Assembly (NCBI RefSeq): GCF_018860825.1
Contig: NZ_JAHKPZ010000031.1
Coordinates: 1-64,000 of the forward strand
Direction of reading: 5' to 3'
DNA from: Lacinutrix sp. C3R15
Lineage (GTDB): Bacteria; Bacteroidota; Bacteroidia; Flavobacteriales; Flavobacteriaceae
Length of the DNA: 64,000 bases
The notes beneath the pieces were generated by a model. It did no database searches. It was not told the DNA's origin and was given only the letters and a program-made list of their open reading frames with translations. Each line of letters begins with the position of its first letter. The stretch's first letter is position 1. Position numbers and translations under genes: made by a program. Positions 1-64,000 of the stretch are shown here, one piece after another.

Positions 1-1995
1 AGCAATGGTTTCATTATCTGTACCATTACACTCTAGAGTTTCATTTGTAACAGAACAGTTTGATAAGTCTGGAGGTGTAGTGTCTTCTATAGTAAGTAAA
101 GCAGAAGTAGTAGTAGTATTTCCGCAAGAGTCTGTAGCTGTAAAAGTTACTGTAGTAGATCCTGCAGCACCACATTGGTTTTCTGATACTCCACTATAAT
201 TATTAGTCCAAGTTATATCACAATCACCTACAACAGTTGCCCCACCAGCTGTTGCTAACCAATCATTTACAGCTGTAGTATTTCCTGATCCATCACATTC
301 TACAGTAAGATTTGAAGCAGCACTATCAATTTCAAGAGAAGGAATAACAGATATTACTATTGGTTCTGTAATTGGATACGCAAGACAGGGAGCTTCTTGA
401 TAACCACTATTAAACTTTATAAAGAAAGGGCTTTGTGAAACAGCTCCAGTACCAGTCATTAAAGCACTTGCTAAAGTAATAACAGGATTACAGTTTGGAG
501 GGTTAAAGGCTTCACAGTTTGTAGACGCTTGTACCTCAAAGGATAGTGAACCTAAAACATCACTAATACTTGTAGCTTCAGGTAAATCTCCAAAATTCCA
601 AATAATACCTCCGTTATTACCAAAAGATGCATCATAATAAGGAACAGTTGTAGTACTAGCAGGAGCATTTACTTGATATTGAATACTACCAGGAACAAAT
701 AAGCCTGCATCAGGAATTGGGATTTGTATTAAAAAATCTTCGAGTGCTTCGTTACCGTTATTATAAATATCAATATCAAATTGTACAGTTTCTCCTGGAT
801 TAATAGTATATGGTTCTGTAACTGTATTATCACCAGCGATGTTATTTATATCAATTTGACCATCAATTGAAGGTACAAATGCATCAATAGCCATTGCAAT
901 ATTAAAAATGATATAGGTGTCTTGAATGGAACCATACCTAAAACTAGTATTAGTTGCTCCATTATCAATGATATCATTATCAGTATTATCAATATAAAAC
1001 ATACTAATATCTAAACCAGTATTGTTTGTTAAGTTTGGGTTTCTAGCATTACCTCCAGTTTCAATCGAAGAATTAAAAAAGTTTAAAGTTGAATTTCCAG
1101 AATGCGATAAAGTTGTCCATTCGTCTATAGAAGGAATTACACTAGTATCTATAACACCATCATTATCTTTATCTTCCCATATTTCTAAATAATCTCCTGC
1201 AATTCCTCTATCACCTTCACCAGCAATAACACCAAGTTTAACATTTACAGGGCCATTTTCTATTGCATTAAAACCATTAACATCTAATTGATTACTTGTT
1301 GTTTGTGAGCCAACTAAATAAGCGTAACCATCAAAAACAGTAATATCTCTCCATTCCATTAAGTCATTTTCATAGACAACAACTAAGCCCCAACCACCAT
1401 AATAACCAGTGGTACCACCATTTCCTGTAGAAACTTCTACGTTTCCTGTAAAATATTGACCTGTACCATTAGTTTTTACAATTTCTGTAACTTCAGCATA
1501 AGCTGCATACATATTATTGTCACCAGGAAAATAAATATCATTAACATCTGCTACAATATCTTGGTAACTTGTTTGATTAGCGTGTTTAAACTTTACACTT
1601 CGTTTATCTAAGGTTACATTTGAATTGGAGGTTCTACCTGTCCAATATAAACCTGCATAAATAATGTTAGAACAGTCAGGAATAGCTCCGTTTTCTGTGC
1701 TAAAATTTAAAGTTGCAGAGGAAGAATTAGATGTGCTAGCATCTCCATCAATATCTACAGCAACCATAGTGTTATTACTATTATTAGTATTAAGGCCATA
1801 GTTTTGAAGCATTAAATTGGTATTACCAATTAAGGTAAAATCACCTTTTATACTATAAACTGTTTGGCCAGGAGTTTCTGCTGCTGTTCTTTGTGTAAAT
1901 GGAACTCTAACTTGACTATATAGTTCATTAAAACTAAAAAAGCACAAGCATATAATTACAATTGTTTTAATAAATGATTTGGTATGTGTTTTCAT
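1..1995 (-). CDS. Large secreted adhesin-like protein with DUF11-like and HYR-like repeats (partial, 3' end outside window)
   Basis: An open frame of 665 codons runs from an ATG at 1995 down to base 1 without a stop, so only the N-terminal part is present. It starts with a signal peptide (MKTHTKSFIKTIVIICLCFF, cleaved after about ELYSQ). About 370 residues of extracellular beta-rich sequence follow, with Asp/Asn-rich calcium-type stretches such as DKDNDGVID. Next comes a DUF11-like segment (around residues 410-490, with PYTINPGETVQFDIDIYNNG), then a Cys-containing HYR-like repeat (around 570-650, LTVECDGSGN ... TDSCGNT ... EDTTPP), with another repeat starting at the window edge (ETLECNGTDN). 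In Bacteroidota this architecture is typical of giant gliding-motility or cell-surface adhesins exported by the type IX system, usually with a C-terminal sorting domain that would lie outside this window. The family is clear; the ligand is unknown. Confidence 0.85.
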   Translation of the reverse strand, partial: MKTHTKSFIKTIVIICLCFFSFNELYSQVRVPFTQRTAAETPGQTVYSIKGDFTLIGNTNLMLQNYGLNTNNSNNTMVAVDIDGDASTSNSSSATLNFSTENGAIPDCSNIIYAGLYWTGRTSNSNVTLDKRSVKFKHANQTSYQDIVADVNDIYFPGDNNMYAAYAEVTEIVKTNGTGQYFTGNVEVSTGNGGTTGYYGGWGLVVVYENDLMEWRDITVFDGYAYLVGSQTTSNQLDVNGFNAIENGPVNVKLGVIAGEGDRGIAGDYLEIWEDKDNDGVIDTSVIPSIDEWTTLSHSGNSTLNFFNSSIETGGNARNPNLTNNTGLDISMFYIDNTDNDIIDNGATNTSFRYGSIQDTYIIFNIAMAIDAFVPSIDGQIDINNIAGDNTVTEPYTINPGETVQFDIDIYNNGNEALEDFLIQIPIPDAGLFVPGSIQYQVNAPASTTTVPYYDASFGNNGGIIWNFGDLPEATSISDVLGSLSFEVQASTNCEAFNPPNCNPVITLASALMTGTGAVSQSPFFIKFNSGYQEAPCLAYPITEPIVISVIPSLEIDSAASNLTVECDGSGNTTAVNDWLATAGGATVVGDCDITWTNNYSGVSENQCGAAGSTTVTFTATDSCGNTTTTSALLTIEDTTPPDLSNCSVTNETLECNGTDNETIA

Positions 1996-2005
1996 AGTCT
2001 GTATG

Positions 2006-2488
2006 TTAAGAAGCTAATTGTTTAGTGTAATACTGTTTTACGTTAACAGGTAAACAATCAAACTTTTGTAATTCACTATTATTTTTAATATCTATTTGAT
2101 ACCTAAAGTAGATATATTTTAAATTTCCAAATTGTTTTAAATTAGAACAGTCAATGGATTTAATATTAAAATTTGGTTTTAGAATATCAATGATTATCAT
2201 TTCAACAGAACTAGAAAAATTTAAAGACTTGTTTAACCCTTCAATAGCATTGCTAGTAACACGAATTAATTTAATACCGTTTTCAGTATTATAAGTCTTA
2301 ATTTTATTTTCTTCTAAATAAGCTACACCAACTTCAGCCTTTGTGGCTAAGTATTTAAAGTTTTCTAAATTATTAGTTTTCATTAACTGAGTATTTTCAA
2401 AATCTGAAAAATCTAGTTTAACTAATTCTTGGGTAAACGCTAATTGTGATGTAAGGGCTACAACAAATAATAAGATTACTTTTTTCAT
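2006..2488 (-). CDS. Small secreted hypothetical protein
   Basis: 160 residues with a clear signal peptide (MKKVILLFVVALTSQLAFTQ). The mature part is mixed alpha/beta with no motif I recognise; it contains one pair of Cys residues (SIDCSNL and KFDCLP) that could form a disulfide. It lies 10 bases upstream of the large adhesin-like gene on the same strand, so the two are probably co-transcribed. It may assist or regulate the adhesin, but that rests on position only. Confidence 0.7.
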   Translation of the reverse strand: MKKVILLFVVALTSQLAFTQELVKLDFSDFENTQLMKTNNLENFKYLATKAEVGVAYLEENKIKTYNTENGIKLIRVTSNAIEGLNKSLNFSSSVEMIIIDILKPNFNIKSIDCSNLKQFGNLKYIYFRYQIDIKNNSELQKFDCLPVNVKQYYTKQLAS

Positions 2489-2831
2489 ATTATAAAATCT
2501 TAATTTTTTATTTCAATAATTACACTGCTATTAACAATGTTTAAAATTAATTACATTTAAAAAGTTACTTTTAACTTTTGTATGTTTTTAAAAAATTAAA
2601 ATAACCAAAATGTAAAATAATAATCTTTAGAGAGGGAAGTACATTATTTTTATAATGAGTATAGATTAAGTTCAATCATTAAATTTGGGTTATCAATTAA
2701 TAGCTTATATAACAAATTAATAGTCTTTTTCTATTTTCATCAAATAAAAGTGTTGACTAACTTATAAATTCGACAAAATGAAAACCGCTTACATTTAATC
2801 GTACAAATGTATTAATTAAACGAATAATAAA
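2489..2831. other. Divergent intergenic region with an inverted repeat
   Basis: 343 AT-rich bases between the leftward secreted-protein operon and rightward sixA. I see no gene. The only clear structure is an inverted repeat TACATTT-N8-AAATGTA at 2790-2811, about 20 bases before sixA; its right arm also makes a minus-strand TACATTTG. I found no perfect TAnnTTTG box in the sense direction close to either start codon. Confidence 0.5.
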
Positions 2832-3317
2832 ATGAAAAAAATAACAATTATTAGACATGCAAAATCTTCTTGGAAATATCAAGTAATTGATTTTGAAAGA
2901 CCTTTGAATGAGCGAGGTTTAGCAGATGCTGTTTTAGTTTCAACATATGCAAAAACTAAAATTTTTAAGCCCGATTTAATTCTTTCTAGCGATGCAAATA
3001 GAGCTAAAACAACAGCAGGAATTTTTATTAAAAACCTAGGTTTTCAAGAGGTTGCATTTCAGTTAAATAACAAGTTATATGATTTTGCTGGTGAAGACTT
3101 AATACATACTATAAAAAATTGTAGTCAGGATATAAATCATTTAATGCTTTTTGGTCATAATTATGCAATAACTTCTTTTGTAAACATCTATGGTTCTGTG
3201 TTATATGATAATATTCCTACTAGCGGATTGGTAAGTATAGAATTTGATATTGATAATTGGAAAAAATTAATACCAGGAAAAACAATTTTAAAAATTTTTC
3301 CTAAGGATTTAAAATAA
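2832..3317 (+). CDS. sixA: SixA-like phosphohistidine phosphatase
   Basis: 161 residues, the usual size for SixA-type histidine phosphatases. The N-terminal catalytic motif is R8-H9-A (ITIIRHAKSSW), followed by a NERG segment, a SSDANRAKTTA segment that carries the second active-site arginine, and a late FGHNYAI motif carrying the second catalytic His. The family removes phosphate from phosphohistidine on signalling or phosphotransfer proteins in the cytoplasm. It sits 72 bases before ppk1, whose product is itself autophosphorylated on histidine, so the pair may be functionally linked; that link is inference. Confidence 0.85.
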   Translation: MKKITIIRHAKSSWKYQVIDFERPLNERGLADAVLVSTYAKTKIFKPDLILSSDANRAKTTAGIFIKNLGFQEVAFQLNNKLYDFAGEDLIHTIKNCSQDINHLMLFGHNYAITSFVNIYGSVLYDNIPTSGLVSIEFDIDNWKKLIPGKTILKIFPKDLK

Positions 3318-3333
3318 CTAAAATCTATTACCT

Positions 3334-3370
3334 TTTGAACTTAAATAAATTATTAATTAATTTATATTTG
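3334..3370 (+). promoter_or_regulatory. Candidate Bacteroidota promoter for ppk1-ppx
   Basis: TTTG at 3334-3337 and TATATTTG (TAnnTTTG) at 3363-3370, separated by 25 nt, slightly longer than the usual 17-23. The expected start of transcription, near 3377, would leave a short leader before the ATG at 3390. Confidence 0.45.
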
Positions 3371-3389
3371 TTATAGAAAACACTACTAA

Positions 3390-5447
3390 ATGACTAAGCC
3401 TGAAAAAATAGAAAACATATACATTAATAGAGAAGTTAGCTGGTTGCAATTTAATGCAAGAGTTTTGCAAGAGGCAGAAGATGAGGACGTTCCTTTAATT
3501 GAAAGACTACGATTTTTAGGTATTTTTTCTAATAATTTAGATGAGTTTTTTAAAGTACGTTATGCTACTGTAAAGCGTATTGTAGAAGCAGGAAAAGGTG
3601 GTAAAAGCGAACTTGGAGGTGTAAAAGCTAGTGCGTTGTTAGAAGAAATAACACAAATAGTTATTAAACAGCAAAGTGAAAGTTTAAAAATTTTAAATGT
3701 TATTCAGAAAAAGTTAGAATCTGAAAAAATATTTATTATTAATGAAACTCAAATTAATGAAGATCAGCATAAATTTATTAAAAATTACTTTATTCAAAAA
3801 GTAAGTCCAGCCCTTGTAACCATTGTGCTTAATGAATTTGTTAAATTACCAAATCTTAAAGATAGTGCTGCATATTTAGCAGTAAATATGGTATTAAAAA
3901 GTAATGAAAATCAATATGCTTTAATAGAAATATCTAAAGCTATGGATAGATTTGTTGTTTTACCTAAACAGGAAGACAAAAATTACATTATTATGGTAGA
4001 CGATTTACTGCGTTATTGCCTTGATGATATCTTTAATATTTTTGATTATAAGAGCATCTCTGCACATATGATTAAAATCACCAGAGATGGTGAGTTAGAT
4101 TTAGAAAGTGATTTAAGTAAAAGTTTTATTGAAAAAATATCAGACAGTGTTAAAGATAGACAAATTGGCGATCCTGTACGATTTGTATACGATAAAACAA
4201 TAGACAAAAATACACTTCAATATTTCATGACTAAAATGGATATTGAAAACACAGATAGTATTATTCCTGGAGGTAGATATCATAACAGAAGAGATTATAT
4301 GAGTTTTCCTAGCTTAGGAAGAAAAGACCTACTTTATGATGAAATTGAAGCGCTACCAATTAAAGGATTAAGTCTTGAAAAGAGTATTTTTAGCGAAATT
4401 GCTAAAAAAGATTATTTACTTTATGCTCCTTATCATACCTTTTCATATGTAGTTAAATTTTTACGTGAAGCAGCATTAGATCCTGCAGTAAAAACTATTA
4501 AAATAACTATTTATAGATTAGCTCAAATTTCACATGTTGCAAGTTCCCTAATAAATGCTGCTAAAAACGGTAAAAAAGTAACTGTATCTATTGAAATAAG
4601 AGCAAGGTTTGATGAACAAGCAAATATAGATTATGCAGAGCAAATGGAACAAGAAGGCATTAATCTTTTGTTTGGTGTTCCTGGTTTAAAAGTGCATAGT
4701 AAAATGTGCGTAATTGAACGTGAAGAAAAGAACAAAACTGTACGATATGGATTTATAAGTACAGGAAACTTTAATGAGTCTACAGCAAGAATTTATACAG
4801 ATTACACACTATTTACATCTAACCAAAAAATACTAAAAGATATAAATAAAGTCTTTAGTTTTTTTGATACTAACTATCGTGTGTATAGATATAAACACAT
4901 TATAAAATCACCACATTATACAAAATCTGCTTTCTTTAAATTAATAGATAAAGAAATACAAAATGTAAAAGAAGGAAAACCTGCATATATTAGGCTTAAA
5001 ATGAATAGCATGTCTAGCTATAAAATGATAGATAAATTATACGAAGCTAGTAGAGCAGGTGTTAAAATTCAATTAATAATAAGAGGGCTTTGTTGTTTAA
5101 TTCCAGGTCAAAAAGGAATGAGTGAAAATATAGAGGTTATTAGTATTATTGATAAGTTTTTAGAACATACAAGATTGTTAGTTTTTTGTAATAACAATAA
5201 CCCAAAAGTATATATTTCTTCTGCAGACTGGATGACAAGAAATATAGAAAATAGAGTAGAAGTAAGCTGCCCAATTTATGATGAAGAAATAAAGCAAGAA
5301 TTAATTGATACCTATAATATATGTTGGAATGATAATGTAAAAGCAAGAATATTAAACGAAAATCAAAACAATAAATACAAACGTAATAATAAACCAAAGG
5401 TTCGCGCTCAATTTGAAACTTACAATTATTACAAAAACAAACAATAA
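3390..5447 (+). CDS. ppk1: Polyphosphate kinase 1
   Basis: 685 residues, full length for PPK1. It shows the N-terminal domain (SWLQFNARVLQEA, FLGIFSNNLDEFF) and the two phospholipase-D-like catalytic domains. The autophosphorylated His is His436 in the motif GLKVHSKM, and the second conserved His is His593 in FLEHTRL. STGNFNESTARIYTD follows the first. The enzyme reversibly transfers the gamma phosphate of ATP to polyphosphate at the inner membrane. Its stop codon directly abuts the ATG of ppx, so synthesis and breakdown of polyphosphate are translationally coupled. Confidence 0.97.
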   Translation: MTKPEKIENIYINREVSWLQFNARVLQEAEDEDVPLIERLRFLGIFSNNLDEFFKVRYATVKRIVEAGKGGKSELGGVKASALLEEITQIVIKQQSESLKILNVIQKKLESEKIFIINETQINEDQHKFIKNYFIQKVSPALVTIVLNEFVKLPNLKDSAAYLAVNMVLKSNENQYALIEISKAMDRFVVLPKQEDKNYIIMVDDLLRYCLDDIFNIFDYKSISAHMIKITRDGELDLESDLSKSFIEKISDSVKDRQIGDPVRFVYDKTIDKNTLQYFMTKMDIENTDSIIPGGRYHNRRDYMSFPSLGRKDLLYDEIEALPIKGLSLEKSIFSEIAKKDYLLYAPYHTFSYVVKFLREAALDPAVKTIKITIYRLAQISHVASSLINAAKNGKKVTVSIEIRARFDEQANIDYAEQMEQEGINLLFGVPGLKVHSKMCVIEREEKNKTVRYGFISTGNFNESTARIYTDYTLFTSNQKILKDINKVFSFFDTNYRVYRYKHIIKSPHYTKSAFFKLIDKEIQNVKEGKPAYIRLKMNSMSSYKMIDKLYEASRAGVKIQLIIRGLCCLIPGQKGMSENIEVISIIDKFLEHTRLLVFCNNNNPKVYISSADWMTRNIENRVEVSCPIYDEEIKQELIDTYNICWNDNVKARILNENQNNKYKRNNKPKVRAQFETYNYYKNKQ

Positions 5448-6353
5448 ATGTTATCTATAAAAAAATATGCTGCAATAGATATAGGTTCTAATGCTGTAAG
5501 ACTATTAATAGCAAATATTATAGAAGAAAAAGGAAAAGATCCACGATTTAAAAAAAGTTCATTAGTACGTGTGCCAATACGTTTAGGTGCAGATGTTTTT
5601 ATAAAGCAAAAAATATCTAAAGAAAACACAAAACGTATGCTTGATACTATGCAAGCTTTTAAATTACTAATGCAATCGCATAAAGTAGAAAAATATAAAG
5701 CATGTGCAACTTCTGCAATGCGTGAAGCTGCAAATGGAGAAAAACTAAGCGCACTTATTTTAGAACAAACAGATTTAAAAATAGATATTATTGATGGAGA
5801 AGAAGAGGCTGCAATTATTGCTGCAACAGATTTACATGCATTTATAGATAAAAATAAAACCTATTTATATGTTGATGTAGGTGGTGGAAGTACAGAATTT
5901 ACAATCATAAAAAACGGAGAATCTGTTACTTCAAGATCTTTTAAAATAGGTACAGTAAGACTATTAAATGATATAGTTAAAAAAGAAACTTGGTTTGAAT
6001 TAGAAGCGTGGATTAAAGAAAAAACGTCTATTTATGATAAAATAGACCTTATAGGTTCTGGTGGTAACATTAATAAAATTTTTAAAATATCTGGTAAAGC
6101 AATGGGTAAACCATTAACTTATTTTTACTTAACCAGTTATTATAATATGCTACAAACTTACTCTTATGAAGAGCGTATTACAGAACTAAACCTAAATCAA
6201 GATAGAGCAGATGTAATTATTCCTGCTACAAGAATTTATTTGTCTGCTATGAAATGGAGTGGAGCAAAAGATTTATACGTACCAAAAATAGGATTAGCAG
6301 ATGGTATTATAAAGAGCATGTATTATGATACTGTTTCTAGCAACATACAGTAA
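5448..6353 (+). CDS. ppx: Ppx/GppA exopolyphosphatase family protein
   Basis: 301 residues, the short single-module form of the Ppx/GppA family common in Bacteroidota (no C-terminal HD domain). ASKHA-fold motifs are visible: AAIDIGSNAVRLL (phosphate 1), YVDVGGGSTEF (phosphate 2) and LIGSGGNINKI (adenosine loop), plus the family motif ATSAMREA. The family hydrolyses terminal phosphate from polyphosphate, or the 5' phosphate of pppGpp; the context favours polyphosphate. The start ATG follows the ppk1 stop codon with no spacer. Confidence 0.92.
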   Translation: MLSIKKYAAIDIGSNAVRLLIANIIEEKGKDPRFKKSSLVRVPIRLGADVFIKQKISKENTKRMLDTMQAFKLLMQSHKVEKYKACATSAMREAANGEKLSALILEQTDLKIDIIDGEEEAAIIAATDLHAFIDKNKTYLYVDVGGGSTEFTIIKNGESVTSRSFKIGTVRLLNDIVKKETWFELEAWIKEKTSIYDKIDLIGSGGNINKIFKISGKAMGKPLTYFYLTSYYNMLQTYSYEERITELNLNQDRADVIIPATRIYLSAMKWSGAKDLYVPKIGLADGIIKSMYYDTVSSNIQ

Positions 6354-6512
6354 AAATTTGCTTTTTATCTTTTATATAGTTGAATTTTAGTATTTTAATT
6401 TATATTTATCCAACATATAATTAAATTTATATGCTAAACTAAATGATGAAGTTTATTTTATAAAACTTAAAAAAATACAATACTTCAAACCTTTATTAAT
6501 ACTATTATAAAT

Positions 6513-7046
6513 ATGAAAAAATCAATACTAATTATCACTCTTTTTTTTAGTTGTATGTACGGTTTTTCGCAAGAAAAAGATGTTCTTTATGGCGTAAGAG
6601 CAGGATTAAATATCTCTAACTTAGATTTTGATCCAGCACCAGAATTTACCAATGATCATAGAAATGGTTTTGCTTTTGGATTTTTTGGAGAATTTGAATT
6701 AAGTGATGCTATTTCACTTATGCCAGAATTACAGTTTTCTGCAGAAGGAGCTAAAGAAAAATCGATACGTTTAGATTATATTCAAGCACCAATTTTATTT
6801 AAATACAGAATTAGTGATAAGCTATTTGCTGGAGCAGGCCCATTAGTTGGAGTAAAAATTCATGAAGAAAATGATGGATTTAAAAACTTTGCCTTGTCTG
6901 GTATTATTGGAGGAGAATATATGATTACAAGTGAAATATTTGTTGATGTAAGATACAGTTATGGTTTTACTAATAAAATAGATAAAGAATCAGATTACAC
7001 AGTAAAACAAACAAATATTCAATTTGGAATTGGTTATAAAATATAA
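6513..7046 (+). CDS. Outer-membrane beta-barrel protein (PorT/OmpA-like), copy 1
   Basis: 177 residues. A signal peptide (MKKSILIITLFFSCMYGFSQ) is followed by alternating amphipathic beta strands beginning GVRAGLNISNLDFDP and ending in an aromatic/basic strand (FGIGYKI), as expected for the outer-membrane beta-barrel family OMP_b-brl_2. It is a tandem paralogue of the next gene: GVRA.LNISNLDFDP, MPEL.FSAEG and VDVRYSYGFT/IDARYSYGFT are shared. The role is unknown; eight-strand barrels of this type are often structural or adhesin-like. Confidence 0.85.
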   Translation: MKKSILIITLFFSCMYGFSQEKDVLYGVRAGLNISNLDFDPAPEFTNDHRNGFAFGFFGEFELSDAISLMPELQFSAEGAKEKSIRLDYIQAPILFKYRISDKLFAGAGPLVGVKIHEENDGFKNFALSGIIGGEYMITSEIFVDVRYSYGFTNKIDKESDYTVKQTNIQFGIGYKI

Positions 7047-7116
7047 TTTTATTCTTTTATAAACATTTTTATTATTACATTCGCTACTTTAATTTTTTAA
7101 TATTCAATTTATAATT

Positions 7117-7644
7117 ATGAGAAAAAATTTACTTTTATTAACTTTATTGTTTGCAGGATTTTTTGTGCAAGCCCAAAATGTAACCTCTGGAGTTCGTGCT
7201 GCTTTAAATATTTCTAATTTAGATTTTGATCCAGACCCTACTTTTAGCAATACACATAGAAATGGTGTTGCCGTTGGTGCTTTTGTAGATTATGCGTTTT
7301 CTGAAAAATTATCTATAATGCCAGAATTAATGTTTTCTGCAGAAGGTGGTAAAGAAAGAAATTTAAGAGCAAATTATATACAATTACCTATTACATTACG
7401 TTTTCATATTGGTAACCTATCTATAGGTGTTGGACCACAAGCAAATTTAAAGATTTGGGATTATGAAGATGGTTATGAAACATTTACTTTTTCAGGAGTA
7501 GGAGGATTACAATATGATCTATTTGAAAACTTCTTTATAGATGCAAGATATAGCTACGGATTTACAGATATTTTAGATGATACTTCTGGAGATATGGAAG
7601 CTAAAAACTCAACGATTCAATTAGGTATTGGCTTAAAAATATAA
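7117..7644 (+). CDS. Outer-membrane beta-barrel protein (PorT/OmpA-like), copy 2
   Basis: 175 residues with a signal peptide (MRKNLLLLTLLFAGFFVQAQ) and the same strand pattern as the gene before it, differing mostly in loop sequences. It is separated from copy 1 by 70 bases, and the pair ends at a strong bidirectional terminator. The duplicated, diverged barrels suggest alternative surface loops; function unknown. Confidence 0.85.
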   Translation: MRKNLLLLTLLFAGFFVQAQNVTSGVRAALNISNLDFDPDPTFSNTHRNGVAVGAFVDYAFSEKLSIMPELMFSAEGGKERNLRANYIQLPITLRFHIGNLSIGVGPQANLKIWDYEDGYETFTFSGVGGLQYDLFENFFIDARYSYGFTDILDDTSGDMEAKNSTIQLGIGLKI

Positions 7645-7664
7645 GTAATACAAAGTAATAGTAT

Positions 7665-7700
7665 AAAAAAAGCCTTCTAATTAATTGGAAGGCTTTTTTT
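7665..7700. terminator. Bidirectional intrinsic terminator
   Basis: A-tract, GCCTTC (7672-7677), a loop, GAAGGC (7688-7693), then a T-tract. The symmetric A/T flanks serve both the rightward barrel genes and the leftward miaE, whose stop codon lies at 7702. Confidence 0.9.
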
Positions 7701-7701
7701 G

Positions 7702-8283
7702 TTAACCATGTATGGTTTCACTTTTACTTAATTTTTTCATTATTTCTGCTTCAAAATCTAGTAAATCTTGCCATTTTTTATCTACTTCTTTTCGGTCTCC
7801 ATATTGTCTAGCAAAACCTAAAAACATCGTATAATGGTTTGCTTCACTAACCATTAAATTTTTATAAAAAGTAGCTAGTTTTTTGTCTTCTAATTCTTCA
7901 GATAGTAACCTAAACCGTTCACAACTTCTAGCTTCAATTAAAGCAGCATAAAGCAACCTATGTACTAATTGCGTAGTTCTGCTTCCTCCTTTAGGAAAAA
8001 ACTTTAAAAGTGCTATTACGTACTCATCTTTTCTGTCTCTACCTAATGTCCATCCTTTTTCAAGAATAAGATCATGTACCATTTTAAAATGGCTAATTTC
8101 TTCTTTTACTAAAGCTACCATTTCTTGTACCAACTCGGTATATTCTGGAAAGCTCACAATTAATGAAATTGCTGTACTTGTTGCTTTTTGCTCACAAAAA
8201 GCATGATCTGTAAGAATATCTTCTATATTCTTTTCTACAATATTTACCCAACGAGGATCTGTTGGTAGTTTTAGTCCTAACAT
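7702..8283 (-). CDS. miaE: tRNA-(ms2io6A) hydroxylase MiaE-like
   Basis: 193 residues with the ferritin-like four-helix di-iron pattern of MiaE: the start MLGLKLPTDPRW, then CEQKA, EEISHFKMVH, EARSCERF and EANHYTMF supply the Glu and His iron ligands. In characterised members this oxygenase hydroxylates the isopentenyl side chain of ms2i6A at tRNA position 37. It is followed upstream by a lipoprotein gene one base away, so they form a pair. Confidence 0.9.
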   Translation of the reverse strand: MLGLKLPTDPRWVNIVEKNIEDILTDHAFCEQKATSTAISLIVSFPEYTELVQEMVALVKEEISHFKMVHDLILEKGWTLGRDRKDEYVIALLKFFPKGGSRTTQLVHRLLYAALIEARSCERFRLLSEELEDKKLATFYKNLMVSEANHYTMFLGFARQYGDRKEVDKKWQDLLDFEAEIMKKLSKSETIHG

Positions 8284-8284
8284 A

Positions 8285-8851
8285 TTAATTTACTTGTTCT
8301 ATTTCTTCTATTGTATACTTACCTTTTGTATCAATAGTCATTTTGTTTAACATATAATAGTCTGTTTCAGGTTTAGCAAACATAATATAGATGCTAATGC
8401 TATTCTTTAAATTTTCCTTTTCATCTTGCAACCAAACGCCAGTTAAATTAGCTACTTTAAAATAATCTTTTAATGATTTGTCTAATTTTAAAAAGAATGA
8501 TTTATCTATTCTTTCAGAAAAAATAATTTCACCATTTTTAGATACTTTTATATTTGAAATGGCATCTCTATAATAATGTTTGTTTTTAATAGTGCCTGTT
8601 TTAAAGGTATTTAAAACACTATTATTCATATCTGTATATGTTTTTATGTTTATTTTAAATCCATTACTTAAAGTAGTATCTGTAACTACTTCTGTATACT
8701 TTTCTGGAAAATATTTAATAGAACCGTTAAAAGTATTTAAAATAGTGCTATCTCTAAAATCTTGTTGTGCAGTTCTTTTTGCTTTATCACGTCCATCACA
8801 ATTAATAAAAGATACACATAAAAAAAGGAGTACCATTAGTATTCTATTCAT
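8285..8851 (-). CDS. Putative lipoprotein, possibly DUF4738-like
   Basis: About 189 residues from the ATG at 8851 (another in-frame ATG lies at 8860). The N-terminus MNRILMVLLFLCVSFINC looks like a lipoprotein signal with Cys as the first mature residue, although the lipobox (SFIN-C) is weak. The mature part has alternating beta strands (FKINIKTYTDMNNSV, ISIYIMFAKPETDYYML). It resembles uncharacterised Bacteroidota lipoproteins of the DUF4738 type; this family call is from memory and tentative. One base separates it from miaE. Confidence 0.65.
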   Translation of the reverse strand: MNRILMVLLFLCVSFINCDGRDKAKRTAQQDFRDSTILNTFNGSIKYFPEKYTEVVTDTTLSNGFKINIKTYTDMNNSVLNTFKTGTIKNKHYYRDAISNIKVSKNGEIIFSERIDKSFFLKLDKSLKDYFKVANLTGVWLQDEKENLKNSISIYIMFAKPETDYYMLNKMTIDTKGKYTIEEIEQVN

Positions 8852-8928
8852 GTAATACATTTAAAACTATTAAAATATAAGTATTTATAGATAAATAATC
8901 TTAGGTTCTGTTTTAACCACACAGTGAT

Positions 8929-10653
8929 TTAAATATCTAAATCAAAAGTTTTTCTTAGCAATTCAATGTTTGAATTTTTCTCCACTAGCTTTTCAAACTT
9001 ATCTTGTGGAGTATAAGCGTACTTTTTCTCTAATTGTTCATTTACAGTAACTTCTAAATTTATATCGAAGTTATTAATTTTCTTTCTAATATAACCTAAT
9101 AAAGGATATTGCTGTCTTTCAACTTCAATCTTATTGGTAGCATTTGGGTATTCTACATGTATGGTAGTTCCTTTAATTTTTGGTTTATCAATAGATAAAA
9201 TAGAAGCTAGGTTAAATTGCCCTTTTTCTTCAATAAGCTTCACGTAAGTATACCAAGCGTCTATTACAGCTTCTTCGGTAAATGGGTCTTTAGGTAGGTC
9301 TTCTTCGTCATGAACAACTTCCATTTGTTTAATTTGGTGTTCTTTTTTTAATCGAATACTACGTAAAGATAATCCTGAAGAAGATTTTTTTCTAGCATTT
9401 AAAGGTATACTAGGTTGTTTTAAAATAGTAGGTTTTGGTGCAACAGGTTTTGGGCTATTTGGTGTTGCAGCATTATTTTCTTCCTTTTTAGAAAGTGTTT
9501 GCGTTTGCTTTGTTGGTTTTTGTACAGGAATTGGTGTTATTCCTTTTTTAGCAAAGTAAGACGCTGGAATTATGTAGTTTTTGCTATTTTTTTTTTCTCC
9601 ATCAAAAGTGATAGAGGCAAGTTTCATTAAAGTTAGTTCAACGAGTAGTCGTTGGTTTTTACTGCTTTTATATTTTAAATCGCAATCGTTAGAGAGTTCT
9701 ATAGCTTGTAATAAAAAGGGTTGCGATGCTTTTTTACTTTGTGCTAAATATTTTGCTTTGGTTTGTTCACCAACTTCTAAAAGCGCTACAGTCTGTTCGT
9801 TTTTACAAACCATTAAATCTCTAAAATGACTTGCTAAACCAGCAATGTAATGGTGACCATCAAATCCTTTAGATAAGGTATTGTTAAATTGTATTAGCAG
9901 TTCAGGAATTTTATTTTCAAGAATATAATCTGTACTTGTAAAATAAGTCTCGTAATCTAAAACGTTTAGGTTTTCTGTTACTGCTTGACGTGTTAATTTT
10001 TTACCAGCAAAACTTACAACACGATCAAATATAGAAAGCGCATCACGCATTGCTCCATCAGCTTTTTGTGCAATTATATGTAGCGCATCATCTTCTGCTT
10101 CTATACCTTGTTCTTGCGCTATATATTTTAAATATTCTTTAGCATCTGTAACGGTTATTCTTTTAAAATCGAATATTTGGCAACGAGATAGAATAGTTGG
10201 TATAATCTTATGTTTTTCTGTGGTAGCAAGAATAAATATACAATGCTTTGGTGGTTCTTCTAAAGTTTTTAAAAAGGCATTAAAAGCTGCTTGTGAGAGC
10301 ATATGCACCTCATCAATAATATATACTTTATACTTACCCACTTGTGGTGGTATACGTACTTGATCTGTAAGAGTTCTAATATCTTCTACTGAGTTGTTAG
10401 AAGCTGCATCTAATTCAAAAATATTAAAAGCAAAATCTTCATCTGTTTCTGTACCATCACTATTTATCATTTTAGCAAGTATACGTGCACAAGTTGTTTT
10501 ACCAACACCACGAGGACCTGTAAATAATAAAGCTTGGGCTAAGTGATTATTATCAATAGCATTTAGTAAAGTGTTTGTAATAGCTTGCTGACCAACAACA
10601 TCTTTAAATGTTTGTGGTCTGTATTTTCTAGCTGATACTACAAAGTGTTCCAA
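8929..10653 (-). CDS. dnaX: DNA polymerase III subunit tau (gamma by slippage)
   Basis: 574 residues. The clamp-loader AAA+ domain has Walker A GPRGVGKTT (46-54), Walker B IIDEVHM (112-118), sensor 1 ATTEKH and the SRC arginine-finger motif (LSRCQIF). The four zinc-binding Cys residues normally between Walker A and DAASN are absent; the loop is short and acidic, as I believe is usual in this group. A run of ten A residues (minus strand, 9587-9596) at codons 353-356 lies just after clamp-loader domain III. A -1 shift or one added A gives an immediate TAG, which would make a gamma-like product of 356 residues. The C-terminal part is the tau region for polymerase and helicase contact. Confidence 0.95.
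   Translation of the reverse strand: MEHFVVSARKYRPQTFKDVVGQQAITNTLLNAIDNNHLAQALLFTGPRGVGKTTCARILAKMINSDGTETDEDFAFNIFELDAASNNSVEDIRTLTDQVRIPPQVGKYKVYIIDEVHMLSQAAFNAFLKTLEEPPKHCIFILATTEKHKIIPTILSRCQIFDFKRITVTDAKEYLKYIAQEQGIEAEDDALHIIAQKADGAMRDALSIFDRVVSFAGKKLTRQAVTENLNVLDYETYFTSTDYILENKIPELLIQFNNTLSKGFDGHHYIAGLASHFRDLMVCKNEQTVALLEVGEQTKAKYLAQSKKASQPFLLQAIELSNDCDLKYKSSKNQRLLVELTLMKLASITFDGEKKNSKNYIIPASYFAKKGITPIPVQKPTKQTQTLSKKEENNAATPNSPKPVAPKPTILKQPSIPLNARKKSSSGLSLRSIRLKKEHQIKQMEVVHDEEDLPKDPFTEEAVIDAWYTYVKLIEEKGQFNLASILSIDKPKIKGTTIHVEYPNATNKIEVERQQYPLLGYIRKKINNFDINLEVTVNEQLEKKYAYTPQDKFEKLVEKNSNIELLRKTFDLDI
9587..9596 (-). promoter_or_regulatory. A10 slippage / -1 frameshift site in dnaX
   Basis: On the coding strand the sequence reads GGA GAA AAA AAA AAT AGC. 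Slipping back one base, or an extra A from transcriptional slippage, changes AAT AGC into AAA TAG, an in-line stop. Known dnaX genes (E. coli by ribosomal frameshift, Thermus by polymerase slippage on an A run) make gamma in the same way. Confidence 0.6.
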
Positions 10654-10713
10654 ATGATACTAAATATTACTGCATCTATTGATGCTAATTAATGAATGAT
10701 ATATTATATATAA

Positions 10714-10721
10714 CAAAGTTA
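10714..10721 (-). promoter_or_regulatory. Candidate -7 box for dnaX
   Basis: TAACTTTG (TAnnTTTG) on the minus strand, 61 bases before the dnaX ATG. No clear TTG lies at the -33 position. Confidence 0.4.
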
Positions 10722-10891
10722 AAAATTAAGTGTAATATATAGAATATTGAATGCTAATTTTAATAGGAGTTATTAACATTTTTTAGTGTCTTTATTTATA
10801 AAGGATGGTGTTTTAGTATAAAATGTAGTAGTAGTATATACTTGTGGTAATTACTCTTTTTTTTAGTATTACGATAAATTTAGAATTTGGA

Positions 10892-10925
10892 TTGTAGTTT
10901 TTAAATTTTGTTAATTGTACATTTG
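10892..10925 (+). promoter_or_regulatory. Promoter of rnpB
   Basis: TTG at 10892-10894 and TACATTTG at 10918-10925, 23 nt apart. The predicted start, about 5 bases downstream, falls on the first base of the RNase P P1 helix (10930), so promoter and RNA end confirm each other. Confidence 0.75.
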
Positions 10926-10929
10926 CGGT

Positions 10930-11240
10930 AAGTATTTCGCCTTATCGCTGTTTTAGTAATAAAATGGAGGAAAGTCCGAACACCATAGTGCAACATAGTG
11001 GTTAATGGCCACCAGTCGTGAGGCTAGGAAAAGTGCAACAGAAAGTATGTACAGGTAATGCTGTAGTGAAACCAGGTAAACTCTATGTGGTGCAATGTCA
11101 TGTAAACTAATGCTTGAGCGTGCACGCGCGATGTTAGAGGGTAGGCAGCTAAAGTGTATTGGTAACAATGCACGTAGATAAATGATAAGGGCTTTTTCTT
11201 TATAGAAAGAGTACAGAATTCGGCTTATAGATATACTTCA
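10930..11240 (+). ncRNA. rnpB: RNase P RNA (class A)
   Basis: The catalytic RNA that matures tRNA 5' ends. Conserved elements appear in order: GAGGAAAGTCCGAACACC (CR I), ACAGAAA, GTGAAACC and GGTAAACTC, the AGATAAATGATAAGGGC region near P4, and ACAGAATTCGGCTTATAG (CR V). The 5' and 3' ends pair as P1 (AAGTAT at 10930-10935 with ATACTT at 11233-11238). About 310 nt, normal for Bacteroidota. The ends are inferred from P1 and the promoter. Confidence 0.95.
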
Positions 11241-11242
11241 TC

Positions 11243-11280
11243 AAAAAAGCCCTTTGCTTTATGCTAAGGGCTTTATTTTT
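11243..11280 (+). terminator. Intrinsic terminator of rnpB
   Basis: AAAGCCCTT (11246-11254) pairs perfectly with AAGGGCTTT (11266-11274), followed by a T-rich tail. Confidence 0.85.
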
Positions 11281-11304
11281 TAGTCAACATAATTTTTCTA
11301 TACT

Positions 11305-12051
11305 TTACTTAGGTGAATATGCAAGATCTGGTCTCATTTCTGCTGTAGTACTTTCCATACGTGTAGCATAATTCATTAATTTTTTAAATACCTCAAAACG
11401 TTCTGGACCTAAAAGCTCTCTAGTTGCTTTACTTTTTTGAGCAGAATCTATATCATCTTTAGAGGAGATGGCAACCATGTAATAGTTTTGGCTTGTACCA
11501 AAGTCACTTTTATATATGCGATAATAAGATTTTGAACCTTTATCTGCATACATGGTTTTAATGGCTTTAATACCTTCTTTTATTTTTTTAGCATTTTCAG
11601 GTTTGTAGTAAATATATATATAGTCTCGATAGTTTTCACCTTCTTGGGTTTGTGTTATTCCATTTGGCATGTATGAGAGCTCTCTATCTAACATAACTAC
11701 ATAATCACTATGTGAATCATAACAAGTATCAAAGCGATCAAACATACTGTTCCATTTGTCACCCATTTTTTCTGCCATGTCTTTAAATGGGGTATTATCT
11801 ATTTCTGCAAAATTTTCTATAGGTGTTACATACAAATAAACAAAATCTGATGTACTAACAGTTATCCAACTAGTTTGTGGATTGTTATCTACACATGCTT
11901 GGTTAAATTCTTTGGCAACTTCTTCGTATTCCCAAACCATGGAAGGTTTTACATTGTCTTGATGTACAAGATACATATCTTGTGCATTCGTGTAATTGGT
12001 TAATAATAGCAAGAATAATACTAAACCAATCGTTTTTTTTAAAGTTTTCAT
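11305..12051 (-). CDS. Secreted hypothetical protein, possibly two dimeric alpha/beta-barrel-like modules
   Basis: 248 residues with a signal peptide (MKTLKKTIGLVLFLLLLTNYTNAQ). The body contains two similar halves: a beta strand with aromatic residues, then a helix (YLVHQDNVKPSMVWEYEEVAKEF and YIYIYYKPENAKKIKEGIKAIK), each followed by a strand of the kind FVYLYVTPI or YYMVAIS. That resembles NIPSNAP/dimeric alpha-beta barrel proteins but I cannot assign a reaction. It is a single gene downstream of an inverted repeat that probably ends the rsmD operon. Confidence 0.65.
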   Translation of the reverse strand: MKTLKKTIGLVLFLLLLTNYTNAQDMYLVHQDNVKPSMVWEYEEVAKEFNQACVDNNPQTSWITVSTSDFVYLYVTPIENFAEIDNTPFKDMAEKMGDKWNSMFDRFDTCYDSHSDYVVMLDRELSYMPNGITQTQEGENYRDYIYIYYKPENAKKIKEGIKAIKTMYADKGSKSYYRIYKSDFGTSQNYYMVAISSKDDIDSAQKSKATRELLGPERFEVFKKLMNYATRMESTTAEMRPDLAYSPK

Positions 12052-12124
12052 AATTTTTGGATTATTTAATTAATAGCTTATTAATAAAATTGAATACTCC
12101 TAAATTAGTGAAAAAAAACGTGAA

Positions 12125-12160
12125 AAAACAATAAGTCACTGGTAATCAGTGTTTTTACGT
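12125..12160 (-). terminator. Possible terminator after rsmD
   Basis: CACTG (12137-12141) and CAGTG (12147-12151) form a short hairpin. Read on the minus strand it is preceded by ACGTAAAAA and followed, after a few bases, by a run of T. The stem is short, so this is tentative. Confidence 0.4.
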
Positions 12161-12184
12161 GAGAAAATAAATGCAGAATATTAA

Positions 12185-12742
12185 CTATTCTGTTTCATCA
12201 TTATTAGATATTTCAAAAAAACTAAACATATTTCCACCATAACCTTTAGAATGGGAGTAGTTAGGTAAATGAGAAAGATCTGTATGTTTAGAGTGCTCGA
12301 CTATAAGTAAACCTTCTTCTTCTAATAAGTTATTTTGAAAAATTAATTCTGGAATTTTAGAAAATTCTTCAATAGAAAAATCATAAGGAGGATCTGCAAA
12401 TATAATGGTATGTGGAGTAGTGGTTTTCTCTAAATATTTAAATACATCACTTTTTATAGTTTGTATTGGCATATTAAAGGATGCTGCAGTTTCGTTTATA
12501 AACTTAATACAACCAAAATTAGCGTCTACACTTGTAATATCACTGGTTCCTCTAGAAGCAAACTCATAGCTTATGTTTCCGCTTCCGCTAAATAAATCTA
12601 GAACAGAAATATCATCAAAATAATACTGATTATTTAAAATATTAAATAAAGATTCTTTGGCCATATCTGTAGTTGGCCTTATGGGTAATTTTTTTGGTGC
12701 AGTTATTCTTCTGCCTTTATAGGTACCTGAAATTATTCGCAT
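12185..12742 (-). CDS. rsmD: 16S rRNA (guanine-966-N2) methyltransferase
   Basis: 185 residues, typical length. It opens with the family signature MRIISGTYKGRRI and RPTTDMAKESLFNIL. The SAM-binding motif VLDLFSGSG is at about residues 47-55, and the catalytic DPPY motif (FADPPYDF) is present. The enzyme methylates G966 of 16S rRNA in the 30S subunit. Its ATG overlaps the stop codon of the DUF3822 gene by one base (TAATG), so translation is coupled, an arrangement common in Bacteroidota. Confidence 0.93.
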   Translation of the reverse strand: MRIISGTYKGRRITAPKKLPIRPTTDMAKESLFNILNNQYYFDDISVLDLFSGSGNISYEFASRGTSDITSVDANFGCIKFINETAASFNMPIQTIKSDVFKYLEKTTTPHTIIFADPPYDFSIEEFSKIPELIFQNNLLEEEGLLIVEHSKHTDLSHLPNYSHSKGYGGNMFSFFEISNNDETE

Positions 12743-13560
12743 TAAAAGCTATGCTTTAAAATATAATTATAATGTATTATCTCTTCTTCTTCGGTTATGT
12801 AATTGGTATTGGGTTTACCAAATTGTACATGTCTTATGTACTTAAATACTATATTATAAAGTGCATCATCTTCTACAATATCACCTAAAAGTAAAAGTTT
12901 TAATGTTTCTACATTTAGTTGTAATTGCTCTGCAGTAAATAAGATATAGTATATAAAATCTTCTTTAGTAATATACGTAAAAGTATTGTAAAGTATTAAT
13001 TCCCCTTTATAGGTTACTACTATTTCAAAGTGATTTTTATTTACATGCACATACATTTTTTGATCCTGTGCATCTTTTTCTGCCAGAAGTATTTCTTCTA
13101 TTAAAATGGTAGAATAGTGCTTGTATGCAAATGTGCCAAACTTGTCATATAAATAATTATTAATATTTATATAAGGTACATATACATTAATACTGTTATT
13201 TATTGCAATTTCATCATGTGCAATATAATCGGTTTGCAGAATTTTAGAATTAAATTTTAAGTAATCTGCAATGGCATCTTCATTAAATAAAGACTTTGGT
13301 ATAAGTGTAGAAAGCTCATTTATATAAATTACATGAATGGTATTAAAATGGCCTTGAAATTCTGGAATGGTATCAAATATTGTTTTTAAATCGTGTAATA
13401 CTTGATAAGGGGTTTGCTTTTGTGTAAAAGCAAAATGTTTGCAGCAGCTAATTATATTTGTATTTGATTTTAAAATACAAAAAGAAAGTCCATTCAAACT
13501 TATTTGAATGGACAATTCTTGGTTAGTTAGTGTTTTTTTTTGTTTACTCGCTATCGCCAT
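12742..13560 (-). CDS. DUF3822 family protein
   Basis: About 272 residues from the ATG at 13560; an upstream in-frame ATG at 13581 would lengthen the overlap with the preceding gene from 17 to 38 bases, so the inner start is preferred. The sequence resembles DUF3822, a Bacteroidota family with an actin/ASKHA-like look and no known activity: LSIQISLNGLSFCIL at the start, HVIYINELSTLIPKSLF in the middle, then KLLLLGDI. The rsmD partner is the usual neighbour. Confidence 0.8.
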   Translation of the reverse strand: MAIASKQKKTLTNQELSIQISLNGLSFCILKSNTNIISCCKHFAFTQKQTPYQVLHDLKTIFDTIPEFQGHFNTIHVIYINELSTLIPKSLFNEDAIADYLKFNSKILQTDYIAHDEIAINNSINVYVPYININNYLYDKFGTFAYKHYSTILIEEILLAEKDAQDQKMYVHVNKNHFEIVVTYKGELILYNTFTYITKEDFIYYILFTAEQLQLNVETLKLLLLGDIVEDDALYNIVFKYIRHVQFGKPNTNYITEEEEIIHYNYILKHSF

Positions 13561-14281
13561 AAGTTTTTGGCCAGTTACCACTAGTATTTACTTCGTTTAA
13601 AGATCCAACTCTAATTGCATCTCCATTAACACCATCTACAGAAACGGTTTCGTTTTCTTGTGCTAATAAGTCTTTATTTTGATCTGCTAAGATTACATTT
13701 TTAGATAGTTTAGCTTCAAAAACAGGAATTTTAGTTTCTCCTTCTTCTCCTAATAAGCCAGATTTCATTTCTATTTTTGCTCCTTCAATACTTGGTATAT
13801 TCATCATAGATTTATATCTATCTGAATTTTTAAATAATGAATCTTTTACAGAAACATATCCTAAAGTATCTATAACCGTAATATCTTTCATGGTTTCAAC
13901 ACCACCAAAAAGTTTTGTTTTTTCTTCGTCTAAAACAGTTTCTACTCTACGTTGTGTAATTGTAAATTTAGCAGTATCAATAAATTTAATTAAATTATCA
14001 AAGTTAGGTGCAAAAGTTCCTGTTACTTGTCTGTGCGCTAATTGTGCATCTCTTACGTCAACCATTTTTTCAATAACAGCAGCGTAACGTTTTTGTTTTA
14101 CTTTATTAAACTTAATAGGTTCATAAATAGAATTAAAAGTTTGATAACCTAAAAAGGCTATTAAAGCCCAAAGTGCTATCATTATAACAGGTCTTAATTT
14201 AGTTGGTATAAACTTATCTATAAGCCAAACCAACCCAATTGTTAAAAGTATTACTGCAACTGCAATTAATATTAAATTCAT
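13544..14281 (-). CDS. Membrane-anchored hypothetical protein
   Basis: 245 residues. Two transmembrane helices lie at the N-terminus (about 3-21 and 32-47), followed by a soluble part with a pseudopilin-like segment (VRDAQLAHRQVTGTFAPNFDNLIKFID), then beta-rich sequence ending SGNWPKTYGDSE. The helix followed by a GTFAPNFDNL segment recalls type II pseudopilins, where similar text follows the N-terminal helix, but no prepilin cleavage site is present. It overlaps DUF3822 and is the first gene of the rsmD operon. Function unknown. Confidence 0.75.
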   Translation of the reverse strand: MNLILIAVAVILLTIGLVWLIDKFIPTKLRPVIMIALWALIAFLGYQTFNSIYEPIKFNKVKQKRYAAVIEKMVDVRDAQLAHRQVTGTFAPNFDNLIKFIDTAKFTITQRRVETVLDEEKTKLFGGVETMKDITVIDTLGYVSVKDSLFKNSDRYKSMMNIPSIEGAKIEMKSGLLGEEGETKIPVFEAKLSKNVILADQNKDLLAQENETVSVDGVNGDAIRVGSLNEVNTSGNWPKTYGDSE

Positions 14282-14316
14282 AGTATGATTAATTAATTTT
14301 TAATAAAGGTCTTTCG

Positions 14317-14324
14317 CAAATCTA
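14317..14324 (-). promoter_or_regulatory. Candidate -7 box for the rsmD operon
   Basis: TAGATTTG (TAnnTTTG) on the minus strand, 36 bases before the ATG at 14281. Confidence 0.45.
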
Positions 14325-14370
14325 CAATTTTTTTTTAATCGTTAAAACCAAAGTGCATAAAAATCATTAC

Positions 14371-14378
14371 TATATTTG
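14371..14378 (+). promoter_or_regulatory. Candidate -7 box for the helicase gene
   Basis: TATATTTG (TAnnTTTG), 28 bases before the ATG at 14407. Confidence 0.45.
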
Positions 14379-14406
14379 ATGAAATTTTATTCGATAGACC
14401 AAATTA

Positions 14407-15837
14407 ATGAACGCATCTCAATTTTATTCCCTTATAAAACAGCAGTTTCCATTTAAACCAACGCCAAAACAAGATATTGTTTTATTGCAACTTTCTGAGT
14501 TTATTTTTTCAAAATCACCAAATGCGTTATATTTATTAAAAGGATATGCAGGAACAGGAAAAACCACCATTATTGGTACTATTGTTACGCATTTATGGAA
14601 AGCTAAAAAAAGCGCAGTGCTAATGGCACCAACGGGTCGTGCGGCAAAAGTAATCTCTAATTATGCTAAAAAGGAAGCCTTTACTATTCATAAAAAAATA
14701 TACTTTCCTAAAAAAAATAAAGGAGGTGGAGTAAACTTTGTTTTACAACCAAATAAGCATAAAAACACCATTTTTATCGTTGATGAAGCTTCTATGATTT
14801 CAGATACTGCTAGTGATTCTAAACTTTATGAAAATGGTTCTTTATTAGATGATTTAATGCGTTATGTATATTCTGGGCATCAATGTAAACTATTATTAAT
14901 AGGTGATACAGCACAATTACCTCCTGTAAAATTAGATATAAGTCCTGCTCTTGATGAAAACACTTTAAGTTTAAGTTATGATAAAGACGTTATTAAAATG
15001 GAGCTGGATGAAGTAGTACGTCAAGAACAAGATTCTGGTATTCTAGAAAATGCAACCATTTTACGTGAAGCTCTTTCTAGTGCTTTTGTAGAAACCTTTA
15101 AGTTTGAACTAAAATCCTTTAAAGATATTATTCGTCTTGTAGATGGTTATGAAATTATGGATGCTATTAATGATTCTTATAGTAACCTTGGTAATGAAGA
15201 AACAGCCATTATTGTTAGAAGCAACAAACGAGCAAACCTATATAACCAACAAATTAGAGAGCGTATTTTATTTAATGAAAACGAACTTTCTGCAGGTGAT
15301 TATTTAATGGTAGTAAAAAATAATTATTATTGGCTTAAGCCTACAACCGAAGCTGGTTTTATAGCAAATGGAGATATTATTGAAATATTAGAAATATTCT
15401 CTATTCAAGAATTATATGGTTTTCGCTTTGCCGAAGTAAAAATACGAATGGTAGATTACCCAAAAATGAAACCTTTTGAAACCGTCTTACTTTTAGATAC
15501 CATTACAGCAGAAACACCTTCTTTAGCTTATGAAGACTCTAACCGATTGTACCAAGAAGTGCAAAAAGATTTTGAAGATGAAACCAGTAACTATAAAAAG
15601 TTTTTAAAAATAAAACAGAATAAACACTTTAACGCTTTACAGGTAAAATTCTCTTATGCTATAACTTGCCATAAGTCACAAGGTGGACAATGGAATACCG
15701 TTTTTGTAGAACAGCCATACTTACCTAACGGTATTGATACAGATTATTTACGTTGGTTGTATACCGCAATTACTAGAGCTAAAGAAAAATTGTATCTTAT
15801 CGGTTTTAAAGATGAGTTTTTTCAGGAAGCGTATTAA
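14407..15837 (+). CDS. RecD-like superfamily 1 DNA helicase
   Basis: 476 residues. Walker A is GYAGTGKTT (46-54), followed by motif Ia (LMAPTGRAA), Walker B VDEASM, motif III LIGDTAQLPPV, and near the C-terminus the UvrD_C_2-type motifs YAITCHKSQGGQW and LYTAITRAKEKLYLIG. This matches the stand-alone RecD/Pif1-like ATP-dependent helicases common in Bacteroidota. It would act on DNA ends or D-loops in the cytoplasm; the specific role is not known. No N-terminal RecB-binding or nuclease domain is present. Confidence 0.88.
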   Translation: MNASQFYSLIKQQFPFKPTPKQDIVLLQLSEFIFSKSPNALYLLKGYAGTGKTTIIGTIVTHLWKAKKSAVLMAPTGRAAKVISNYAKKEAFTIHKKIYFPKKNKGGGVNFVLQPNKHKNTIFIVDEASMISDTASDSKLYENGSLLDDLMRYVYSGHQCKLLLIGDTAQLPPVKLDISPALDENTLSLSYDKDVIKMELDEVVRQEQDSGILENATILREALSSAFVETFKFELKSFKDIIRLVDGYEIMDAINDSYSNLGNEETAIIVRSNKRANLYNQQIRERILFNENELSAGDYLMVVKNNYYWLKPTTEAGFIANGDIIEILEIFSIQELYGFRFAEVKIRMVDYPKMKPFETVLLLDTITAETPSLAYEDSNRLYQEVQKDFEDETSNYKKFLKIKQNKHFNALQVKFSYAITCHKSQGGQWNTVFVEQPYLPNGIDTDYLRWLYTAITRAKEKLYLIGFKDEFFQEAY

Positions 15838-15873
15838 ACCAGCTAGAAACAAACAACCAAAACAATAAAGTAT

Positions 15874-16440
15874 ATGACTACAGAAGCTGTTTTAAGTATA
15901 TTTTTAGGCGTAGGACTTGCAGCATCTGTAGGTTTTAGAGTTTTTGTACCATTATTTGCATTAAGCTTAGCAGCACATTTTAATGTTTGGGAACTTAATG
16001 CATCTTGGCAATGGATTGGTAGTTTAGCAGCAGTACTAACCCTTGGTATTGCTACTGTAGTAGAGATTTTTGCGTATTATATTCCGTTAGTAGACAATCT
16101 ATTAGATACTATAGCTGTGCCATTAGCAGCTATAGCAGGAACTGCAGTTATGGTTTCAACAGTTGCAGATTTAAGTCCTGTAATAACCTGGGCATTAGCT
16201 ATAATAGCAGGAGGTGGTACAGCAGCAGCAGTTGCAGGAACCTCAAGTGTTACAAGGTTAGCATCTACAACTACAACAGCTGGAGTTGCAAATCCTGTAA
16301 TTTCTACTTTAGAAACAGGTACTGCTATTACAATGTCTATTATTTCTTTAGTCCTTCCTGTTTTAGCCATAATACTTGTTATCATTATTCTCTTTATAAT
16401 TTATAGGCTTTATAAAAAGTTTAAATCTACTAAGGCATAA
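15874..16440 (+). CDS. DUF4126 family membrane protein
   Basis: 188 residues, strongly hydrophobic with about four transmembrane helices. The N-terminus [26 protein letters not shown] is the recognisable DUF4126 signature. A glycine/alanine-rich helix-breaking region ([17 protein letters not shown]) lies in the middle, and a basic tail ([12 protein letters not shown]) marks the cytoplasmic end. Function is not known. Confidence 0.85.
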
Positions 16441-16458
16441 AATCTATTTTAAATGTTA

Positions 16459-16466
16459 TATTTTTG
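16459..16466 (+). promoter_or_regulatory. Candidate -7 box for kdsB
   Basis: TATTTTTG (TAnnTTTG). Transcription would start near 16473, leaving a very short leader before the ATG at 16487; this argues against the in-frame TTG at 16481 as start. Confidence 0.4.
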
Positions 16467-16486
16467 TATCAATATTATTATTGAAT

Positions 16487-17215
16487 ATGAAAATAATTTC
16501 CATGATTCCTGCACGTTATAGTGCATCTCGTTTTCCAGGTAAGCTTATGCAAGACCTAAATGGCAAAACGGTTATTCTTCGTACTTATGAAGCTACAAAG
16601 GCAACCAATTTATTTGATGATGTTTTTGTAGTAACAGATAGCGAAATCATTTTTAAAGAAATTACTAGTCATGGCGGAAAAGCAATCATGAGCATAAAAG
16701 AACATGAATGTGGTAGTGATAGAATTGCTGAAGCTGTTGAAAATTTAGATATTGATATTGTTGTAAATGTACAAGGTGATGAACCTTTTACAGAAGTAGC
16801 TTCGTTAAAAAAACTAATAGATGTTTTTAAAAAGGATACAGGCAAACAAGTAGATTTAGCTTCCTTAATGGTACATATTACAGACCAAGAAGAAATAAAA
16901 AATCCAAACACAGTAAAGGTAATTGTAGATCAAAATAACTTTGCTTTATACTTTTCACGTAGCCCAATTCCGTATCCAAGAGCAACAGATGTAGGAGCAA
17001 AATACTACAAACATAAAGGTGTTTATGCTTTTAGAAAAGAAGCATTACTAGATTTTTACAGATTGCCAATGCTACCATTAGAAGCTTCAGAAAAAATTGA
17101 ATGCATTCGCTATTTAGAATATGGTAAACGTATAAAAATGGTAGAAACCAATGTGCAAGGAGTAGAAATAGATACACCTGAAGATTTAGAAAGAGCTAAA
17201 AAACTTTGGAAGTAA
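16487..17215 (+). CDS. kdsB: 3-deoxy-manno-octulosonate cytidylyltransferase
   Basis: 242 residues. The nucleotide-binding signature [13 protein letters not shown] is next to the N-terminus, followed by [23 protein letters not shown] and [10 protein letters not shown], all diagnostic of KdsB. The enzyme activates Kdo to CMP-Kdo for lipopolysaccharide inner core in the cytoplasm. The ATG at 16487 is chosen over an in-frame TTG six bases earlier because the family starts immediately before the motif. Genes for a HAD hydrolase, an acyltransferase and a KdnB-like dehydrogenase follow, so the substrate could be the 8-amino form of Kdo. Confidence 0.93.
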
Positions 17216-17250
17216 TAGAAATTTCATTGTAAATGAAAAATTTAAAATAA

Positions 17251-17952
17251 TTGAATAAAGAATACCAAAATATAAAAGTAATTGGCTTTGATGCAGACGA
17301 TACACTTTGGGTAAACGAAACCTATTTTCGAGACGCAGAGTTAGAATTTGCAAAGCTTTTAGCAGGTTTTGAAACGGCTAATAAAGTAGATCAAGAACTC
17401 TTTAAAATGGAAATGAAGAATTTACCTTTGTATGGCTACGGAGTTAAAGGATTTGTTTTATCAATGGTAGAAATGGCTTTAGAATTATCTAACTACACCA
17501 TTTCTAATAAAACGATAGAACAGATTTTAAACATAGGTAAACAGATGCTTAATGAGCCTGTAGAATTATTAGATGGCGTAGAAGAAACTTTAGAGGCATT
17601 ATCTAAAAAATATAAACTAATTGTTGCTACAAAAGGCGATTTATTAGACCAAGAAAGAAAGTTAGAAAAGTCAGGATTACTAGATTATTTTCATCATATA
17701 GAAGTATTAAGTGATAAAAAAGAAGAAAATTATTCTAAATTATTAAACCATTTAGATATAAATCCTTCAGAATTTTTAATGGTAGGTAATTCTTTAAAAT
17801 CAGATATATTACCATTAATAAATATTAAAGCACATGCTGTACATGTTCCTTTTCATACCACTTGGGCTCACGAACAAGTAACTGAAAAAGAAACCAATGG
17901 TAAAGCATATAAAACCGTAAAAAGTTTAAAAGAAGTTTTAGATCTATTATAG
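17251..17952 (+). CDS. HAD-superfamily hydrolase (TTG start)
   Basis: 233 residues. Motif I is FDADDT (about residues 13-18), with a helical cap, motif II in VATKGD, a Lys in SDKKEENY and motif IV GNSLKSDILP. This is the YjjG-like type of small-molecule phosphatase, not KdsC, which is shorter and lacks this cap. Motif I sits so close to the N-terminus that the only possible start is the TTG at 17251, with a TAA directly before it. It lies 35 bases after kdsB in the same operon; substrate unknown. Confidence 0.85.
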   Translation: MNKEYQNIKVIGFDADDTLWVNETYFRDAELEFAKLLAGFETANKVDQELFKMEMKNLPLYGYGVKGFVLSMVEMALELSNYTISNKTIEQILNIGKQMLNEPVELLDGVEETLEALSKKYKLIVATKGDLLDQERKLEKSGLLDYFHHIEVLSDKKEENYSKLLNHLDINPSEFLMVGNSLKSDILPLINIKAHAVHVPFHTTWAHEQVTEKETNGKAYKTVKSLKEVLDLL

Positions 17953-17955
17953 AAT

Positions 17956-18573
17956 TTGAAAAAGATTAATTTAAAAACATGGAATAGAGCAGAGCAGTTT
18001 CAGCATTTTAATAAAATGTTTGATCCTTATTTTGGGGTTACTATTCCGTTTGATGTTACCAAGGCATATCAATTTTCTAAGGAGAATGAAATCAGTTTCT
18101 TTGGTAAATATTTACATGCTTGTATGCAAGCCATGAACAGTGTAGATAATTTAAAATATCGCATTATTGACAATGAAGTAGTGGCTTATGATATTATTCA
18201 TGCATCTGCTACCATTATGCGAAAAGATAAAACCTTCGGATTTTCATTCATCCATTTTGATGAGAATTTAGATGTGTTTTTAAAGAATTTAGAATCTGAA
18301 AAATCAAGAATTGAATCCTCAACTAATTTGTTTCCAGAAAGAAATGGATTAGATTGCATACATTGTTCCGCATTACCTTGGTTAAATTTTTCAGGACATA
18401 AAGAACCGTTTTTCGGAGAAAAAGATTCTGTACCCAAAATTGCATTTAGTAAAGTAATTAGAGAAAATAAAAAGTTAAGCATGAATGTAGCAATCACTGT
18501 GAATCATACATTGGTAGATGGCTATCATGTTGGTTTATTTTCTGAAAAATTTCAATATTTTTTAAATCAGTAG
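17956..18573 (+). CDS. CatA-like O-acetyltransferase (TTG start)
   Basis: 205 residues, the size of chloramphenicol acetyltransferase. The start KKINLKTWNRAEQFQHF matches the family N-terminus and the catalytic motif NHTLVDGYH is near the C-terminus, with the histidine that deprotonates the acceptor. The family transfers acetyl from acetyl-CoA to a hydroxyl; chromosomal members like this are not necessarily resistance genes. The start codon is TTG, three bases after the previous stop. The position between kdsB and a KdnB-like gene suggests a sugar or envelope substrate, as inference. Confidence 0.8.
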   Translation: MKKINLKTWNRAEQFQHFNKMFDPYFGVTIPFDVTKAYQFSKENEISFFGKYLHACMQAMNSVDNLKYRIIDNEVVAYDIIHASATIMRKDKTFGFSFIHFDENLDVFLKNLESEKSRIESSTNLFPERNGLDCIHCSALPWLNFSGHKEPFFGEKDSVPKIAFSKVIRENKKLSMNVAITVNHTLVDGYHVGLFSEKFQYFLNQ

Positions 18574-18594
18574 GAATTAAAACAATAGTATTTC

Positions 18595-18602
18595 TATTTT
18601 TG
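18595..18602 (+). promoter_or_regulatory. Candidate -7 box for the KdnB-like gene
   Basis: TATTTTTG (TAnnTTTG), 17 bases before the ATG at 18620. Confidence 0.35.
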
Positions 18603-18619
18603 TTAAACAATTATAATAA

Positions 18620-19702
18620 ATGAGTTATAAAAATTACCCAATGGTGTCCAGAGTAGTTTATGGACGTGGAAGTTTTAATCAGTTAAATGATATTCTATCG
18701 CCTAAACGTAAAAACGTAAAAGCACCATTTATATTTTTAGTAGACGACGTATTTAAAGGTAAATCTTGGTTAACCTCTAGAATACCGCTGTCTTATGATG
18801 ATAAATTATTGTACATCTCTGCAGAAGAAGAACCAAAAACATCACAAGTAGATGCATTGGTAGAGCAAATTATTCTTGACTATAAAGAAACGCCATCTGG
18901 TATTATAGGTATTGGTGGTGGTACGCTTTTAGATTTAGCAAAAGCTGTTGCTTTAATGCTTACAAATAAAGGAGAAGCTAAAGATTATCAAGGCTGGGAC
19001 TTAATTAAAAATCCAGCAATTTACCATGTTGGTATACCTACAATTTCTGGAACAGGTGCAGAAGTATCTAGAACTACTATTTTAACAGGTCCTGTTAGAA
19101 AATTAGGAATAAATAGTGATTATACTCCATTTGATCAAGTTATATTAGATCCAGAATTAACTAAAGACGTACCAAAAGACCAGTGGTTTTATACAGGTAT
19201 GGATTGTTTTGTACATTGTATAGAGTCTTTAAACGGAACCTATTTAAATGCATTTAGCCAAAGTTATGGTGAAAAAGCATTAGAGCTTTGTAAAGAAATT
19301 TTTCTTGAAGACACCTTAACAGAAAAAGAAGCTGCAGATAAATTAATGATGGCTTCTTGGCATGGAGGTATGAGTATAGCTTACTCTCAAGTAGGTGTTG
19401 CACACGCTATGAGTTATGGTTTAGGCTATTTGCTAGGCGTAAAACATGGTGTTGGTAACTGTATTGTTTTTGAACATCTTGAAGAATACTATCCAGAAGG
19501 TGTAGCAATGTATAAAGCTATGCGTAAAAAGCATGATATTAAAATTCCGCAAGGTATTTGTGCAGACTTAAGTGATAAAGAATTTGATATCATGATAGAT
19601 GTTGCTTTAAGTTTAGAGCCTCTTTGGGAAAATGCTATTGGTAAAAACTGGAAAAAAACAATTACAAGAGATAAGCTTAAAGCTTTATATTTAAAAATGT
19701 AA
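18620..19702 (+). CDS. kdnB: Iron-containing alcohol dehydrogenase, KdnB-like (Kdo 8-oxidase)
   Basis: 360 residues of the iron-dependent dehydrogenase fold. The NAD-binding GIGGGTLLDLAKA, TISGTGAEVSRT and the metal-binding stretches TGMDCFVHCIE, GVAHAMSYG and VKHGVGNC are present. The whole sequence, including YGRGSFNQL, MLTN.G.A.DYQGWDLIKNPA and DQWFYTGMDC, reads like the Shewanella KdnB family, which oxidises C8 of Kdo so that the aminotransferase KdnA can make Kdo8N. kdsB lies 1.4 kb upstream, as in Shewanella clusters, but no kdnA is in this window. The KdnB assignment is from remembered similarity; the dehydrogenase family is certain. Confidence 0.75.
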   Translation: MSYKNYPMVSRVVYGRGSFNQLNDILSPKRKNVKAPFIFLVDDVFKGKSWLTSRIPLSYDDKLLYISAEEEPKTSQVDALVEQIILDYKETPSGIIGIGGGTLLDLAKAVALMLTNKGEAKDYQGWDLIKNPAIYHVGIPTISGTGAEVSRTTILTGPVRKLGINSDYTPFDQVILDPELTKDVPKDQWFYTGMDCFVHCIESLNGTYLNAFSQSYGEKALELCKEIFLEDTLTEKEAADKLMMASWHGGMSIAYSQVGVAHAMSYGLGYLLGVKHGVGNCIVFEHLEEYYPEGVAMYKAMRKKHDIKIPQGICADLSDKEFDIMIDVALSLEPLWENAIGKNWKKTITRDKLKALYLKM

Positions 19703-19715
19703 TTCCGTTTCTAAT

Positions 19716-20264
19716 ATGCTAACTATTATATACAAGTTTATATATTTTAAAATAATGAAATGGAAACTCATTGGCGAGTTTCCAAAAGATTTAAAAAAAT
19801 ATATTATTATAGCAGTACCACATACTAGTTGGCATGATTTTTATATTGGTTTGCTTATTCGAAGAATTACAAATACAAAAATTAATTTTTTAGGAAAAAA
19901 AGAGCTATTCTTATGGCCTTTTGGTTACTATTTTAGAGCAGTAGGAGGTACTGCTTTAGACAGAACTCCTGGTCAAAACAAAGTAGAAGCCATAGCCAAA
20001 CTTTTTGAAACTAAAGAAGAATTACGATTAACATTAGCTCCAGAAGGTACTCGTAAAAAAGTATCTGAATGGAAAACAGGTTTTTATCATATTGCAAAAG
20101 CAGCAAACGTACCAATTGTTATGGTAACTTTTGATTTTGCCAATAAACAAAACAAAATTTCAAAACCCTTTTATCCTACAGATAATATAGAAGCAGATTT
20201 TGATTTTATGTATGCCTTTTTTAAAGGTGTAAAAGGCAAAATTCCTGAAAAATCTTTTAAATAA
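19716..20264 (+). CDS. PlsC-like 1-acyl-glycerol-3-phosphate acyltransferase family protein
   Basis: 182 residues. The H-x4-D catalytic motif is PHTSWHDFYIG (about residues 37-42), and the second block is LAPEGTRKK. These mark the PlsC/LPLAT family, which moves acyl groups onto lysophosphatidic acid or related lipid acceptors at the inner membrane. It is shorter than classical PlsC and belongs to the small membrane-associated type. It starts 13 bases after the KdnB-like gene, consistent with an envelope lipid role. Confidence 0.85.
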   Translation: MLTIIYKFIYFKIMKWKLIGEFPKDLKKYIIIAVPHTSWHDFYIGLLIRRITNTKINFLGKKELFLWPFGYYFRAVGGTALDRTPGQNKVEAIAKLFETKEELRLTLAPEGTRKKVSEWKTGFYHIAKAANVPIVMVTFDFANKQNKISKPFYPTDNIEADFDFMYAFFKGVKGKIPEKSFK

Positions 20265-20347
20265 GCAGCTATTTTATTTATTCTTTTCTATTTAAATAGT
20301 GTAATTATTTCTTATTACATTTCTTCAAATTAACAGTAAATATTTCT

Positions 20348-20379
20348 GGTTTTACAAAGGTATTCCATTTTGTAAAACC
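20348..20379 (+). repeat. 11-bp perfect inverted repeat upstream of the giant-repeat operon
   Basis: GGTTTTACAAA (20348-20358) and TTTGTAAAACC (20369-20379) with a 10-base loop. There is no T-tract after it, so it is not a canonical terminator; it lies about 40 bases upstream of the promoter and could be an operator. Confidence 0.6.
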
Positions 20380-20417
20380 TAAACAGCTTTTAATTGTTTG
20401 ATTATTAGCTAATTATG

Positions 20418-20448
20418 TTTGTTTTTAATTTTGGTTTTATTACATTTG
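20418..20448 (+). promoter_or_regulatory. Consensus promoter of the giant-repeat operon
   Basis: TTTG at 20418-20421, exactly 19 nt, then TACATTTG at 20441-20448. This is a perfect match to the Bacteroidota vegetative promoter. Transcription should start near 20455, leaving about 90 bases of leader before 20544. Confidence 0.75.
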
Positions 20449-20543
20449 TAATCTTCCTAATACTAATGACTACTAGTATTTCCTAAAATACTACATATAC
20501 TGATATTTCTTTTAGTGGCATTAATTTTTAAAACCATAAACCA

Positions 20544-23500
20544 ATGGGAAAGAAAAAAACCACATCAAAAAAATCTGCTCCAGTAAAAAAGACAGTTTCT
20601 AAAAAACTATCTAAAGCAGAATTACAAAAGAAAGTTGAAACTCGAAAAAAAGAGCTTAGTAAAACCAAGTTTGTTACTGGTAAAAATTCCATTTTAACAG
20701 CACTTGAATCTGCTTCTTTTAGAAGTAAAAAATCCATTACAGATGCTGTAAAAAAGTGTAAGTACAAAGCAGTAGAACTTGCTCCAGCAGTAAGAATGAT
20801 GTTTAAAGAAAGCGAAAACAAAGCAGTAAAACTATCAGAATCTTATGCAAAAACTATTAAAGAGCCAAAAGAGCACAGAGAGTTTTTTCAGGGTGTAGCA
20901 CAAATGGATAAAAAAGAAAGACGTGCAGTAATTAAAGGCTACAGAAATGCAAACCAAGGTAGAGGTGTTGTACATGCTATGAGCCAATTACCAAGGCAAC
21001 AATGCAGAACATTAATGCAAGATTTTGTATTTGATGATAAAGGTAAAAAAGATAAACAAGGTGTTAATGAAGTAATGGTATGGCTTCGAGATGCAGGAGC
21101 GCAAATGCGAAAAATTGAAGGTCATACTCCTGTTTTTCCAGATGGTGAAACAGACGATGCTGTTGTAGAGTTTTTTGAAGATGTTGCAGATGCAATTTCA
21201 GATGCAGTTACTGCAATTGTAGACGGAATTACAGAGTTTTTTACAGATTTAGCTGAAGCTATTGCAGATGTGATAAATTGGGTGGTTGAAGAAATAGCAA
21301 GTTTAGCCAGAGCTTTAGTAGAGGCAGGAAAACAAATTTGGGAAATCTTAAAAGCTGCAGCAGAATACACTTTTTCTGTGGTTAAAAAGTTTGTAGAAGC
21401 CATTCAGCTTATTGGAAAAACATTTATTGAAATTATGGAAGATGTTTTTGCTTTTGCTAAAGAAATAATAGAAGCTGTAATAAAAGCCATTGATCAATTA
21501 GGTGAAGTTTTTGCAGATTTATTAAAATGGCTCGCTACAAAAACCTACGAGTTTATAAAAGCTGGTGTTGAAGCTTTAATTAGTATTGGTAAAACCATTG
21601 GTAACATCTTAAATCAAGCACTTCAATTTGGTATAACACTTATTAGAAATACCGTTAGAGTACTCCTAGAAATAGGCGAAACTATAGGTTCTATACTAGT
21701 TACTTTAGTAACACGTCCTAGAGATTTACTAAACGAAGTTGTAAGAGCTTTTACCGAATTAGGAAACACTTTAGCAGACATTATTCAAGAAACAGTAGAT
21801 GCTGCTGCAGACTTTGTAAAAGAGGTGGTTAGAGCTGCTGCTGCTATTGGTACGGCATTGGTAGAGTTTACAGATTTTGTAATTACTACCACAAAAGAAT
21901 TGGCTACAAAAATTGTTGATGGTTTACTTGCTGCTGGTAGAACCTTATTAGAATTGGTGCAAACCATAGCAACTAAAAGTATTGCTGCTATTAAAAAAAT
22001 TGTAGAAGCGGCTTTTGAGCTTGGTAAATCTATGGTAAACATTTTAAAAGATGTGTTTGAACTCACTGTAGACTTATTAAAAGAAACCATAAAAGCAATG
22101 TTAGAAATTGGTAGACAAATTGTAGAGTTTACTAAAGCCATGATAGAGTTTACCTATAAAAGTGCAGCAAGACTTATTGAGGCTGCTCTTGCAGCAGGAG
22201 CAACTATTGCAGAAATATTAGAATCTGTTATTGAAGAAACTTATTTTGTGTTTAGAAAAATAGTAAACGGCATCTTACAAGCATTAGGTCCTGTTGGTGA
22301 TGTTTTTGAATGGTTAATAGAAAGAGGGGAAGATTTAGCATCAGAGTTATGGAGGCAAACCGTTCTGGCAATTCGATTTGTAAAAGAATCTATAACAGAA
22401 ATTATGGATTGGGCTTTAGAGCAAGTTGATGCTATTTTTGATACAATTTTAGAACTTGTAGAAGACATAGGAAGCCGAATTTCAGAAGTTATTGATTGGG
22501 CAATTGCTGTAGGTGATGCTGCATTAGAGTTTTTAGGTGAAGCTACAGAAAGAATAGGTAATTCTATAGGTTATGTTCTTAATTATCTAGAAAATGATTT
22601 TATTCCAGGAATTAGAAAATTTGTTGAAGGTGCATTAAAAGCTGCTTCAGCATTAGCAGGTTTAATTGCTTGGGTTGCTAATAAAACCTTTGAAATCATG
22701 AAAGAAGTGGTTTTAGGAGCCTTAGCCGCAGGAATTATATTAGCTACTTTATTAACCGAAATCATGTTACATCCAGACCAAGCTTTAGATAATTTTATTG
22801 CTGCTGCAAGAGATATAGGTAATACTATACAAGATATTTATACAGCAGTTCAAGATACAGGAGAAGAGTTTTTAGAAGAAGTAACGCAAACACTTCGTGA
22901 GATAGGAGAATCTGTAGAAGAAATGCTTGAAGCTGTATTTGAAGTAGGTGCAGGAATGCTAGGAGCAACAATCTCTGTGTTATTCGAAATGCTTGGTACA
23001 TATAGAAATTTAACAGCAGAAGAAATAGCAGATGGCCAATTTGTTTTTGGTGATGCTATTGATTGGAATAATACATTTATTGCAAAAGAAGGTCCATTAA
23101 ACGATATTGTTTTTGGTATTCAAGATTTCTTTACCGGAAATCCAGATTCACGTGCATTTGTAACAGGTAATTTAATCAACTTTGATGTAGATGATAACTT
23201 TAGCAGAGGTACATTAATTCATGAATTAACCCACGTTTGGCAAAACCAAAATGTTGGTCCTGTATATTTAGCACATGCTATTGGAGCACAAATAGGTTCT
23301 GGTTATAACTATGGATATAATGAAGGTGTAGCAGATGTAACTATAACTATTCCTAATGCTTTTTATACTCCTGTAGGTACACCTCCTTCAAGAAATATGA
23401 GTAATGTTTCTGAAGGTTTTTGGACAGGAGAGGGAGGAGAGACTGTTTTAGAAAATGCTGCTTCTTTTAGTGATTTTAATGGCGAGCAGCAAGGTCAGGT

Positions 23501-23600
23501 TTTAATGCAATATTTTGTTAGAGCTCGTTTATTAGGTCAAACAGGAACAGATATTAATAGATTTCAACCCTTTGTAGATGAAGTTAAAACAGCAGCATAA
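20544..23600 (+). CDS. Giant protein: ~20 x 29-residue helical repeats plus HELTH metallopeptidase-like domain
   Basis: 1018 residues, no signal peptide. Residues 1-60 are Lys-rich and disordered-looking. Residues 60-200 are a helical globular-looking region without a match I know. Residues about 234-818 are amphipathic alpha-helical repeats of exactly 29 residues, marked by a Gly in the pattern (I/L/A)G.(T/S)(I/L)..I(L): Gly262, 291, 320, 349, 378, 407, 436, 465, 494, 523, 552, then a 33-residue step to 585, then the register positions 614, 643, 672, 701, 730, 759, 788 (Lys at 614, Ala at 701). Residues about 830-1018 hold a zinc-peptidase-like motif H893-E-L-T-H897-VWQ, resembling DUF4157-type domains. 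The gene is followed by an overlapping caspase-like peptidase gene. Function unknown; scaffold, membrane-binding or self-processing effector are all possible. Confidence 0.9.
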   Translation: MGKKKTTSKKSAPVKKTVSKKLSKAELQKKVETRKKELSKTKFVTGKNSILTALESASFRSKKSITDAVKKCKYKAVELAPAVRMMFKESENKAVKLSESYAKTIKEPKEHREFFQGVAQMDKKERRAVIKGYRNANQGRGVVHAMSQLPRQQCRTLMQDFVFDDKGKKDKQGVNEVMVWLRDAGAQMRKIEGHTPVFPDGETDDAVVEFFEDVADAISDAVTAIVDGITEFFTDLAEAIADVINWVVEEIASLARALVEAGKQIWEILKAAAEYTFSVVKKFVEAIQLIGKTFIEIMEDVFAFAKEIIEAVIKAIDQLGEVFADLLKWLATKTYEFIKAGVEALISIGKTIGNILNQALQFGITLIRNTVRVLLEIGETIGSILVTLVTRPRDLLNEVVRAFTELGNTLADIIQETVDAAADFVKEVVRAAAAIGTALVEFTDFVITTTKELATKIVDGLLAAGRTLLELVQTIATKSIAAIKKIVEAAFELGKSMVNILKDVFELTVDLLKETIKAMLEIGRQIVEFTKAMIEFTYKSAARLIEAALAAGATIAEILESVIEETYFVFRKIVNGILQALGPVGDVFEWLIERGEDLASELWRQTVLAIRFVKESITEIMDWALEQVDAIFDTILELVEDIGSRISEVIDWAIAVGDAALEFLGEATERIGNSIGYVLNYLENDFIPGIRKFVEGALKAASALAGLIAWVANKTFEIMKEVVLGALAAGIILATLLTEIMLHPDQALDNFIAAARDIGNTIQDIYTAVQDTGEEFLEEVTQTLREIGESVEEMLEAVFEVGAGMLGATISVLFEMLGTYRNLTAEEIADGQFVFGDAIDWNNTFIAKEGPLNDIVFGIQDFFTGNPDSRAFVTGNLINFDVDDNFSRGTLIHELTHVWQNQNVGPVYLAHAIGAQIGSGYNYGYNEGVADVTITIPNAFYTPVGTPPSRNMSNVSEGFWTGEGGETVLENAASFSDFNGEQQGQVLMQYFVRARLLGQTGTDINRFQPFVDEVKTAA
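21243..22997 (+). repeat. Coding array of about 20 repeats, 29 codons (87 bp) each
   Basis: Protein-level tandem repeats in the giant gene. The spacing of the marker position is 29 residues in every step except one (33, between Gly552 and Gly585). The DNA copies look well diverged by eye, so the array appears old and under selection for its helical period rather than a recent expansion. Confidence 0.85.
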
Positions 23601-24525
23601 AACAATATTAATTGTAAAACCAAAGTTTTCTTCCGATATCCACTCGGAAGAAAACTTTCTCTTGCTTAAAAACAGTTACCAAAAACATTGTATTGATGTA
23701 CAGGTTATAGAGTATGATGTACTTCCTGAGTATACTAAAATTCAGAGTCAAGTAAAAAATCAAGACGCTGTTTTATTAATTGGTGATGCAAAATGTTATC
23801 CAAAAAATGCATTAAAATACCCATTTATTAAAACTATTGAAAATAAGAAAATACCTATTTCTTGGCTTCCTTTTAGAAATAGTAAAGATTTACTAACCTT
23901 TACTAAAACAGTATATCAAGTACATAGCAGAAAACAAGATCATTGTGCTATAGCACTATTATCACAAAGGCATCCTAGATTTACTAGAATTGTTGATAGA
24001 ATGGCAACTATTTTAAAAACACCTAATGTATTACCATACAAATGGAGTAGTGATTTGCTGTTAAGAGAAAACATGATTGAAGGTCTTGAAAATGGGCTCG
24101 GATTAGCTACTTATTTTGGGCATGGAAGACCTATTGGTTGGGTAGGTTATTATGGTTTACGTTCGCATCATTTTGATACGGAAAACGCAAAACCTATTGG
24201 AGCATTACTTTCATTATGTTGTAAAACAGCTAGCAGAAAAAATACTTCAGTTTCCTTTTGTGAGCAATTGGTTTTAGATGGAAAAACAGCTGTTGCGTTT
24301 GGTGCTGTTGATAGTACGTTGCATACAGATAATACAAGATGGTCTGTTGGTATTACCAAAGCATTATTAAATGGAGCTAGTACTATTGCAGAATTAATAA
24401 TAGAGGCTAGCCCTAAAAACGTATCGGCATATACACATTATAGGTTAATTGGTGATCCTTTAGCTCCAATTTATTCTTCTAATGAAGCCGCATTATTTGC
24501 TAATAACGTAAAAATATATCCATGA
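23578..24525 (+). CDS. Caspase-clan C25-like cysteine peptidase
   Basis: 315 residues. The clan CD dyad is visible as YFGHG (His182-Gly183) and LSLCC (Cys214 or Cys215) about 32 residues later, each after a hydrophobic strand, as in gingipains and caspases. The C-terminal YRLIGDPLAPIY matches the LxGDP motif that closes many C25 catalytic domains. No signal peptide, propeptide or sorting domain is present, so unlike gingipains it should act in the cytoplasm. Its ATG lies inside the last 23 bases of the giant-protein gene, so translation is coupled and the neighbour is the obvious candidate substrate. Confidence 0.82.
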   Translation: MKLKQQHKTILIVKPKFSSDIHSEENFLLLKNSYQKHCIDVQVIEYDVLPEYTKIQSQVKNQDAVLLIGDAKCYPKNALKYPFIKTIENKKIPISWLPFRNSKDLLTFTKTVYQVHSRKQDHCAIALLSQRHPRFTRIVDRMATILKTPNVLPYKWSSDLLLRENMIEGLENGLGLATYFGHGRPIGWVGYYGLRSHHFDTENAKPIGALLSLCCKTASRKNTSVSFCEQLVLDGKTAVAFGAVDSTLHTDNTRWSVGITKALLNGASTIAELIIEASPKNVSAYTHYRLIGDPLAPIYSSNEAALFANNVKIYP

Positions 24526-24758
24526 AAAACACAATAATAAATACTATTTTATTGCATTTTAAAGATGTAAAACCCAAGCTTAAAATAGCGTCTAATGATG
24601 CTCATTTTAAACAGGAATTAGGTGTAGATTCTTTAGATATGGCAGAGTTTATAGCTAGAATTGAACAAGAATATAGAATTGAAATTCCAGATGCAGATTG
24701 GCCACAAATAGCTACTGTAAATTTACTGGCAGAATATATACGTAATGCAGGTAACTAA
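24522..24758 (+). CDS. Dedicated acyl carrier protein
   Basis: 78 residues. The phosphopantetheine attachment site is Ser37 in GVDSLDMAEF, followed by the acidic recognition helix and the IEIPDADW segment that is normal in ACPs. It overlaps the stop of the caspase-like gene by ATGA. It is not in a fatty acid synthesis cluster, so it looks like a second, system-specific ACP that hands acyl groups to the ketosynthase gene overlapping its end. Confidence 0.92.
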   Translation: MKNTIINTILLHFKDVKPKLKIASNDAHFKQELGVDSLDMAEFIARIEQEYRIEIPDADWPQIATVNLLAEYIRNAGN

Positions 24759-25893
24759 TAAAATAGCAGTTACTGGATTAGGTGTAGTTTGTGCAATAGC
24801 TAATACTATAAATGATTTTTGGAACGCTTTACAAACAGAAAATTCTAGCATTAAAAATTGGGATGATTTAAAACATGCAGATTTTAAATATATACATGCT
24901 TGCCGCGTAACAGATTTTGAATGTGATCCCTTGCATCGAGGGTTTCATTTTTCTGTTGCAGCCATAGAACAAGCTATAACACAGGCTAATTGCAAATCTA
25001 CCCAAAAATGGGGATTATTTTTAGGAACTACTATGGGAGAGAGTGCTGCTTTTGAAGCTATGGCAGAAAAAAGGCAAACCTTAAATCCTGAAGAATATAC
25101 GGGTTTTGGTATTTGTAAACGTTTGGTCAAAAAATATCCTAAAATAAAGATATTTCAATGTTTTGCTACAGCTTGCGCTGCTGGTAATTATGCGTTAAAA
25201 GCAGGAATAGAAGCATTACAAAAAGATGAAGTTTCTATTGCTATAGTTGGAGGAGTAGATCCTTTTTCAAGAATTGCTATGACAGGTTTTAGTAGAAGCA
25301 GAGCCATGAGTGCTTCAGGAATTTGTAAACCTTTTGATGTACATAGAGATGGTATGGTTTTAGGAGAAGGAGCAGGTTTTCTTGTACTTGAAAAAGTACA
25401 AAACGCAACCCAAAGAAATGCTAATATTCTTGCTGTTTTAGAAGATTGTGCTTTGTCTTGTGATGCTTATCATCCTACTGCTCCAAAACCAGATTCTTCT
25501 GGTATTATAGATTGCTTTACGCAACTATTAAATAAAAATAATTTAAATCCTACTGAAATAGATTGGATTTCTGCTCATGGAACAGGAACTAAACTTTCTG
25601 ACCAATCGGAAGCACAAGCAATAGCAAAAGTGTTTACAACACATAAACCTTATGTTTCTAGTATAAAACCCAAAATAGGGCATACATTAGGTGCAGCAAC
25701 AGCTATTGAAGCTATTGTTTCTGTATTATCTATACAACACCAAACCATTCCGCATACCATAAATTATAAAGACGCAGAGTTTGATATTCTTATTCCGAAA
25801 AAACCTGTTTTAACAAAAGTAAATAAGGTTTTAAATTGTGGTTATGCCTTTGGAGGTTTAAACTCTATAACACTATTTTCATCATGGAATTAA
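24745..25893 (+). CDS. Beta-ketoacyl-ACP synthase (FabF-like)
   Basis: 382 residues. A complete ketosynthase active site is present: Cys144 (FATACAAG), His279 (AHGTGT) and Lys308/His313 (KPKIGHTLGAA). The family condenses malonyl-ACP with an acyl chain. It overlaps the ACP gene by 14 bases. It diverges from housekeeping FabF in its N-terminal third, for example CRVTDFECDPLHRGF and EKRQTLNPEEYTGFG. Together with the ACP it could make a special acyl or polyketide product, but no ketoreductase, dehydratase or acyltransferase gene is in the operon. Confidence 0.9.
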   Translation: MQVTNKIAVTGLGVVCAIANTINDFWNALQTENSSIKNWDDLKHADFKYIHACRVTDFECDPLHRGFHFSVAAIEQAITQANCKSTQKWGLFLGTTMGESAAFEAMAEKRQTLNPEEYTGFGICKRLVKKYPKIKIFQCFATACAAGNYALKAGIEALQKDEVSIAIVGGVDPFSRIAMTGFSRSRAMSASGICKPFDVHRDGMVLGEGAGFLVLEKVQNATQRNANILAVLEDCALSCDAYHPTAPKPDSSGIIDCFTQLLNKNNLNPTEIDWISAHGTGTKLSDQSEAQAIAKVFTTHKPYVSSIKPKIGHTLGAATAIEAIVSVLSIQHQTIPHTINYKDAEFDILIPKKPVLTKVNKVLNCGYAFGGLNSITLFSSWN

Positions 25894-26330
25894 AATGGAA
25901 TACATTTGAAACCATAGGTGATTCTGAAGCAGATATAGCAGCACAGTTTGTTACTTTTATTAAAGCTAAAAAGAATTTAAAGTTTTATAAAAACCAATCT
26001 GCTGTGTATTTTATTTCTACTAATGCAGGAAACTTTTCATCTATAGCATTTTGGGAAAATGCTTTAAAACATAGCCCCAGATTTGCTAATCCAGGTATTT
26101 TTCCTTGGACACTAGCAAATGCTACGTCTGGTTATATTGCTAGGCAATTTGGTATTACAGGACCTAATTATACCATTATTGAACCTTGTTTAAATAGAGA
26201 ACAGTTAATTTCTAATTACAAAACAGATAAATTAAAGTACCAACTTAAAAATGCAATTTGTGTACAATGGGAAATAAAAGTTGTAAAGAACCTACTTTCT
26301 GTACTGGCAAAATGGACTATTTTGCAATAA
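25884..26330 (+). CDS. Half-length ketosynthase-like protein
   Basis: 148 residues from the ATG at 25884, which overlaps the ketosynthase stop by 10 bases (an in-frame start further upstream at 25836 is less likely). Residues 64-102 resemble the N-terminal half of a ketosynthase: SPRFANPGIFPWTLANATSGYIARQFGITGPNYTII. A Cys (Cys102, EPCLN) is at the position of the catalytic nucleophile. The His-containing half is absent, so it cannot be a normal condensing enzyme. It may pair with the full ketosynthase like a chain-length-factor subunit, or be a decayed copy; coupling and the clean ending favour a functional partner. Confidence 0.7.
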   Translation: MELKWNTFETIGDSEADIAAQFVTFIKAKKNLKFYKNQSAVYFISTNAGNFSSIAFWENALKHSPRFANPGIFPWTLANATSGYIARQFGITGPNYTIIEPCLNREQLISNYKTDKLKYQLKNAICVQWEIKVVKNLLSVLAKWTILQ

Positions 26331-26548
26331 GAATTTAAAAATTACAAAATACTGTTACCTGTAAGGAAGTTAAAATAATTAATGTTCACTTTGATTTTTT
26401 TAATACTACTAAACAGACTTTTATAGCATATCTTTTTTTGTATTGCCATTTGTTTTTGGCATCATTTTTGAAATTATAATTGGTGTAGCAACTAATGAAA
26501 CATAAAGTAAACTTTAAGTCCCTAAAAAGAAACATTAGCTTCTACTTA

Positions 26549-26587
26549 CAAAAGCTACTTTAATGGTAATTAAAGTAGCTTTTTTTA
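26549..26587. terminator. Bidirectional terminator
   Basis: AAAGCTACTTTAAT (26551-26564) pairs with AATTAAAGTAGCTTT further on, followed by a T-tract; the A-rich left side serves the opposite strand. It ends the giant-repeat operon and the leftward gene whose stop lies at 26585. The preceding 200 bases hold no gene that I can see. Confidence 0.85.
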
Positions 26588-28075
26588 ATTCACTTCTGGT
26601 TCTACTTTAAAGTTTTTCATATCGTTTAAAGGTTCTAAAACATTATAGTCTGCCCAAATAGCAGCATCATAGGTTTTAGGGTTTTCATAATCTATTTTAG
26701 TTTTTTCTGTAAAGCCATTATAATCATTAGCCTGTATCTCTTTTTTAGAAAGAATTAAAAGTTCAGATTTTCCTTTAAAAGTTCCTTCAATTTTAAAGTT
26801 AAAAGCTACTTTATTTCTAGAATTATCATTTTCTATAAATTTAATAGGTCTGTTAACATAAAAATATCTATCTATTTGTTTGTTTATATAACTTGGGTAG
26901 TAATAATTATCTGAAGCTTTTTTATAAACTACAATACCTTTTTGGTTTTTTTCAATGTACTTAATACCAAACAAAAGTCTTAAATTTAGTTTATCACCAA
27001 CTCTGTTTTCATAAAAGGTATAGTCTGCTCTAATTACTGCAAAAGTTTCATTAGATACATACATGGTTCCTGTGTATAAGGCAGAAGATCTTTTAGGTTT
27101 AAAATCTATAATATAAACCATTTCATTGTCTAAAAAAGTAACATCTTTAAGTGTGTATTTGTATTTATTAGTATTTTTTACAAAGTCTAAACTAGCATCT
27201 GGATTTGCAAAATTACTATTGCTAATTAGGTTAAAACTTTCGTTTTTAGCATGCCGTAATGTATTAATAGTATCTTGTCTTTTTTTTATTTCTTCTTTAT
27301 TTAATGAGGCAGAATCTGTTACTTTAAAAAAACCAGATTTAACAGTATACACCTTGTCTTTATCTAGATGTTTCATAACTATTTCTTGTCCGCGTTCTGC
27401 AAGACTTTCCATAGATTGATTGTTTTTTTCATCACGTAAACTAATAGCTTTTTCAACTTCAAGTTTTGCTTTTTCTTTATTTAGTACCTTTAAGTTACCA
27501 ACAAAATCTGTGTATTGTTTTGATTTGTTATTTACTAAAGAAGTTTCTAATTTATCAAAATCATCATTAAAAGCTTGTAGTTGTTTTCTTTTAAAACCAG
27601 TAGATTTTTTAATTTCAAAATCGGCATTATCCCCAATAATATAATCGGTTTTTCTACTAAATATTTTAAATTCAGTTAAATCTAATCTGTAATTGTTTTT
27701 AATATTACTTTTAGTATAGTACATTATAGAGTCTACAGATAAAGCGGTATGGTTTAAAAACACTTCAGAAAGTTCATTTATTTTTTCGGATAAAACATAT
27801 TCTTTAGAAGTGAAATTTTTAAGTAAAAATGCGTTTTTTTCAAAACCTAAACAGGAAATAGTTACAGAATCTGTTTCTTTAAAACCTTTGGTGTCTATTG
27901 AAAAATTACCTTCTTCATTAGAGATTACTCCATATTCATCACCAATTTGAATGGTTGCAAAAGGCACAGTTTCATTGCTGTTAGAAGTTATGGTACCAGA
28001 GATAATTTGGGCTTGCGTAGTTTGATTATAAAAAGTGCTAATAGAGATAAAAAATAGAAGGTATTTAAATTTCAT
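26585..28075 (-). CDS. Carboxypeptidase-like regulatory domain protein
   Basis: 496 residues. A signal peptide (MKFKYLLFFISISTFYNQTTQAQ) is followed by one CarboxypepD_reg-like domain (IISGTITSNSNETVPFATIQIGDEYGVISNEEGNFSI). The rest is a long mixed region with DYTFYENRVGDKLNLRLLFGIKYIE and a helical Lys/Glu-rich middle. This layout is common in uncharacterised Bacteroidota periplasmic or outer-membrane proteins that resemble the N-terminus of TonB receptors but lack a barrel. No enzymatic motif is seen. It stands alone between two terminators. Confidence 0.8.
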   Translation of the reverse strand: MKFKYLLFFISISTFYNQTTQAQIISGTITSNSNETVPFATIQIGDEYGVISNEEGNFSIDTKGFKETDSVTISCLGFEKNAFLLKNFTSKEYVLSEKINELSEVFLNHTALSVDSIMYYTKSNIKNNYRLDLTEFKIFSRKTDYIIGDNADFEIKKSTGFKRKQLQAFNDDFDKLETSLVNNKSKQYTDFVGNLKVLNKEKAKLEVEKAISLRDEKNNQSMESLAERGQEIVMKHLDKDKVYTVKSGFFKVTDSASLNKEEIKKRQDTINTLRHAKNESFNLISNSNFANPDASLDFVKNTNKYKYTLKDVTFLDNEMVYIIDFKPKRSSALYTGTMYVSNETFAVIRADYTFYENRVGDKLNLRLLFGIKYIEKNQKGIVVYKKASDNYYYPSYINKQIDRYFYVNRPIKFIENDNSRNKVAFNFKIEGTFKGKSELLILSKKEIQANDYNGFTEKTKIDYENPKTYDAAIWADYNVLEPLNDMKNFKVEPEVN

Positions 28076-28118
28076 AGACGTACTTTTTATTAAAACGTTT
28101 TATTGCATATAATGTTAC

Positions 28119-28150
28119 AAAAAAAAACCTAAACAATTTGTTTAGGTTTT
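28119..28150 (-). terminator. Terminator of yebC
   Basis: AAAACCTAAAC and GTTTAGGTTTT form an 11-bp stem around a five-base loop. Read on the minus strand it is followed by a T-tract. Confidence 0.85.
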
Positions 28151-28242
28151 ATTAAATTACAATAATATTTTGCTTGTTAGCATTATACAGGTTTTGTAAC
28201 TAGCTACAAAATAGCTTGTTGTGTATTTTGTTGTAATTTTTT

Positions 28243-28965
28243 TTACTCTTCTGTTGATTCTTCCATTGTATGATATACGTTTTGCACATCATCATTTTCT
28301 TCAAGTTTTTCTAGAAGTTTTTCTACATCTGCAGCTTCTTCTGCGGTAAGTTTTTTGGTTACTTGAGGTATACGTTCAAAACCAGAAGATAAGATTTCAA
28401 TTCCTCTAGATTCTAATTCTGCTTGTATAGCACCAAAACTTTCAAAAGGAGCGTAGATTAAAATTCCGTCATCATCTGCAAAAACTTCTTCTGCACCAAA
28501 ATCAATAAATTCTAATTCTAATTCTTCAGGATCTAATCCTTCGGCATTAATTCTAAAATTACAAGTATGGTCAAACATAAATACAACAGAACCTGAAGTA
28601 CCTAAACTTCCATCACATTTATTAAAATAACTTCTTACATCTGCAACAGTACGAGTATTGTTATCTGTAGCAGTTTCTACTAAAACAGCAATACCATGAG
28701 GTGCATAACCTTCAAAAATAACTTCTTTATAATCACCTTGACTTTTATCGCTTGCGCGTTTTATAGCGCGCTCTACGTTGTCTTTAGGCATGTTTACAGA
28801 CTTTGCGTTTTGAATAACTGCTCTTAAACGCGAATTACTATCAGGATCTGGACCTCCTTCTTTAACTGCCATTACAATGTCTTTACCAATACGTGTAAAG
28901 GCTTTGCTCATTGCAGACCAACGTTTCATTTTACGTGCTTTTCTAAATTCGAAAGCTCTTCCCAT
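28243..28965 (-). CDS. yebC: YebC/PmpR (TACO1-like) family protein
   Basis: 240 residues. MGRAFEFRKARKMKRWSAMSKAFTRIGKDI followed by GGPDPDSN.RLR, AK..NMPKDNVERAI and the acidic C-terminal part is the YebC family signature. Members are described as DNA-binding regulators or as helping ribosomes translate difficult sequences such as polyproline; which applies here cannot be told. The gene has its own promoter (TAAATTTG at 29025-29032) and a CG-rich hairpin at 28984-29000 in its leader. Confidence 0.92.
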   Translation of the reverse strand: MGRAFEFRKARKMKRWSAMSKAFTRIGKDIVMAVKEGGPDPDSNSRLRAVIQNAKSVNMPKDNVERAIKRASDKSQGDYKEVIFEGYAPHGIAVLVETATDNNTRTVADVRSYFNKCDGSLGTSGSVVFMFDHTCNFRINAEGLDPEELELEFIDFGAEEVFADDDGILIYAPFESFGAIQAELESRGIEILSSGFERIPQVTKKLTAEEAADVEKLLEKLEENDDVQNVYHTMEESTEE

Positions 28966-28983
28966 TTTAATATTATTTTTTGG

Positions 28984-29000
28984 TTTCCGCGAAAGCGAAA
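28984..29000 (-). promoter_or_regulatory. Leader hairpin before yebC
   Basis: On the minus strand TTTCGC-TTTC-GCGGAAA can fold into a stem 18 bases before the start codon. Similar hairpins precede gcvT and thrC. Confidence 0.5.
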
Positions 29001-29024
29001 AATTTAATTAATTATTTAGTTGTA

Positions 29025-29032
29025 CAAATTTA
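29025..29032 (-). promoter_or_regulatory. Candidate -7 box for yebC
   Basis: TAAATTTG (TAnnTTTG) on the minus strand, about 60 bases before the ATG at 28965. Confidence 0.45.
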
Positions 29033-29042
29033 AAAAAAAAGC

Positions 29043-30080
29043 TTAATCCTTAGGAATGTGCTTGTCTAAAAATTTATCTTTAGTAATATCTAATGCATTA
29101 AATGCTTTTTGTCGATTGTTATTTAACTCTGTATTTACTTTATTATAGTTTTTTATAGCTTTATTTATCTGCTTTACTTTTTCGTTATAATCGTCAATTT
29201 GCTTTTTAGTACGTTTTTTTTCTGGTGTTTTTTCTAAGGTATTACTAATCGTTTCCATATCGTCGTTTAATACTAAAAAATCTAATTGTTGTGGCATTTT
29301 ATTATCTGCCTCATCAATAAAGAAATTAAAAATTTCTTTTGTAGCATTTACAATAGAAGCATCATTTTTATACAATGTAGCATTTTCAAGAATGGTAAGA
29401 CCTTCTTTTGCAGATTGACTTAAGGCATTTGTGTTTTGTTGAATGGCACTAATATCATTTTTTTCTAATGCTTCCATTAAATAAATTTCATTAATGTATA
29501 CTTTAAAAAAGATAAGATACAATGCGTTATAATGATTAAAAACTTCACCAGAAATTTTCATTTTTTTACTTAAATCAGAATCACTTTCAATAATATTGAT
29601 ATCGTGTTTTTTAGCAAAAGCATAAAAGTTGCTTTCGTATTCTGCCTGAGCTTGCTCCATTTTTTCATCTGCCAGTTCCTGAGCAAGAATGTATGCTTCC
29701 ATTAAATCGTAAGATTGCTCTGCAATAGCTTTCATATCTAAAATTTCGGCATAATCATTATTTAAAATATTTTTATTAAAGGTTAAATGTTTTAGTACTT
29801 GGTTTTTATATTCGTCACCATCATAACCTTCTGCTTTTTGTACTTTAAGAAACGCTCTTTCTACAGATTTTAATAACACTTTACGTTTGCTAGCAATATT
29901 TTTATCGTTTTTACTATGGGCAATTGCTTTTGTGTATTTCCAATTGTTTTTTGCTATAACTTCTAGTTCATCTCCTACAAATGTTAAGTAATCAGAAGGG
30001 TTGTCAAATTTTTGTGCTGTAGTATTAAGTGTTGAAAAACATAAAAGAATGACAATAAAAATTTTAGTAAAGTTGTTCAT
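29043..30080 (-). CDS. Secreted helical hypothetical protein
   Basis: 345 residues with a signal peptide (MNNFTKIFIVILLCFSTLNTTAQ). The mature part is almost entirely alpha-helical, Lys/Glu/Asn-rich, with a likely coiled-coil C-terminus (ETISNTLEKTPEKKRTKKQ onward). I recognise no domain. It starts 5 bases after the tail-specific protease gene and is the last gene of that operon, so it may be a periplasmic substrate or adaptor of the protease, by position only. Confidence 0.7.
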   Translation of the reverse strand: MNNFTKIFIVILLCFSTLNTTAQKFDNPSDYLTFVGDELEVIAKNNWKYTKAIAHSKNDKNIASKRKVLLKSVERAFLKVQKAEGYDGDEYKNQVLKHLTFNKNILNNDYAEILDMKAIAEQSYDLMEAYILAQELADEKMEQAQAEYESNFYAFAKKHDINIIESDSDLSKKMKISGEVFNHYNALYLIFFKVYINEIYLMEALEKNDISAIQQNTNALSQSAKEGLTILENATLYKNDASIVNATKEIFNFFIDEADNKMPQQLDFLVLNDDMETISNTLEKTPEKKRTKKQIDDYNEKVKQINKAIKNYNKVNTELNNNRQKAFNALDITKDKFLDKHIPKD

Positions 30081-30085
30081 AATAT

Positions 30086-32128
30086 TTAATGGTTAGAATT
30101 GATAAAATTGGTAAGAATTAAAGATGCTTCGTGAATATAAATATCTTTAGATAAACTGCCTAATAGCTTTTGGTTATTTGTTTTTTCGTTTTCGTTATAG
30201 CTTAATACTTCATTTGTTGAAAGCGTATTAGTGACTGTAATTTTTGGTCTTGTTTTGTTATTACCAAAAATAGATTGCCACATGGTTTTGTATTCTTGCT
30301 GGTGTTTATAGATATTATCTAATGTTAAAGCAAAGGAAATTTCATTATAGTAATTTTCTAATAGTTTTTTATTTGCGGTTTTTACTAAAGCGAAATCAGC
30401 ACTATTATTTACACGAGCTTTACTTTTGGTAATTAGATTTGTGAAATTTATTTTTGGAAGTGGTATATGTTTAAGCGTTGCTTGAATGGTGTCGTTGTTT
30501 AATGCATAAGGTTTATCTATTTCATTAAACTTAAAACCATCATAAATAGAAGGTAATGCAATATCTGGAGTTACACCATTAGATTGTAAACTTTTTCCTG
30601 TTACTCTATAAAATACTTCGGTAGTAATTTTGCTAAAGCCTAAATTATTTTTTTCGCTTAACGGAAGAATAACTTGCGCACTAGATTTACCATGTGTAGT
30701 AGAACCAATAAGAATTGCTCTATTATAATCTTGCATGGTACTTGCAAAAAACTCAGAAGCAGAGGCACTATAATTATTAATTAGTATTACAATTGGCTTA
30801 TTAAAAAAAGTACCACGACTAGGATCTCTAAAGGTAAAACGTTCATTTTTATTATCTCTAATAATAGAAACAGGGCCTTTGTTTATAAACATACCACTTA
30901 GCTCTATGGCTTCTTGCATAGATCCTCCACCATTAAACCTTAAATCTATAATAAGTCCTTTAATATTTTCCTTTTGAAGTTTGTATAACTCTTTTGCAAA
31001 ATCAGCAGTTAATCCTCTTTTATTATAAGATTCTAAATTGGTGTAAAAACTTGGTATTTTAATATAGCCAAAGGTAGTATCCTCTCCAATAATGTATCCT
31101 GTTATAGAGTTTTCTTCTACTTTTAAAGCGGTTTTACTAATTTCTATATCTAAAATGGAGCCTGTATTTTTCTTTATTTTAAAAGTTACGGTTTTATTGT
31201 CGCTATTATTTAAAAAACGAATTACGTCTTCATTTTTTGTGCAATGAATTTGTAAGTTACTGACTTTTGAGGTTAAGGATTTAATAACGTCGTCTTTTTC
31301 AAAAGAGCCATTTTTAAACGCTGAACTTCCTGGAATAATATGGCTAATTACAATTTCTCCATTTTTTGTTTTTTTAGTTATTATACCAAATGTTTCTTGT
31401 TGAATGGCTAAAGAATTTTCAAAAACTGTTTTTTCGGTCTCATTAAAATAAGTAGAATTTGGATCTTGATATTGTATAAAAGCATTCAAGAAATTCTCGG
31501 TAACAAAATTAGTAATACCTCCATCTTGGTTTAAAATCTCATACAGCAAACAGATTTGATTATCTATTACTTTTTCTTTGTTTAAACTTTCAAAAGTTTT
31601 AAAATTTGCTTTTGCATTTTCTAAAATAGAATCCTGTTCTAAAGCTTCTATAACTAATAAATATCTTACTTTTTTAGACCAATATTTTTGTGATTCTTCA
31701 TGATTTTTATAAAAACCAGCATTTTCATCTTGTGAAAAATTTAATATATCTTTTCCTGAATAATCTAAATTTTGTTTTTTTAGGTTTTCTAAATACTGAA
31801 TAGATTGCTCAATTCTTTGTGTTAATACTTGAATATATTTAGTTATAAAACTGCAATTTTTATTTTTTATGTAGTCATCTATTTGAAACTGATCTATCTT
31901 AAATGTTGCAATATCTTTTTTTGTATAATAACGTTTGTCTGCATCTAACTGTTTTAGAAATAAATTGAAAACATGTTTAGAAAGGCTATCATTAGTAGCT
32001 TTAGGTTTGTAATGTGCTACTTTTATTAAAGAATCTATGGTTGTTAACTGATTACAAAATACATTATCTTGTGCATTTGTAAGTAAAGGAATACAAAGAA
32101 GAAAAGGGTAAAGTAGGTTTTTAATCAT
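30086..32128 (-). CDS. prc: Tail-specific (carboxy-terminal processing) S41 protease
   Basis: 680 residues, close to the Prc/Tsp size. Signal peptide, helical N-domain, PDZ region (around residues 235-330, containing GSSAFKNGSFEKDD), then the S41 core with GLIIDLRFNGGG and the Ser-Lys dyad in NNYSASASEF (about residue 455) and THGKSS (about residue 480), and a C-terminal DUF3340-like part. It cleaves periplasmic proteins near their C-termini. It lies within the gcvT operon, 23 bases after the pterin dehydratase gene. Confidence 0.92.
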   Translation of the reverse strand: MIKNLLYPFLLCIPLLTNAQDNVFCNQLTTIDSLIKVAHYKPKATNDSLSKHVFNLFLKQLDADKRYYTKKDIATFKIDQFQIDDYIKNKNCSFITKYIQVLTQRIEQSIQYLENLKKQNLDYSGKDILNFSQDENAGFYKNHEESQKYWSKKVRYLLVIEALEQDSILENAKANFKTFESLNKEKVIDNQICLLYEILNQDGGITNFVTENFLNAFIQYQDPNSTYFNETEKTVFENSLAIQQETFGIITKKTKNGEIVISHIIPGSSAFKNGSFEKDDVIKSLTSKVSNLQIHCTKNEDVIRFLNNSDNKTVTFKIKKNTGSILDIEISKTALKVEENSITGYIIGEDTTFGYIKIPSFYTNLESYNKRGLTADFAKELYKLQKENIKGLIIDLRFNGGGSMQEAIELSGMFINKGPVSIIRDNKNERFTFRDPSRGTFFNKPIVILINNYSASASEFFASTMQDYNRAILIGSTTHGKSSAQVILPLSEKNNLGFSKITTEVFYRVTGKSLQSNGVTPDIALPSIYDGFKFNEIDKPYALNNDTIQATLKHIPLPKINFTNLITKSKARVNNSADFALVKTANKKLLENYYNEISFALTLDNIYKHQQEYKTMWQSIFGNNKTRPKITVTNTLSTNEVLSYNENEKTNNQKLLGSLSKDIYIHEASLILTNFINSNH

Positions 32129-32151
32129 AAAAATGAAAGAAAGATAGTAAA

Positions 32152-32451
32152 TTATTCGTCTTCTGGCACTACAATAGCATCAATAGCTTCTGCAAGTTTA
32201 AAGTCCTTTTTTGTAACGCCATTAGCACTATGTGTAGTTAATGTAATTTTTAAAATATTATACACATTGCTCCATTCAGGATGATGGTTTTGTGCTTCGC
32301 ATTCAAAAGTAATTCTGCTCATGGCACTAAAACAGTCTTTAAAATTGTCAAACTCAAATTCTGCATGAAGCGCATTATCAAAATACTCCCAATCTGGAAA
32401 ATGTAATAAACGTTTTTGGATGTCTTCTTCTAAAATTTTTTCTGTTTTCAT
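32152..32451 (-). CDS. phhB: 4a-hydroxytetrahydrobiopterin dehydratase (PCD/DCoH)
   Basis: 99 residues, the normal length. The pterin-binding signature is AQNHHPEWSNVYN with the two catalytic His, followed by TTHSANGVTKKDFKLAEAID. It dehydrates the 4a-carbinolamine made by aromatic amino acid hydroxylases; bacterial copies also occur without such a hydroxylase. No hydroxylase gene is seen in this window. Confidence 0.93.
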   Translation of the reverse strand: MKTEKILEEDIQKRLLHFPDWEYFDNALHAEFEFDNFKDCFSAMSRITFECEAQNHHPEWSNVYNILKITLTTHSANGVTKKDFKLAEAIDAIVVPEDE

Positions 32452-32464
32452 AGTTTTTTATTTA

Positions 32465-33292
32465 CTACAAAATACTCATTTTTAGAACATCTTTACTTTC
32501 TATCTGTAAATTTTTTGGTAATAAATTATTCTTTGGTAAAACTGCTAAATATCTATCGTCATTAGTAGTATAAACTTGTTTGTAAACAGGTTTGTATAAT
32601 ACTAATGAAGAAACAATTTCTTTAATAAATTCATCATGATGTATTAAATCTGTGCTTCCTAAGTGAAAAACACCAGATTTACTTCTGTTGATGATATAAT
32701 GAATTTGTTGCGAAAGTTTATCGTCTGTAGTGACATTAATAATTAAATTAGGAAAAATCTCTATTGGTAATTTTTCTTTTAATTGTATTTTAATTTCTTC
32801 TATTCTAGGAGAGCCTTGCCCAAAAACCATAGGTACTCTTAAAATTGCCCATTTACGTTTGGGTAAACGCATAAGCATATTTTCAATTTTAATTTTAAAA
32901 TGGCCGTAAATACTTAAGCTTAAGGTTTTATCTAACTCGTAACTTGGGTAGTTTTTATAGGCATCAAACACATTTGCAGAAGATAAAAATATAATTTTAC
33001 AATCGTGATGTTTTACATATTCTACTATATGTTGATGTGCTATTGTTTGTGTGGCAAAATTTCCGCGAAGTGTAGAAATAATAATACTAGGTTTTGTGGC
33101 TTCAAGAATTTCTACCACATCATCTTCTTCGTGATTATAGTGAAAAAATTGTTTGTTTTTTTCTAAGCCATTTGTAGGTGTTGCATAGGTGCCAAAAACT
33201 CTAAAATAGGCGTATAACTCTTTGTAAATAGCACTACCAATAAAGCCATTTACACCAAGTATAAGTATTTTGTGTTTCTTTTTATGCAACAT
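32465..33292 (-). CDS. NAD-dependent epimerase / RmlD-like sugar reductase
   Basis: 275 residues. Rossmann motif GVNGFIGSAIYKEL at the N-terminus, STLRGNF and LSSANVF in the middle, and an SDR-type Y-x3-K at YGHFKIK. The fold fits RmlD-like dTDP-4-dehydrorhamnose reductases or other short epimerases, but the N-terminal part is divergent, so the substrate cannot be named. It lies 16 bases after the glutaminase gene in the same operon. Confidence 0.78.
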   Translation of the reverse strand: MLHKKKHKILILGVNGFIGSAIYKELYAYFRVFGTYATPTNGLEKNKQFFHYNHEEDDVVEILEATKPSIIISTLRGNFATQTIAHQHIVEYVKHHDCKIIFLSSANVFDAYKNYPSYELDKTLSLSIYGHFKIKIENMLMRLPKRKWAILRVPMVFGQGSPRIEEIKIQLKEKLPIEIFPNLIINVTTDDKLSQQIHYIINRSKSGVFHLGSTDLIHHDEFIKEIVSSLVLYKPVYKQVYTTNDDRYLAVLPKNNLLPKNLQIESKDVLKMSIL

Positions 33293-33308
33293 GAATGGAG
33301 CAAATCTT

Positions 33309-34223
33309 TTAAAAAATAGAAAGTTTAGTTTTGGTCGTAAAAGCTTCTAAAGCTTGCATACCAATTTTAGAATTTCCTCTTGGGTTTAGTCCTGGAGACC
33401 ATGTAGAAATTACAAAATTATTTGGTAATAATGCAACAATACCACCACCAACACCACTTTTTCCTGGTAAACCAACCTCAAATGCAAACTCACCAGCTTC
33501 ATCATAAAAACCACAAGTTAGCATGATGGCATTAATACGTTTTATCTGGCTTTGGGTTAACCATGTTTTGTTTTGTAAACAAACACCATGGTTAGCATAA
33601 ATGTAAAAGGCATTGGTAAGTTGCTCACAATTCATTTGTAATGAGCACATATAAAAATAGAAATCAAGTACTTTATCTACTTCATTTTCTAAATTGTGAA
33701 AAGATTTTAAAAGATATGCTGCTGCATAATTATTAAAGCCTGTTGCTTTTTCTGATGCTGCAACTGCTGGATTATAATCTATAGTTTGATCATTTGCTAA
33801 ATCACGAACAAAATGTAAAAAATCTTCTTTAGGTTTTTTTAATTGTGAAACTAAAATATCTGCAATAACAATAGCTCCAGAATTAATAAAAGGATTTCTA
33901 GGAATACCGTTTTCTAATTCTAGTAAAGATAACTGATTAAAAGGGTCTCCAGAAGGTTCTACATCCATGCGTTTCCAAAGTGCATCTCCTTGCAATTGAA
34001 AAGCCAAAGAAAGGGAAAGCACTTTAGAAATACTTTGAATGGAAAACGGAACATGCGAGTCTCCAACCGAAAACTTTTCCCCCGAAATTAACCTTAAATG
34101 AATGCCAAATTTATTGACATCTATATGTGATAATTCCGGAATGTAATTGGCAACCAATCCACGATTAATTTCATCTTTTAATTGGTTGTGAATGGTATTA
34201 ATTACTTGTTGAAAATCTTGCAT
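33309..34223 (-). CDS. glsA: Glutaminase
   Basis: 304 residues, full length. The beta-lactamase-like catalytic pair is Ser64-x-x-Lys67 (SIQSISK), followed by MDVEPSGDPFNQL, PRNPFINSGAI and the C-terminal GLPGKSGVGGGI loop. The enzyme hydrolyses glutamine to glutamate and ammonia in the cytoplasm. It starts one base after the gcvT stop codon, so the two are translationally coupled. Confidence 0.95.
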   Translation of the reverse strand: MQDFQQVINTIHNQLKDEINRGLVANYIPELSHIDVNKFGIHLRLISGEKFSVGDSHVPFSIQSISKVLSLSLAFQLQGDALWKRMDVEPSGDPFNQLSLLELENGIPRNPFINSGAIVIADILVSQLKKPKEDFLHFVRDLANDQTIDYNPAVAASEKATGFNNYAAAYLLKSFHNLENEVDKVLDFYFYMCSLQMNCEQLTNAFYIYANHGVCLQNKTWLTQSQIKRINAIMLTCGFYDEAGEFAFEVGLPGKSGVGGGIVALLPNNFVISTWSPGLNPRGNSKIGMQALEAFTTKTKLSIF

Positions 34224-34224
34224 G

Positions 34225-35295
34225 TTACCCTTTATAAAATGGTAATTTTACTACTGTTGCAGGAACAGCATTTTTACGTATTTGTATGTTTATTTTGCTA
34301 TTTACGTCAGCAAAAACGGTAGGGACATAACCAAGACCAATTCCTTTACCAAGCATTGGACTCATGGTTCCAGAGGTTACTTCACCAATTTTTTTACCTT
34401 GACCATCTACAATATCATAACCATGACGAGGAATTCCTCTTTCATCTAACTCAAAAGCAATAAGTTTACGTTCTACACCACGATTTTTTTGTTCTTTTAA
34501 AGCTTCAGAATTGGTAAACTCTTTAGTGAATTTTGTAACCCATCCTAAACCAGCTTCAATAGGAGATGTAGTATCATCTATATCATTTCCGTAAAGACAG
34601 TATCCCATTTCTAAACGCAAGGTGTCTCTTGCTGCTAGTCCAATAGGTTTAGCTCCTGCTTCAGTAACTTTATCCCAAATTTGCTTTACTTCACTATTTT
34701 TGCAATAAATTTCAAATCCACCACTTCCTGTGTAACCAGTAGCAGAGATAATAACGTTTTCAATTCCTGCAAAATCACCAACTTCAAAATTGTAAAATTT
34801 AATTGCAGCTAAATCATGACTTGTAAGACTTTGCATAGCTTCAACAGCTTTAGGACCTTGAATAGCAAGCAGTGAGTAGTCTTCACTTAAATCACGCATT
34901 TCTGCATCAACATCATTTTTAGAACTTATCCAGTTCCAGTCTTTTTCAATATTACTGGCATTTACTACTAATAAATATTGTTCTTCTTTAAGTTTATAGA
35001 TAATTAAGTCATCTACAATACCTCCATCATCATTTGGTATACAACTGTATTGTGCCTTACCAATAGTAAGTTTGCTAGCATCATTACTACAGGTTTTTTG
35101 TATTAAAGCAAGCGCATTAGGACCAGTAATTAAGAATTCTCCCATATGACTTACATCAAAAACACCAACGCTTTTTCTTACCGTTTCGTGTTCTATGTTT
35201 ACCCCTTCGTATTGAATAGGCATGTTGTAACCAGCAAAAGGAACCATTTTTGCTCCTAGGGCTTCATGAGTTGCAGTTAATGCAGTATTTTTCAT
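34225..35295 (-). CDS. gcvT: Glycine cleavage system T protein (aminomethyltransferase)
   Basis: 356 residues. Begins [29 protein letters not shown], with [33 protein letters not shown] and [19 protein letters not shown], all GcvT signatures. It transfers the aminomethyl carbon from the H protein to tetrahydrofolate. gcvH and gcvP are not in this window. It is the first of six closely spaced genes with a short leader that carries a strong hairpin; no glycine riboswitch is present in that leader. Confidence 0.96.
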
Positions 35296-35312
35296 AAAGA
35301 ATATATTTTTTA

Positions 35313-35330
35313 TTTCCGAGAAGTCGGAAA
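35313..35330 (-). promoter_or_regulatory. Leader hairpin before gcvT
   Basis: Perfect stem TTTCCGA / TCGGAAA with a four-base loop, 17 bases before the gcvT start codon. The sequence resembles the hairpins before yebC and thrC. Confidence 0.55.
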
Positions 35331-35355
35331 CCTATGTTATTGAATTATTGAAAAA

Positions 35356-35363
35356 CAAAAGTA
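35356..35363 (-). promoter_or_regulatory. Candidate -7 box for the gcvT operon
   Basis: TACTTTTG (TAnnTTTG) on the minus strand, giving a leader of roughly 55 bases. Confidence 0.45.
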
Positions 35364-35446
35364 TTGAAAAATATTGAGTTGGTTTTTAGTAATAGGATTA
35401 AATTATAGTTTAAATACAAATGCAAATTAGCATTTAAAATATTCTT

Positions 35447-36916
35447 TTAATCCTTTTTTCTTTTTAGTGTTTTATACACTTCATCCAAAATTATAGGTCT
35501 ATCGGCAAGAACAATTAAGGTGTCTTTTGCATTGATTATTGTTAAACCGTTAGGTACAATATAAGAATCTCCTCTTTTAATCATTGCTATTATTGCGTTT
35601 TTAGGAAAACCTAATTCTACAATTTTTTTATCTACTGCAAAACAATCTGAGGTTATTAATAGCTCTTTCATTTCGGCTTTTGGGTTTTCTTCTAAAAGTA
35701 AATCTGTAGCAGATAATTTTTTTTGTTTTTCTGGTAAACCTACATCTAACCATTTTGCAACAATAGATAATGTAGTACCTTGAATTAATATTGAGGTTAC
35801 AGATATAAAAAATACAATATTAAATATCATATTTGCTTTATCAATTCCAGCTAAAAGGGGATAGGTAGCAAACACAATAGGAACAGCGCCACGCAAGCCA
35901 ACCCATGAAATATAAAATCTTCTTTTCATTTTCATTTTGAAAAACATAAGACTTATAAAAACACCTACAGGTCTAGCAATAACAATTAAAAATAAGGAAA
36001 TAAGTAGCCCAATTCCCATATACGGAATAATTTGAGAAGGAAACACAAGCAAACCTAAAGTAAGGAATAATACAATTTGCATTAACCAAGCCAAACCATC
36101 AAACATTTTTAAAATGGTTTTTTTATGTATTAAGTCTTGATTTCCTAAATATACCGCACATATGTAAATAGCTAAAAAGCCATTACCTCCAAGAAAATCT
36201 GTAGCAGAAAATGTAATGAACATTAAGGTAATTACTAATACAGGATATAAACCTTCAAAGTCTAATTTTATGTTATTAATAATGTATTTACTAAGCATAC
36301 CAAAAGAAATACCTAGAATACCACCTAAAATCATTTGCTGTAGAAATAAAGGTATAATAGATAAAAAGCTTTTGTCTTGATTAATTACTAAAGTTAAAAA
36401 GGCCAATGTTAGTACATATGCCATTGGGTCATTACTACCACTTTCTAACTCTAAAGTAGGTCTTAAATTAGTTTTAAGCGCAAGACTTTTAGAACGAAGA
36501 ATGGAAAATACAGCTGCAGCATCTGTTGAAGAAACTATAGAACCTAATAAGAGACTTTCATAAATGGTAAAATCTGTAATAAACCATACAAAAGTACCAA
36601 GCGAAAGAGCAGTTAATAAAACACCTAATGTAGATAATGCAATACCTTCTTTAAGAATAGGTTTTACAGCAGTCCAGTTTGTGTCTAATCCACCAGAAAA
36701 CAAGATAAAATTTAAGGATACAATACCTATAAATTGTGCTAGTTTAGGATCGTCAAAACGAATGCCACCAATGCCATCAGAACCAGCAAGCATTCCTATT
36801 GCTAAAAACAGTAATAATGTAGGAACACCAAATTTATAAGATGTTTTACCTGCAATAATACTAATAAGTAGTAATAGCGAGCCAACTAGTAATATGTTTT
36901 CAATGGTTAATTGCAT
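35447..36916 (-). CDS. nhaP2: Potassium/proton antiporter, NhaP2/CvrA type
   Basis: 489 residues. About 12 transmembrane helices of the CPA1/2 antiporter fold, including FGVPTLLLFLAIGMLAGSDG, the ion-site region SSTDAAAVFSIL and GSNDPMAYVLTL (an ND motif), and LRGAVPIVFATYPL. A C-terminal TrkA_C/RCK-like domain (about residues 400-489, ELLITSDCFAV ... RGDSYIVPNG) suggests nucleotide or ion control. The family exchanges K+ (or Na+) for protons across the inner membrane. Confidence 0.92.
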   Translation of the reverse strand: MQLTIENILLVGSLLLLISIIAGKTSYKFGVPTLLLFLAIGMLAGSDGIGGIRFDDPKLAQFIGIVSLNFILFSGGLDTNWTAVKPILKEGIALSTLGVLLTALSLGTFVWFITDFTIYESLLLGSIVSSTDAAAVFSILRSKSLALKTNLRPTLELESGSNDPMAYVLTLAFLTLVINQDKSFLSIIPLFLQQMILGGILGISFGMLSKYIINNIKLDFEGLYPVLVITLMFITFSATDFLGGNGFLAIYICAVYLGNQDLIHKKTILKMFDGLAWLMQIVLFLTLGLLVFPSQIIPYMGIGLLISLFLIVIARPVGVFISLMFFKMKMKRRFYISWVGLRGAVPIVFATYPLLAGIDKANMIFNIVFFISVTSILIQGTTLSIVAKWLDVGLPEKQKKLSATDLLLEENPKAEMKELLITSDCFAVDKKIVELGFPKNAIIAMIKRGDSYIVPNGLTIINAKDTLIVLADRPIILDEVYKTLKRKKD

Positions 36917-37098
36917 TCTTTTTTATTAAAATAATATAAGGTAAATATACTGCTAGTTGTTTAAAGCAGCGTAATAAATTAATGTAGATTTAATTTTTTA
37001 AAGAAATTAATTAAAGGATTTAGATTAAAAATATAAAAGTAAATAGATAAAGTGTTTTTAAATTTTTAAACCTTTTATTAAGTATTATAAATGGGTAT

Positions 37099-37869
37099 TT
37101 AACGTGCCATCCATCCTCCATCAACAAGTAAAATGCTACCATGCATATAGTTAGATGCATTTGAACATAAAAATACAATAGGACCAGCAAAATCTTCAGG
37201 ATTTCCCCAACGCTCAGCAGGGATTCTAGAAAGTATTGCTTGAGAACGTGTGCTGTCTTTTTGTAATGCTTTGGTATTATCTGTACTAATATAACCAGGA
37301 GCAATAGCATTAACATGTACACCGCTTTTTGCCCATTCGTTAGCAAATGCTTTTGTTATTTGTCCTATTGCACCTTTGCTTGCGGCATAGCTGGGTACAG
37401 TAATTCCGCCTTGAAAAGAGAGTAATGATGCAGTAAAAACAATTTTACCAGCACCTCTGGATACCATGTCTTTTCCTATTTCTCTAGTAAGTATAAATGG
37501 CGCAGTTTGGTTTACTGCAATGACTTCATCCCATATTTCATCATTATGTTCTGTTGCAGGAGCACGTTGTATAGTTCCTGCATTATTTACTAAAATATCT
37601 ATAACAGGAAAGTCTTTTTTTACTTCTTCAATAAAAGTATATAAAGCTTTTGTATTACTAAAATTGCAAGTATATGCTGTAAACTTACGACCTAATTTTT
37701 GAACCGCTTTTTCAATAGTACTTCCAGACTTTTCTAAACTTGAACTTACGCCAATAATATCTGCACCAGCTTCTGCCAAAGCAATTGCCATTGCCTTACC
37801 AATACCTCTTTTACAACCAGTAACTAATGCTACTTTACCTTTTAGTTGAAATTGATTTAATACACCCAT
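37099..37869 (-). CDS. kduD: 2-dehydro-3-deoxy-D-gluconate 5-dehydrogenase
   Basis: 256 residues of the short-chain dehydrogenase fold. TGCKRGIGKAM binds NAD, NNAGTIQRAP follows, and the catalytic Tyr-x3-Lys is SYAASKGAIG. The C-terminal IPAERWGNPEDFAGPIVFL and VDGGWMAR match KduD, used in uronate (pectin or other polyuronide) breakdown. No kduI or lyase genes accompany it here. A general SDR with another substrate remains possible. Confidence 0.85.
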   Translation of the reverse strand: MGVLNQFQLKGKVALVTGCKRGIGKAMAIALAEAGADIIGVSSSLEKSGSTIEKAVQKLGRKFTAYTCNFSNTKALYTFIEEVKKDFPVIDILVNNAGTIQRAPATEHNDEIWDEVIAVNQTAPFILTREIGKDMVSRGAGKIVFTASLLSFQGGITVPSYAASKGAIGQITKAFANEWAKSGVHVNAIAPGYISTDNTKALQKDSTRSQAILSRIPAERWGNPEDFAGPIVFLCSNASNYMHGSILLVDGGWMAR

Positions 37870-37993
37870 AAAAAAAACTAGTTTATTTGTTTTGTAAAAT
37901 AAGTAAAATTGAAATAGTTACAACTGCAATTTGGTTTAGATTTTAAGGAAGCTCTTATTTAATACATACAGTATTACAACGAATTAAAAAAAA

Positions 37994-38803
37994 TTACCAC
38001 CAAACCACAAAACATTTTTCGGTTTCATTATTTGGTTTTTTAATCCAACATAAAGGCGATTTTTCTTGATTTAAAAGAAGTTTTACTTCGGTTATAAATG
38101 AAGCGTAATCAAGCCAAGTATTTGGGTTGGGTTTATAAATTAACCAATCTTTTTTTTCTGGAATAAAAAACTTACAATTAGCAAATTGTTCTAATTGATT
38201 TATTTGGTAGTAATATCCTTGTATGCATGCAGGGTTTACAACGTTAATTACTGCTTTTTTAACAGAAAAAGGCATGTATAATTGTGCTTTAAAACAGACT
38301 TGTTGTTGTATTGTTTCTGCAGGAATACCTAATTTTTTTAGTAACGGTTTTGTTTGTTTATGGTAGAGTAGTGGTAATTGTTTTTCTTTTAGTTTGGTAA
38401 GTTTTTCTAGAAAACTATCTTTTCTATTTGGGCCAATAAAATGCTCTATTTCTGTGGAGCCAACAGATGCATCATACAAATAAAATTTATAGATAATTTC
38501 AAGATGAATGGGTTGTTGTTCTTTTTTTAAAAGACAATCTATTTCGCCAATGGTACGTTTTCCGTTTTGTATCTGAATATTTTCTGCTAAAATAGTAACA
38601 GTGTCGTCTTCTTTTAATTGTAAACCAACAAAGCGTTCTACTAATTTACCAAGTCTTAATTTATGATTATTTAAATCGTTTACTTTTAAAGTGGTATGTA
38701 ATAATTTAAATTGTTGCATACCCAATATGTGATTTTTTAACCACAAATTAGGTGTGTTTAGAAATCCTTGGTATTGCAATTGTAGGTTTTTCATTTTTGT
38801 CAT
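37994..38803 (-). CDS. DUF1853 family protein
   Basis: 269 residues from the ATG at 38803 (a second ATG lies nine bases later). LGKLVERFVGLQL, the conserved TIGEIDCLL and EIIYKFYLYD, and IGPNRKDSFLEKL are features of DUF1853, a family with a restriction-endonuclease-like look (the E-x-D and E-x-x-x-K residues would fit a PD-(D/E)XK core). No activity is established. It follows thrC with a 74-base gap on the same strand. Confidence 0.82.
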   Translation of the reverse strand: MTKMKNLQLQYQGFLNTPNLWLKNHILGMQQFKLLHTTLKVNDLNNHKLRLGKLVERFVGLQLKEDDTVTILAENIQIQNGKRTIGEIDCLLKKEQQPIHLEIIYKFYLYDASVGSTEIEHFIGPNRKDSFLEKLTKLKEKQLPLLYHKQTKPLLKKLGIPAETIQQQVCFKAQLYMPFSVKKAVINVVNPACIQGYYYQINQLEQFANCKFFIPEKKDWLIYKPNPNTWLDYASFITEVKLLLNQEKSPLCWIKKPNNETEKCFVVWW

Positions 38804-38877
38804 TGCTATGAAAACAGAAATGTATTTTTTAATATTCTAGAGAATTCCTGTTTTTATAGGAATGCCCCTTTATTTCC

Positions 38878-40170
38878 TTATTGCAATAAGTAATCTTTTA
38901 AATCTTGATAGGTACTAATTTTGGTTGCTTCTTTTTCTTTGTGCATTACTGCTTGAATTTGTTCTGGCAATTCCTGTTTTTGAGGAATAACTTCTTCTAC
39001 AACATCTAAAAATTTAGTAGGATGTGCAGTTTCTAAAAACACACAATGTGCATTTGGGTTTTCTTGTAAGTACGATTTACATCCTAAATAACCTACAGCT
39101 CCATGCGGATCTGCAACATAATTATAATTGTTATAAATTTCTAGCATGGCTTCTTTAGTAGCAGCATCTGTAAAGCTATAAGAAGAAAGATTGTTTTTTA
39201 AACTTTCAAAATTGTTTTTATAGATTTCTTGAATACGAATAAAGTTACTTGGATTACCAACATCCATAGCATTACTAATAGTTTGCACAGAAGCTTTTGG
39301 GTTATAATCTTTGGTTTGTAAGTATTTAGTAACTACATTATTTTCGTTATTTGAAGCAATAAAATGTTTAATTGGTAAGCCTAATTGTTGTGCCATCATT
39401 CCTGCACAAACGTTTCCAAAGTTTCCGCTAGGTACAGAAAAAACAATCTCTTTATACGTTTTATGTAGCTGTTTATAGGCAAACATAAAATAGAAAAGTT
39501 GTGGCAACCAACGTGCAACATTAATAGAGTTTGCAGAAGTTAATTGCATTTTACTAGTTAAAGAATCATCTAAAAAAGCACGTTTAACCATGTCTTGGCA
39601 ATCATCAAAAACACCATCTACTTCTAAAGCTTTAATGTTTTGCCCTAAAGTAGTTAATTGTTTTTCTTGTATATCACTTACTTTTCCTGAAGGATATAAT
39701 ATTACTACATTAACTCCTTTTACACCAAGAAAACCATTAGCTACAGCTCCTCCTGTATCACCAGAAGTAGCAACTAAAACAGTAACTTCATTGGTGTTAT
39801 TTTGGTTAAAATACCCTAAACATCTTGCCATAAAACGAGCACCAACATCTTTAAAAGCCATAGTTGGACCATGAAATAATTCTAAAGTAGAAATATGATC
39901 GTTTAGTTGTACTACAGGAAAATCAAAAGCAAGTGTTTCTTCAACAATAGTTTTTAAAATAGCTTCAGGTATTTCTGGAGAAACAAACTGTTTAATAGCC
40001 TGAAAAGCAATTTCAGCATAAGATAAATTGTCTATATTATCAAAAAAAGATTGTGGTAAAGGTGTAATATTTTCAGGAAAATATAATCCTTTATCTGGTG
40101 CTAATCCTTTTATAACAGCATCTTTAAATGATGTTTTTGGTGCTTTATGGTTTAAACTGTAGTAATTCAT
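38878..40170 (-). CDS. thrC: Threonine synthase
   Basis: 430 residues. The PLP lysine is in GPTMAFKDVGARF, with ATSGDTGGAVANGF as phosphate-binding loop and SANSINVARWLPQ further on. It converts O-phosphohomoserine to threonine. Third gene of the thrA-thrB-thrC operon; a CCGC/GCGG hairpin lies nine bases before its start codon. Confidence 0.96.
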   Translation of the reverse strand: MNYYSLNHKAPKTSFKDAVIKGLAPDKGLYFPENITPLPQSFFDNIDNLSYAEIAFQAIKQFVSPEIPEAILKTIVEETLAFDFPVVQLNDHISTLELFHGPTMAFKDVGARFMARCLGYFNQNNTNEVTVLVATSGDTGGAVANGFLGVKGVNVVILYPSGKVSDIQEKQLTTLGQNIKALEVDGVFDDCQDMVKRAFLDDSLTSKMQLTSANSINVARWLPQLFYFMFAYKQLHKTYKEIVFSVPSGNFGNVCAGMMAQQLGLPIKHFIASNNENNVVTKYLQTKDYNPKASVQTISNAMDVGNPSNFIRIQEIYKNNFESLKNNLSSYSFTDAATKEAMLEIYNNYNYVADPHGAVGYLGCKSYLQENPNAHCVFLETAHPTKFLDVVEEVIPQKQELPEQIQAVMHKEKEATKISTYQDLKDYLLQ

Positions 40171-40179
40171 GCTTGTTTT

Positions 40180-40191
40180 CCGCGAAAGCGG
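40180..40191 (-). promoter_or_regulatory. Leader hairpin before thrC
   Basis: CCGC-TTTC-GCGG on the minus strand, nine bases upstream of the thrC ATG, like the hairpins before yebC and gcvT. Confidence 0.5.
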
Positions 40192-40256
40192 TAATCTTTT
40201 AATTATTTAATCTTTTTTATATCACTTTAGCAGGCCTAGTGTGACAAGTGTGTTTC

Positions 40257-41186
40257 TTATTTACTTTCTATGATTTTAATACCTTCTGCATTAATTTTAG
40301 ATGTAAATGTATAAAATTCAATTTCGGTTTTAGCATATACTTCTTGTATTGCTTTTTCTACTTTTTTGGCAGTTTCTAAACTTTCTGATAAAGAAAAAAT
40401 AGAAGGACCAGAACCTGAAATTCCGCTTCCTAAAGCACCATTTTGTATTGCTGCTTTTTTTACTTCTGTATAATGCGGAATTAATGTACTTCTATAAGGT
40501 TCTACAACAACATCCTGTAATGCTTCTCCTAATAAATTATAATCATTAGTGTGTAAGGCATGGACTAAACTACCAACATTAGACCATTGTGTAATGGCAT
40601 CTTGCATAGGTATATTTTTAGGTAAAATGTTTCTGGCATCTGCAGTTTTAATTTCAATTTGCGGATGAATTAGGGTTGCATATAAATTAGATGGAGTAGG
40701 CAGCTCTAGTATTTTTAGCGGTTTATTACTTTTTACTAAAGTAAACCCACCAAAAATTCCGGGACCAATATTATCTGCATGTTCGCTACCACTAGCAACG
40801 GCTTCTCCTTTCATGGCAAAATCAGATAATTGTGTTTTATTATATGGTTTGCCTAATAACTCATTGATAGCAAAAACAGCACCAGAAGCACTAGCAGAAC
40901 TACTACCAATACCACTTCCAGGTTTAATTTTTTTATAGATTTCTATTTCAAATCCGCAATCTGGATTGGCATGGTTATACAAAGCCAATGCTGCAACTCC
41001 AGCAACATTTTTTTTGGTTTCTAAAGGCAAGTCAAAACCATCAATTTTAGTGATTTTTATACCTTTTTCAACGGTTTTTCTAATAATCATTTCATCACCA
41101 ACTGTTTCTAAGCAAAAGCCAAGCACATCAAATCCGCAGGAAACGTTTGCTACAGTTGCAGGAGAAAATATTTTTATTTGATTCAT
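40257..41186 (-). CDS. thrB: Homoserine kinase
   Basis: 309 residues of the GHMP kinase fold. The ATP loop is KPGSGIGSSSASASGAVFA, and the N-terminal FSPATVANVSCGFDVLGF and the C-terminal SGISGSGPSIFSL are ThrB-specific. It phosphorylates homoserine for ThrC. It lies between thrA and thrC, separated from thrA by 76 bases that contain a large inverted repeat. Confidence 0.95.
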   Translation of the reverse strand: MNQIKIFSPATVANVSCGFDVLGFCLETVGDEMIIRKTVEKGIKITKIDGFDLPLETKKNVAGVAALALYNHANPDCGFEIEIYKKIKPGSGIGSSSASASGAVFAINELLGKPYNKTQLSDFAMKGEAVASGSEHADNIGPGIFGGFTLVKSNKPLKILELPTPSNLYATLIHPQIEIKTADARNILPKNIPMQDAITQWSNVGSLVHALHTNDYNLLGEALQDVVVEPYRSTLIPHYTEVKKAAIQNGALGSGISGSGPSIFSLSESLETAKKVEKAIQEVYAKTEIEFYTFTSKINAEGIKIIESK

Positions 41187-41198
41187 TTTTTATAGAAA

Positions 41199-41255
41199 AG
41201 AATAGAGAAAAGAAAATAGACTACTTGTTTTGTATTTATTCTCTTTTCTTTATTC
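41199..41255 (-). repeat. Inverted repeat between thrA and thrB
   Basis: Two arms of about 20 bases (41199-41218 and 41236-41255) that are complementary except for two G-T positions (GAATA(A/G)AGAAAAGA(A/G)AATA). In the thrA-thrB mRNA they would form a long A/U-rich hairpin just before thrB. Confidence 0.6.
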
Positions 41256-41262
41256 TTAGTTT

Positions 41263-43707
41263 TTATTTATTAGCAATTTGAATAATATCTGCAAATAAAC
41301 CAGAAGCAGTTACGTCTGCACCAGCTCCAGCTCCTTTAACAATTAAGGGTTGTTCTGGATAGCGTTGCGTGTAAAACATTACAATATTATCTTTTCCTTC
41401 AAGGTTGTAAAAAGGGTGTCCTTCAGGAATTTCTTTTAAACCAACTTTAGCTTTTCCTTTATTGTATTCTGCAACATATTTTAATTGACAGTTATTTGCT
41501 TTTGCAGAAGCATATAGTTTTTGAAAGTGTGGTTCATCTGCTATTAAAGTTTCGTAAAAATCATCTACAGAATCACTTTCTAAATTTGCTTTGGTTAAAA
41601 AAGAATCGTTTTTAATATCTTCAATTTCAATTTTACCACCATTTTCACGAGCAAGAATTAATATTTTTCTGGCTACATCAATACCGCTTAAATCAATTCT
41701 AGGATCAGGTTCTGTATACCCTTCAAATTGTGCTTGTTTTACAGTATCATGAAAGTTCTTTTTATCATTAAAGTTATTAAAAACAAAATTTAAACTTCCA
41801 GATAAAACCGCTTGTATACTAACTACTTTATCTCCAGATGCTACTAAGTTTTTTAAGGTACTTATAATTGGTAACCCTGCACCAACATTAGTTTCATATA
41901 AAAAAGGAGCATTATATTTTAGCGATAAGTCTTGTAGTTTTTTATAGTTTTCATAGACACTAGAACATGCAATTTTATTACATGCAACAACAGCAATACT
42001 GTTTTTAAGATAGTCTGCATATAATTTAGAAACAGCTTCACTAGCAGTGATATCTACAAAAATACTATTACGTAAATTTAGGGATATTACTTTATTTAAA
42101 AAGCCTTGTAAGCTTGATGTTTCAGCATGATGAAATTGAGTTGCCCAATTTTTTAAATCGATACCTTTTTCGTTAAAAATCATTTTTTTAGAATTTGCCA
42201 TTCCAACAATTCTAACGTCAATTTTAAGATTCTTTTTTAAGAATGTATGTTGTTGCTGAATTTGGTCTATTAGCTTTTCGCCAACATTACCAACACCTGT
42301 AATAAATACATTTAACTGTTTTGTGTTTTCTTCAAAAAAGCGTTCATGTAAGGTATTTAATGCTTTTTTTACATCTTTATCTGCTATTACAGCAGAGATA
42401 TTTTTTTCTGATGCACCTTGAGCAATCGCTCTTATATTAATATTATTTTTACCAAGTGCACTAAACATTTTTCCGCTAATACCTTGATGACTTTTCATAT
42501 TATCACCAACAAGAGCAATAATAGACAGGTCTTTTTCTACCACTAAAGGTTCTATTTTATGTAAGGATATTTCGTTTTCAAAAACGGTATCTATAGCTTC
42601 TTTAGCAGTTTCAGCATCTTTAGTTTCAATACCTAAACAAATAGAGTGCTCTGATGATGCCTGTGTGATTAGTACAATGTTTATTTTTTCTTGTGCTAGC
42701 GTTTCAAACAAACGTTTAGAAAAACCAGGAATACCAATCATTCCGCTACCTTCAAGGGTTAGTAAAGCAATATTACTAATATGGCTTATCCCTTTTATTG
42801 GAGAATTTCCTGCGGAAGCATTTTTAGAAATAACAGTACCTGTTTCTTCTGGTTTTAACGTGTTTTTTATATGAATAGGAATATTTAAATTTAAAACAGG
42901 TTGCACTGTTGGAGGATACAATACTTTGGCTCCAAAGTGTGACAACTCCATAGCTTCTTGATATGAAATTTTGTCTATAGGAAAAGCTTGTTTTACCAAC
43001 TTAGGGTTTGCAGTAAACATACCACTAACGTCTGTCCATATTTCTAATTGCTCTACCTGTAAAGCAGCGGCAATTATTGCAGCAGTAAAGTCTGAACCAC
43101 CACGACCAAGTGTAGTTATTTCGCCTAATTTAGATTTAGAAACAAAACCAGGAAGTATGGTTATTTTTTGATTTGCTGTATTAAAATAGTCTTTAATATT
43201 TTTATTTGTAGTATCATATTCTACTTCAGCTTTAGTGAAATTAGAATTAGTGACAACAAGCTCCTGACTGTTTTTTAGCTGCGCATTAATACTTCTGCTT
43301 TTTAAAGTTTCGGCAATAATATAAGAAGACAATAATTCGCCAAAACTTACTAATTTGTCAGAAGTTTTAGGTGACAGCTCATTAATTAAGTAAATTCCAT
43401 CTAATAAGCTTTTTAAATCTTGTAGCATATTTTCTACATGACTAATTATTGCCTTATTTTGCTTAGGAACCAACTCGGTTATAATACTAAAATGAGAATT
43501 TTGAATTGCTTCAAATTCTTTAGTATATGCTTTGTCTTTATTATTTGCTAATTCACCAGCTTTTAATAACCTATCTGTAATACCACCAACAGCTGAAACT
43601 ACGCATATAATGGCATCTTTTTTAGAATAGTTTTCTAAAATGCTTATCACTTTATTGATGTTTGTAGAACTACCTACAGAAGTTCCTCCAAATTTTAATA
43701 CTTTCAT
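41263..43707 (-). CDS. thrA: Bifunctional aspartate kinase / homoserine dehydrogenase I
   Basis: 814 residues, full length. Aspartate kinase part: KVLKFGGTSVGSS at the N-terminus and TTLGRGGSDFTAA around residues 195-208, then two ACT domains (residues about 320-470). Homoserine dehydrogenase part: VFITGVGNVGEKL, ACNKIACSS, ETNVGAGLPII and the PDPRIDLSGIDVARK motif. It catalyses the first and third steps of threonine synthesis and is normally inhibited by threonine through the ACT domains. I saw no leader peptide rich in Thr/Ile codons upstream. Confidence 0.97.
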   Translation of the reverse strand: MKVLKFGGTSVGSSTNINKVISILENYSKKDAIICVVSAVGGITDRLLKAGELANNKDKAYTKEFEAIQNSHFSIITELVPKQNKAIISHVENMLQDLKSLLDGIYLINELSPKTSDKLVSFGELLSSYIIAETLKSRSINAQLKNSQELVVTNSNFTKAEVEYDTTNKNIKDYFNTANQKITILPGFVSKSKLGEITTLGRGGSDFTAAIIAAALQVEQLEIWTDVSGMFTANPKLVKQAFPIDKISYQEAMELSHFGAKVLYPPTVQPVLNLNIPIHIKNTLKPEETGTVISKNASAGNSPIKGISHISNIALLTLEGSGMIGIPGFSKRLFETLAQEKINIVLITQASSEHSICLGIETKDAETAKEAIDTVFENEISLHKIEPLVVEKDLSIIALVGDNMKSHQGISGKMFSALGKNNINIRAIAQGASEKNISAVIADKDVKKALNTLHERFFEENTKQLNVFITGVGNVGEKLIDQIQQQHTFLKKNLKIDVRIVGMANSKKMIFNEKGIDLKNWATQFHHAETSSLQGFLNKVISLNLRNSIFVDITASEAVSKLYADYLKNSIAVVACNKIACSSVYENYKKLQDLSLKYNAPFLYETNVGAGLPIISTLKNLVASGDKVVSIQAVLSGSLNFVFNNFNDKKNFHDTVKQAQFEGYTEPDPRIDLSGIDVARKILILARENGGKIEIEDIKNDSFLTKANLESDSVDDFYETLIADEPHFQKLYASAKANNCQLKYVAEYNKGKAKVGLKEIPEGHPFYNLEGKDNIVMFYTQRYPEQPLIVKGAGAGADVTASGLFADIIQIANK

Positions 43708-43746
43708 TGGTTTTTACTTAGATTATTTAAGTTTTATAATACGTTT

Positions 43747-43754
43747 CAAAAGTA
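43747..43754 (-). promoter_or_regulatory. Candidate -7 box for the thr operon
   Basis: TACTTTTG (TAnnTTTG) on the minus strand; transcription would start about 33 bases before the thrA ATG, too short a leader for attenuation. Confidence 0.45.
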
Positions 43755-43830
43755 TTACATTTACTTCTAAAAAAATATTAAAACGCTATTTTTAAGGAAT
43801 TAGTAAAATAAGATACAGATAATTATTAAA

Positions 43831-45390
43831 ATGAAAATATTTTCGAAAGAGCAAATTTACGAAGGAGATAAACTAACTGCTAAAAAGCAAGAAATTACTT
43901 CTACAGATTTAATGGAACGTGCCGCAACCCAAATTTTTAATTGGATGCATTTACGTATGCAAGGTGCACAAGTACCTATTCACGTTTTTTGTGGTATAGG
44001 AAATAATGGTGGAGATGGTTTAGTGCTAGGAAGGCATTTAATTACTTATGGTTATAATGTAAAAATGTATGTGGTAAATTATAGCGACACACGATCTAAA
44101 GATTTTTTAATTAATTATGATAGAATTAAAAATGTATCTAAAGATTGGCCTTTATTATTAACAGATGCCAACGAACTTCCAGAAATTAAACAAGATGATA
44201 TTATTGTAGATGCCATTTTTGGTATTGGTTTAAACAGACCTGTTGTAGATTGGGTAAAAACACTGTTTCAACATTTAAAAGCATCTAAAGCATTTACATT
44301 AGCTATAGATTTGCCTTCTGGTTTATATCCAGATCAAGTACCAGAAAGTGATAAAGATGTTGTTTGGGCAACACATACTTTAAGTTTTCAAACCCCAAAA
44401 TTAATTTTCTTTTTACCAGATACAGCAAAATATACCGTACAATGGGAAGTTTTAGATATTGGTATTGATACCGAATATTTACATACCACACCAACAGACT
44501 ATGAATTAATAGGTAAAATGGAAATGCTTCCTGTGTACCAACCACGAGAAAAATTTACTAATAAAGGAAGCTATGGTCATGCATTATTAGTAGGAGGAAG
44601 TTATGGTAAAATAGGAGCTGTTACATTAGCAAGTAGAGCAGCATTATCTTCTGGAGCAGGTTTGGTAACTGCTTATGTGCCAAAATGTGGCTATACAGCT
44701 TTACAATCTTCATTTCCTGAAGCTATGGTACTTACAGATACTAACGAAGAAATACTTACCAATATCGAGTTTAATATACAACCTAATGTAATTGCTTTTG
44801 GAGTAGGAGTTGGTACAGAAACTAAAACAATTACTGCTTTTGAAAGCTTTTTAAAGTCTAATAACACAGCATTAGTAATTGATGCTGACGGAATAAATAT
44901 TCTTGCTAAAAAGAAGGAATTATTAAAGTTACTACCAGAACAAACGGTTTTAACACCACATCCTAAAGAATTAGAACGATTAATAGGAAAATGGGATGGT
45001 GATTTTGATAAATTAGAAAAAACAAAAGCACTTTCAAAAAAGTATAACCTTATTATTGTAATAAAAGGCGCAAATACCATTACTATTTATCAAGACAAAG
45101 GGTATGTAAATACAACAGGAAATCCAGGATTAGCAACTGCAGGAACAGGAGATGTGCTTACAGGTGTTATTACAGGATTAATTGCTCAAGGATATGAACC
45201 ATTAGTAGCCACACTTTTTGCTATTTATTTACACGGAAAATCTGCAGATATTGCAGTTGAAGGTTTAGGCTATCAAAGTTTAATTGCAAGTCATGTAATT
45301 GAAACTTTAGGCGAAGCTTATATTGATTTATTTAAGCAACCAGAACAACCACAAGTAGAAGAGGAAGCAGAGCCAAATAAAAAGGAATAA
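43831..45390 (+). CDS. nnr: Bifunctional NAD(P)H-hydrate epimerase / dehydratase
   Basis: 519 residues. N-terminal YjeF_N epimerase domain (about 1-215: GIGNNGGDGLVLGRHL and AIFGIGLNR) and C-terminal ADP-dependent NAD(P)HX dehydratase (about 235-505: KGSYGHALLVGGSYGKIG, LTPHPKELERL, TGNPGLATAGTGDVLTG). It repairs hydrated NADH and NADPH. The tail (QPEQPQVEEEAEPNKKE) is an unstructured acidic extension. Confidence 0.96.
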   Translation: MKIFSKEQIYEGDKLTAKKQEITSTDLMERAATQIFNWMHLRMQGAQVPIHVFCGIGNNGGDGLVLGRHLITYGYNVKMYVVNYSDTRSKDFLINYDRIKNVSKDWPLLLTDANELPEIKQDDIIVDAIFGIGLNRPVVDWVKTLFQHLKASKAFTLAIDLPSGLYPDQVPESDKDVVWATHTLSFQTPKLIFFLPDTAKYTVQWEVLDIGIDTEYLHTTPTDYELIGKMEMLPVYQPREKFTNKGSYGHALLVGGSYGKIGAVTLASRAALSSGAGLVTAYVPKCGYTALQSSFPEAMVLTDTNEEILTNIEFNIQPNVIAFGVGVGTETKTITAFESFLKSNNTALVIDADGINILAKKKELLKLLPEQTVLTPHPKELERLIGKWDGDFDKLEKTKALSKKYNLIIVIKGANTITIYQDKGYVNTTGNPGLATAGTGDVLTGVITGLIAQGYEPLVATLFAIYLHGKSADIAVEGLGYQSLIASHVIETLGEAYIDLFKQPEQPQVEEEAEPNKKE

Positions 45391-45414
45391 AAGATAAAGA
45401 CAGATAAAGAAATA

Positions 45415-45473
45415 AAAAAAAAGCCACTCTACAGAATGACTTAACTAAGTTATTTTAGAGTGGCTTTTTTTTA
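45415..45473. terminator. Bidirectional terminator between nnr and the TlpA-like gene
   Basis: AAGCCACTCTA (45421-45431) pairs with TAGAGTGGCTT (45456-45466), flanked by A and T tracts. The closing stem resembles the terminator at 55383-55416. Confidence 0.85.
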
Positions 45474-46523
45474 TTATAAAGATAAAGAAGAAAATAACTC
45501 TTTAAATTTAGGGCTAGAAGGTCTAGGTGCATCTGCATTAACAACCACACCATTAGGATCTATTAATATAAATCTAGGAATGCTATTAATTTTAAAAGCA
45601 GTTATAAAATCTGATTTCCAGTTCTTATCAGAAAGTAATTGAATGCCTCCCATTTCTTTTTCATCAATCATTTTACTCCAACCTTTTTTAGCAGCTTCAA
45701 AAGATCTGTTTTTATAACCTCTACCGTCGTCAACAGAAATACTTACAAAAGACACTTTTTTATCATGGTAGTCTAATTCTGCTTGTTTTAAGGCTGGAAG
45801 TTCTGCTAAACATGGTCCACACCAAGTTGCCCATACATCTATATATACATAATTGCCTTTTAGGTCTTCTAAAGACGTTGTACCTCCTTTTTGGTTTTCA
45901 TAATTTTCAAAAACAGGAGAAGGTTTATCTATAAAAGCGGCAAATTCTTCAGCTCTAGCTTTAGCTCTTTCTATATTTTTTTCAAAATAACCTAACATTT
46001 TTTGTTCAAAACCATCTACATCTTCTTTTTCAGTAAGGTAAAATTCAGGATCTATATCTTTGTTTTCCTCTAAAAAAGCTTTACGCTTTGTATTAATTTC
46101 TGAAATGGTTTTTTTGAAGTTTTCTTTTTCAAAATCAAAAAGACTAGGAGGGAAGAGTGTTTCTTCAAATAAAGCTTTTTTAGCTAAGTAATTATTTGTT
46201 TTATCTCCTATTCCTGTATAGCTAATGGTTTCATCAAACATTTTGGTATCTAATGTCATACTAAGATCATATCCATTTTTTAAGTACACATTGGTGCTTT
46301 CACCACCATCATAAAAATTATATATACCTGTTGCAACCTTTAAGGTGTCACTAAATGTACCATCTTCATTAACCTTAATGGTTTTTGTGTACTTTTTAGA
46401 TCTTAAAATAATAGAATCGCTATTTTTATCTGTGATTTTTCCTGAAAAGGTTACAAAATCTTTAGGTTCTTCTTGGCAAGCAACTATGCTTATTGCGCAT
46501 AAGGCAATTAATAATTTTTTCAT
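45474..46523 (-). CDS. TlpA-like thioredoxin-fold lipoprotein with DUF4369-like N-terminus
   Basis: 349 residues. A lipobox (ISIVAC, Cys16) anchors it to a membrane. Residues about 22-110 are a beta-rich DUF4369-like domain, 110-200 a helical linker, and 200-349 a TlpA-type thioredoxin domain with WATWCGPC (Cys235, Cys238) and the cis-proline loop SIPRF. Bacteroidota have many such periplasmic thiol-disulfide proteins; partner unknown. It stands alone between two divergent or convergent neighbours. Confidence 0.9.
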   Translation of the reverse strand: MKKLLIALCAISIVACQEEPKDFVTFSGKITDKNSDSIILRSKKYTKTIKVNEDGTFSDTLKVATGIYNFYDGGESTNVYLKNGYDLSMTLDTKMFDETISYTGIGDKTNNYLAKKALFEETLFPPSLFDFEKENFKKTISEINTKRKAFLEENKDIDPEFYLTEKEDVDGFEQKMLGYFEKNIERAKARAEEFAAFIDKPSPVFENYENQKGGTTSLEDLKGNYVYIDVWATWCGPCLAELPALKQAELDYHDKKVSFVSISVDDGRGYKNRSFEAAKKGWSKMIDEKEMGGIQLLSDKNWKSDFITAFKINSIPRFILIDPNGVVVNADAPRPSSPKFKELFSSLSL

Positions 46524-46688
46524 GGTGTTCTTTTTGGGTTTTCTATTTATATAATTTGCATAAAAAAATCTTGTACTAAAGATTAGTTTTGGCTTTCTTT
46601 TTTTATACAGCTATACTTTCTTGTTTTCAAAAATAGGAATAATTATTTAGTAAAGCATGTAATAAATTATTAACAATAGTTGCATAAC

Positions 46689-46696
46689 TAATTTTG
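46689..46696 (+). promoter_or_regulatory. Candidate -7 box for hutH
   Basis: TAATTTTG (TAnnTTTG), 33 bases before the ATG at 46729. The expected start near 46703 leaves almost no leader for the in-frame TTG at 46708, supporting the ATG. Confidence 0.4.
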
Positions 46697-46728
46697 AATT
46701 ATCATTTTTGAATCACTTAAAAAAAAGC

Positions 46729-48255
46729 ATGAGCACATATCATTATATATCATCAGAAAAGCTAGACATAGTAACTATTTATAATATTTTTAAAGACAAT
46801 AAGAAATTAAAATTGTCTGAAGATTCTATTCAAAAAATAGTAAACTGTAAAAAATATTTAGACACTAAATTAAGTGAGGCAGAAAAGCCTTTTTATGGTA
46901 TAAATACTGGTTTTGGTAGTTTATATAATGTAGAGATTTCTAAAAAAGATTTAACGCAACTACAAGAAAATTTAGTAATGTCACATGCTTGCGGAACAGG
47001 GGAACGTGTGCCAGAAAGTGTTGTAAAAGTGATGTTGCTTTTAAAAATACAATCTTTAAGTTATGGGCATAGTGGTGTGCAACTAGCAACAGTAAACCGC
47101 TTAATAGACTTTTTTAATAATGATGTTTTTCCGTTTGTATTTACACAAGGTTCATTAGGTGCTTCTGGTGATTTAGCACCTTTGGCACATTTGGCTTTAC
47201 CATTATTAGGAAAAGGAAAAGTAGTACATGATAATGAAGAATTACAAGCAAGTGAAATATTAGAAAAGTTTGATTGGCAACCTATAAAATTAGAAGCTAA
47301 AGAAGGATTAGCTCTTTTAAACGGAACACAATTTATGAGTGCTTATGGTGTGTATCTTTTATTAATGTCTCATAAAACATCGTATTTAGCAGATGTTATA
47401 GCAAGTATTTCTTTAGATGCCTTTGATGGAAGAATAGAGCCATTTCATGATTTAGTACATCAAGTACGTCCGCATGCAGGACAGTTAAAAGTTGCCAGAC
47501 GTTTTAATGAATTTTTAAAAGGAAGTGCCTTAATTGCCAGAGAAAAGAAACATGTACAAGATCCCTATTCATTTAGATGCATACCACAAGTACATGGTGC
47601 AACTAAAGATACTTTAGATTTTGTTGAAAAAGTGATTTTAACTGAAATTAATTCGGTTACAGATAATCCTAATATTTTTCCGGAAGAAGATTTAATTATT
47701 TCTGGTGGAAATTTTCATGGACAACCATTAGCCTTAGCCTTAGATTATTTAAAAATAGCAATGGCAGAAATAGGTAATATTTCAGAACGACGCGTATTTC
47801 AATTGGTATCTGGTTTAAGAGGATTACCAGCCTTTTTAGTAGATAATCCTGGTTTAAATTCCGGATTTATGATTCCGCAATACACAGCAGCAAGTATTGT
47901 AAGTGCTAACAAGCAATTAGCAACACCTGCAAGTGTAGATAGTATTGTTTCTAGTAATGGGCAAGAAGACCACGTAAGTATGGGTGCAAATGCTGCAACC
48001 CAAGCATATCGATTAATTAAAAATGTAGATCGTGTAATAGCTATAGAACTAATGAATGCAAGTCAGGCTATTGCTTTTAGAAACCCTTTAAAAACATCTC
48101 CTTTTTTAGAGTCTTTTTTAGAGTTATACCGAAAAGAAGTTTCTTATGTAAAAAAAGATAGAGTATTGCATGATGATATAGAAGCGTCTATTGCATTTTT
48201 AAATGATGTTGATATAGAAATTGAAGAGTTGTTTTTAAATAATTATGGGGTTTAG
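46729..48255 (+). CDS. hutH: Histidine ammonia-lyase
   Basis: 508 residues from the ATG at 46729. The Ala-Ser-Gly triad that forms the MIO cofactor is GASGDLAPLAH (about 145-147), with YGINTGFG earlier and DNPNIF, FHGQPLA and QEDHVSMG later. It deaminates histidine to urocanate. No other hut genes are in this window. An aromatic-amino-acid lyase of related type cannot be excluded by sequence reading, but HAL is more likely. Its end overlaps the convergent small gene by four bases. Confidence 0.9.
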   Translation: MSTYHYISSEKLDIVTIYNIFKDNKKLKLSEDSIQKIVNCKKYLDTKLSEAEKPFYGINTGFGSLYNVEISKKDLTQLQENLVMSHACGTGERVPESVVKVMLLLKIQSLSYGHSGVQLATVNRLIDFFNNDVFPFVFTQGSLGASGDLAPLAHLALPLLGKGKVVHDNEELQASEILEKFDWQPIKLEAKEGLALLNGTQFMSAYGVYLLLMSHKTSYLADVIASISLDAFDGRIEPFHDLVHQVRPHAGQLKVARRFNEFLKGSALIAREKKHVQDPYSFRCIPQVHGATKDTLDFVEKVILTEINSVTDNPNIFPEEDLIISGGNFHGQPLALALDYLKIAMAEIGNISERRVFQLVSGLRGLPAFLVDNPGLNSGFMIPQYTAASIVSANKQLATPASVDSIVSSNGQEDHVSMGANAATQAYRLIKNVDRVIAIELMNASQAIAFRNPLKTSPFLESFLELYRKEVSYVKKDRVLHDDIEASIAFLNDVDIEIEELFLNNYGV

Positions 48256-48647
48256 CTGTGTTCTGCATAAAGATTATTTGCCCAAGAAGTAGCTTCGTCT
48301 AGGTTATTAAATATTTCAAAAGGTTTACTAAAAAAATGCTTTTCTACAGAGGCATTGAATTTTGTTATTTCCTTTTTTGAAACAATAGCTAGTCCTATTA
48401 AGTTTTTTATTTTTTGAACTTCAAAATATACAATAGGGTCAATAGCGTATGAGTTTTCACGATTACTGATGTACACAAAATTTTTATCTTTATAAAATGT
48501 TTCTACTAAGTTTAAAAGTATTTCGTTGTCTTTAACGGTTAAAGTTATGTCTGGATTTATCTCCATTATCAAATAATTTTCATGGATATTAACATATCCT
48601 ACACCAATATCAATATGTGCTACTTTAGGCATTTCTTTTTTAGGCAT
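48252..48647 (-). CDS. Small STAS/SpoIIAA-like hypothetical protein
   Basis: 131 residues, no signal peptide. The pattern of a strand-rich N-terminal half (HENYLIMEINPDITLTVKDNEILLN) followed by FVYISNRENSYAIDP, LIGLAIVSKK and a C-terminal FEIFNNLDEATSWANNL resembles the SpoIIAA/STAS-SEC14-like proteins common in Flavobacteriaceae, whose C-terminal F..LDEA..W helix is typical. Function unknown. Confidence 0.6.
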   Translation of the reverse strand: MPKKEMPKVAHIDIGVGYVNIHENYLIMEINPDITLTVKDNEILLNLVETFYKDKNFVYISNRENSYAIDPIVYFEVQKIKNLIGLAIVSKKEITKFNASVEKHFFSKPFEIFNNLDEATSWANNLYAEHS

Positions 48648-48671
48648 TTTAATAAAAAGGTACTATATAAT

Positions 48672-48712
48672 ATAAAAAAAAGAGGTTAACTACAAATAAT
48701 TAACCTCTTTAT
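48672..48712 (-). terminator. Terminator of clpC
   Basis: AGAGGTTAA and TTAACCTCTT form the stem; on the minus strand a run of T follows. Confidence 0.8.
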
Positions 48713-48730
48713 AGTTGTTAAAAAAACAGA

Positions 48731-51274
48731 TTAAGATTCTGTTGGCTTTTCCGCTTTTTCTATTTTTACAATTAACTCATTAGTGTCTTTGTCTAAATCC
48801 ATCGTTATTTTATCTCCTTCTTCAAGTTTAGAAGTAATAATTTCTTCAGCTAAAGTGTCTTCAACATACTTTTGTATAGCACGTTTTAATGGTCTTGCTC
48901 CATATTGTTTATCAAAACCTTTATCTGCTATATATTCTTTTGCAGCTTTGCTTAATTTTAAAATATAGCCAAGTCCTTTAATTCTTAATAGTAGTTTTTC
49001 TAATTCAATATCTATAATTTTATTAATGTCTTCTTTTTCAAGCGCATTAAATACAACTACATCATCAATTCTATTTAAAAATTCTGGAGCAAAAGCTTTT
49101 TTAAGCGCATTTTGAATTACACTTTTAGCATTAGCGTCTTCTTGTGCTTTTTGTGATGCAGTACCAAAACCAACACCAGACCCAAAATCTTTGAGTCTAC
49201 GAGCACCAATATTAGATGTCATTATAATAATGGCATTTCTAAAATCTATTTTTCTGCCAAGACTATCTGTTAGGTAACCATCATCAAGTACTTGAAGCAT
49301 CATATTAAATACATCAGGATGTGCTTTTTCAATTTCGTCTAATAAAACCACAGCGTAAGGTTTACGTCTTACTTTTTCTGTAAGTTGTCCTCCTTCTTCA
49401 TAACCAACGTATCCTGGAGGAGCACCAACAAGTCTAGAAATAGCAAATTTTTCCATGTATTCACTCATATCAATTCTAATTAAAGAATCTTCGCTATCAA
49501 ATAATTCTTTAGCTAAAACTTTAGCTAATTGGGTTTTACCAACACCTGTTTGTCCTAAAAATATAAAAGAACCAATTGGTTTATTAGGGTCTTTAAGTCC
49601 TGCGCGATTACGTTGTATTGCTTTAACAACTTTTGCAACAGCTTCGTCTTGACCAATTACTTTACCTTTTATAAGCTCTGGTAATTGGGCTAATTTATTG
49701 CTTTCTGTTTGTGCAATTCTATTTACAGGCACTCCAGTCATCATTGAAACTACATCTGCAACGTTTTCTTCGTTTACAATTTCACGATGTAATTTGGTGT
49801 CTTCTTCCCATTTTTCTTGAGCAATGGCTAGGTCTTTTTCAATGCGTTTTTCGTCATCACGTAACTTTGCAGCTTCTTCGTATTTTTGTTTTTTAACAAC
49901 AGAAGATTTGGTTTCCTTTACAGCTTCTAGTTGTTTTTCTAATTCTAGAATTTGTTTAGGTACTTCTATGTTAGTAATGTGTACACGAGAACCAGCTTCA
50001 TCTAAAGCATCAATAGCTTTGTCTGGTAAAAAACGTTCTGTCATGTATCTACTGGTAAGCTTCACACATGCTTCAATAGCTTCAGGAGTATATTCTACAT
50101 TGTGGTGTTCTTCGTATTTACTTTTAATATTATTAAGAATTTCAATAGTTTCTTCTACAGTAGTAGGCTCTACAATTACTTTTTGAAAACGACGTTCTAA
50201 AGCACCATCTTTTTCTATGTATTGTCTATACTCATCTAAAGTAGTAGCACCTATACATTGTATTTCTCCTCTTGCTAAAGCTGGTTTAAACATATTAGAA
50301 GCATCTAAACTTCCTGTTGCACCACCAGCACCAACAATGGTATGAATTTCGTCTATAAAAAGAATAATATCATCATTCTTTTCTAATTCATTCATAACGG
50401 CTTTCATGCGTTCTTCAAACTGTCCTCTGTATTTAGTACCTGCAACTAAGCTTGCTAAATCAAGAGTTACTACGCGTTTATTAAAAAGAATACGCGATAC
50501 TTTTTTGCTTACAATTCTATTGGCTAAACCTTCTGCAATTGCAGATTTACCTACTCCAGGTTCACCAATTAGCAATGGGTTGTTTTTCTTTCTACGACTT
50601 AGGATTTGTGAGACACGCTCAATTTCTTTTTCGCGACCAACCACAGGATCTAGTTTTCCTTCTTCTGCCATAGCTGTTAAATCTCTACCAAAATTATCTA
50701 GCACAGGCGTTTTAGATTTTTTGTTAGATTTACTAGTAGGCGTATTAAATATGTCTTTAGACGCATCTTCAGAAGAAGAAGTATCTTCATCAGGAAATTC
50801 TGATTTTGGTTCTATATAGTTATCATCGTTTGTAATCATAAGTTTAAATTGTTCTTTAACATTATCATAATCCACTTTAAGCTTGTTTAAAAGTTTGGTA
50901 GTAGGATCATTTTCATTTCTTAAAATACACAATAATAAATGTGCTGTATTGATAGACGTACTTTGAAATAATTTTGCTTCTAAAAAAGTTGTTTTTAAAG
51001 CACGTTCTGCTTGTCTTGTAAGATGTAAGTTTCGTTTTTCATTAGAAACTACTGCTACACTAGGATTTGCTGGGCTTAAAATTTCGACTTTACGTCTTAA
51101 ATGGTTTAAGTCAATTTCTAATGCATTTAAAATATTAATAGCTTTACCATTACCATCTCTTAATAAACCAAGCATTAGGTGCTCAGTACCAATAAAATCA
51201 TGGCCTAAGCGCAGTGCTTCTTCTTTACTAAATGCAATTACATCTTTTACTCTTGGTGAAAAATTATCATCCAT
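48731..51274 (-). CDS. clpC: ATP-dependent Clp protease ATP-binding subunit ClpC
   Basis: 847 residues, full length. Clp_N repeats 1-145, AAA+ module 1 with Walker A GEPGVGKS (237-244), a middle domain with the UVR-type motif [18 protein letters not shown] (about 465-482) that distinguishes ClpC from ClpB, AAA+ module 2 with Walker A GQTGVGKT (574-581), and ClpB_D2-small at the C-terminus. It unfolds proteins and feeds them to ClpP. No CIRCE-like or CtsR operator was recognised in the 262-base divergent region shared with gyrA. Confidence 0.97.
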
Positions 51275-51536
51275 AAATTGTTCCTTTCTTCATTAAAAAT
51301 ACTAAAATCCTATTACTAAAATCAAAAACTATACCTTAAATTATAGGATATATGCTAATAGACGAAAAAAAGTTTATAAAATCAAAATAATTAACAGCTT
51401 ACTTATTAACTAATAAAGTAATCTAAATTGTTAATAAAAAGTCTTAAAAAATACGATTGAAAGTCTTACTATGACTAATGAAAGTTTTATATTAGCGTGT
51501 TTTGAAAACAAGAAAATAATTTAATATTTTATATAT

Positions 51537-54086
51537 ATGGCAGAAGGAGAAAAACTCATTCCTATTAACATTGAAGATGAAATGAAATCGGCTTACATAG
51601 ATTATTCTATGTCAGTCATTGTGTCACGTGCTTTACCAGACGTAAGAGATGGTTTAAAGCCTGTGCATAGACGTGTACTTTACGGTATGCATGAATTAGG
51701 TGTTAGAGCAAGTAGTGCACATAAAAAATCTGCAAGAATAGTTGGTGAAGTTTTAGGTAAGTATCATCCGCATGGAGATACTTCGGTTTATGATGCAATG
51801 GTACGTATGGCTCAAGAATGGAGTTTGCGTTACATGTTAGTAGATGGTCAAGGAAACTTTGGTTCTGTAGATGGAGATAGTCCTGCAGCAATGCGTTATA
51901 CAGAGGCGAGAATGCGTAAAATATCTGAAGACATGTTGGCAGATATTGACAAAGAAACGGTAGACCATAAATTAAACTTTGATGATACTCTAGAAGAACC
52001 AACCGTTTTACCAACGCGTATTCCTGGGTTATTGGTAAACGGAGCATCTGGTATTGCAGTAGGTATGGCAACTAACATGCCTCCACACAACTTAACAGAA
52101 GTTGTAGATGGTACTATTGCTTACATAGAAAATAATGATATAGAAATTGATGAACTGATACAGCACATTAAAGCTCCAGATTTTCCTACAGGAGGAACTA
52201 TTTATGGCTATGATGGCGTAAAAGAAGCTTTTCATACTGGTAGAGGGCGTATTGTTATGCGTGGTAATGCCAATATTGAAGAAGTTCATGGTAGAGAATG
52301 TGTTGTTGTAACAGAAATTCCGTATCAAGTCAATAAAGCAGATATGATTAAGAAAACTGCAGACTTGGTAAATGATAAAAAACTAGAAGGTATCTCTACT
52401 ATTAGAGATGAATCAGACAGAAACGGAATGCGTATTGTTTACGTTTTAAAACGAGATGCAATACCAAACATTGTACTTAATAAATTATACAAGTATACTG
52501 CTTTACAATCATCGTTTAGTGTAAACAATATTGCTTTAGTAGATGGTAGACCGCAATTATTGAATCTTAAAGAATTGATTCATTATTTTGTAGAGCACAG
52601 GCATGATGTAGTAGTAAGAAGAACTACTTATGAGTTGCGTAAAGCAGAAGAAAGAGCACATATATTAGAAGGTTTAATTATCGCTTCTGATAATATAGAT
52701 GAAGTAATTGCAATTATTCGTGCATCTTCTAACGCAGATGAAGCTAGAACTAATTTAATAGAGCGTTTTAAACTTTCAGAAATACAAGCAAAAGCAATTG
52801 TAGAAATGCGTCTGCGCCAATTAACAGGCTTAGAGCAAGACAAACTGCGTAGTGAGTATGAAGAGATCATGAAAACTATTGAAGACCTTAAAGACATTCT
52901 TGATAAGAAAGAACGTAGAATGGATATCATTAAAGAGGAACTTCAAGTAGTAAAAGATAAATATGGAGATGCACGTCGTTCGGTTATTGAATATGCAGGA
53001 GGAGACTTAAGCATTGAAGATATGATACCTAATGAAAAAGTAGTAATTACTATTTCGCATGCAGGTTATATTAAACGTACATCACTTACAGAATACAAAA
53101 CACAAAATAGAGGAGGAGTTGGGCAAAAAGCATCAACTACAAGAAATGAAGATTTCTTAGAACACCTATTTGTTGGTACAAACCACCAATACATGTTATT
53201 CTTTACACAAAAAGGAAAATGTTTCTGGATGCGTGTTTATGAAATTCCTGAAGGAAGTAAAACCTCTAAAGGTAGAGCAATACAAAATCTTATAAATATT
53301 GAGCAAGATGATAAGGTAATGGCCTTTATTTGTACCCAAGATTTAAAAGACGAAGAGTACATTAATAGTAATTATGTAATCATGGCTACCAAAAAAGGTC
53401 AGGTTAAAAAAACCTCTTTAGAGCAATATTCTAGACCAAGAACTAATGGTATTAATGCGATTACTATTAAGGAGGATGACGAATTACTAGAAGCTAAACT
53501 TACTACAGGTGAAAGCCAGGTAATGTTAGCGCTTAAATCTGGTAAAGCAATTCGTTTTGAAGAAGCCAAAACTAGACCAATGGGAAGAAACGCATCTGGT
53601 GTACGTGGTATAAGATTACAAGACGAAAAAACAGACGAAGTAATAGGTATGATTGCTGTAAACGATATGGAAAGCAATATTCTTGTGGTTTCTGAAAACG
53701 GTTATGGTAAACGTTCTAGCTTAGAAGACTACAGAATTACCAATAGAGGAGGAAAAGGTGTAAAAACTATTTCTATTACAGAAAAAACAGGTAACTTAGT
53801 AGCAATCAAGAATGTAACAGATTCTGATGACTTAATGATTATTAATAAATCAGGTATTGCTATTAGAATGGCTGTTAAAGATTTAAGAGTAATGGGTAGA
53901 GCAACACAAGGAGTTAAACTTATTAATCTAAAAGGAAATGACTCTATTGCAGCAGTTGCAAAAGTAATGCAAGATGAAGAAGAAGTAGAATTAGATGAAG
54001 AAGGAAATGTAATAGTTCCAGAAGTTATTACTCCTACTGATGATAATGAAGATGGCATAACTCTTGATACTAGTGAAGAAGAATAA
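51537..54086 (+). CDS. gyrA: DNA gyrase subunit A
   Basis: 849 residues. The active-site tyrosine is Tyr121 (AMRYTEAR). The quinolone-resistance region reads [10 protein letters not shown], so the residue equivalent to E. coli Ser83 is Thr82 and the one equivalent to Asp87 is Asp86; I take this as the natural state. The C-terminal half holds the beta-pinwheel repeats with the GyrA box ([10 protein letters not shown]), followed by an acidic tail typical of Bacteroidota. A TPR protein gene follows 30 bases later. Confidence 0.97.
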
Positions 54087-54116
54087 ATAAAACGAACAAT
54101 AAAACAAATTTAAAAA

Positions 54117-55361
54117 ATGAAAAAACAAGTAATTGTAGCTTTAGCACTAGCGTTTAGTGTATTTACTTTTGCACAAAAAAAAGAGCTTAAGACTGTAGAA
54201 AAAGCTGTTAAAAATAATGACTTTTCTGTAGCTAAATCTCTTTTAGAACAATTAGACCCAATGCTTTCTGGCATGGAAGATAAATATAAAGACAAATATT
54301 ATTTTCTTAAAGGTCAAGCATTTTATGCTAATGGTGCAGGAAGTGATGAAGATATAGATTTAGCAATTGAGAATTTTGATAATGTAAAAGATTCTTATAA
54401 AGTTGAAATAGGAGAAATTAAACAAAATTTAATTAATACACTTTTAACAGATTCTAACGAGCAATACCAATCTGCTCAATATTTAGATGCGGTTAAAGGA
54501 TTTGAAAAATTATATAAATTAATTCCTTCAGATACTACGTATTTATATTATGCAGCTTCTAGTGCTATTACAGGAAAAGATTATGATTCTGCTATAAAAA
54601 ACTACGAAAAATTATTAGAATTAGGCTATACAGGAATTGAAAAACAATATGTAGCTACTAATGTAGAAACAGGAGAAGTAGAAGCGTTTTCTAAATCACA
54701 AAGAGATTTATTTGTTAAAGCTGGTTCACATATAAAACCTTCAGAAAGAGTTTCAGAATCTAAAACGGCAGAAATAGTTAAAAATCTTGCATTTATTTAC
54801 TTAAATAACGGAGAGTCTGAAAAAGCATTAGCAGCAGTTCAGGAAGCTAGAAAAATGGACCCAACAGACTCTAATTTAATTTTGTCTGAAGCGAACTTAC
54901 AGTATAAAAACGGTAATAAAGAAACGTACAAAAAACTAATTGAGGAAGCCATTCAGTTAGATCCAGAAAATACAGATTTAATATTTAACTTAGGTGTTGT
55001 AGCTTCAGAAAATGGAGAAATTGAAAAAGCTAAAGAATACTATGATAAAGTAATTTCTTTAGAGCCAAAAAATGTTAATGCACTTACTAACATGGCAGCA
55101 TTAATTTTAGGACAAGAAAACGCATTAATTGATGAAATGAATGGTCTTGGTACTTCTAATGCAGATAACATTCGTTATGATGAGTTAAAAGAAAAACGTA
55201 CCGGATTATATGAAAGTGCAATTCCTTATTTAGAGGCTGTTATTGAAGTAGAACCTAACAATTCTCAAGTAGCTAAAACACTATTAAATATTTATGGTGC
55301 TATTGGTGAAACGGAAAAGTTAAATGCAATAAAAGCATTGCTTGATTCTATAGAAAACTAA
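54117..55361 (+). CDS. Secreted tetratricopeptide repeat protein
   Basis: 414 residues. A signal peptide (MKKQVIVALALAFSVFTFAQ) is followed by TPR units, clearest at EKALAAVQEARKMDPTDSNLILSEANL, KKLIEEAIQLDPENTDLIFNLGVV and EKAKEYYDKVISLEPKNVNALTNMA. TPRs bind proteins; the partner is unknown. It is probably co-transcribed with gyrA, an arrangement I believe recurs in Flavobacteriaceae. Confidence 0.88.
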   Translation: MKKQVIVALALAFSVFTFAQKKELKTVEKAVKNNDFSVAKSLLEQLDPMLSGMEDKYKDKYYFLKGQAFYANGAGSDEDIDLAIENFDNVKDSYKVEIGEIKQNLINTLLTDSNEQYQSAQYLDAVKGFEKLYKLIPSDTTYLYYAASSAITGKDYDSAIKNYEKLLELGYTGIEKQYVATNVETGEVEAFSKSQRDLFVKAGSHIKPSERVSESKTAEIVKNLAFIYLNNGESEKALAAVQEARKMDPTDSNLILSEANLQYKNGNKETYKKLIEEAIQLDPENTDLIFNLGVVASENGEIEKAKEYYDKVISLEPKNVNALTNMAALILGQENALIDEMNGLGTSNADNIRYDELKEKRTGLYESAIPYLEAVIEVEPNNSQVAKTLLNIYGAIGETEKLNAIKALLDSIEN

Positions 55362-55382
55362 GAATTATAACAATTACATATA

Positions 55383-55416
55383 AAAAAAGCCACTTTATTT
55401 AAAGTGGCTTTTTTTG
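55383..55416. terminator. Bidirectional terminator
   Basis: AAAAAAGCCACTTTA and AAAGTGGCTTTTTTT form a perfect stem with a very small loop between the convergent TPR and NlpC/P60 genes. Confidence 0.9.
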
Positions 55417-55420
55417 TTAA

Positions 55421-56170
55421 TTATATAATCTTTTTAATTACTCGTAGTCTATGTGTATGCATGCGTTTATCTGCATTGTAAATACCTGAATGATCTATTC
55501 TATCTATACGTACTTTGCCATGCGCATGAATAATATAATTATCTTTCATGATAATACCTACATGTATTATTTCTCCTTCATTATTATCAAAAAATGCTAA
55601 GTCACCAGGTTCACTTTCTTCTATAAAGCTTAAAGCTTCACCTTGTGTTGCCTGTTGTGAAGCATCACGCAATAATTTATAACCATTAAGTTTATAAACC
55701 ATTTGTGTAAATCCAGAACAATCAATACCTAAAGGTGTTTTTCCTCCCCAAAGATATGGAGCATTTAAAAATGAAAATGCGGTATTTATTAAATGCTCTT
55801 TAGGGCAAATTGTATTTATTTTAGAGCCATCAAAAGTGTGTTCTAAAAGATGTAAACCGTTTAACGAAGCACCTAAAGTAACAGGATATAATTGCTTGTC
55901 TTTATCTTGAACAAATTCAATTAAATCATTAGACAGAATAGGAAATTCTTGATGCAAGCCATAGTATTGCTCTTCGGTAATTTCTACATACTGTTTGTTA
56001 TCAATCCAACCTTCATATTTGTCAAATGCTAATCGAATTCTGCTCCAAGATTTACGTTGTTCTAAAACCTTAAAATAATCACCATACAAAACTTGCGAAA
56101 CAAGTTCGGTTTTATCTGAAGGTTCAAGTCTTAAAGGAACAATGCTTAAGTTACAAATTCCGTATTGCAT
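55421..56170 (-). CDS. NlpC/P60 family cell-wall endopeptidase with SH3b domain
   Basis: 249 residues without a recognisable signal peptide. An N-terminal bacterial SH3 domain (about 10-60, PLRLEPSDKTELVSQVLYGD) precedes the NlpC/P60 catalytic domain with Cys151 (GIDCSGF), His203 (IIHVGII) and a third polar residue at His215. It resembles YkfC-type gamma-D-glutamyl-diamino-acid peptidases that cut free muropeptides, consistent with a cytoplasmic recycling role. It follows the thiolase gene by 60 bases on the same strand. Confidence 0.9.
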   Translation of the reverse strand: MQYGICNLSIVPLRLEPSDKTELVSQVLYGDYFKVLEQRKSWSRIRLAFDKYEGWIDNKQYVEITEEQYYGLHQEFPILSNDLIEFVQDKDKQLYPVTLGASLNGLHLLEHTFDGSKINTICPKEHLINTAFSFLNAPYLWGGKTPLGIDCSGFTQMVYKLNGYKLLRDASQQATQGEALSFIEESEPGDLAFFDNNEGEIIHVGIIMKDNYIIHAHGKVRIDRIDHSGIYNADKRMHTHRLRVIKKII

Positions 56171-56230
56171 TAATAAATAGAGATGTTAGGTATCTTGATT
56201 AGTGTTTTATTTATTGGGTAAATATAGTTA

Positions 56231-57409
56231 TTACAAACGTTCAATAACAACAGCAGAAGCACCACCACCACCATTACAAATAGATGCAGCACCAATTTTG
56301 GCATTGTTTTGTTTTAAAACATTTAATAGGGTTATAATAATACGTACTCCAGAGCATCCTAAGGGATGTCCTAAAGAAACAGCACCACCATTTACGTTTA
56401 CGTTACTATCTTCAAGACCTAATATTTTCATGTTTGCTAAACCAACCACAGAAAAAGCTTCGTTAAACTCAAAATAATCTACATCATCTATTGTTAACCC
56501 AGCTTTATCTAAAGCTTTTGGTAACGCTTTAGAAGGAGAAGTTGTAAACCATTTTGGTTCTTGAGCAGCATCAGCATAACTTTTTATAGTTGCTAAAGGT
56601 TTTAAACCTAAAGCTTCCGCTTTTTCTTTACTCATTAAAACCATGGCACCAGCACCATCATTAATAGTAGAAGCATTAGCAGCTGTTACTGTTCCTTCTT
56701 TAGTAAAAGCAGGACGTAAGGTAGGAATTCTATCCATTTTTACATTGGTAAACTCTTCGTCTTTATTAACAATAACAGGTTCACCACGTCTTTGCGGTAC
56801 TTCAACAGGAACAACTTCTTCATCAAATTTTCCAGCTTCCCAAGCAGCAGCAGAACGGTTGTAAGACTGTACAGCAAAAGCATCTTGATCTTCTCTAGAA
56901 AAATTATATTCTGTGGCACAGGCATCGGCACAAACACCCATTGCATTTTGGTCATAAGCATCTACTAATCCATCACGTTGCATACCATCTTCCATTTTTG
57001 CAGGACCAAATTTGGTTGCAGTTCTTGCATGAAAATAATGTGGTATTAAACTCATGTTTTCCATACCTCCAGCAACCACAACTTCGGCATCGCCTAAGGC
57101 AATAGCTTGTGCAGCTTGCATAACGGTTTTCATACCAGAAGCACAAACTTTATTAATAGTAGTACAAGGCACATTATCTGGAATACCAGCATAAATAGCA
57201 GCTTGCCTTGCTGGAGCCTGTCCTGTTCCTGCTTGAACAACATTACCCATTAAAACTTCATCTACCATTTCTGGTTTTAAATTTATTTTATCTAAAGCTC
57301 CTTTAATTGCTATTGCTCCTAATTTTGGCGCAGGTACTGTAGATAACGCTCCTAAAAAACTACCAATTGGTGTTCTTGCAGCAGATACTATTACTACTTG
57401 TTTACTCAT
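56231..57409 (-). CDS. Acetyl-CoA C-acyltransferase (thiolase)
   Basis: 392 residues. Nucleophile Cys89 in INKVCASGMK, then GGMENMS, the catalytic His in NGGAVSLGHPLGCSG, and the second Cys in ASICNGGGGAS. This is the tetrameric acetoacetyl-CoA/3-ketoacyl-CoA thiolase type, used in fatty acid or leucine breakdown or acetoacetyl-CoA formation. No beta-oxidation partners adjoin it, so the exact substrate is open. Confidence 0.93.
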   Translation of the reverse strand: MSKQVVIVSAARTPIGSFLGALSTVPAPKLGAIAIKGALDKINLKPEMVDEVLMGNVVQAGTGQAPARQAAIYAGIPDNVPCTTINKVCASGMKTVMQAAQAIALGDAEVVVAGGMENMSLIPHYFHARTATKFGPAKMEDGMQRDGLVDAYDQNAMGVCADACATEYNFSREDQDAFAVQSYNRSAAAWEAGKFDEEVVPVEVPQRRGEPVIVNKDEEFTNVKMDRIPTLRPAFTKEGTVTAANASTINDGAGAMVLMSKEKAEALGLKPLATIKSYADAAQEPKWFTTSPSKALPKALDKAGLTIDDVDYFEFNEAFSVVGLANMKILGLEDSNVNVNGGAVSLGHPLGCSGVRIIITLLNVLKQNNAKIGAASICNGGGGASAVVIERL

Positions 57410-57507
57410 AATTATGTGCTTTTAATTTTATTATTGCGAAATTAATCATTTTTTGGCATAAATGAATACGATTCGCATTTTATAAGTATTTAAAAAGGAT
57501 ATTTTAT

Positions 57508-57515
57508 TACATTTG
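57508..57515 (+). promoter_or_regulatory. Candidate -7 box for the HD hydrolase gene
   Basis: TACATTTG (TAnnTTTG), 18 bases before the ATG at 57533. Confidence 0.4.
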
Positions 57516-57532
57516 AAAATAGTATTATCTCT

Positions 57533-59581
57533 ATGAAAGACCTTATTAATAATTTATATAAAAATCACGCATTAATTTATAAAGTGCTGCTTTTTATTAG
57601 TGCAACCATACTTATTGTTTATTTGTTTCCGAAACAAGGAAAATTTAAATATAATTTTGAACAAGGTAAACCTTGGCAATCAGAAAATTTATATGCTCCT
57701 TTTAATTTTGCCATAAAAAAAACTCCGGAAGAAATTAATAAAGAAAAAAGGCTTACCGAAGAAAAAGCTAGCTTGTATTTTAATTTAGATGAAAACATTG
57801 AAAGCAATGTTAAAACTAATTACAAAGTTGGTTTTTATAAAACATTTCCAGATTCGCTTTCTAATACTACACTAAATAGCTTGTTTAAAACAGGTGAGCT
57901 TATTATTAATAGATTGTATGATAATGGTGTTTTAGATGAAAACTACACTTTTGCTAAAGATAAAAAAAGTGTTATTCTTAATAAGCAAATTACCATTAAG
58001 CAAGCCCCTTTTTCTAGTTTAATACAACAAAAAAATCTATCTTCTTTAGTAGATAATGTATTAAAAGATAATAATCAAAATAACTACCACACACAATTTT
58101 TAGCATTGTTTTTTGATATAGTAGAGCCTAATTTAACGTATAATAAATCTTTAACAGAAAGCGCTTTACAAGAAGATTTAAACAATATTGCATACACCAG
58201 AGGGAGTATAGAAAAAGAGACCTTAATTATATCTAAAGGAGAAGTAGTAGAAGGGGAGAAATATCAAATTTTAGAGTCTTTAAAAAACGAATATAAATCA
58301 CAAGTATGGACTGCTTCAAATTATAACTGGGTAGTTTTTGCCTATACTTTATTAGTAGCACTTGCTTTGTTAATGTTGCTTCTGTTTTTAAGAAAATACA
58401 GACTAGATGTTTTTAATAATAATACCAAAGTGACCTTTATATTTTTTAATGTTATTTTAATAATACTAATTACTACTTTGGTTATTAGTTATAACTCTAA
58501 ATACCTATATGTAATACCCATTTGTATTTTACCTCTTGTATTAAAAGCTTTTTTTGACTCTAGATTAGGGTTGTATACACATGTAATAACGGTTGTATTA
58601 TTAGGCTTAATAGTGCCCAATAGTTATGAATATATGTTTTTGCAAATTATAGCAGGAATTGTTACTATTTTAACGGTTTCAGAACTGTATAAACGTGCTA
58701 ATTTATTTATTTCTGTAGGACAAATCACTTTAATTTATATCATTGCTTATTTTGCTTTTTTTGTAATACACGAAGGAAGTGTAGACGCGATACATTGGGA
58801 AACCTTTGGTTTATTTGTGTTATGTGGTTTAGCTACTTTATTTGTACAGCCATTAATTTATGTATATGAAAAGTTATTTGGGTTGGTTTCAGACGTATCT
58901 CTTTTAGAGTTATCAGATACAAATACCAAGCTTTTAAAAGAACTATCAAACAAAGCACCAGGAACATTTCATCATTCGTTAAACGTTGCTAATTTAGCTG
59001 AAGCAGCAGCAAATGAAATAGGAGCAAATGCTATGTTGATTCGCGTAGGAGCATTGTATCACGATATTGGAAAAATGAAGAACCCAACGTTTTTTACCGA
59101 AAATCAATCTACAGGCATCAATCCGCATGACGAATTATCTTCTTATGAAAGTGCTACAATTATAACAGACCATGTATTAGATGGAATAGAAATAGCAAGA
59201 AAAAACAACCTGCCAGATCGTGTCATTGATTTTATAAGAACACATCATGGTACAAGTCTTGTATATTATTTTTATAAGAAAGAAAAAGCTTTAAACGAAG
59301 ATGTACGCAAAGAAGACTTTATGTATCCTGGTCCAAAACCTTTTAGTAAAGAAACAGCCATTTTAATGATGTGTGATAGTGTAGAAGCAGCTTCTAAAAG
59401 TTTAAAAGAGCCTACTTCAACAAAAATTGATAAATTTGTAGAAAATATTATCAATAAGCAGATGGAAGCAGAGCAGTTTTTAAATGCGAATATTACTTTT
59501 AAAGAAATTCAATCTATTAAAAAAGTGCTAAAGCACAAGCTTGCAAATATTTACCATCTTAGAATAGAATATCCAGAATAA
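57533..59581 (+). CDS. 7TMR-HD family phosphohydrolase, PgpH-like
   Basis: 682 residues. One N-terminal transmembrane helix, an extracytoplasmic 7TMR-HDED domain (about 45-255), seven transmembrane helices (about 265-455), then a cytoplasmic HD domain with GTFHHSLNVANLAEAAA, the LYHDIGKM metal motif (about residues 507-514) and DFIRTHHGTS. Proteins of this build (PgpH) hydrolyse cyclic-di-AMP in Firmicutes, and the same role is likely here. A promoter for a tRNA operon follows directly. Confidence 0.9.
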   Translation: MKDLINNLYKNHALIYKVLLFISATILIVYLFPKQGKFKYNFEQGKPWQSENLYAPFNFAIKKTPEEINKEKRLTEEKASLYFNLDENIESNVKTNYKVGFYKTFPDSLSNTTLNSLFKTGELIINRLYDNGVLDENYTFAKDKKSVILNKQITIKQAPFSSLIQQKNLSSLVDNVLKDNNQNNYHTQFLALFFDIVEPNLTYNKSLTESALQEDLNNIAYTRGSIEKETLIISKGEVVEGEKYQILESLKNEYKSQVWTASNYNWVVFAYTLLVALALLMLLLFLRKYRLDVFNNNTKVTFIFFNVILIILITTLVISYNSKYLYVIPICILPLVLKAFFDSRLGLYTHVITVVLLGLIVPNSYEYMFLQIIAGIVTILTVSELYKRANLFISVGQITLIYIIAYFAFFVIHEGSVDAIHWETFGLFVLCGLATLFVQPLIYVYEKLFGLVSDVSLLELSDTNTKLLKELSNKAPGTFHHSLNVANLAEAAANEIGANAMLIRVGALYHDIGKMKNPTFFTENQSTGINPHDELSSYESATIITDHVLDGIEIARKNNLPDRVIDFIRTHHGTSLVYYFYKKEKALNEDVRKEDFMYPGPKPFSKETAILMMCDSVEAASKSLKEPTSTKIDKFVENIINKQMEAEQFLNANITFKEIQSIKKVLKHKLANIYHLRIEYPE

Positions 59582-59607
59582 TTTTTTAAAAAAAGTGAAA
59601 AAAATGC

Positions 59608-59638
59608 TTGTAAGGTTCAAGATGATAACTTACATTTG
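59608..59638 (+). promoter_or_regulatory. Promoter of the tRNA operon
   Basis: TTG at 59608-59610 and TACATTTG at 59631-59638, 20 nt apart, 46 bases before the first tRNA. Confidence 0.75.
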
Positions 59639-59683
59639 CATCCGCGTTTAGGAATAAATGCTGTAGTTCATAAAAAAATTACT

Positions 59684-59772
59684 GGAGAGGTGCCTGAGTG
59701 GCCGAAAGGAGCGGTTTGCTAAATCGTCGTAGGTGGAAACACTTACCCAGGGTTCGAATCCCTGTCTCTCCG
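59684..59772 (+). tRNA. tRNA-Ser (GCT)
   Basis: Acceptor GGAGAGG pairs with TCTCTCC (one G-T pair). The anticodon loop TTGCTAA gives GCT. A long variable arm and the GGTTCGAATCC T arm fit serine. The CCA end is not encoded. Confidence 0.95.
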
Positions 59773-59804
59773 CAATTTTCAAATTGATTTTTGATAACCA
59801 TTTT

Positions 59805-59879
59805 CGGGGTGTAGCGTAGCCCGGTTATCGCGCCACGTTTGGGACGTGGAGGCCGCAGGTTCGAATCCTGCCACCCCGA
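59805..59879 (+). tRNA. tRNA-Pro (TGG)
   Basis: Acceptor CGGGGTG pairs with CACCCCG. Anticodon stem CCACG/CGTGG around the loop TTTGGGA gives TGG. The T arm is GGTTCGAATCC. Confidence 0.95.
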
Positions 59880-59908
59880 CATTGTTTTCGTAGAAACATA
59901 AAATCTAC

Positions 59909-59982
59909 GGGCTCTTAGCTCAGCTGGATAGAGCACCTCCCTTCTAAGGAGGCGGTCTCAGGTTCGAATCCTGAAGGGCTCA
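59909..59982 (+). tRNA. tRNA-Arg (TCT)
   Basis: Acceptor GGGCTCT pairs with AGGGCTC, using G-T pairs. Anticodon stem CCTCC/GGAGG around the loop CTTCTAA gives TCT, which reads AGA, the main Arg codon in AT-rich genomes. Confidence 0.95.
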
Positions 59983-59985
59983 CTT

Positions 59986-60014
59986 AAAGCTTCACAGAAA
60001 TGTGAAGCTTTTTT
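59986..60014 (+). terminator. Terminator of the tRNA operon
   Basis: AAAGCTTCACA and TGTGAAGCTTT form a stem with a GAAA loop, followed by T residues. Confidence 0.85.
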
Positions 60015-60107
60015 GTTTTTATATGGTTTTGTAAGGGTTTATAGTACTTCACCATATTTTTCAATATTACTATTCCAATCTTATTATTAATCAAATAGCA
60101 TCATTTA

Positions 60108-60149
60108 GGTGTACTTTCTGGTGTACCATATTTTCTTCTGGTGTACCAT
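60108..60149 (+). repeat. GGTGTACC repeats before the integrase gene
   Basis: GGTGTAC at 60108-60114 and two copies of TTCTGGTGTACCAT at 60116-60129 and 60136-60149. The copies are 20 bases apart (about two helical turns). They lie between the tRNA terminator and the integrase ATG and are plausible integrase arm- or core-binding sites, or part of the attachment site. Confidence 0.65.
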
Positions 60150-60168
60150 TTTAAAAAAAACAAAATCT

Positions 60169-61389
60169 ATGAATAATTATAAATTAGCTGTACTCTTTTA
60201 TTTACAGAGAAACAGGATAAATAAAATGGGTAAATGCCCAGTAAGATGTAGAATTACATATTTAAAAAACAGAAAAGAATTCTCTACTGGTATTTTCATA
60301 AATCCTAGCTATTGGGATAGTGGAAAGCAATTAGCTAAACCACCTAATTCAGAAAATACAATTTTAAATAACAAATTAAGCCTTATTCATCAACAGATAG
60401 ATAAGGCTTTTTTAATGCTTCAAATTTTGCCTGAAGACTTTGATGTAGATGATGTTTACAGAAAATATAAAGGCGAAGATGTAAAAACTGAAATTACCAT
60501 ATTAGGAGCTTATGATTTGCATAATGAAAAGACCAAAAAACTTATTGGAGTAGATTTTAATGAGTTGTCTTGGAGTAGATATGTGGAAAGTAGGAGAAAA
60601 GTGGCTAGTTTTATGTCTAAATTTTATAAGAAGAAAGATGTTAGGTTAAATGACTTGGATTTAAAATTCATAAAGGATTTAGAATATTACTATAAAACGG
60701 AATTAAATTTAAGACGGGCTACGGTGTATAGGAGTATACAGCGAGTAAAGAAAATTATTCAATTTGCTATAGCTGAAAACTATTTAGAGAGAGACCCTTT
60801 TGCATTATTTAAGAATAAGAAATATAAAACTCAAATAGTTTATCTTACTGTTGAAGAATTAAATTTATTAGAAAACCATTCATTTAAACAAAAAAGATTA
60901 CAACAAGTAAAAGATATGTTTGTGTTTTGTTGCTACACAGGGTTAGCTTATCAAGAAATGTCTAGTTTAAAAAAGCAAAATATTATTATAAATTTTGATA
61001 GCAATAAGTGGATACAAATTAAACGTCAGAAAACACAAAAAGTAATTTCATTACCACTATTAAGTAAGGCTGAATTAATACTAAATAAGTATAGTCGCTT
61101 GGATAGAGAAACTTTACTTCCTGTGATTTCTAATCAGAAATTTAACTCCTATTTAAAGGAGATTTCAGAACTTTTAGGGATAGATAAAAAGTTAACACAT
61201 CATATTGCTAGAAAAACTTTTGCAACAACTGTATTGCTTTATAATGATGTTCCTATGGAGATTGTGTCTGAGTTATTAGGGCATTCAAATATGAATATCA
61301 CACAGGCTCATTATGGTAAAATAGTACAGAAGAATATTAGTAAGCAAATGATTGATCTAAATAGTAAGCTTAAAAAAAATAGAAATTAA
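60169..61389 (+). CDS. Tyrosine site-specific integrase (IntDOT/Bacteroidota type)
   Basis: 406 residues from the ATG at 60169 (a GTG start 60 bases earlier would include the repeats and is unlikely). N-terminal arm-binding domain (YYLQ..R..K.G..PV.CRI), SAM-like core-binding domain (about 100-200) and catalytic domain. His345-x-x-Arg348, His372 (LLGHS) and Tyr382 (AHYGKI) are present. The first catalytic Arg is replaced by Ala260 (YTGLAY), as in IntDOT-like enzymes. It would integrate or excise a conjugative or other mobile element, here next to a tRNA cluster. Confidence 0.92.
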   Translation: MNNYKLAVLFYLQRNRINKMGKCPVRCRITYLKNRKEFSTGIFINPSYWDSGKQLAKPPNSENTILNNKLSLIHQQIDKAFLMLQILPEDFDVDDVYRKYKGEDVKTEITILGAYDLHNEKTKKLIGVDFNELSWSRYVESRRKVASFMSKFYKKKDVRLNDLDLKFIKDLEYYYKTELNLRRATVYRSIQRVKKIIQFAIAENYLERDPFALFKNKKYKTQIVYLTVEELNLLENHSFKQKRLQQVKDMFVFCCYTGLAYQEMSSLKKQNIIINFDSNKWIQIKRQKTQKVISLPLLSKAELILNKYSRLDRETLLPVISNQKFNSYLKEISELLGIDKKLTHHIARKTFATTVLLYNDVPMEIVSELLGHSNMNITQAHYGKIVQKNISKQMIDLNSKLKKNRN

Positions 61390-61961
61390 ATAGCATCAAA
61401 AATTAAATTCCATTTTAAATTTATAGGTTGTGGTTTAGACCAAAATTTACTTTTTACTTTTTGTCTATTTATGTAATTATCTAGCATACTTTCATAGCTA
61501 ACAGATATTTGTTTTTGGAAAATATGAGAGTCCTTATCGTTAGTTTTTGGAAGGTATTTATCAGGAACCTCCTTATTAGTTAGCATTGTTAATTTTTTTA
61601 ATAAATAAGGTAGGTTTTTGTTAGATATATTAGTAAACTCTTCTACAAGTAATTCTTGAATATCTAAAAATAAATCTTTGTCAGATATATTATTATCAAA
61701 AATAGAATAGTTTTTTGAACTATAACTATAGATCCCATTCTTAACAATAATAGGTGCGTTAAAGTCTAAAATAGAACTTCTTAAAATCCTAATATCATTT
61801 CTTATTGTTCTTTCAGAAACACCAGATTTTCTACCTGTAGCTTCATATAATGCAGCAGAGCATTGTTCAATTAAATAATCAATAGTAGCAACACTACTTC
61901 GTTTACTAAAGCACTTATCTAATGTTTTATATCTAATAAGGGCATTTAAGTTTACAGGCAT
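61386..61961 (-). CDS. HTH transcriptional regulator, N-terminal part of a WYL-type protein
   Basis: 191 residues from the ATG at 61961 (an in-frame TTG at 61985 is less likely). MPVNLNALIRYKTLDKCFS and GVSERTIRNDIRILRSS form the winged-helix region found at the N-terminus of Bacteroidota WYL regulators. The usual WYL ligand domain is missing or reduced: the sequence continues only about 100 residues past the HTH. It may be truncated or a short family. Its stop overlaps the integrase stop (convergent, 4 bases). A TGCAG-N5-CTGCA palindrome lies just upstream of the start. Confidence 0.72.
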   Translation of the reverse strand: MPVNLNALIRYKTLDKCFSKRSSVATIDYLIEQCSAALYEATGRKSGVSERTIRNDIRILRSSILDFNAPIIVKNGIYSYSSKNYSIFDNNISDKDLFLDIQELLVEEFTNISNKNLPYLLKKLTMLTNKEVPDKYLPKTNDKDSHIFQKQISVSYESMLDNYINRQKVKSKFWSKPQPINLKWNLIFDAI

Positions 61962-62313
61962 ATTAAAAATGCAGATAGACTGCAACTATATTTTTTTTAT
62001 TTGTTGATATGAAAATTTCAATTGTAAAATTACTAAAAAAAGCTAATACAAATAATGACACAAATAATAAAAAATAATATAAACATAAAACGCAAGAAAC
62101 TATTGTTTACGGAATTATCGATTTCTAGTATTAAAAAAACTTTTTACTCATTTTCCTTTTTTGGAGGTATAGTAAATACTCTAAAACAAAAACTCTATTG
62201 TATTTACTTGGAGTAATTTATTCTTTGGCAATTTTAAAGACCAATTGAGGAAAACCATAAAATAATAATTAACAAATTATATATATTAATAAAATTAAAA
62301 TCAATTAAACTTT
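61962..62313. other. Intergenic region with two inverted repeats
   Basis: 352 AT-rich bases between the leftward HTH gene and the rightward small membrane gene. It contains TGCAG-ATAGA-CTGCA at 61970-61984 and the 9-bp inverted repeat AGTAAATAC (62171-62179) / GTATTTACT (62200-62208). I see no coding frame and no perfect TAnnTTTG box in front of the rightward genes. Confidence 0.5.
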
Positions 62314-62490
62314 ATGAAAACATTAAAAATAATTTTTGGAATACTATTAATTGTTGGTGGTATTGGCTCACTAGTAAGCTTTTTTCAAGCTATGGGTAAA
62401 TACGAAGCACCAGAACTTATAGGTCACTTGATTGCAATAGCAATTGTTTTTGGGTTGGCGTATTTCTTACTAAAACGCAATAAAAAATGA
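62314..62490 (+). CDS. Small two-helix membrane protein
   Basis: 58 residues. Two transmembrane helices (about 5-24, MKTLKIIFGILLIVGGIGSL, and 36-53) joined by GKYEAPELI, with a basic cytoplasmic tail (KRNKK). Its stop codon overlaps the ATG of the next gene (ATGA), so the two are translated together. No family recognised; the layout resembles small hydrophobic proteins near secreted accessory proteins. Confidence 0.7.
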   Translation: MKTLKIIFGILLIVGGIGSLVSFFQAMGKYEAPELIGHLIAIAIVFGLAYFLLKRNKK

Positions 62491-62978
62491 AATATATTCT
62501 TCTACTCTTCGTGTCATTATCTGCTTACACTAGTAATGCGCAATGTGATATAAAAACAACCAATCGTCCAGATGGGGTAACAATAAAGTACTTTAACCCA
62601 AAACCAATAATTAGAAATTCTAACTATGAGGTAGGGGTTGCTATTTATAAAAATGTTAATACGAATGATTATATATTAAGTGTTAACGTGTTATTTATGA
62701 ATATGTCACCAAAAAAATTAAAAAATGATTTAATCATTCAAACTACAAGTTCAGAAGGTTTGAGATTGGAAAATATTATTTCCAAACAAATTACTATGAA
62801 TGGAAGAATTCTGGCTAATGCAATGTATATATTGACAGATACAGATTTTAAGGAATTGAAAAATTACTCTTTAAAAAGTATATTCTTTTATTTAGATGAA
62901 AATCTTGAGGGTTCAATAGTTACAGAAAATAAAAATATAATAGGTAATGAACTAAAATGTTTAAAAAATGAAATTTAA
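62487..62978 (+). CDS. Secreted accessory protein, copy 1
   Basis: 163 residues with a signal peptide (MKYILLLFVSLSAYTSNAQ). It is related to the next gene: KKLKNDLII matches NKLKGDLII, and the following pattern (strand, strand, TDTDFKEL/SENEIKYL, KSIFF/TKIRF) is shared. The fold is probably beta-rich. Function unknown; it lies behind an integrase, so it is accessory DNA. Confidence 0.72.
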   Translation: MKYILLLFVSLSAYTSNAQCDIKTTNRPDGVTIKYFNPKPIIRNSNYEVGVAIYKNVNTNDYILSVNVLFMNMSPKKLKNDLIIQTTSSEGLRLENIISKQITMNGRILANAMYILTDTDFKELKNYSLKSIFFYLDENLEGSIVTENKNIIGNELKCLKNEI

Positions 62979-63856
62979 TAAATTAATAGTGTTATTTTTT
63001 TTTTGTTTCTTGCTATATAAGTAATGCGCAAAATTATATTTACATAGAGGATGAATCATATACAGCCACAAAGTCATGGACTTTTGAAGCTAAAGATGGG
63101 ATTGGTACTAAGGATCACCTTGAATTAACTATTGCTAGAAATGGTAACGAAGGCTTTGCTATGATTTCAACTTATGTTGGAGAAAATAGTAATAAATTAA
63201 AAGGTGATTTAATTATATTTTTAGAAAATGGTGTGCAAATCAGATGTATTGACAGAAATATTAAGGATTTTGTTGATTATAGGAGTACAGCAATATATAA
63301 ACTCTCAGAAAATGAAATAAAATATTTAAGAAATCATTTAATTACTAAAATTAGATTTACTGTAAATTATGGTTCTAGAGGAAATTATTTATCAACAGCA
63401 ATTAATAAAATACCTACTATTCTTGCTTACAATAACAAGGATTCTCCAGACTACTATTTTACAACTAGTGATGTGAAAAAATTATTTCTAAAAGATTATA
63501 GTGGAGAATACACTAGTAATAAAACTGTATTTAAAAATGAAGTAAATCCAAAACAGAATTTCATTGAAGAAACACGCTTTAATATTGCTTTAGTGTTCAA
63601 AAACATCAATGACGGTATGATCATTATACAGGATCCAAGAATTCCTGATAGACCTTTATTTTATAGAATAACAGGATTTGTTGAAGAAAAAGAAATTGAT
63701 GGATATAATATGATTATATACAATTGTGTAAATGATGTTACATATATAAAAAATGAAGCTATTTTATTTTCAAATGAAAATGGTCTTAGCTTGATGATTA
63801 ATAATAAGAAGTATATGCAGGCTTGGTATAATTTAAAACTGAAATCAAATGAGTAA
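62968..63856 (+). pseudogene. Secreted accessory protein, copy 2, interrupted by a T10 tract (frameshift or phase-variable)
   Basis: The ATG at 62968 overlaps the previous gene and starts a signal peptide (MKFNKLIVLFFF), but the frame ends at a TAA at about 63022. Removing one T from the T10 run at 62995-63004 gives VSCYISNAQNYIYIEDES and a continuous frame to 63856, about 295 residues with a perfect secretion signal. As the sequence stands, only an internal start (ATG 63161, 231 residues, no signal) remains. The mature region resembles copy 1 and then adds about 100 residues (IALVFKNINDGMIIIQDPRIPD). Confidence 0.75.
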
Positions 63857-63947
63857 AGAAATTCACAATATAGATTTTGAAATATCTAAATGAATTAAAG
63901 GCCTAATAATAATTTTTAGTAATAAGAAATCTATACAGATATTTCAT

Positions 63948-64000
<53 letters not shown>

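Follow-up and report, generated by a model that had tools for sequence, protein, structure and literature searches.

Lacinutrix sp. C3R15 carries, in the 64,000-nucleotide stretch of DNA analysed here (the window), a cassette of five genes that is a stand-alone, sporadically inherited unit present in three phyla, as its gene order, its conservation and its mobility as a unit demonstrate. Our confidence in the cassette as a unit, and in the architecture described below, is very high. The earlier note on this DNA knew of no described system of this kind. A limited literature search found none, within a scope of open-access sources only, and on that literature the five-gene cassette is apparently undescribed.

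Organization and distribution of the cassette

The five genes lie on the same (+) strand between positions 20544 and 26330 (5.8 kb), each overlapping the next. The first one encodes Rep, a giant helical protein of 1018 aa with a C-terminal metallopeptidase (20544..23600). It is followed by the genes for a C25-family cysteine peptidase (23578..24525, 315 aa; Pfam C25, E 2.8e-12), an acyl carrier protein or ACP (24522..24758, 78 aa; Pfam PP-binding, E 2.9e-10), a FabF-type ketosynthase or KS (24745..25893, 382 aa, with Cys144 at 25174-25176) and KS2, a half-size ketosynthase-like protein that resembles chain-length factors (25884..26330, 148 aa; assigned by fold prediction, Foldseek and alignment). 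The junctions in the window are of -23, -4, -14 and -10 bases, and the overlaps reported earlier (23578/23600, 24522/24525, 24745/24758 and 25884/25893) are correct. The fixed stoichiometry that had been deduced from them does not follow, because the junctions vary from -64 to +74 bases among 8 tabulated loci (some measured from the longest ORF start).

A promoter-like element, TTTG-N19-TACATTTG, is located upstream of Rep at 20418..20448 (+ strand). The pattern searched on both strands of the 64 kb (TTTG, a spacer of 17-23, TANNTTTG) has 3 matches. We take this element to be of the Bacteroidetes promoter consensus type, and the consensus promoter noted earlier is indeed present. About 220 bases past the last cassette stop there is a terminator-like hairpin (26550..26583, + strand), common to a convergent gene that ends at 26585 and directly before it. 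The hairpin previously called a shared terminator does exist, and its role as terminator of the cassette is plausible. No signal peptide was seen when the N-termini of the five proteins were inspected by eye, in agreement with the earlier note.

The Rep gene adjoins the C25 gene in all 20 cassette genomes, and the ACP, KS and half-KS genes then follow in 17 of them (11 Bacteroidota, 1 Chloroflexota and 5 Gammaproteobacteria), with order and strand kept; the co-occurrence of homologues that had been proposed as a check is thus observed. The other three genomes (L019-L021) possess the first two genes only: ACP, KS and KS2 were not found within the 20 kb fetched around Rep and C25, and the C25 of L019 has only 216 aa. 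Therefore, the acyl module is not obligatory, and of the single five-gene function proposed earlier the functional unit stands and the obligatory acyl module does not. With respect to the gammaproteobacterial-order loci, the C25 motif, the HExxH motif and the KS motifs ACAAG and HGSGT are present in 4 of 4, and GH.LGA in three, the fourth having GHSMGA.

Within the family the cassette is sporadic (4 of 299 genomes). A reverse search of the 299 family genomes with the metallopeptidase domain gave 5 matches, which are the 4 genomes of the C25 search and one weak partial match in an eCIS locus; one weak C25 match (G905, E 1.6e-11) has no adjoining Rep. Inside the genus, the cassette occupies the same place in the window, L005 and L008-L011. 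In L036, of the same genus, the site is empty, the aligned ends of the flanking genes (7311 and 7508) being less than 200 bases apart. All five genes are under purifying selection (dN/dS 0.07-0.34 in 4 pairwise comparisons). The surroundings of the cassette contain no conserved gene for a ketoreductase, dehydratase or acyltransferase, nor for immunity or export.

The patchy distribution over three phyla, the empty site and the two peptidases would also fit an anti-phage or programmed-death system inside the cell, with C25 unleashing Rep upon infection, and PADLOC ZorA profiles match the helix of Rep (E 3.1e-7). However, this match is confined to the helix, where it fits the amphipathic pattern, two ZorA-like proteins examined lack the 29/8 peak described below, C25, ACP, KS and KS2 have no PADLOC match at E <= 1, and the neighbours of the cassette in the window look like housekeeping genes. 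We regard this explanation as rather unlikely. Zorya ZorA itself was rejected as an identity for Rep: only profile positions 360-578 match, at Rep residues 213-426, and the Pfam scan gave no MotA family. Among 94 flank proteins from 10 loci, 14 PADLOC families were matched at 1e-5, each by one or two proteins, including MzaA (1.1e-47) and mad2/mad3; a re-scan of 10 of the 94 gave one weak TPR match.

Rep: a predicted long helix with a metallopeptidase

Rep can be divided into three regions. The first is an N-terminal helical domain (about residues 50-190; 20691..21113, + strand) with an AlphaFold2 pLDDT of about 73-88, close to whose end R189 is invariant in both the 13 and the 16 aligned Rep rows. 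The second, residues 208-817 (21165..22994, + strand), consists of 21 units of 29 residues, all in phase, that is 29/8 = 3.625 residues per turn. The spectral power at this period reaches 119.9, whereas 100 shuffles never exceeded 9.6. At lag 29 the identity is 0.20, and 300 shuffles gave no more than 0.134 at any lag from 5 to 129, so the 29-residue repeat noticed earlier is real. The peak lies at 3.625-3.635 in 16 of 16 Rep rows. The baseline comprised 86 proteins, each 400 aa or longer, taken from 20 loci, with L008, L010, L056 and the window left out. In it, the 18 giant-protein entries score 37-96 (16 distinct, two loci having been entered twice), two eCIS-locus proteins 22-25, and the remaining 66 proteins at most 13.3.

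The giant size and the period of the "giant helical-repeat protein" of the earlier note are retained, but the period predicts one straight helix rather than a repeat solenoid. AlphaFold2 models Rep poorly (mean pLDDT 58.7, pTM 0.32), with helices at 208-390, 392-580, 584-742 and 744-817; with this low-confidence model and the periodicity, residues 208-817 are predicted to form a straight amphipathic helix of 610 residues, of about 90 nm if continuous. Foldseek found no match to the model at E 0.001. The helix carries a net charge of -50 and a hydrophobic arc that spans about 200 degrees and contains many Ile and Val residues; PMC6175849 describes beta-branched residues lining the lumen as keeping helical barrels open. 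The distance between the anchors G185 and G836 is 651-655 residues in 13 five-gene rows, despite identities to the window down to 46-54%. In L020 and L021 it is 397 residues; the 254 residues lacking there correspond to 8.76 repeats, a non-integral number.

A nearly constant helix length is also what a tape-measure protein would show if it came from a phage or contractile-tail module that has decayed or been domesticated, and the helix matches 21 PHROG families, mostly tape measures (best E 2.3e-22). However, one shuffle that kept the phase of every residue within the 29-residue repeat still matched 16 families (best 8.3e-21) and one full shuffle matched none, so the match is to the pattern. 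Moreover, helix, N-terminal domain and peptidase had no tblastn match in 50,697 phage records (low-complexity filter on), and no tail gene is present in the cassette, all of which makes a tape measure a very improbable identity for Rep.

Another explanation is that Rep is a lipid-surface coat, a giant analogue of perilipins or phasins, in a cassette that manages a lipid granule or a modified membrane patch; ACP, KS and the chain-length factor would provide the lipid and the proteases would strip the coat. Pfam Phasin_2 matches Rep (E 1.4e-12), and perilipin 4 (Plin4) is likewise described, in PMC5889406, as a giant tandem-repeat helix (29 x 33 residues, free of insertions and deletions). However, the same paper reports that Plin4 with its charge lowered from +1 to -1 per repeat left lipid droplets, whereas the net charge of the Rep helix is -50. 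Plin4 is built on 11-residue units (3-11 helix) and Rep on 29/8, with a power of 0.8 at 11/3; presence in 4 of 299 family genomes is odd for storage, and none of the cassette genes looks like a wax-ester, TAG or PHA synthase. A coat function is thus unlikely.

Tape-measure proteins, the ZorA tail and the giant helix of Plin4 resemble Rep in having a regular helix of great length that bears a hydrophobic stripe; Rep differs from them in its 29/8 coherence and in a cassette that lacks a tail, motor or lipid-droplet partner. Homology does not have to follow from the tape-measure, phasin or ZorA matches.

The third region, the C-terminal ~200 residues (818-1018; 22995..23597, + strand), was overlooked in the earlier note. 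It is a VgrG2b-like metallopeptidase domain (PDB 6h56, E 2.2e-5 over residues 820-912) with a HELTH zinc-binding motif at residues 893-897 (23220..23234, + strand). E981 (23484-23486, + strand) is a candidate third zinc ligand, on the ground that a predicted helix begins there. H893, E894, H897 and E981 are invariant both in 16 rows and in a set of 13 rows to which three gammaproteobacterial-order loci belong. The C-terminal metallopeptidase of VgrG2b has the same arrangement, HExxH with a candidate Glu ligand starting a later helix, but there the domain sits on a VgrG spike, whereas in Rep it is fused to the 610-residue helix, and the spacing from His to Glu is 84 residues in Rep and 44 in VgrG2b. 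No VgrG domain was found in Rep by Pfam scan, and the gene after Rep is C25, so no adjacent immunity gene of the T6SS VgrG2b kind is found there.

This relationship bears on the possibility that Rep is a toxin or an injected effector of VgrG2b or eCIS type, matured by C25, acylated through the ACP and exported by a machine encoded elsewhere. VgrG2b is an antibacterial T6SS effector according to PMC6899460, an eCIS locus holds a weak relative (G127) alongside CIS_TMP and eCIS_core proteins, and a CIS_TMP match occurs in 8 of the 17 cassette genomes tested (cassette genomes alone were counted). However, there is no CIS_TMP match at 1e-5 in the genome of the window nor in 4 further gammaproteobacterial-order genomes, the 5 CIS_TMP matches in the genus span only about the C-terminal 175-210 residues, and Rep has no signal peptide by eye. 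An effector of this type thus appears improbable. Assignment of Rep as eCIS cargo by domain was rejected, since the Pfam eCIS_core match (E 0.021) is below threshold, at 15.4 bits against a cut-off of 22. The eCIS DUF4157 proteins (L059) also combine a metallopeptidase motif with a long helical stretch, but their periodicity is much weaker (22-25 compared with 80-96 for full-length Rep), and their eCIS locus contains neither C25 nor KS.

The C25 peptidase and the acyl module

The second gene product is, by sequence, a PorU/gingipain-like C25 peptidase with intact catalytic residues. It matches the family with 47 bits (Pfam cut-off 23), and its profile matches PorU 6za2 (E 1.4e-6). The catalytic dyad was located by alignment at His182 (24121-24123) and Cys215 (24220-24222), both on the + strand and invariant in 16 rows. 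The GHG histidine and the Cys of PorU and gingipains align with these residues; however, the cassette protein has no signal peptide (by eye), no CTD and a divergent N-terminal half. By inference, it would be cytoplasmic. No gasdermin family is present among the Pfam/NCBIfam matches of the five proteins at E <= 1.

The products of genes 3-5 are similar to an ACP plus a ketosynthase paired with a chain-length factor of half size, an arrangement known from ApeO-ApeC. The ACP has an invariant DSL motif in 13 rows, with Ser37 at 24630-24632 (+ strand), and C144, H278, K308 and H313 of KS are invariant in 13 rows as well. The predicted fold of KS2 is one thiolase-like half (mean pLDDT 79.9), lacking the half that bears both catalytic His; its nucleophile position, judged by eye, holds a Cys in the window and another residue in 11 other alignment rows. 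The best Foldseek match is 7f28_A, an ApeC chain (E 4.9e-4). The half size given in the earlier note is correct, and the "half-ketosynthase" looks like a half-size, ApeC-like chain-length factor. The ApeO-ApeC pair of aryl polyene clusters likewise joins a catalytically intact KS to a half-size partner of one thiolase fold, next to an ACP. However, KS2 is shorter than the ApeC chains (148-191 aa versus 198-238 aa), the cassette KS has better scores with other ketosynthases (9s5h, ishigamide KS) than with ApeO, and the cassette differs from aryl polyene clusters in lacking a reductase, a dehydratase and a second KS. An aryl polyene cluster was rejected, as no ketoreductase or dehydratase is found among the five genes.

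The best PDB matches of KS and of the KS2 profile are two different KS-type chains of one entry, 9s5h_B (E 9.2e-67) and 9s5h_C (E 1.1e-5), which is consistent with a specialised-metabolite mini-cluster. In such a cluster, ACP, KS and the chain-length factor would make a small molecule, Rep would be scaffold or target, and the peptidases would be maturation or resistance factors. In L014 there are a PfaD-family protein and a PPTase 5 kb upstream, but three or four other genes separate them from the cassette; no other tailoring gene is conserved, and 3 of 20 genomes have Rep and C25 but no synthase. We consider a metabolite cluster quite unlikely.

Proposed mechanism and significance

The reading that we prefer, of a protease-armed helical rod that is cut by C25 and served with an acyl chain from its own mini-synthase, is tentative as a whole chain, and bundling, cleavage, acyl loading and output are all inferred. 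Rep would comprise the N-terminal helical domain, an amphipathic helix of about 90 nm and of fixed length, and a gluzincin-type metallopeptidase at the C-terminal end, and its copies would probably bundle through the wide hydrophobic face. C25 would process or activate Rep, and we think it somewhat probable that Rep is its substrate. The invariant arginines R189 and R821, at both ends of the helix, are candidate cut sites; R821 is in a strand of the peptidase domain predicted by AlphaFold2, and its conservation may be structural instead.

The ACP, the KS and the half-size chain-length factor would amount to a minimal acyl synthase. Fed by primary fatty acid synthesis, it would build or lengthen one acyl chain on the cassette's own ACP. 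That the product serves Rep directly has slightly less than an even chance. The chain could bind the Rep bundle as a ligand or be attached to it covalently, and would fill or cap the hydrophobic face of the bundle up to the moment when the C25 cut frees the metallopeptidase, the amphipathic rod or both. The targets of the freed parts would be either the envelope or proteins of the same cell, or a competitor. A more specific version, which we hold to be doubtful, is a protein nanotube: a Rep barrel of about 90 nm and genetically fixed length, formed through the 200-degree Ile/Val face and filled by cassette-made acyl chains, in which C25 cuts at R189 and R821 would unlock the tip metallopeptidases and spill the helices. 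Such a lipid-primed, protease-triggered device would be without a described counterpart.

Cassette hosts include culturable marine Flavobacteriaceae. The compact size (5.8 kb), the culturable hosts and the relative with an empty site therefore make knock-out, heterologous expression and cryo-EM practical. Should the five genes act as one system, that system would unite a giant helix of constrained length with a tip metallopeptidase, a caspase-clan peptidase and a private acyl synthase, a four-part combination that, so far as the limited open-access literature goes, is not known in bacteria. It would then offer a test of the idea that acyl chains made for the purpose serve bacteria in arming or building a protein machine.

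Genes, boundaries and distribution of the cassette

The cassette genes of Lacinutrix sp. C3R15 (20544-26330, plus strand) encode, in this order, the giant protein Rep, the cysteine peptidase C25, an ACP, the FabF-type ketosynthase KS, and KS2, a ketosynthase-like protein of half size. The positions that an earlier note had assigned to the five genes, their overlaps and their promoter were confirmed, and homologues of the five genes are adjacent in other genomes as well. A C25 alignment scan of genome contigs matched its pattern in 126 stretches, from which 14 loci were confirmed. Local BLAST of ORFs located the complete cassette, in the same order and on one strand, in 11 of these loci (L008-L018), and therefore the gene order is no local accident. 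Rep and C25 alone are present in the other three, belonging to Lewinella (L019), Kriegella (L020) and an uncultured Flavobacteriaceae (L021). The contig of L013 breaks off within the last cassette gene. In Lacinutrix himadriensis (L008:12165-12260) the KS frame stops about 20 residues early, due to a frameshift or a sequencing error.

With the addition of the window, a further locus of the same genus (L005) and four from the order of the Sedimenticola MAG (L055-L058, the fifth gene detected by tblastn), the five-gene cassette is found in 17 genomes and the Rep-C25 pair in 20. The 17 genomes, sorted by record title or search group (11 Bacteroidota, five gammaproteobacterial and one Chloroflexota of the Aggregatilineales, in which the cassette is carried on a 599-kb contig), are not all independent lineages: six belong to one genus, three are from Aequorivita, and L055 is almost the same as L056. 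It is very probable that the cassette and its parts are real.

C25 matches were obtained in 6/7 genomes of the genus, 4/299 of the family (own genome included), 1/395 in a draw from the phylum (the own genome) and 1/198 in the order of Lewinella (Lewinella itself). The order of the Sedimenticola MAG provided 5/195, and the Chloroflexota class 2/199, namely the cassette genome and G905, a weak match with no Rep. C25 had no match in plasmid records, nor had three parts of Rep in phage records.

Within the genus the cassette is flanked by the same genes throughout. In the same-genus genome G300 (97% complete), which has no cassette, the aligned ends of these flanking genes lie at 7311 and 7508 of L036. 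The upstream acyltransferase and Fe-ADH genes were considered as possible members of the system and rejected; both remain in cassette-free G300, so they are genomic backbone, and both are absent beside the non-genus loci compared (L006 and L012). L036 also has no match for the chloramphenicol-acetyltransferase-like gene of the window (17956-18573). In a test for a possible defence island around the cassette, 94 flank proteins from 10 loci gave matches to 14 PADLOC families, each by one or two proteins; a re-scan of 10 of the 94 gave one weak TPR match. The three Aequorivita loci carry an extra gene of about 334 codons directly upstream of Rep (L013:6112-7116, L015:6154-7158, L017:6030-7100); for the copy in L013, Pfam gave no match at 0.01. 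The Sedimenticola MAG encodes a PfaD-family protein and a HetI/AcpT-type phosphopantetheinyl transferase (L014:62-2308) some 5 kb upstream of its cassette.

Purifying selection acts on each of the five genes in the four pairs compared. The dN/dS values, which are rough because dS is as high as 1.4, are 0.08-0.16 for Rep, 0.07-0.16 for C25, 0.08-0.24 for ACP, 0.12-0.20 for KS, 0.17-0.34 for KS2 and 0.03-0.07 for the flanking genes. A 15-pair hairpin (23622-23658) follows closely on the Rep stop codon, within the 5' portion of the C25 gene, and could affect translation or act as an attenuator.

The helix of Rep

The 29-residue period described in the earlier note is far above chance. It extends over Rep residues 208-817, which form 21 units of 29 residues. 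The hydrophobicity spectrum of this region has a single peak, which reaches a power of 119.9 at 3.625 residues per turn, compared with 0.3 at 7/2 and 0.8 at 11/3. This periodicity differs little from that of an ordinary alpha-helix, and therefore the hydrophobic stripe of Rep is predicted to be straight. Hydrophobic positions occupy an arc of about 200 degrees, to one side of which lie Gly and Ala, and the net charge is -50. A repeat solenoid was rejected, since the peak at 29/8 is sharp and unbroken across 610 residues; the AlphaFold2 model, a near-continuous helix of low confidence (mean pLDDT 58.7), also argues against it.

The peak lies at 3.625-3.635 in all 16 aligned Rep homologues. The two flanking invariant glycines are 651-655 residues apart in the 13 rows that stem from five-gene loci. 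Lewinella has a spacing of 662, and the two short homologues one of 397; the latter are 254 residues shorter, which is no whole number of units.

Profile searches match the helix to Phasin_2, to ZorA and to numerous tape measures. After one phase-keeping shuffle 16 PHROG families were still matched (best 8.3e-21), and after one full shuffle none, so the PHROG matches reflect helix shape. On this control, which covered the PHROG matches, tape-measure homology was rejected. Kinship with ZorA was rejected on periodicity: two ZorA-like proteins of the family, perhaps atypical ZorA, have a peak height of about 15, at 3.47 or 3.675.

The metallopeptidase domain and contractile injection loci

The C-terminal domain of Rep matches the effector domain of VgrG2b (E 2.2e-5). 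Every one of 16 rows has its HExxH motif (HELTH in the window, 893-897) and E981, and HExxH is kept in 4/4 further loci, three of which read HELCH. According to PMC6899460, the zinc ligands of VgrG2b are both His of HExxH and a Glu atop a helix; E981 begins a predicted helix of Rep (980-996).

Rep might be cargo of an extracellular contractile injection system (eCIS). The marker profile CIS_TMP is matched in 8/17 cassette genomes, five of them through C-terminal pieces only, but it has no match in the genome of the window, which weakens this explanation. The five matches of the genus (G168, G299, G301, G302, G303) cover only the last 175-210 or so of 463 profile positions, and two contain internal stops.

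The Rep metallopeptidase domain was matched in 5/299 of the same family genomes, the four with C25 and G127, where the match is weak, partial and within an eCIS locus. This locus (L059:7442-14324) encodes one CIS_TMP protein and two proteins matching a second marker profile, eCIS_core. One of the latter has an M48-like stretch, and the helical periodicity of both is intermediate (22-25); they are possibly distant cousins of Rep.

Peptidase, acyl genes and proposed mechanism

C25 is recognized by Pfam (E 2.8e-12) and matches PorU in a profile search (E 1.4e-6), and its catalytic dyad is invariant in 16 rows. The ACP serine and the KS catalytic residues are invariant in 13 rows. KS scores 268 against a FabF equivalog cut-off of 494 and is thus FabF-like yet beyond the family limit. 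KS2 had been called a half-ketosynthase. The half size stands, since only the N-terminal KS half is present, without the part bearing both catalytic His. At the nucleophile position, located by eye, there is a Cys in the window and in none of the 11 other aligned rows. With a mean pLDDT of 79.9 and a weak stretch at residues 50-80, the KS2 model has ApeC of 7F28 as its top Foldseek match (E 4.9e-4, query TM 0.42), and no other match falls below 0.001. KS2 is therefore best read as a putative chain-length factor.

C25 probably acts on Rep. This step is rated higher than the acyl steps because Rep and C25 are the only pair always kept (20/20). Gingipain R cuts at arginine. R189 and R821 of Rep, both at helix borders, are invariant in 16 rows and in 13 rows and would be candidate sites for an arginine-cutting C25 enzyme, although R821 may instead be structural. 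That the acyl product serves Rep is a tentative proposal, and the complete series of events, from rod and acyl ligand to cutting and release, is less probable still.

Searches of open-access papers found no described system joining these parts, nor any paper associated with PDB 9s5h, and the cassette is provisionally considered undescribed. It is real, conserved, compact and mobile, and its combination of parts fits none of the known systems compared. The parts are of known kinds and the mechanism is only proposed; what seems new is the system as a whole.
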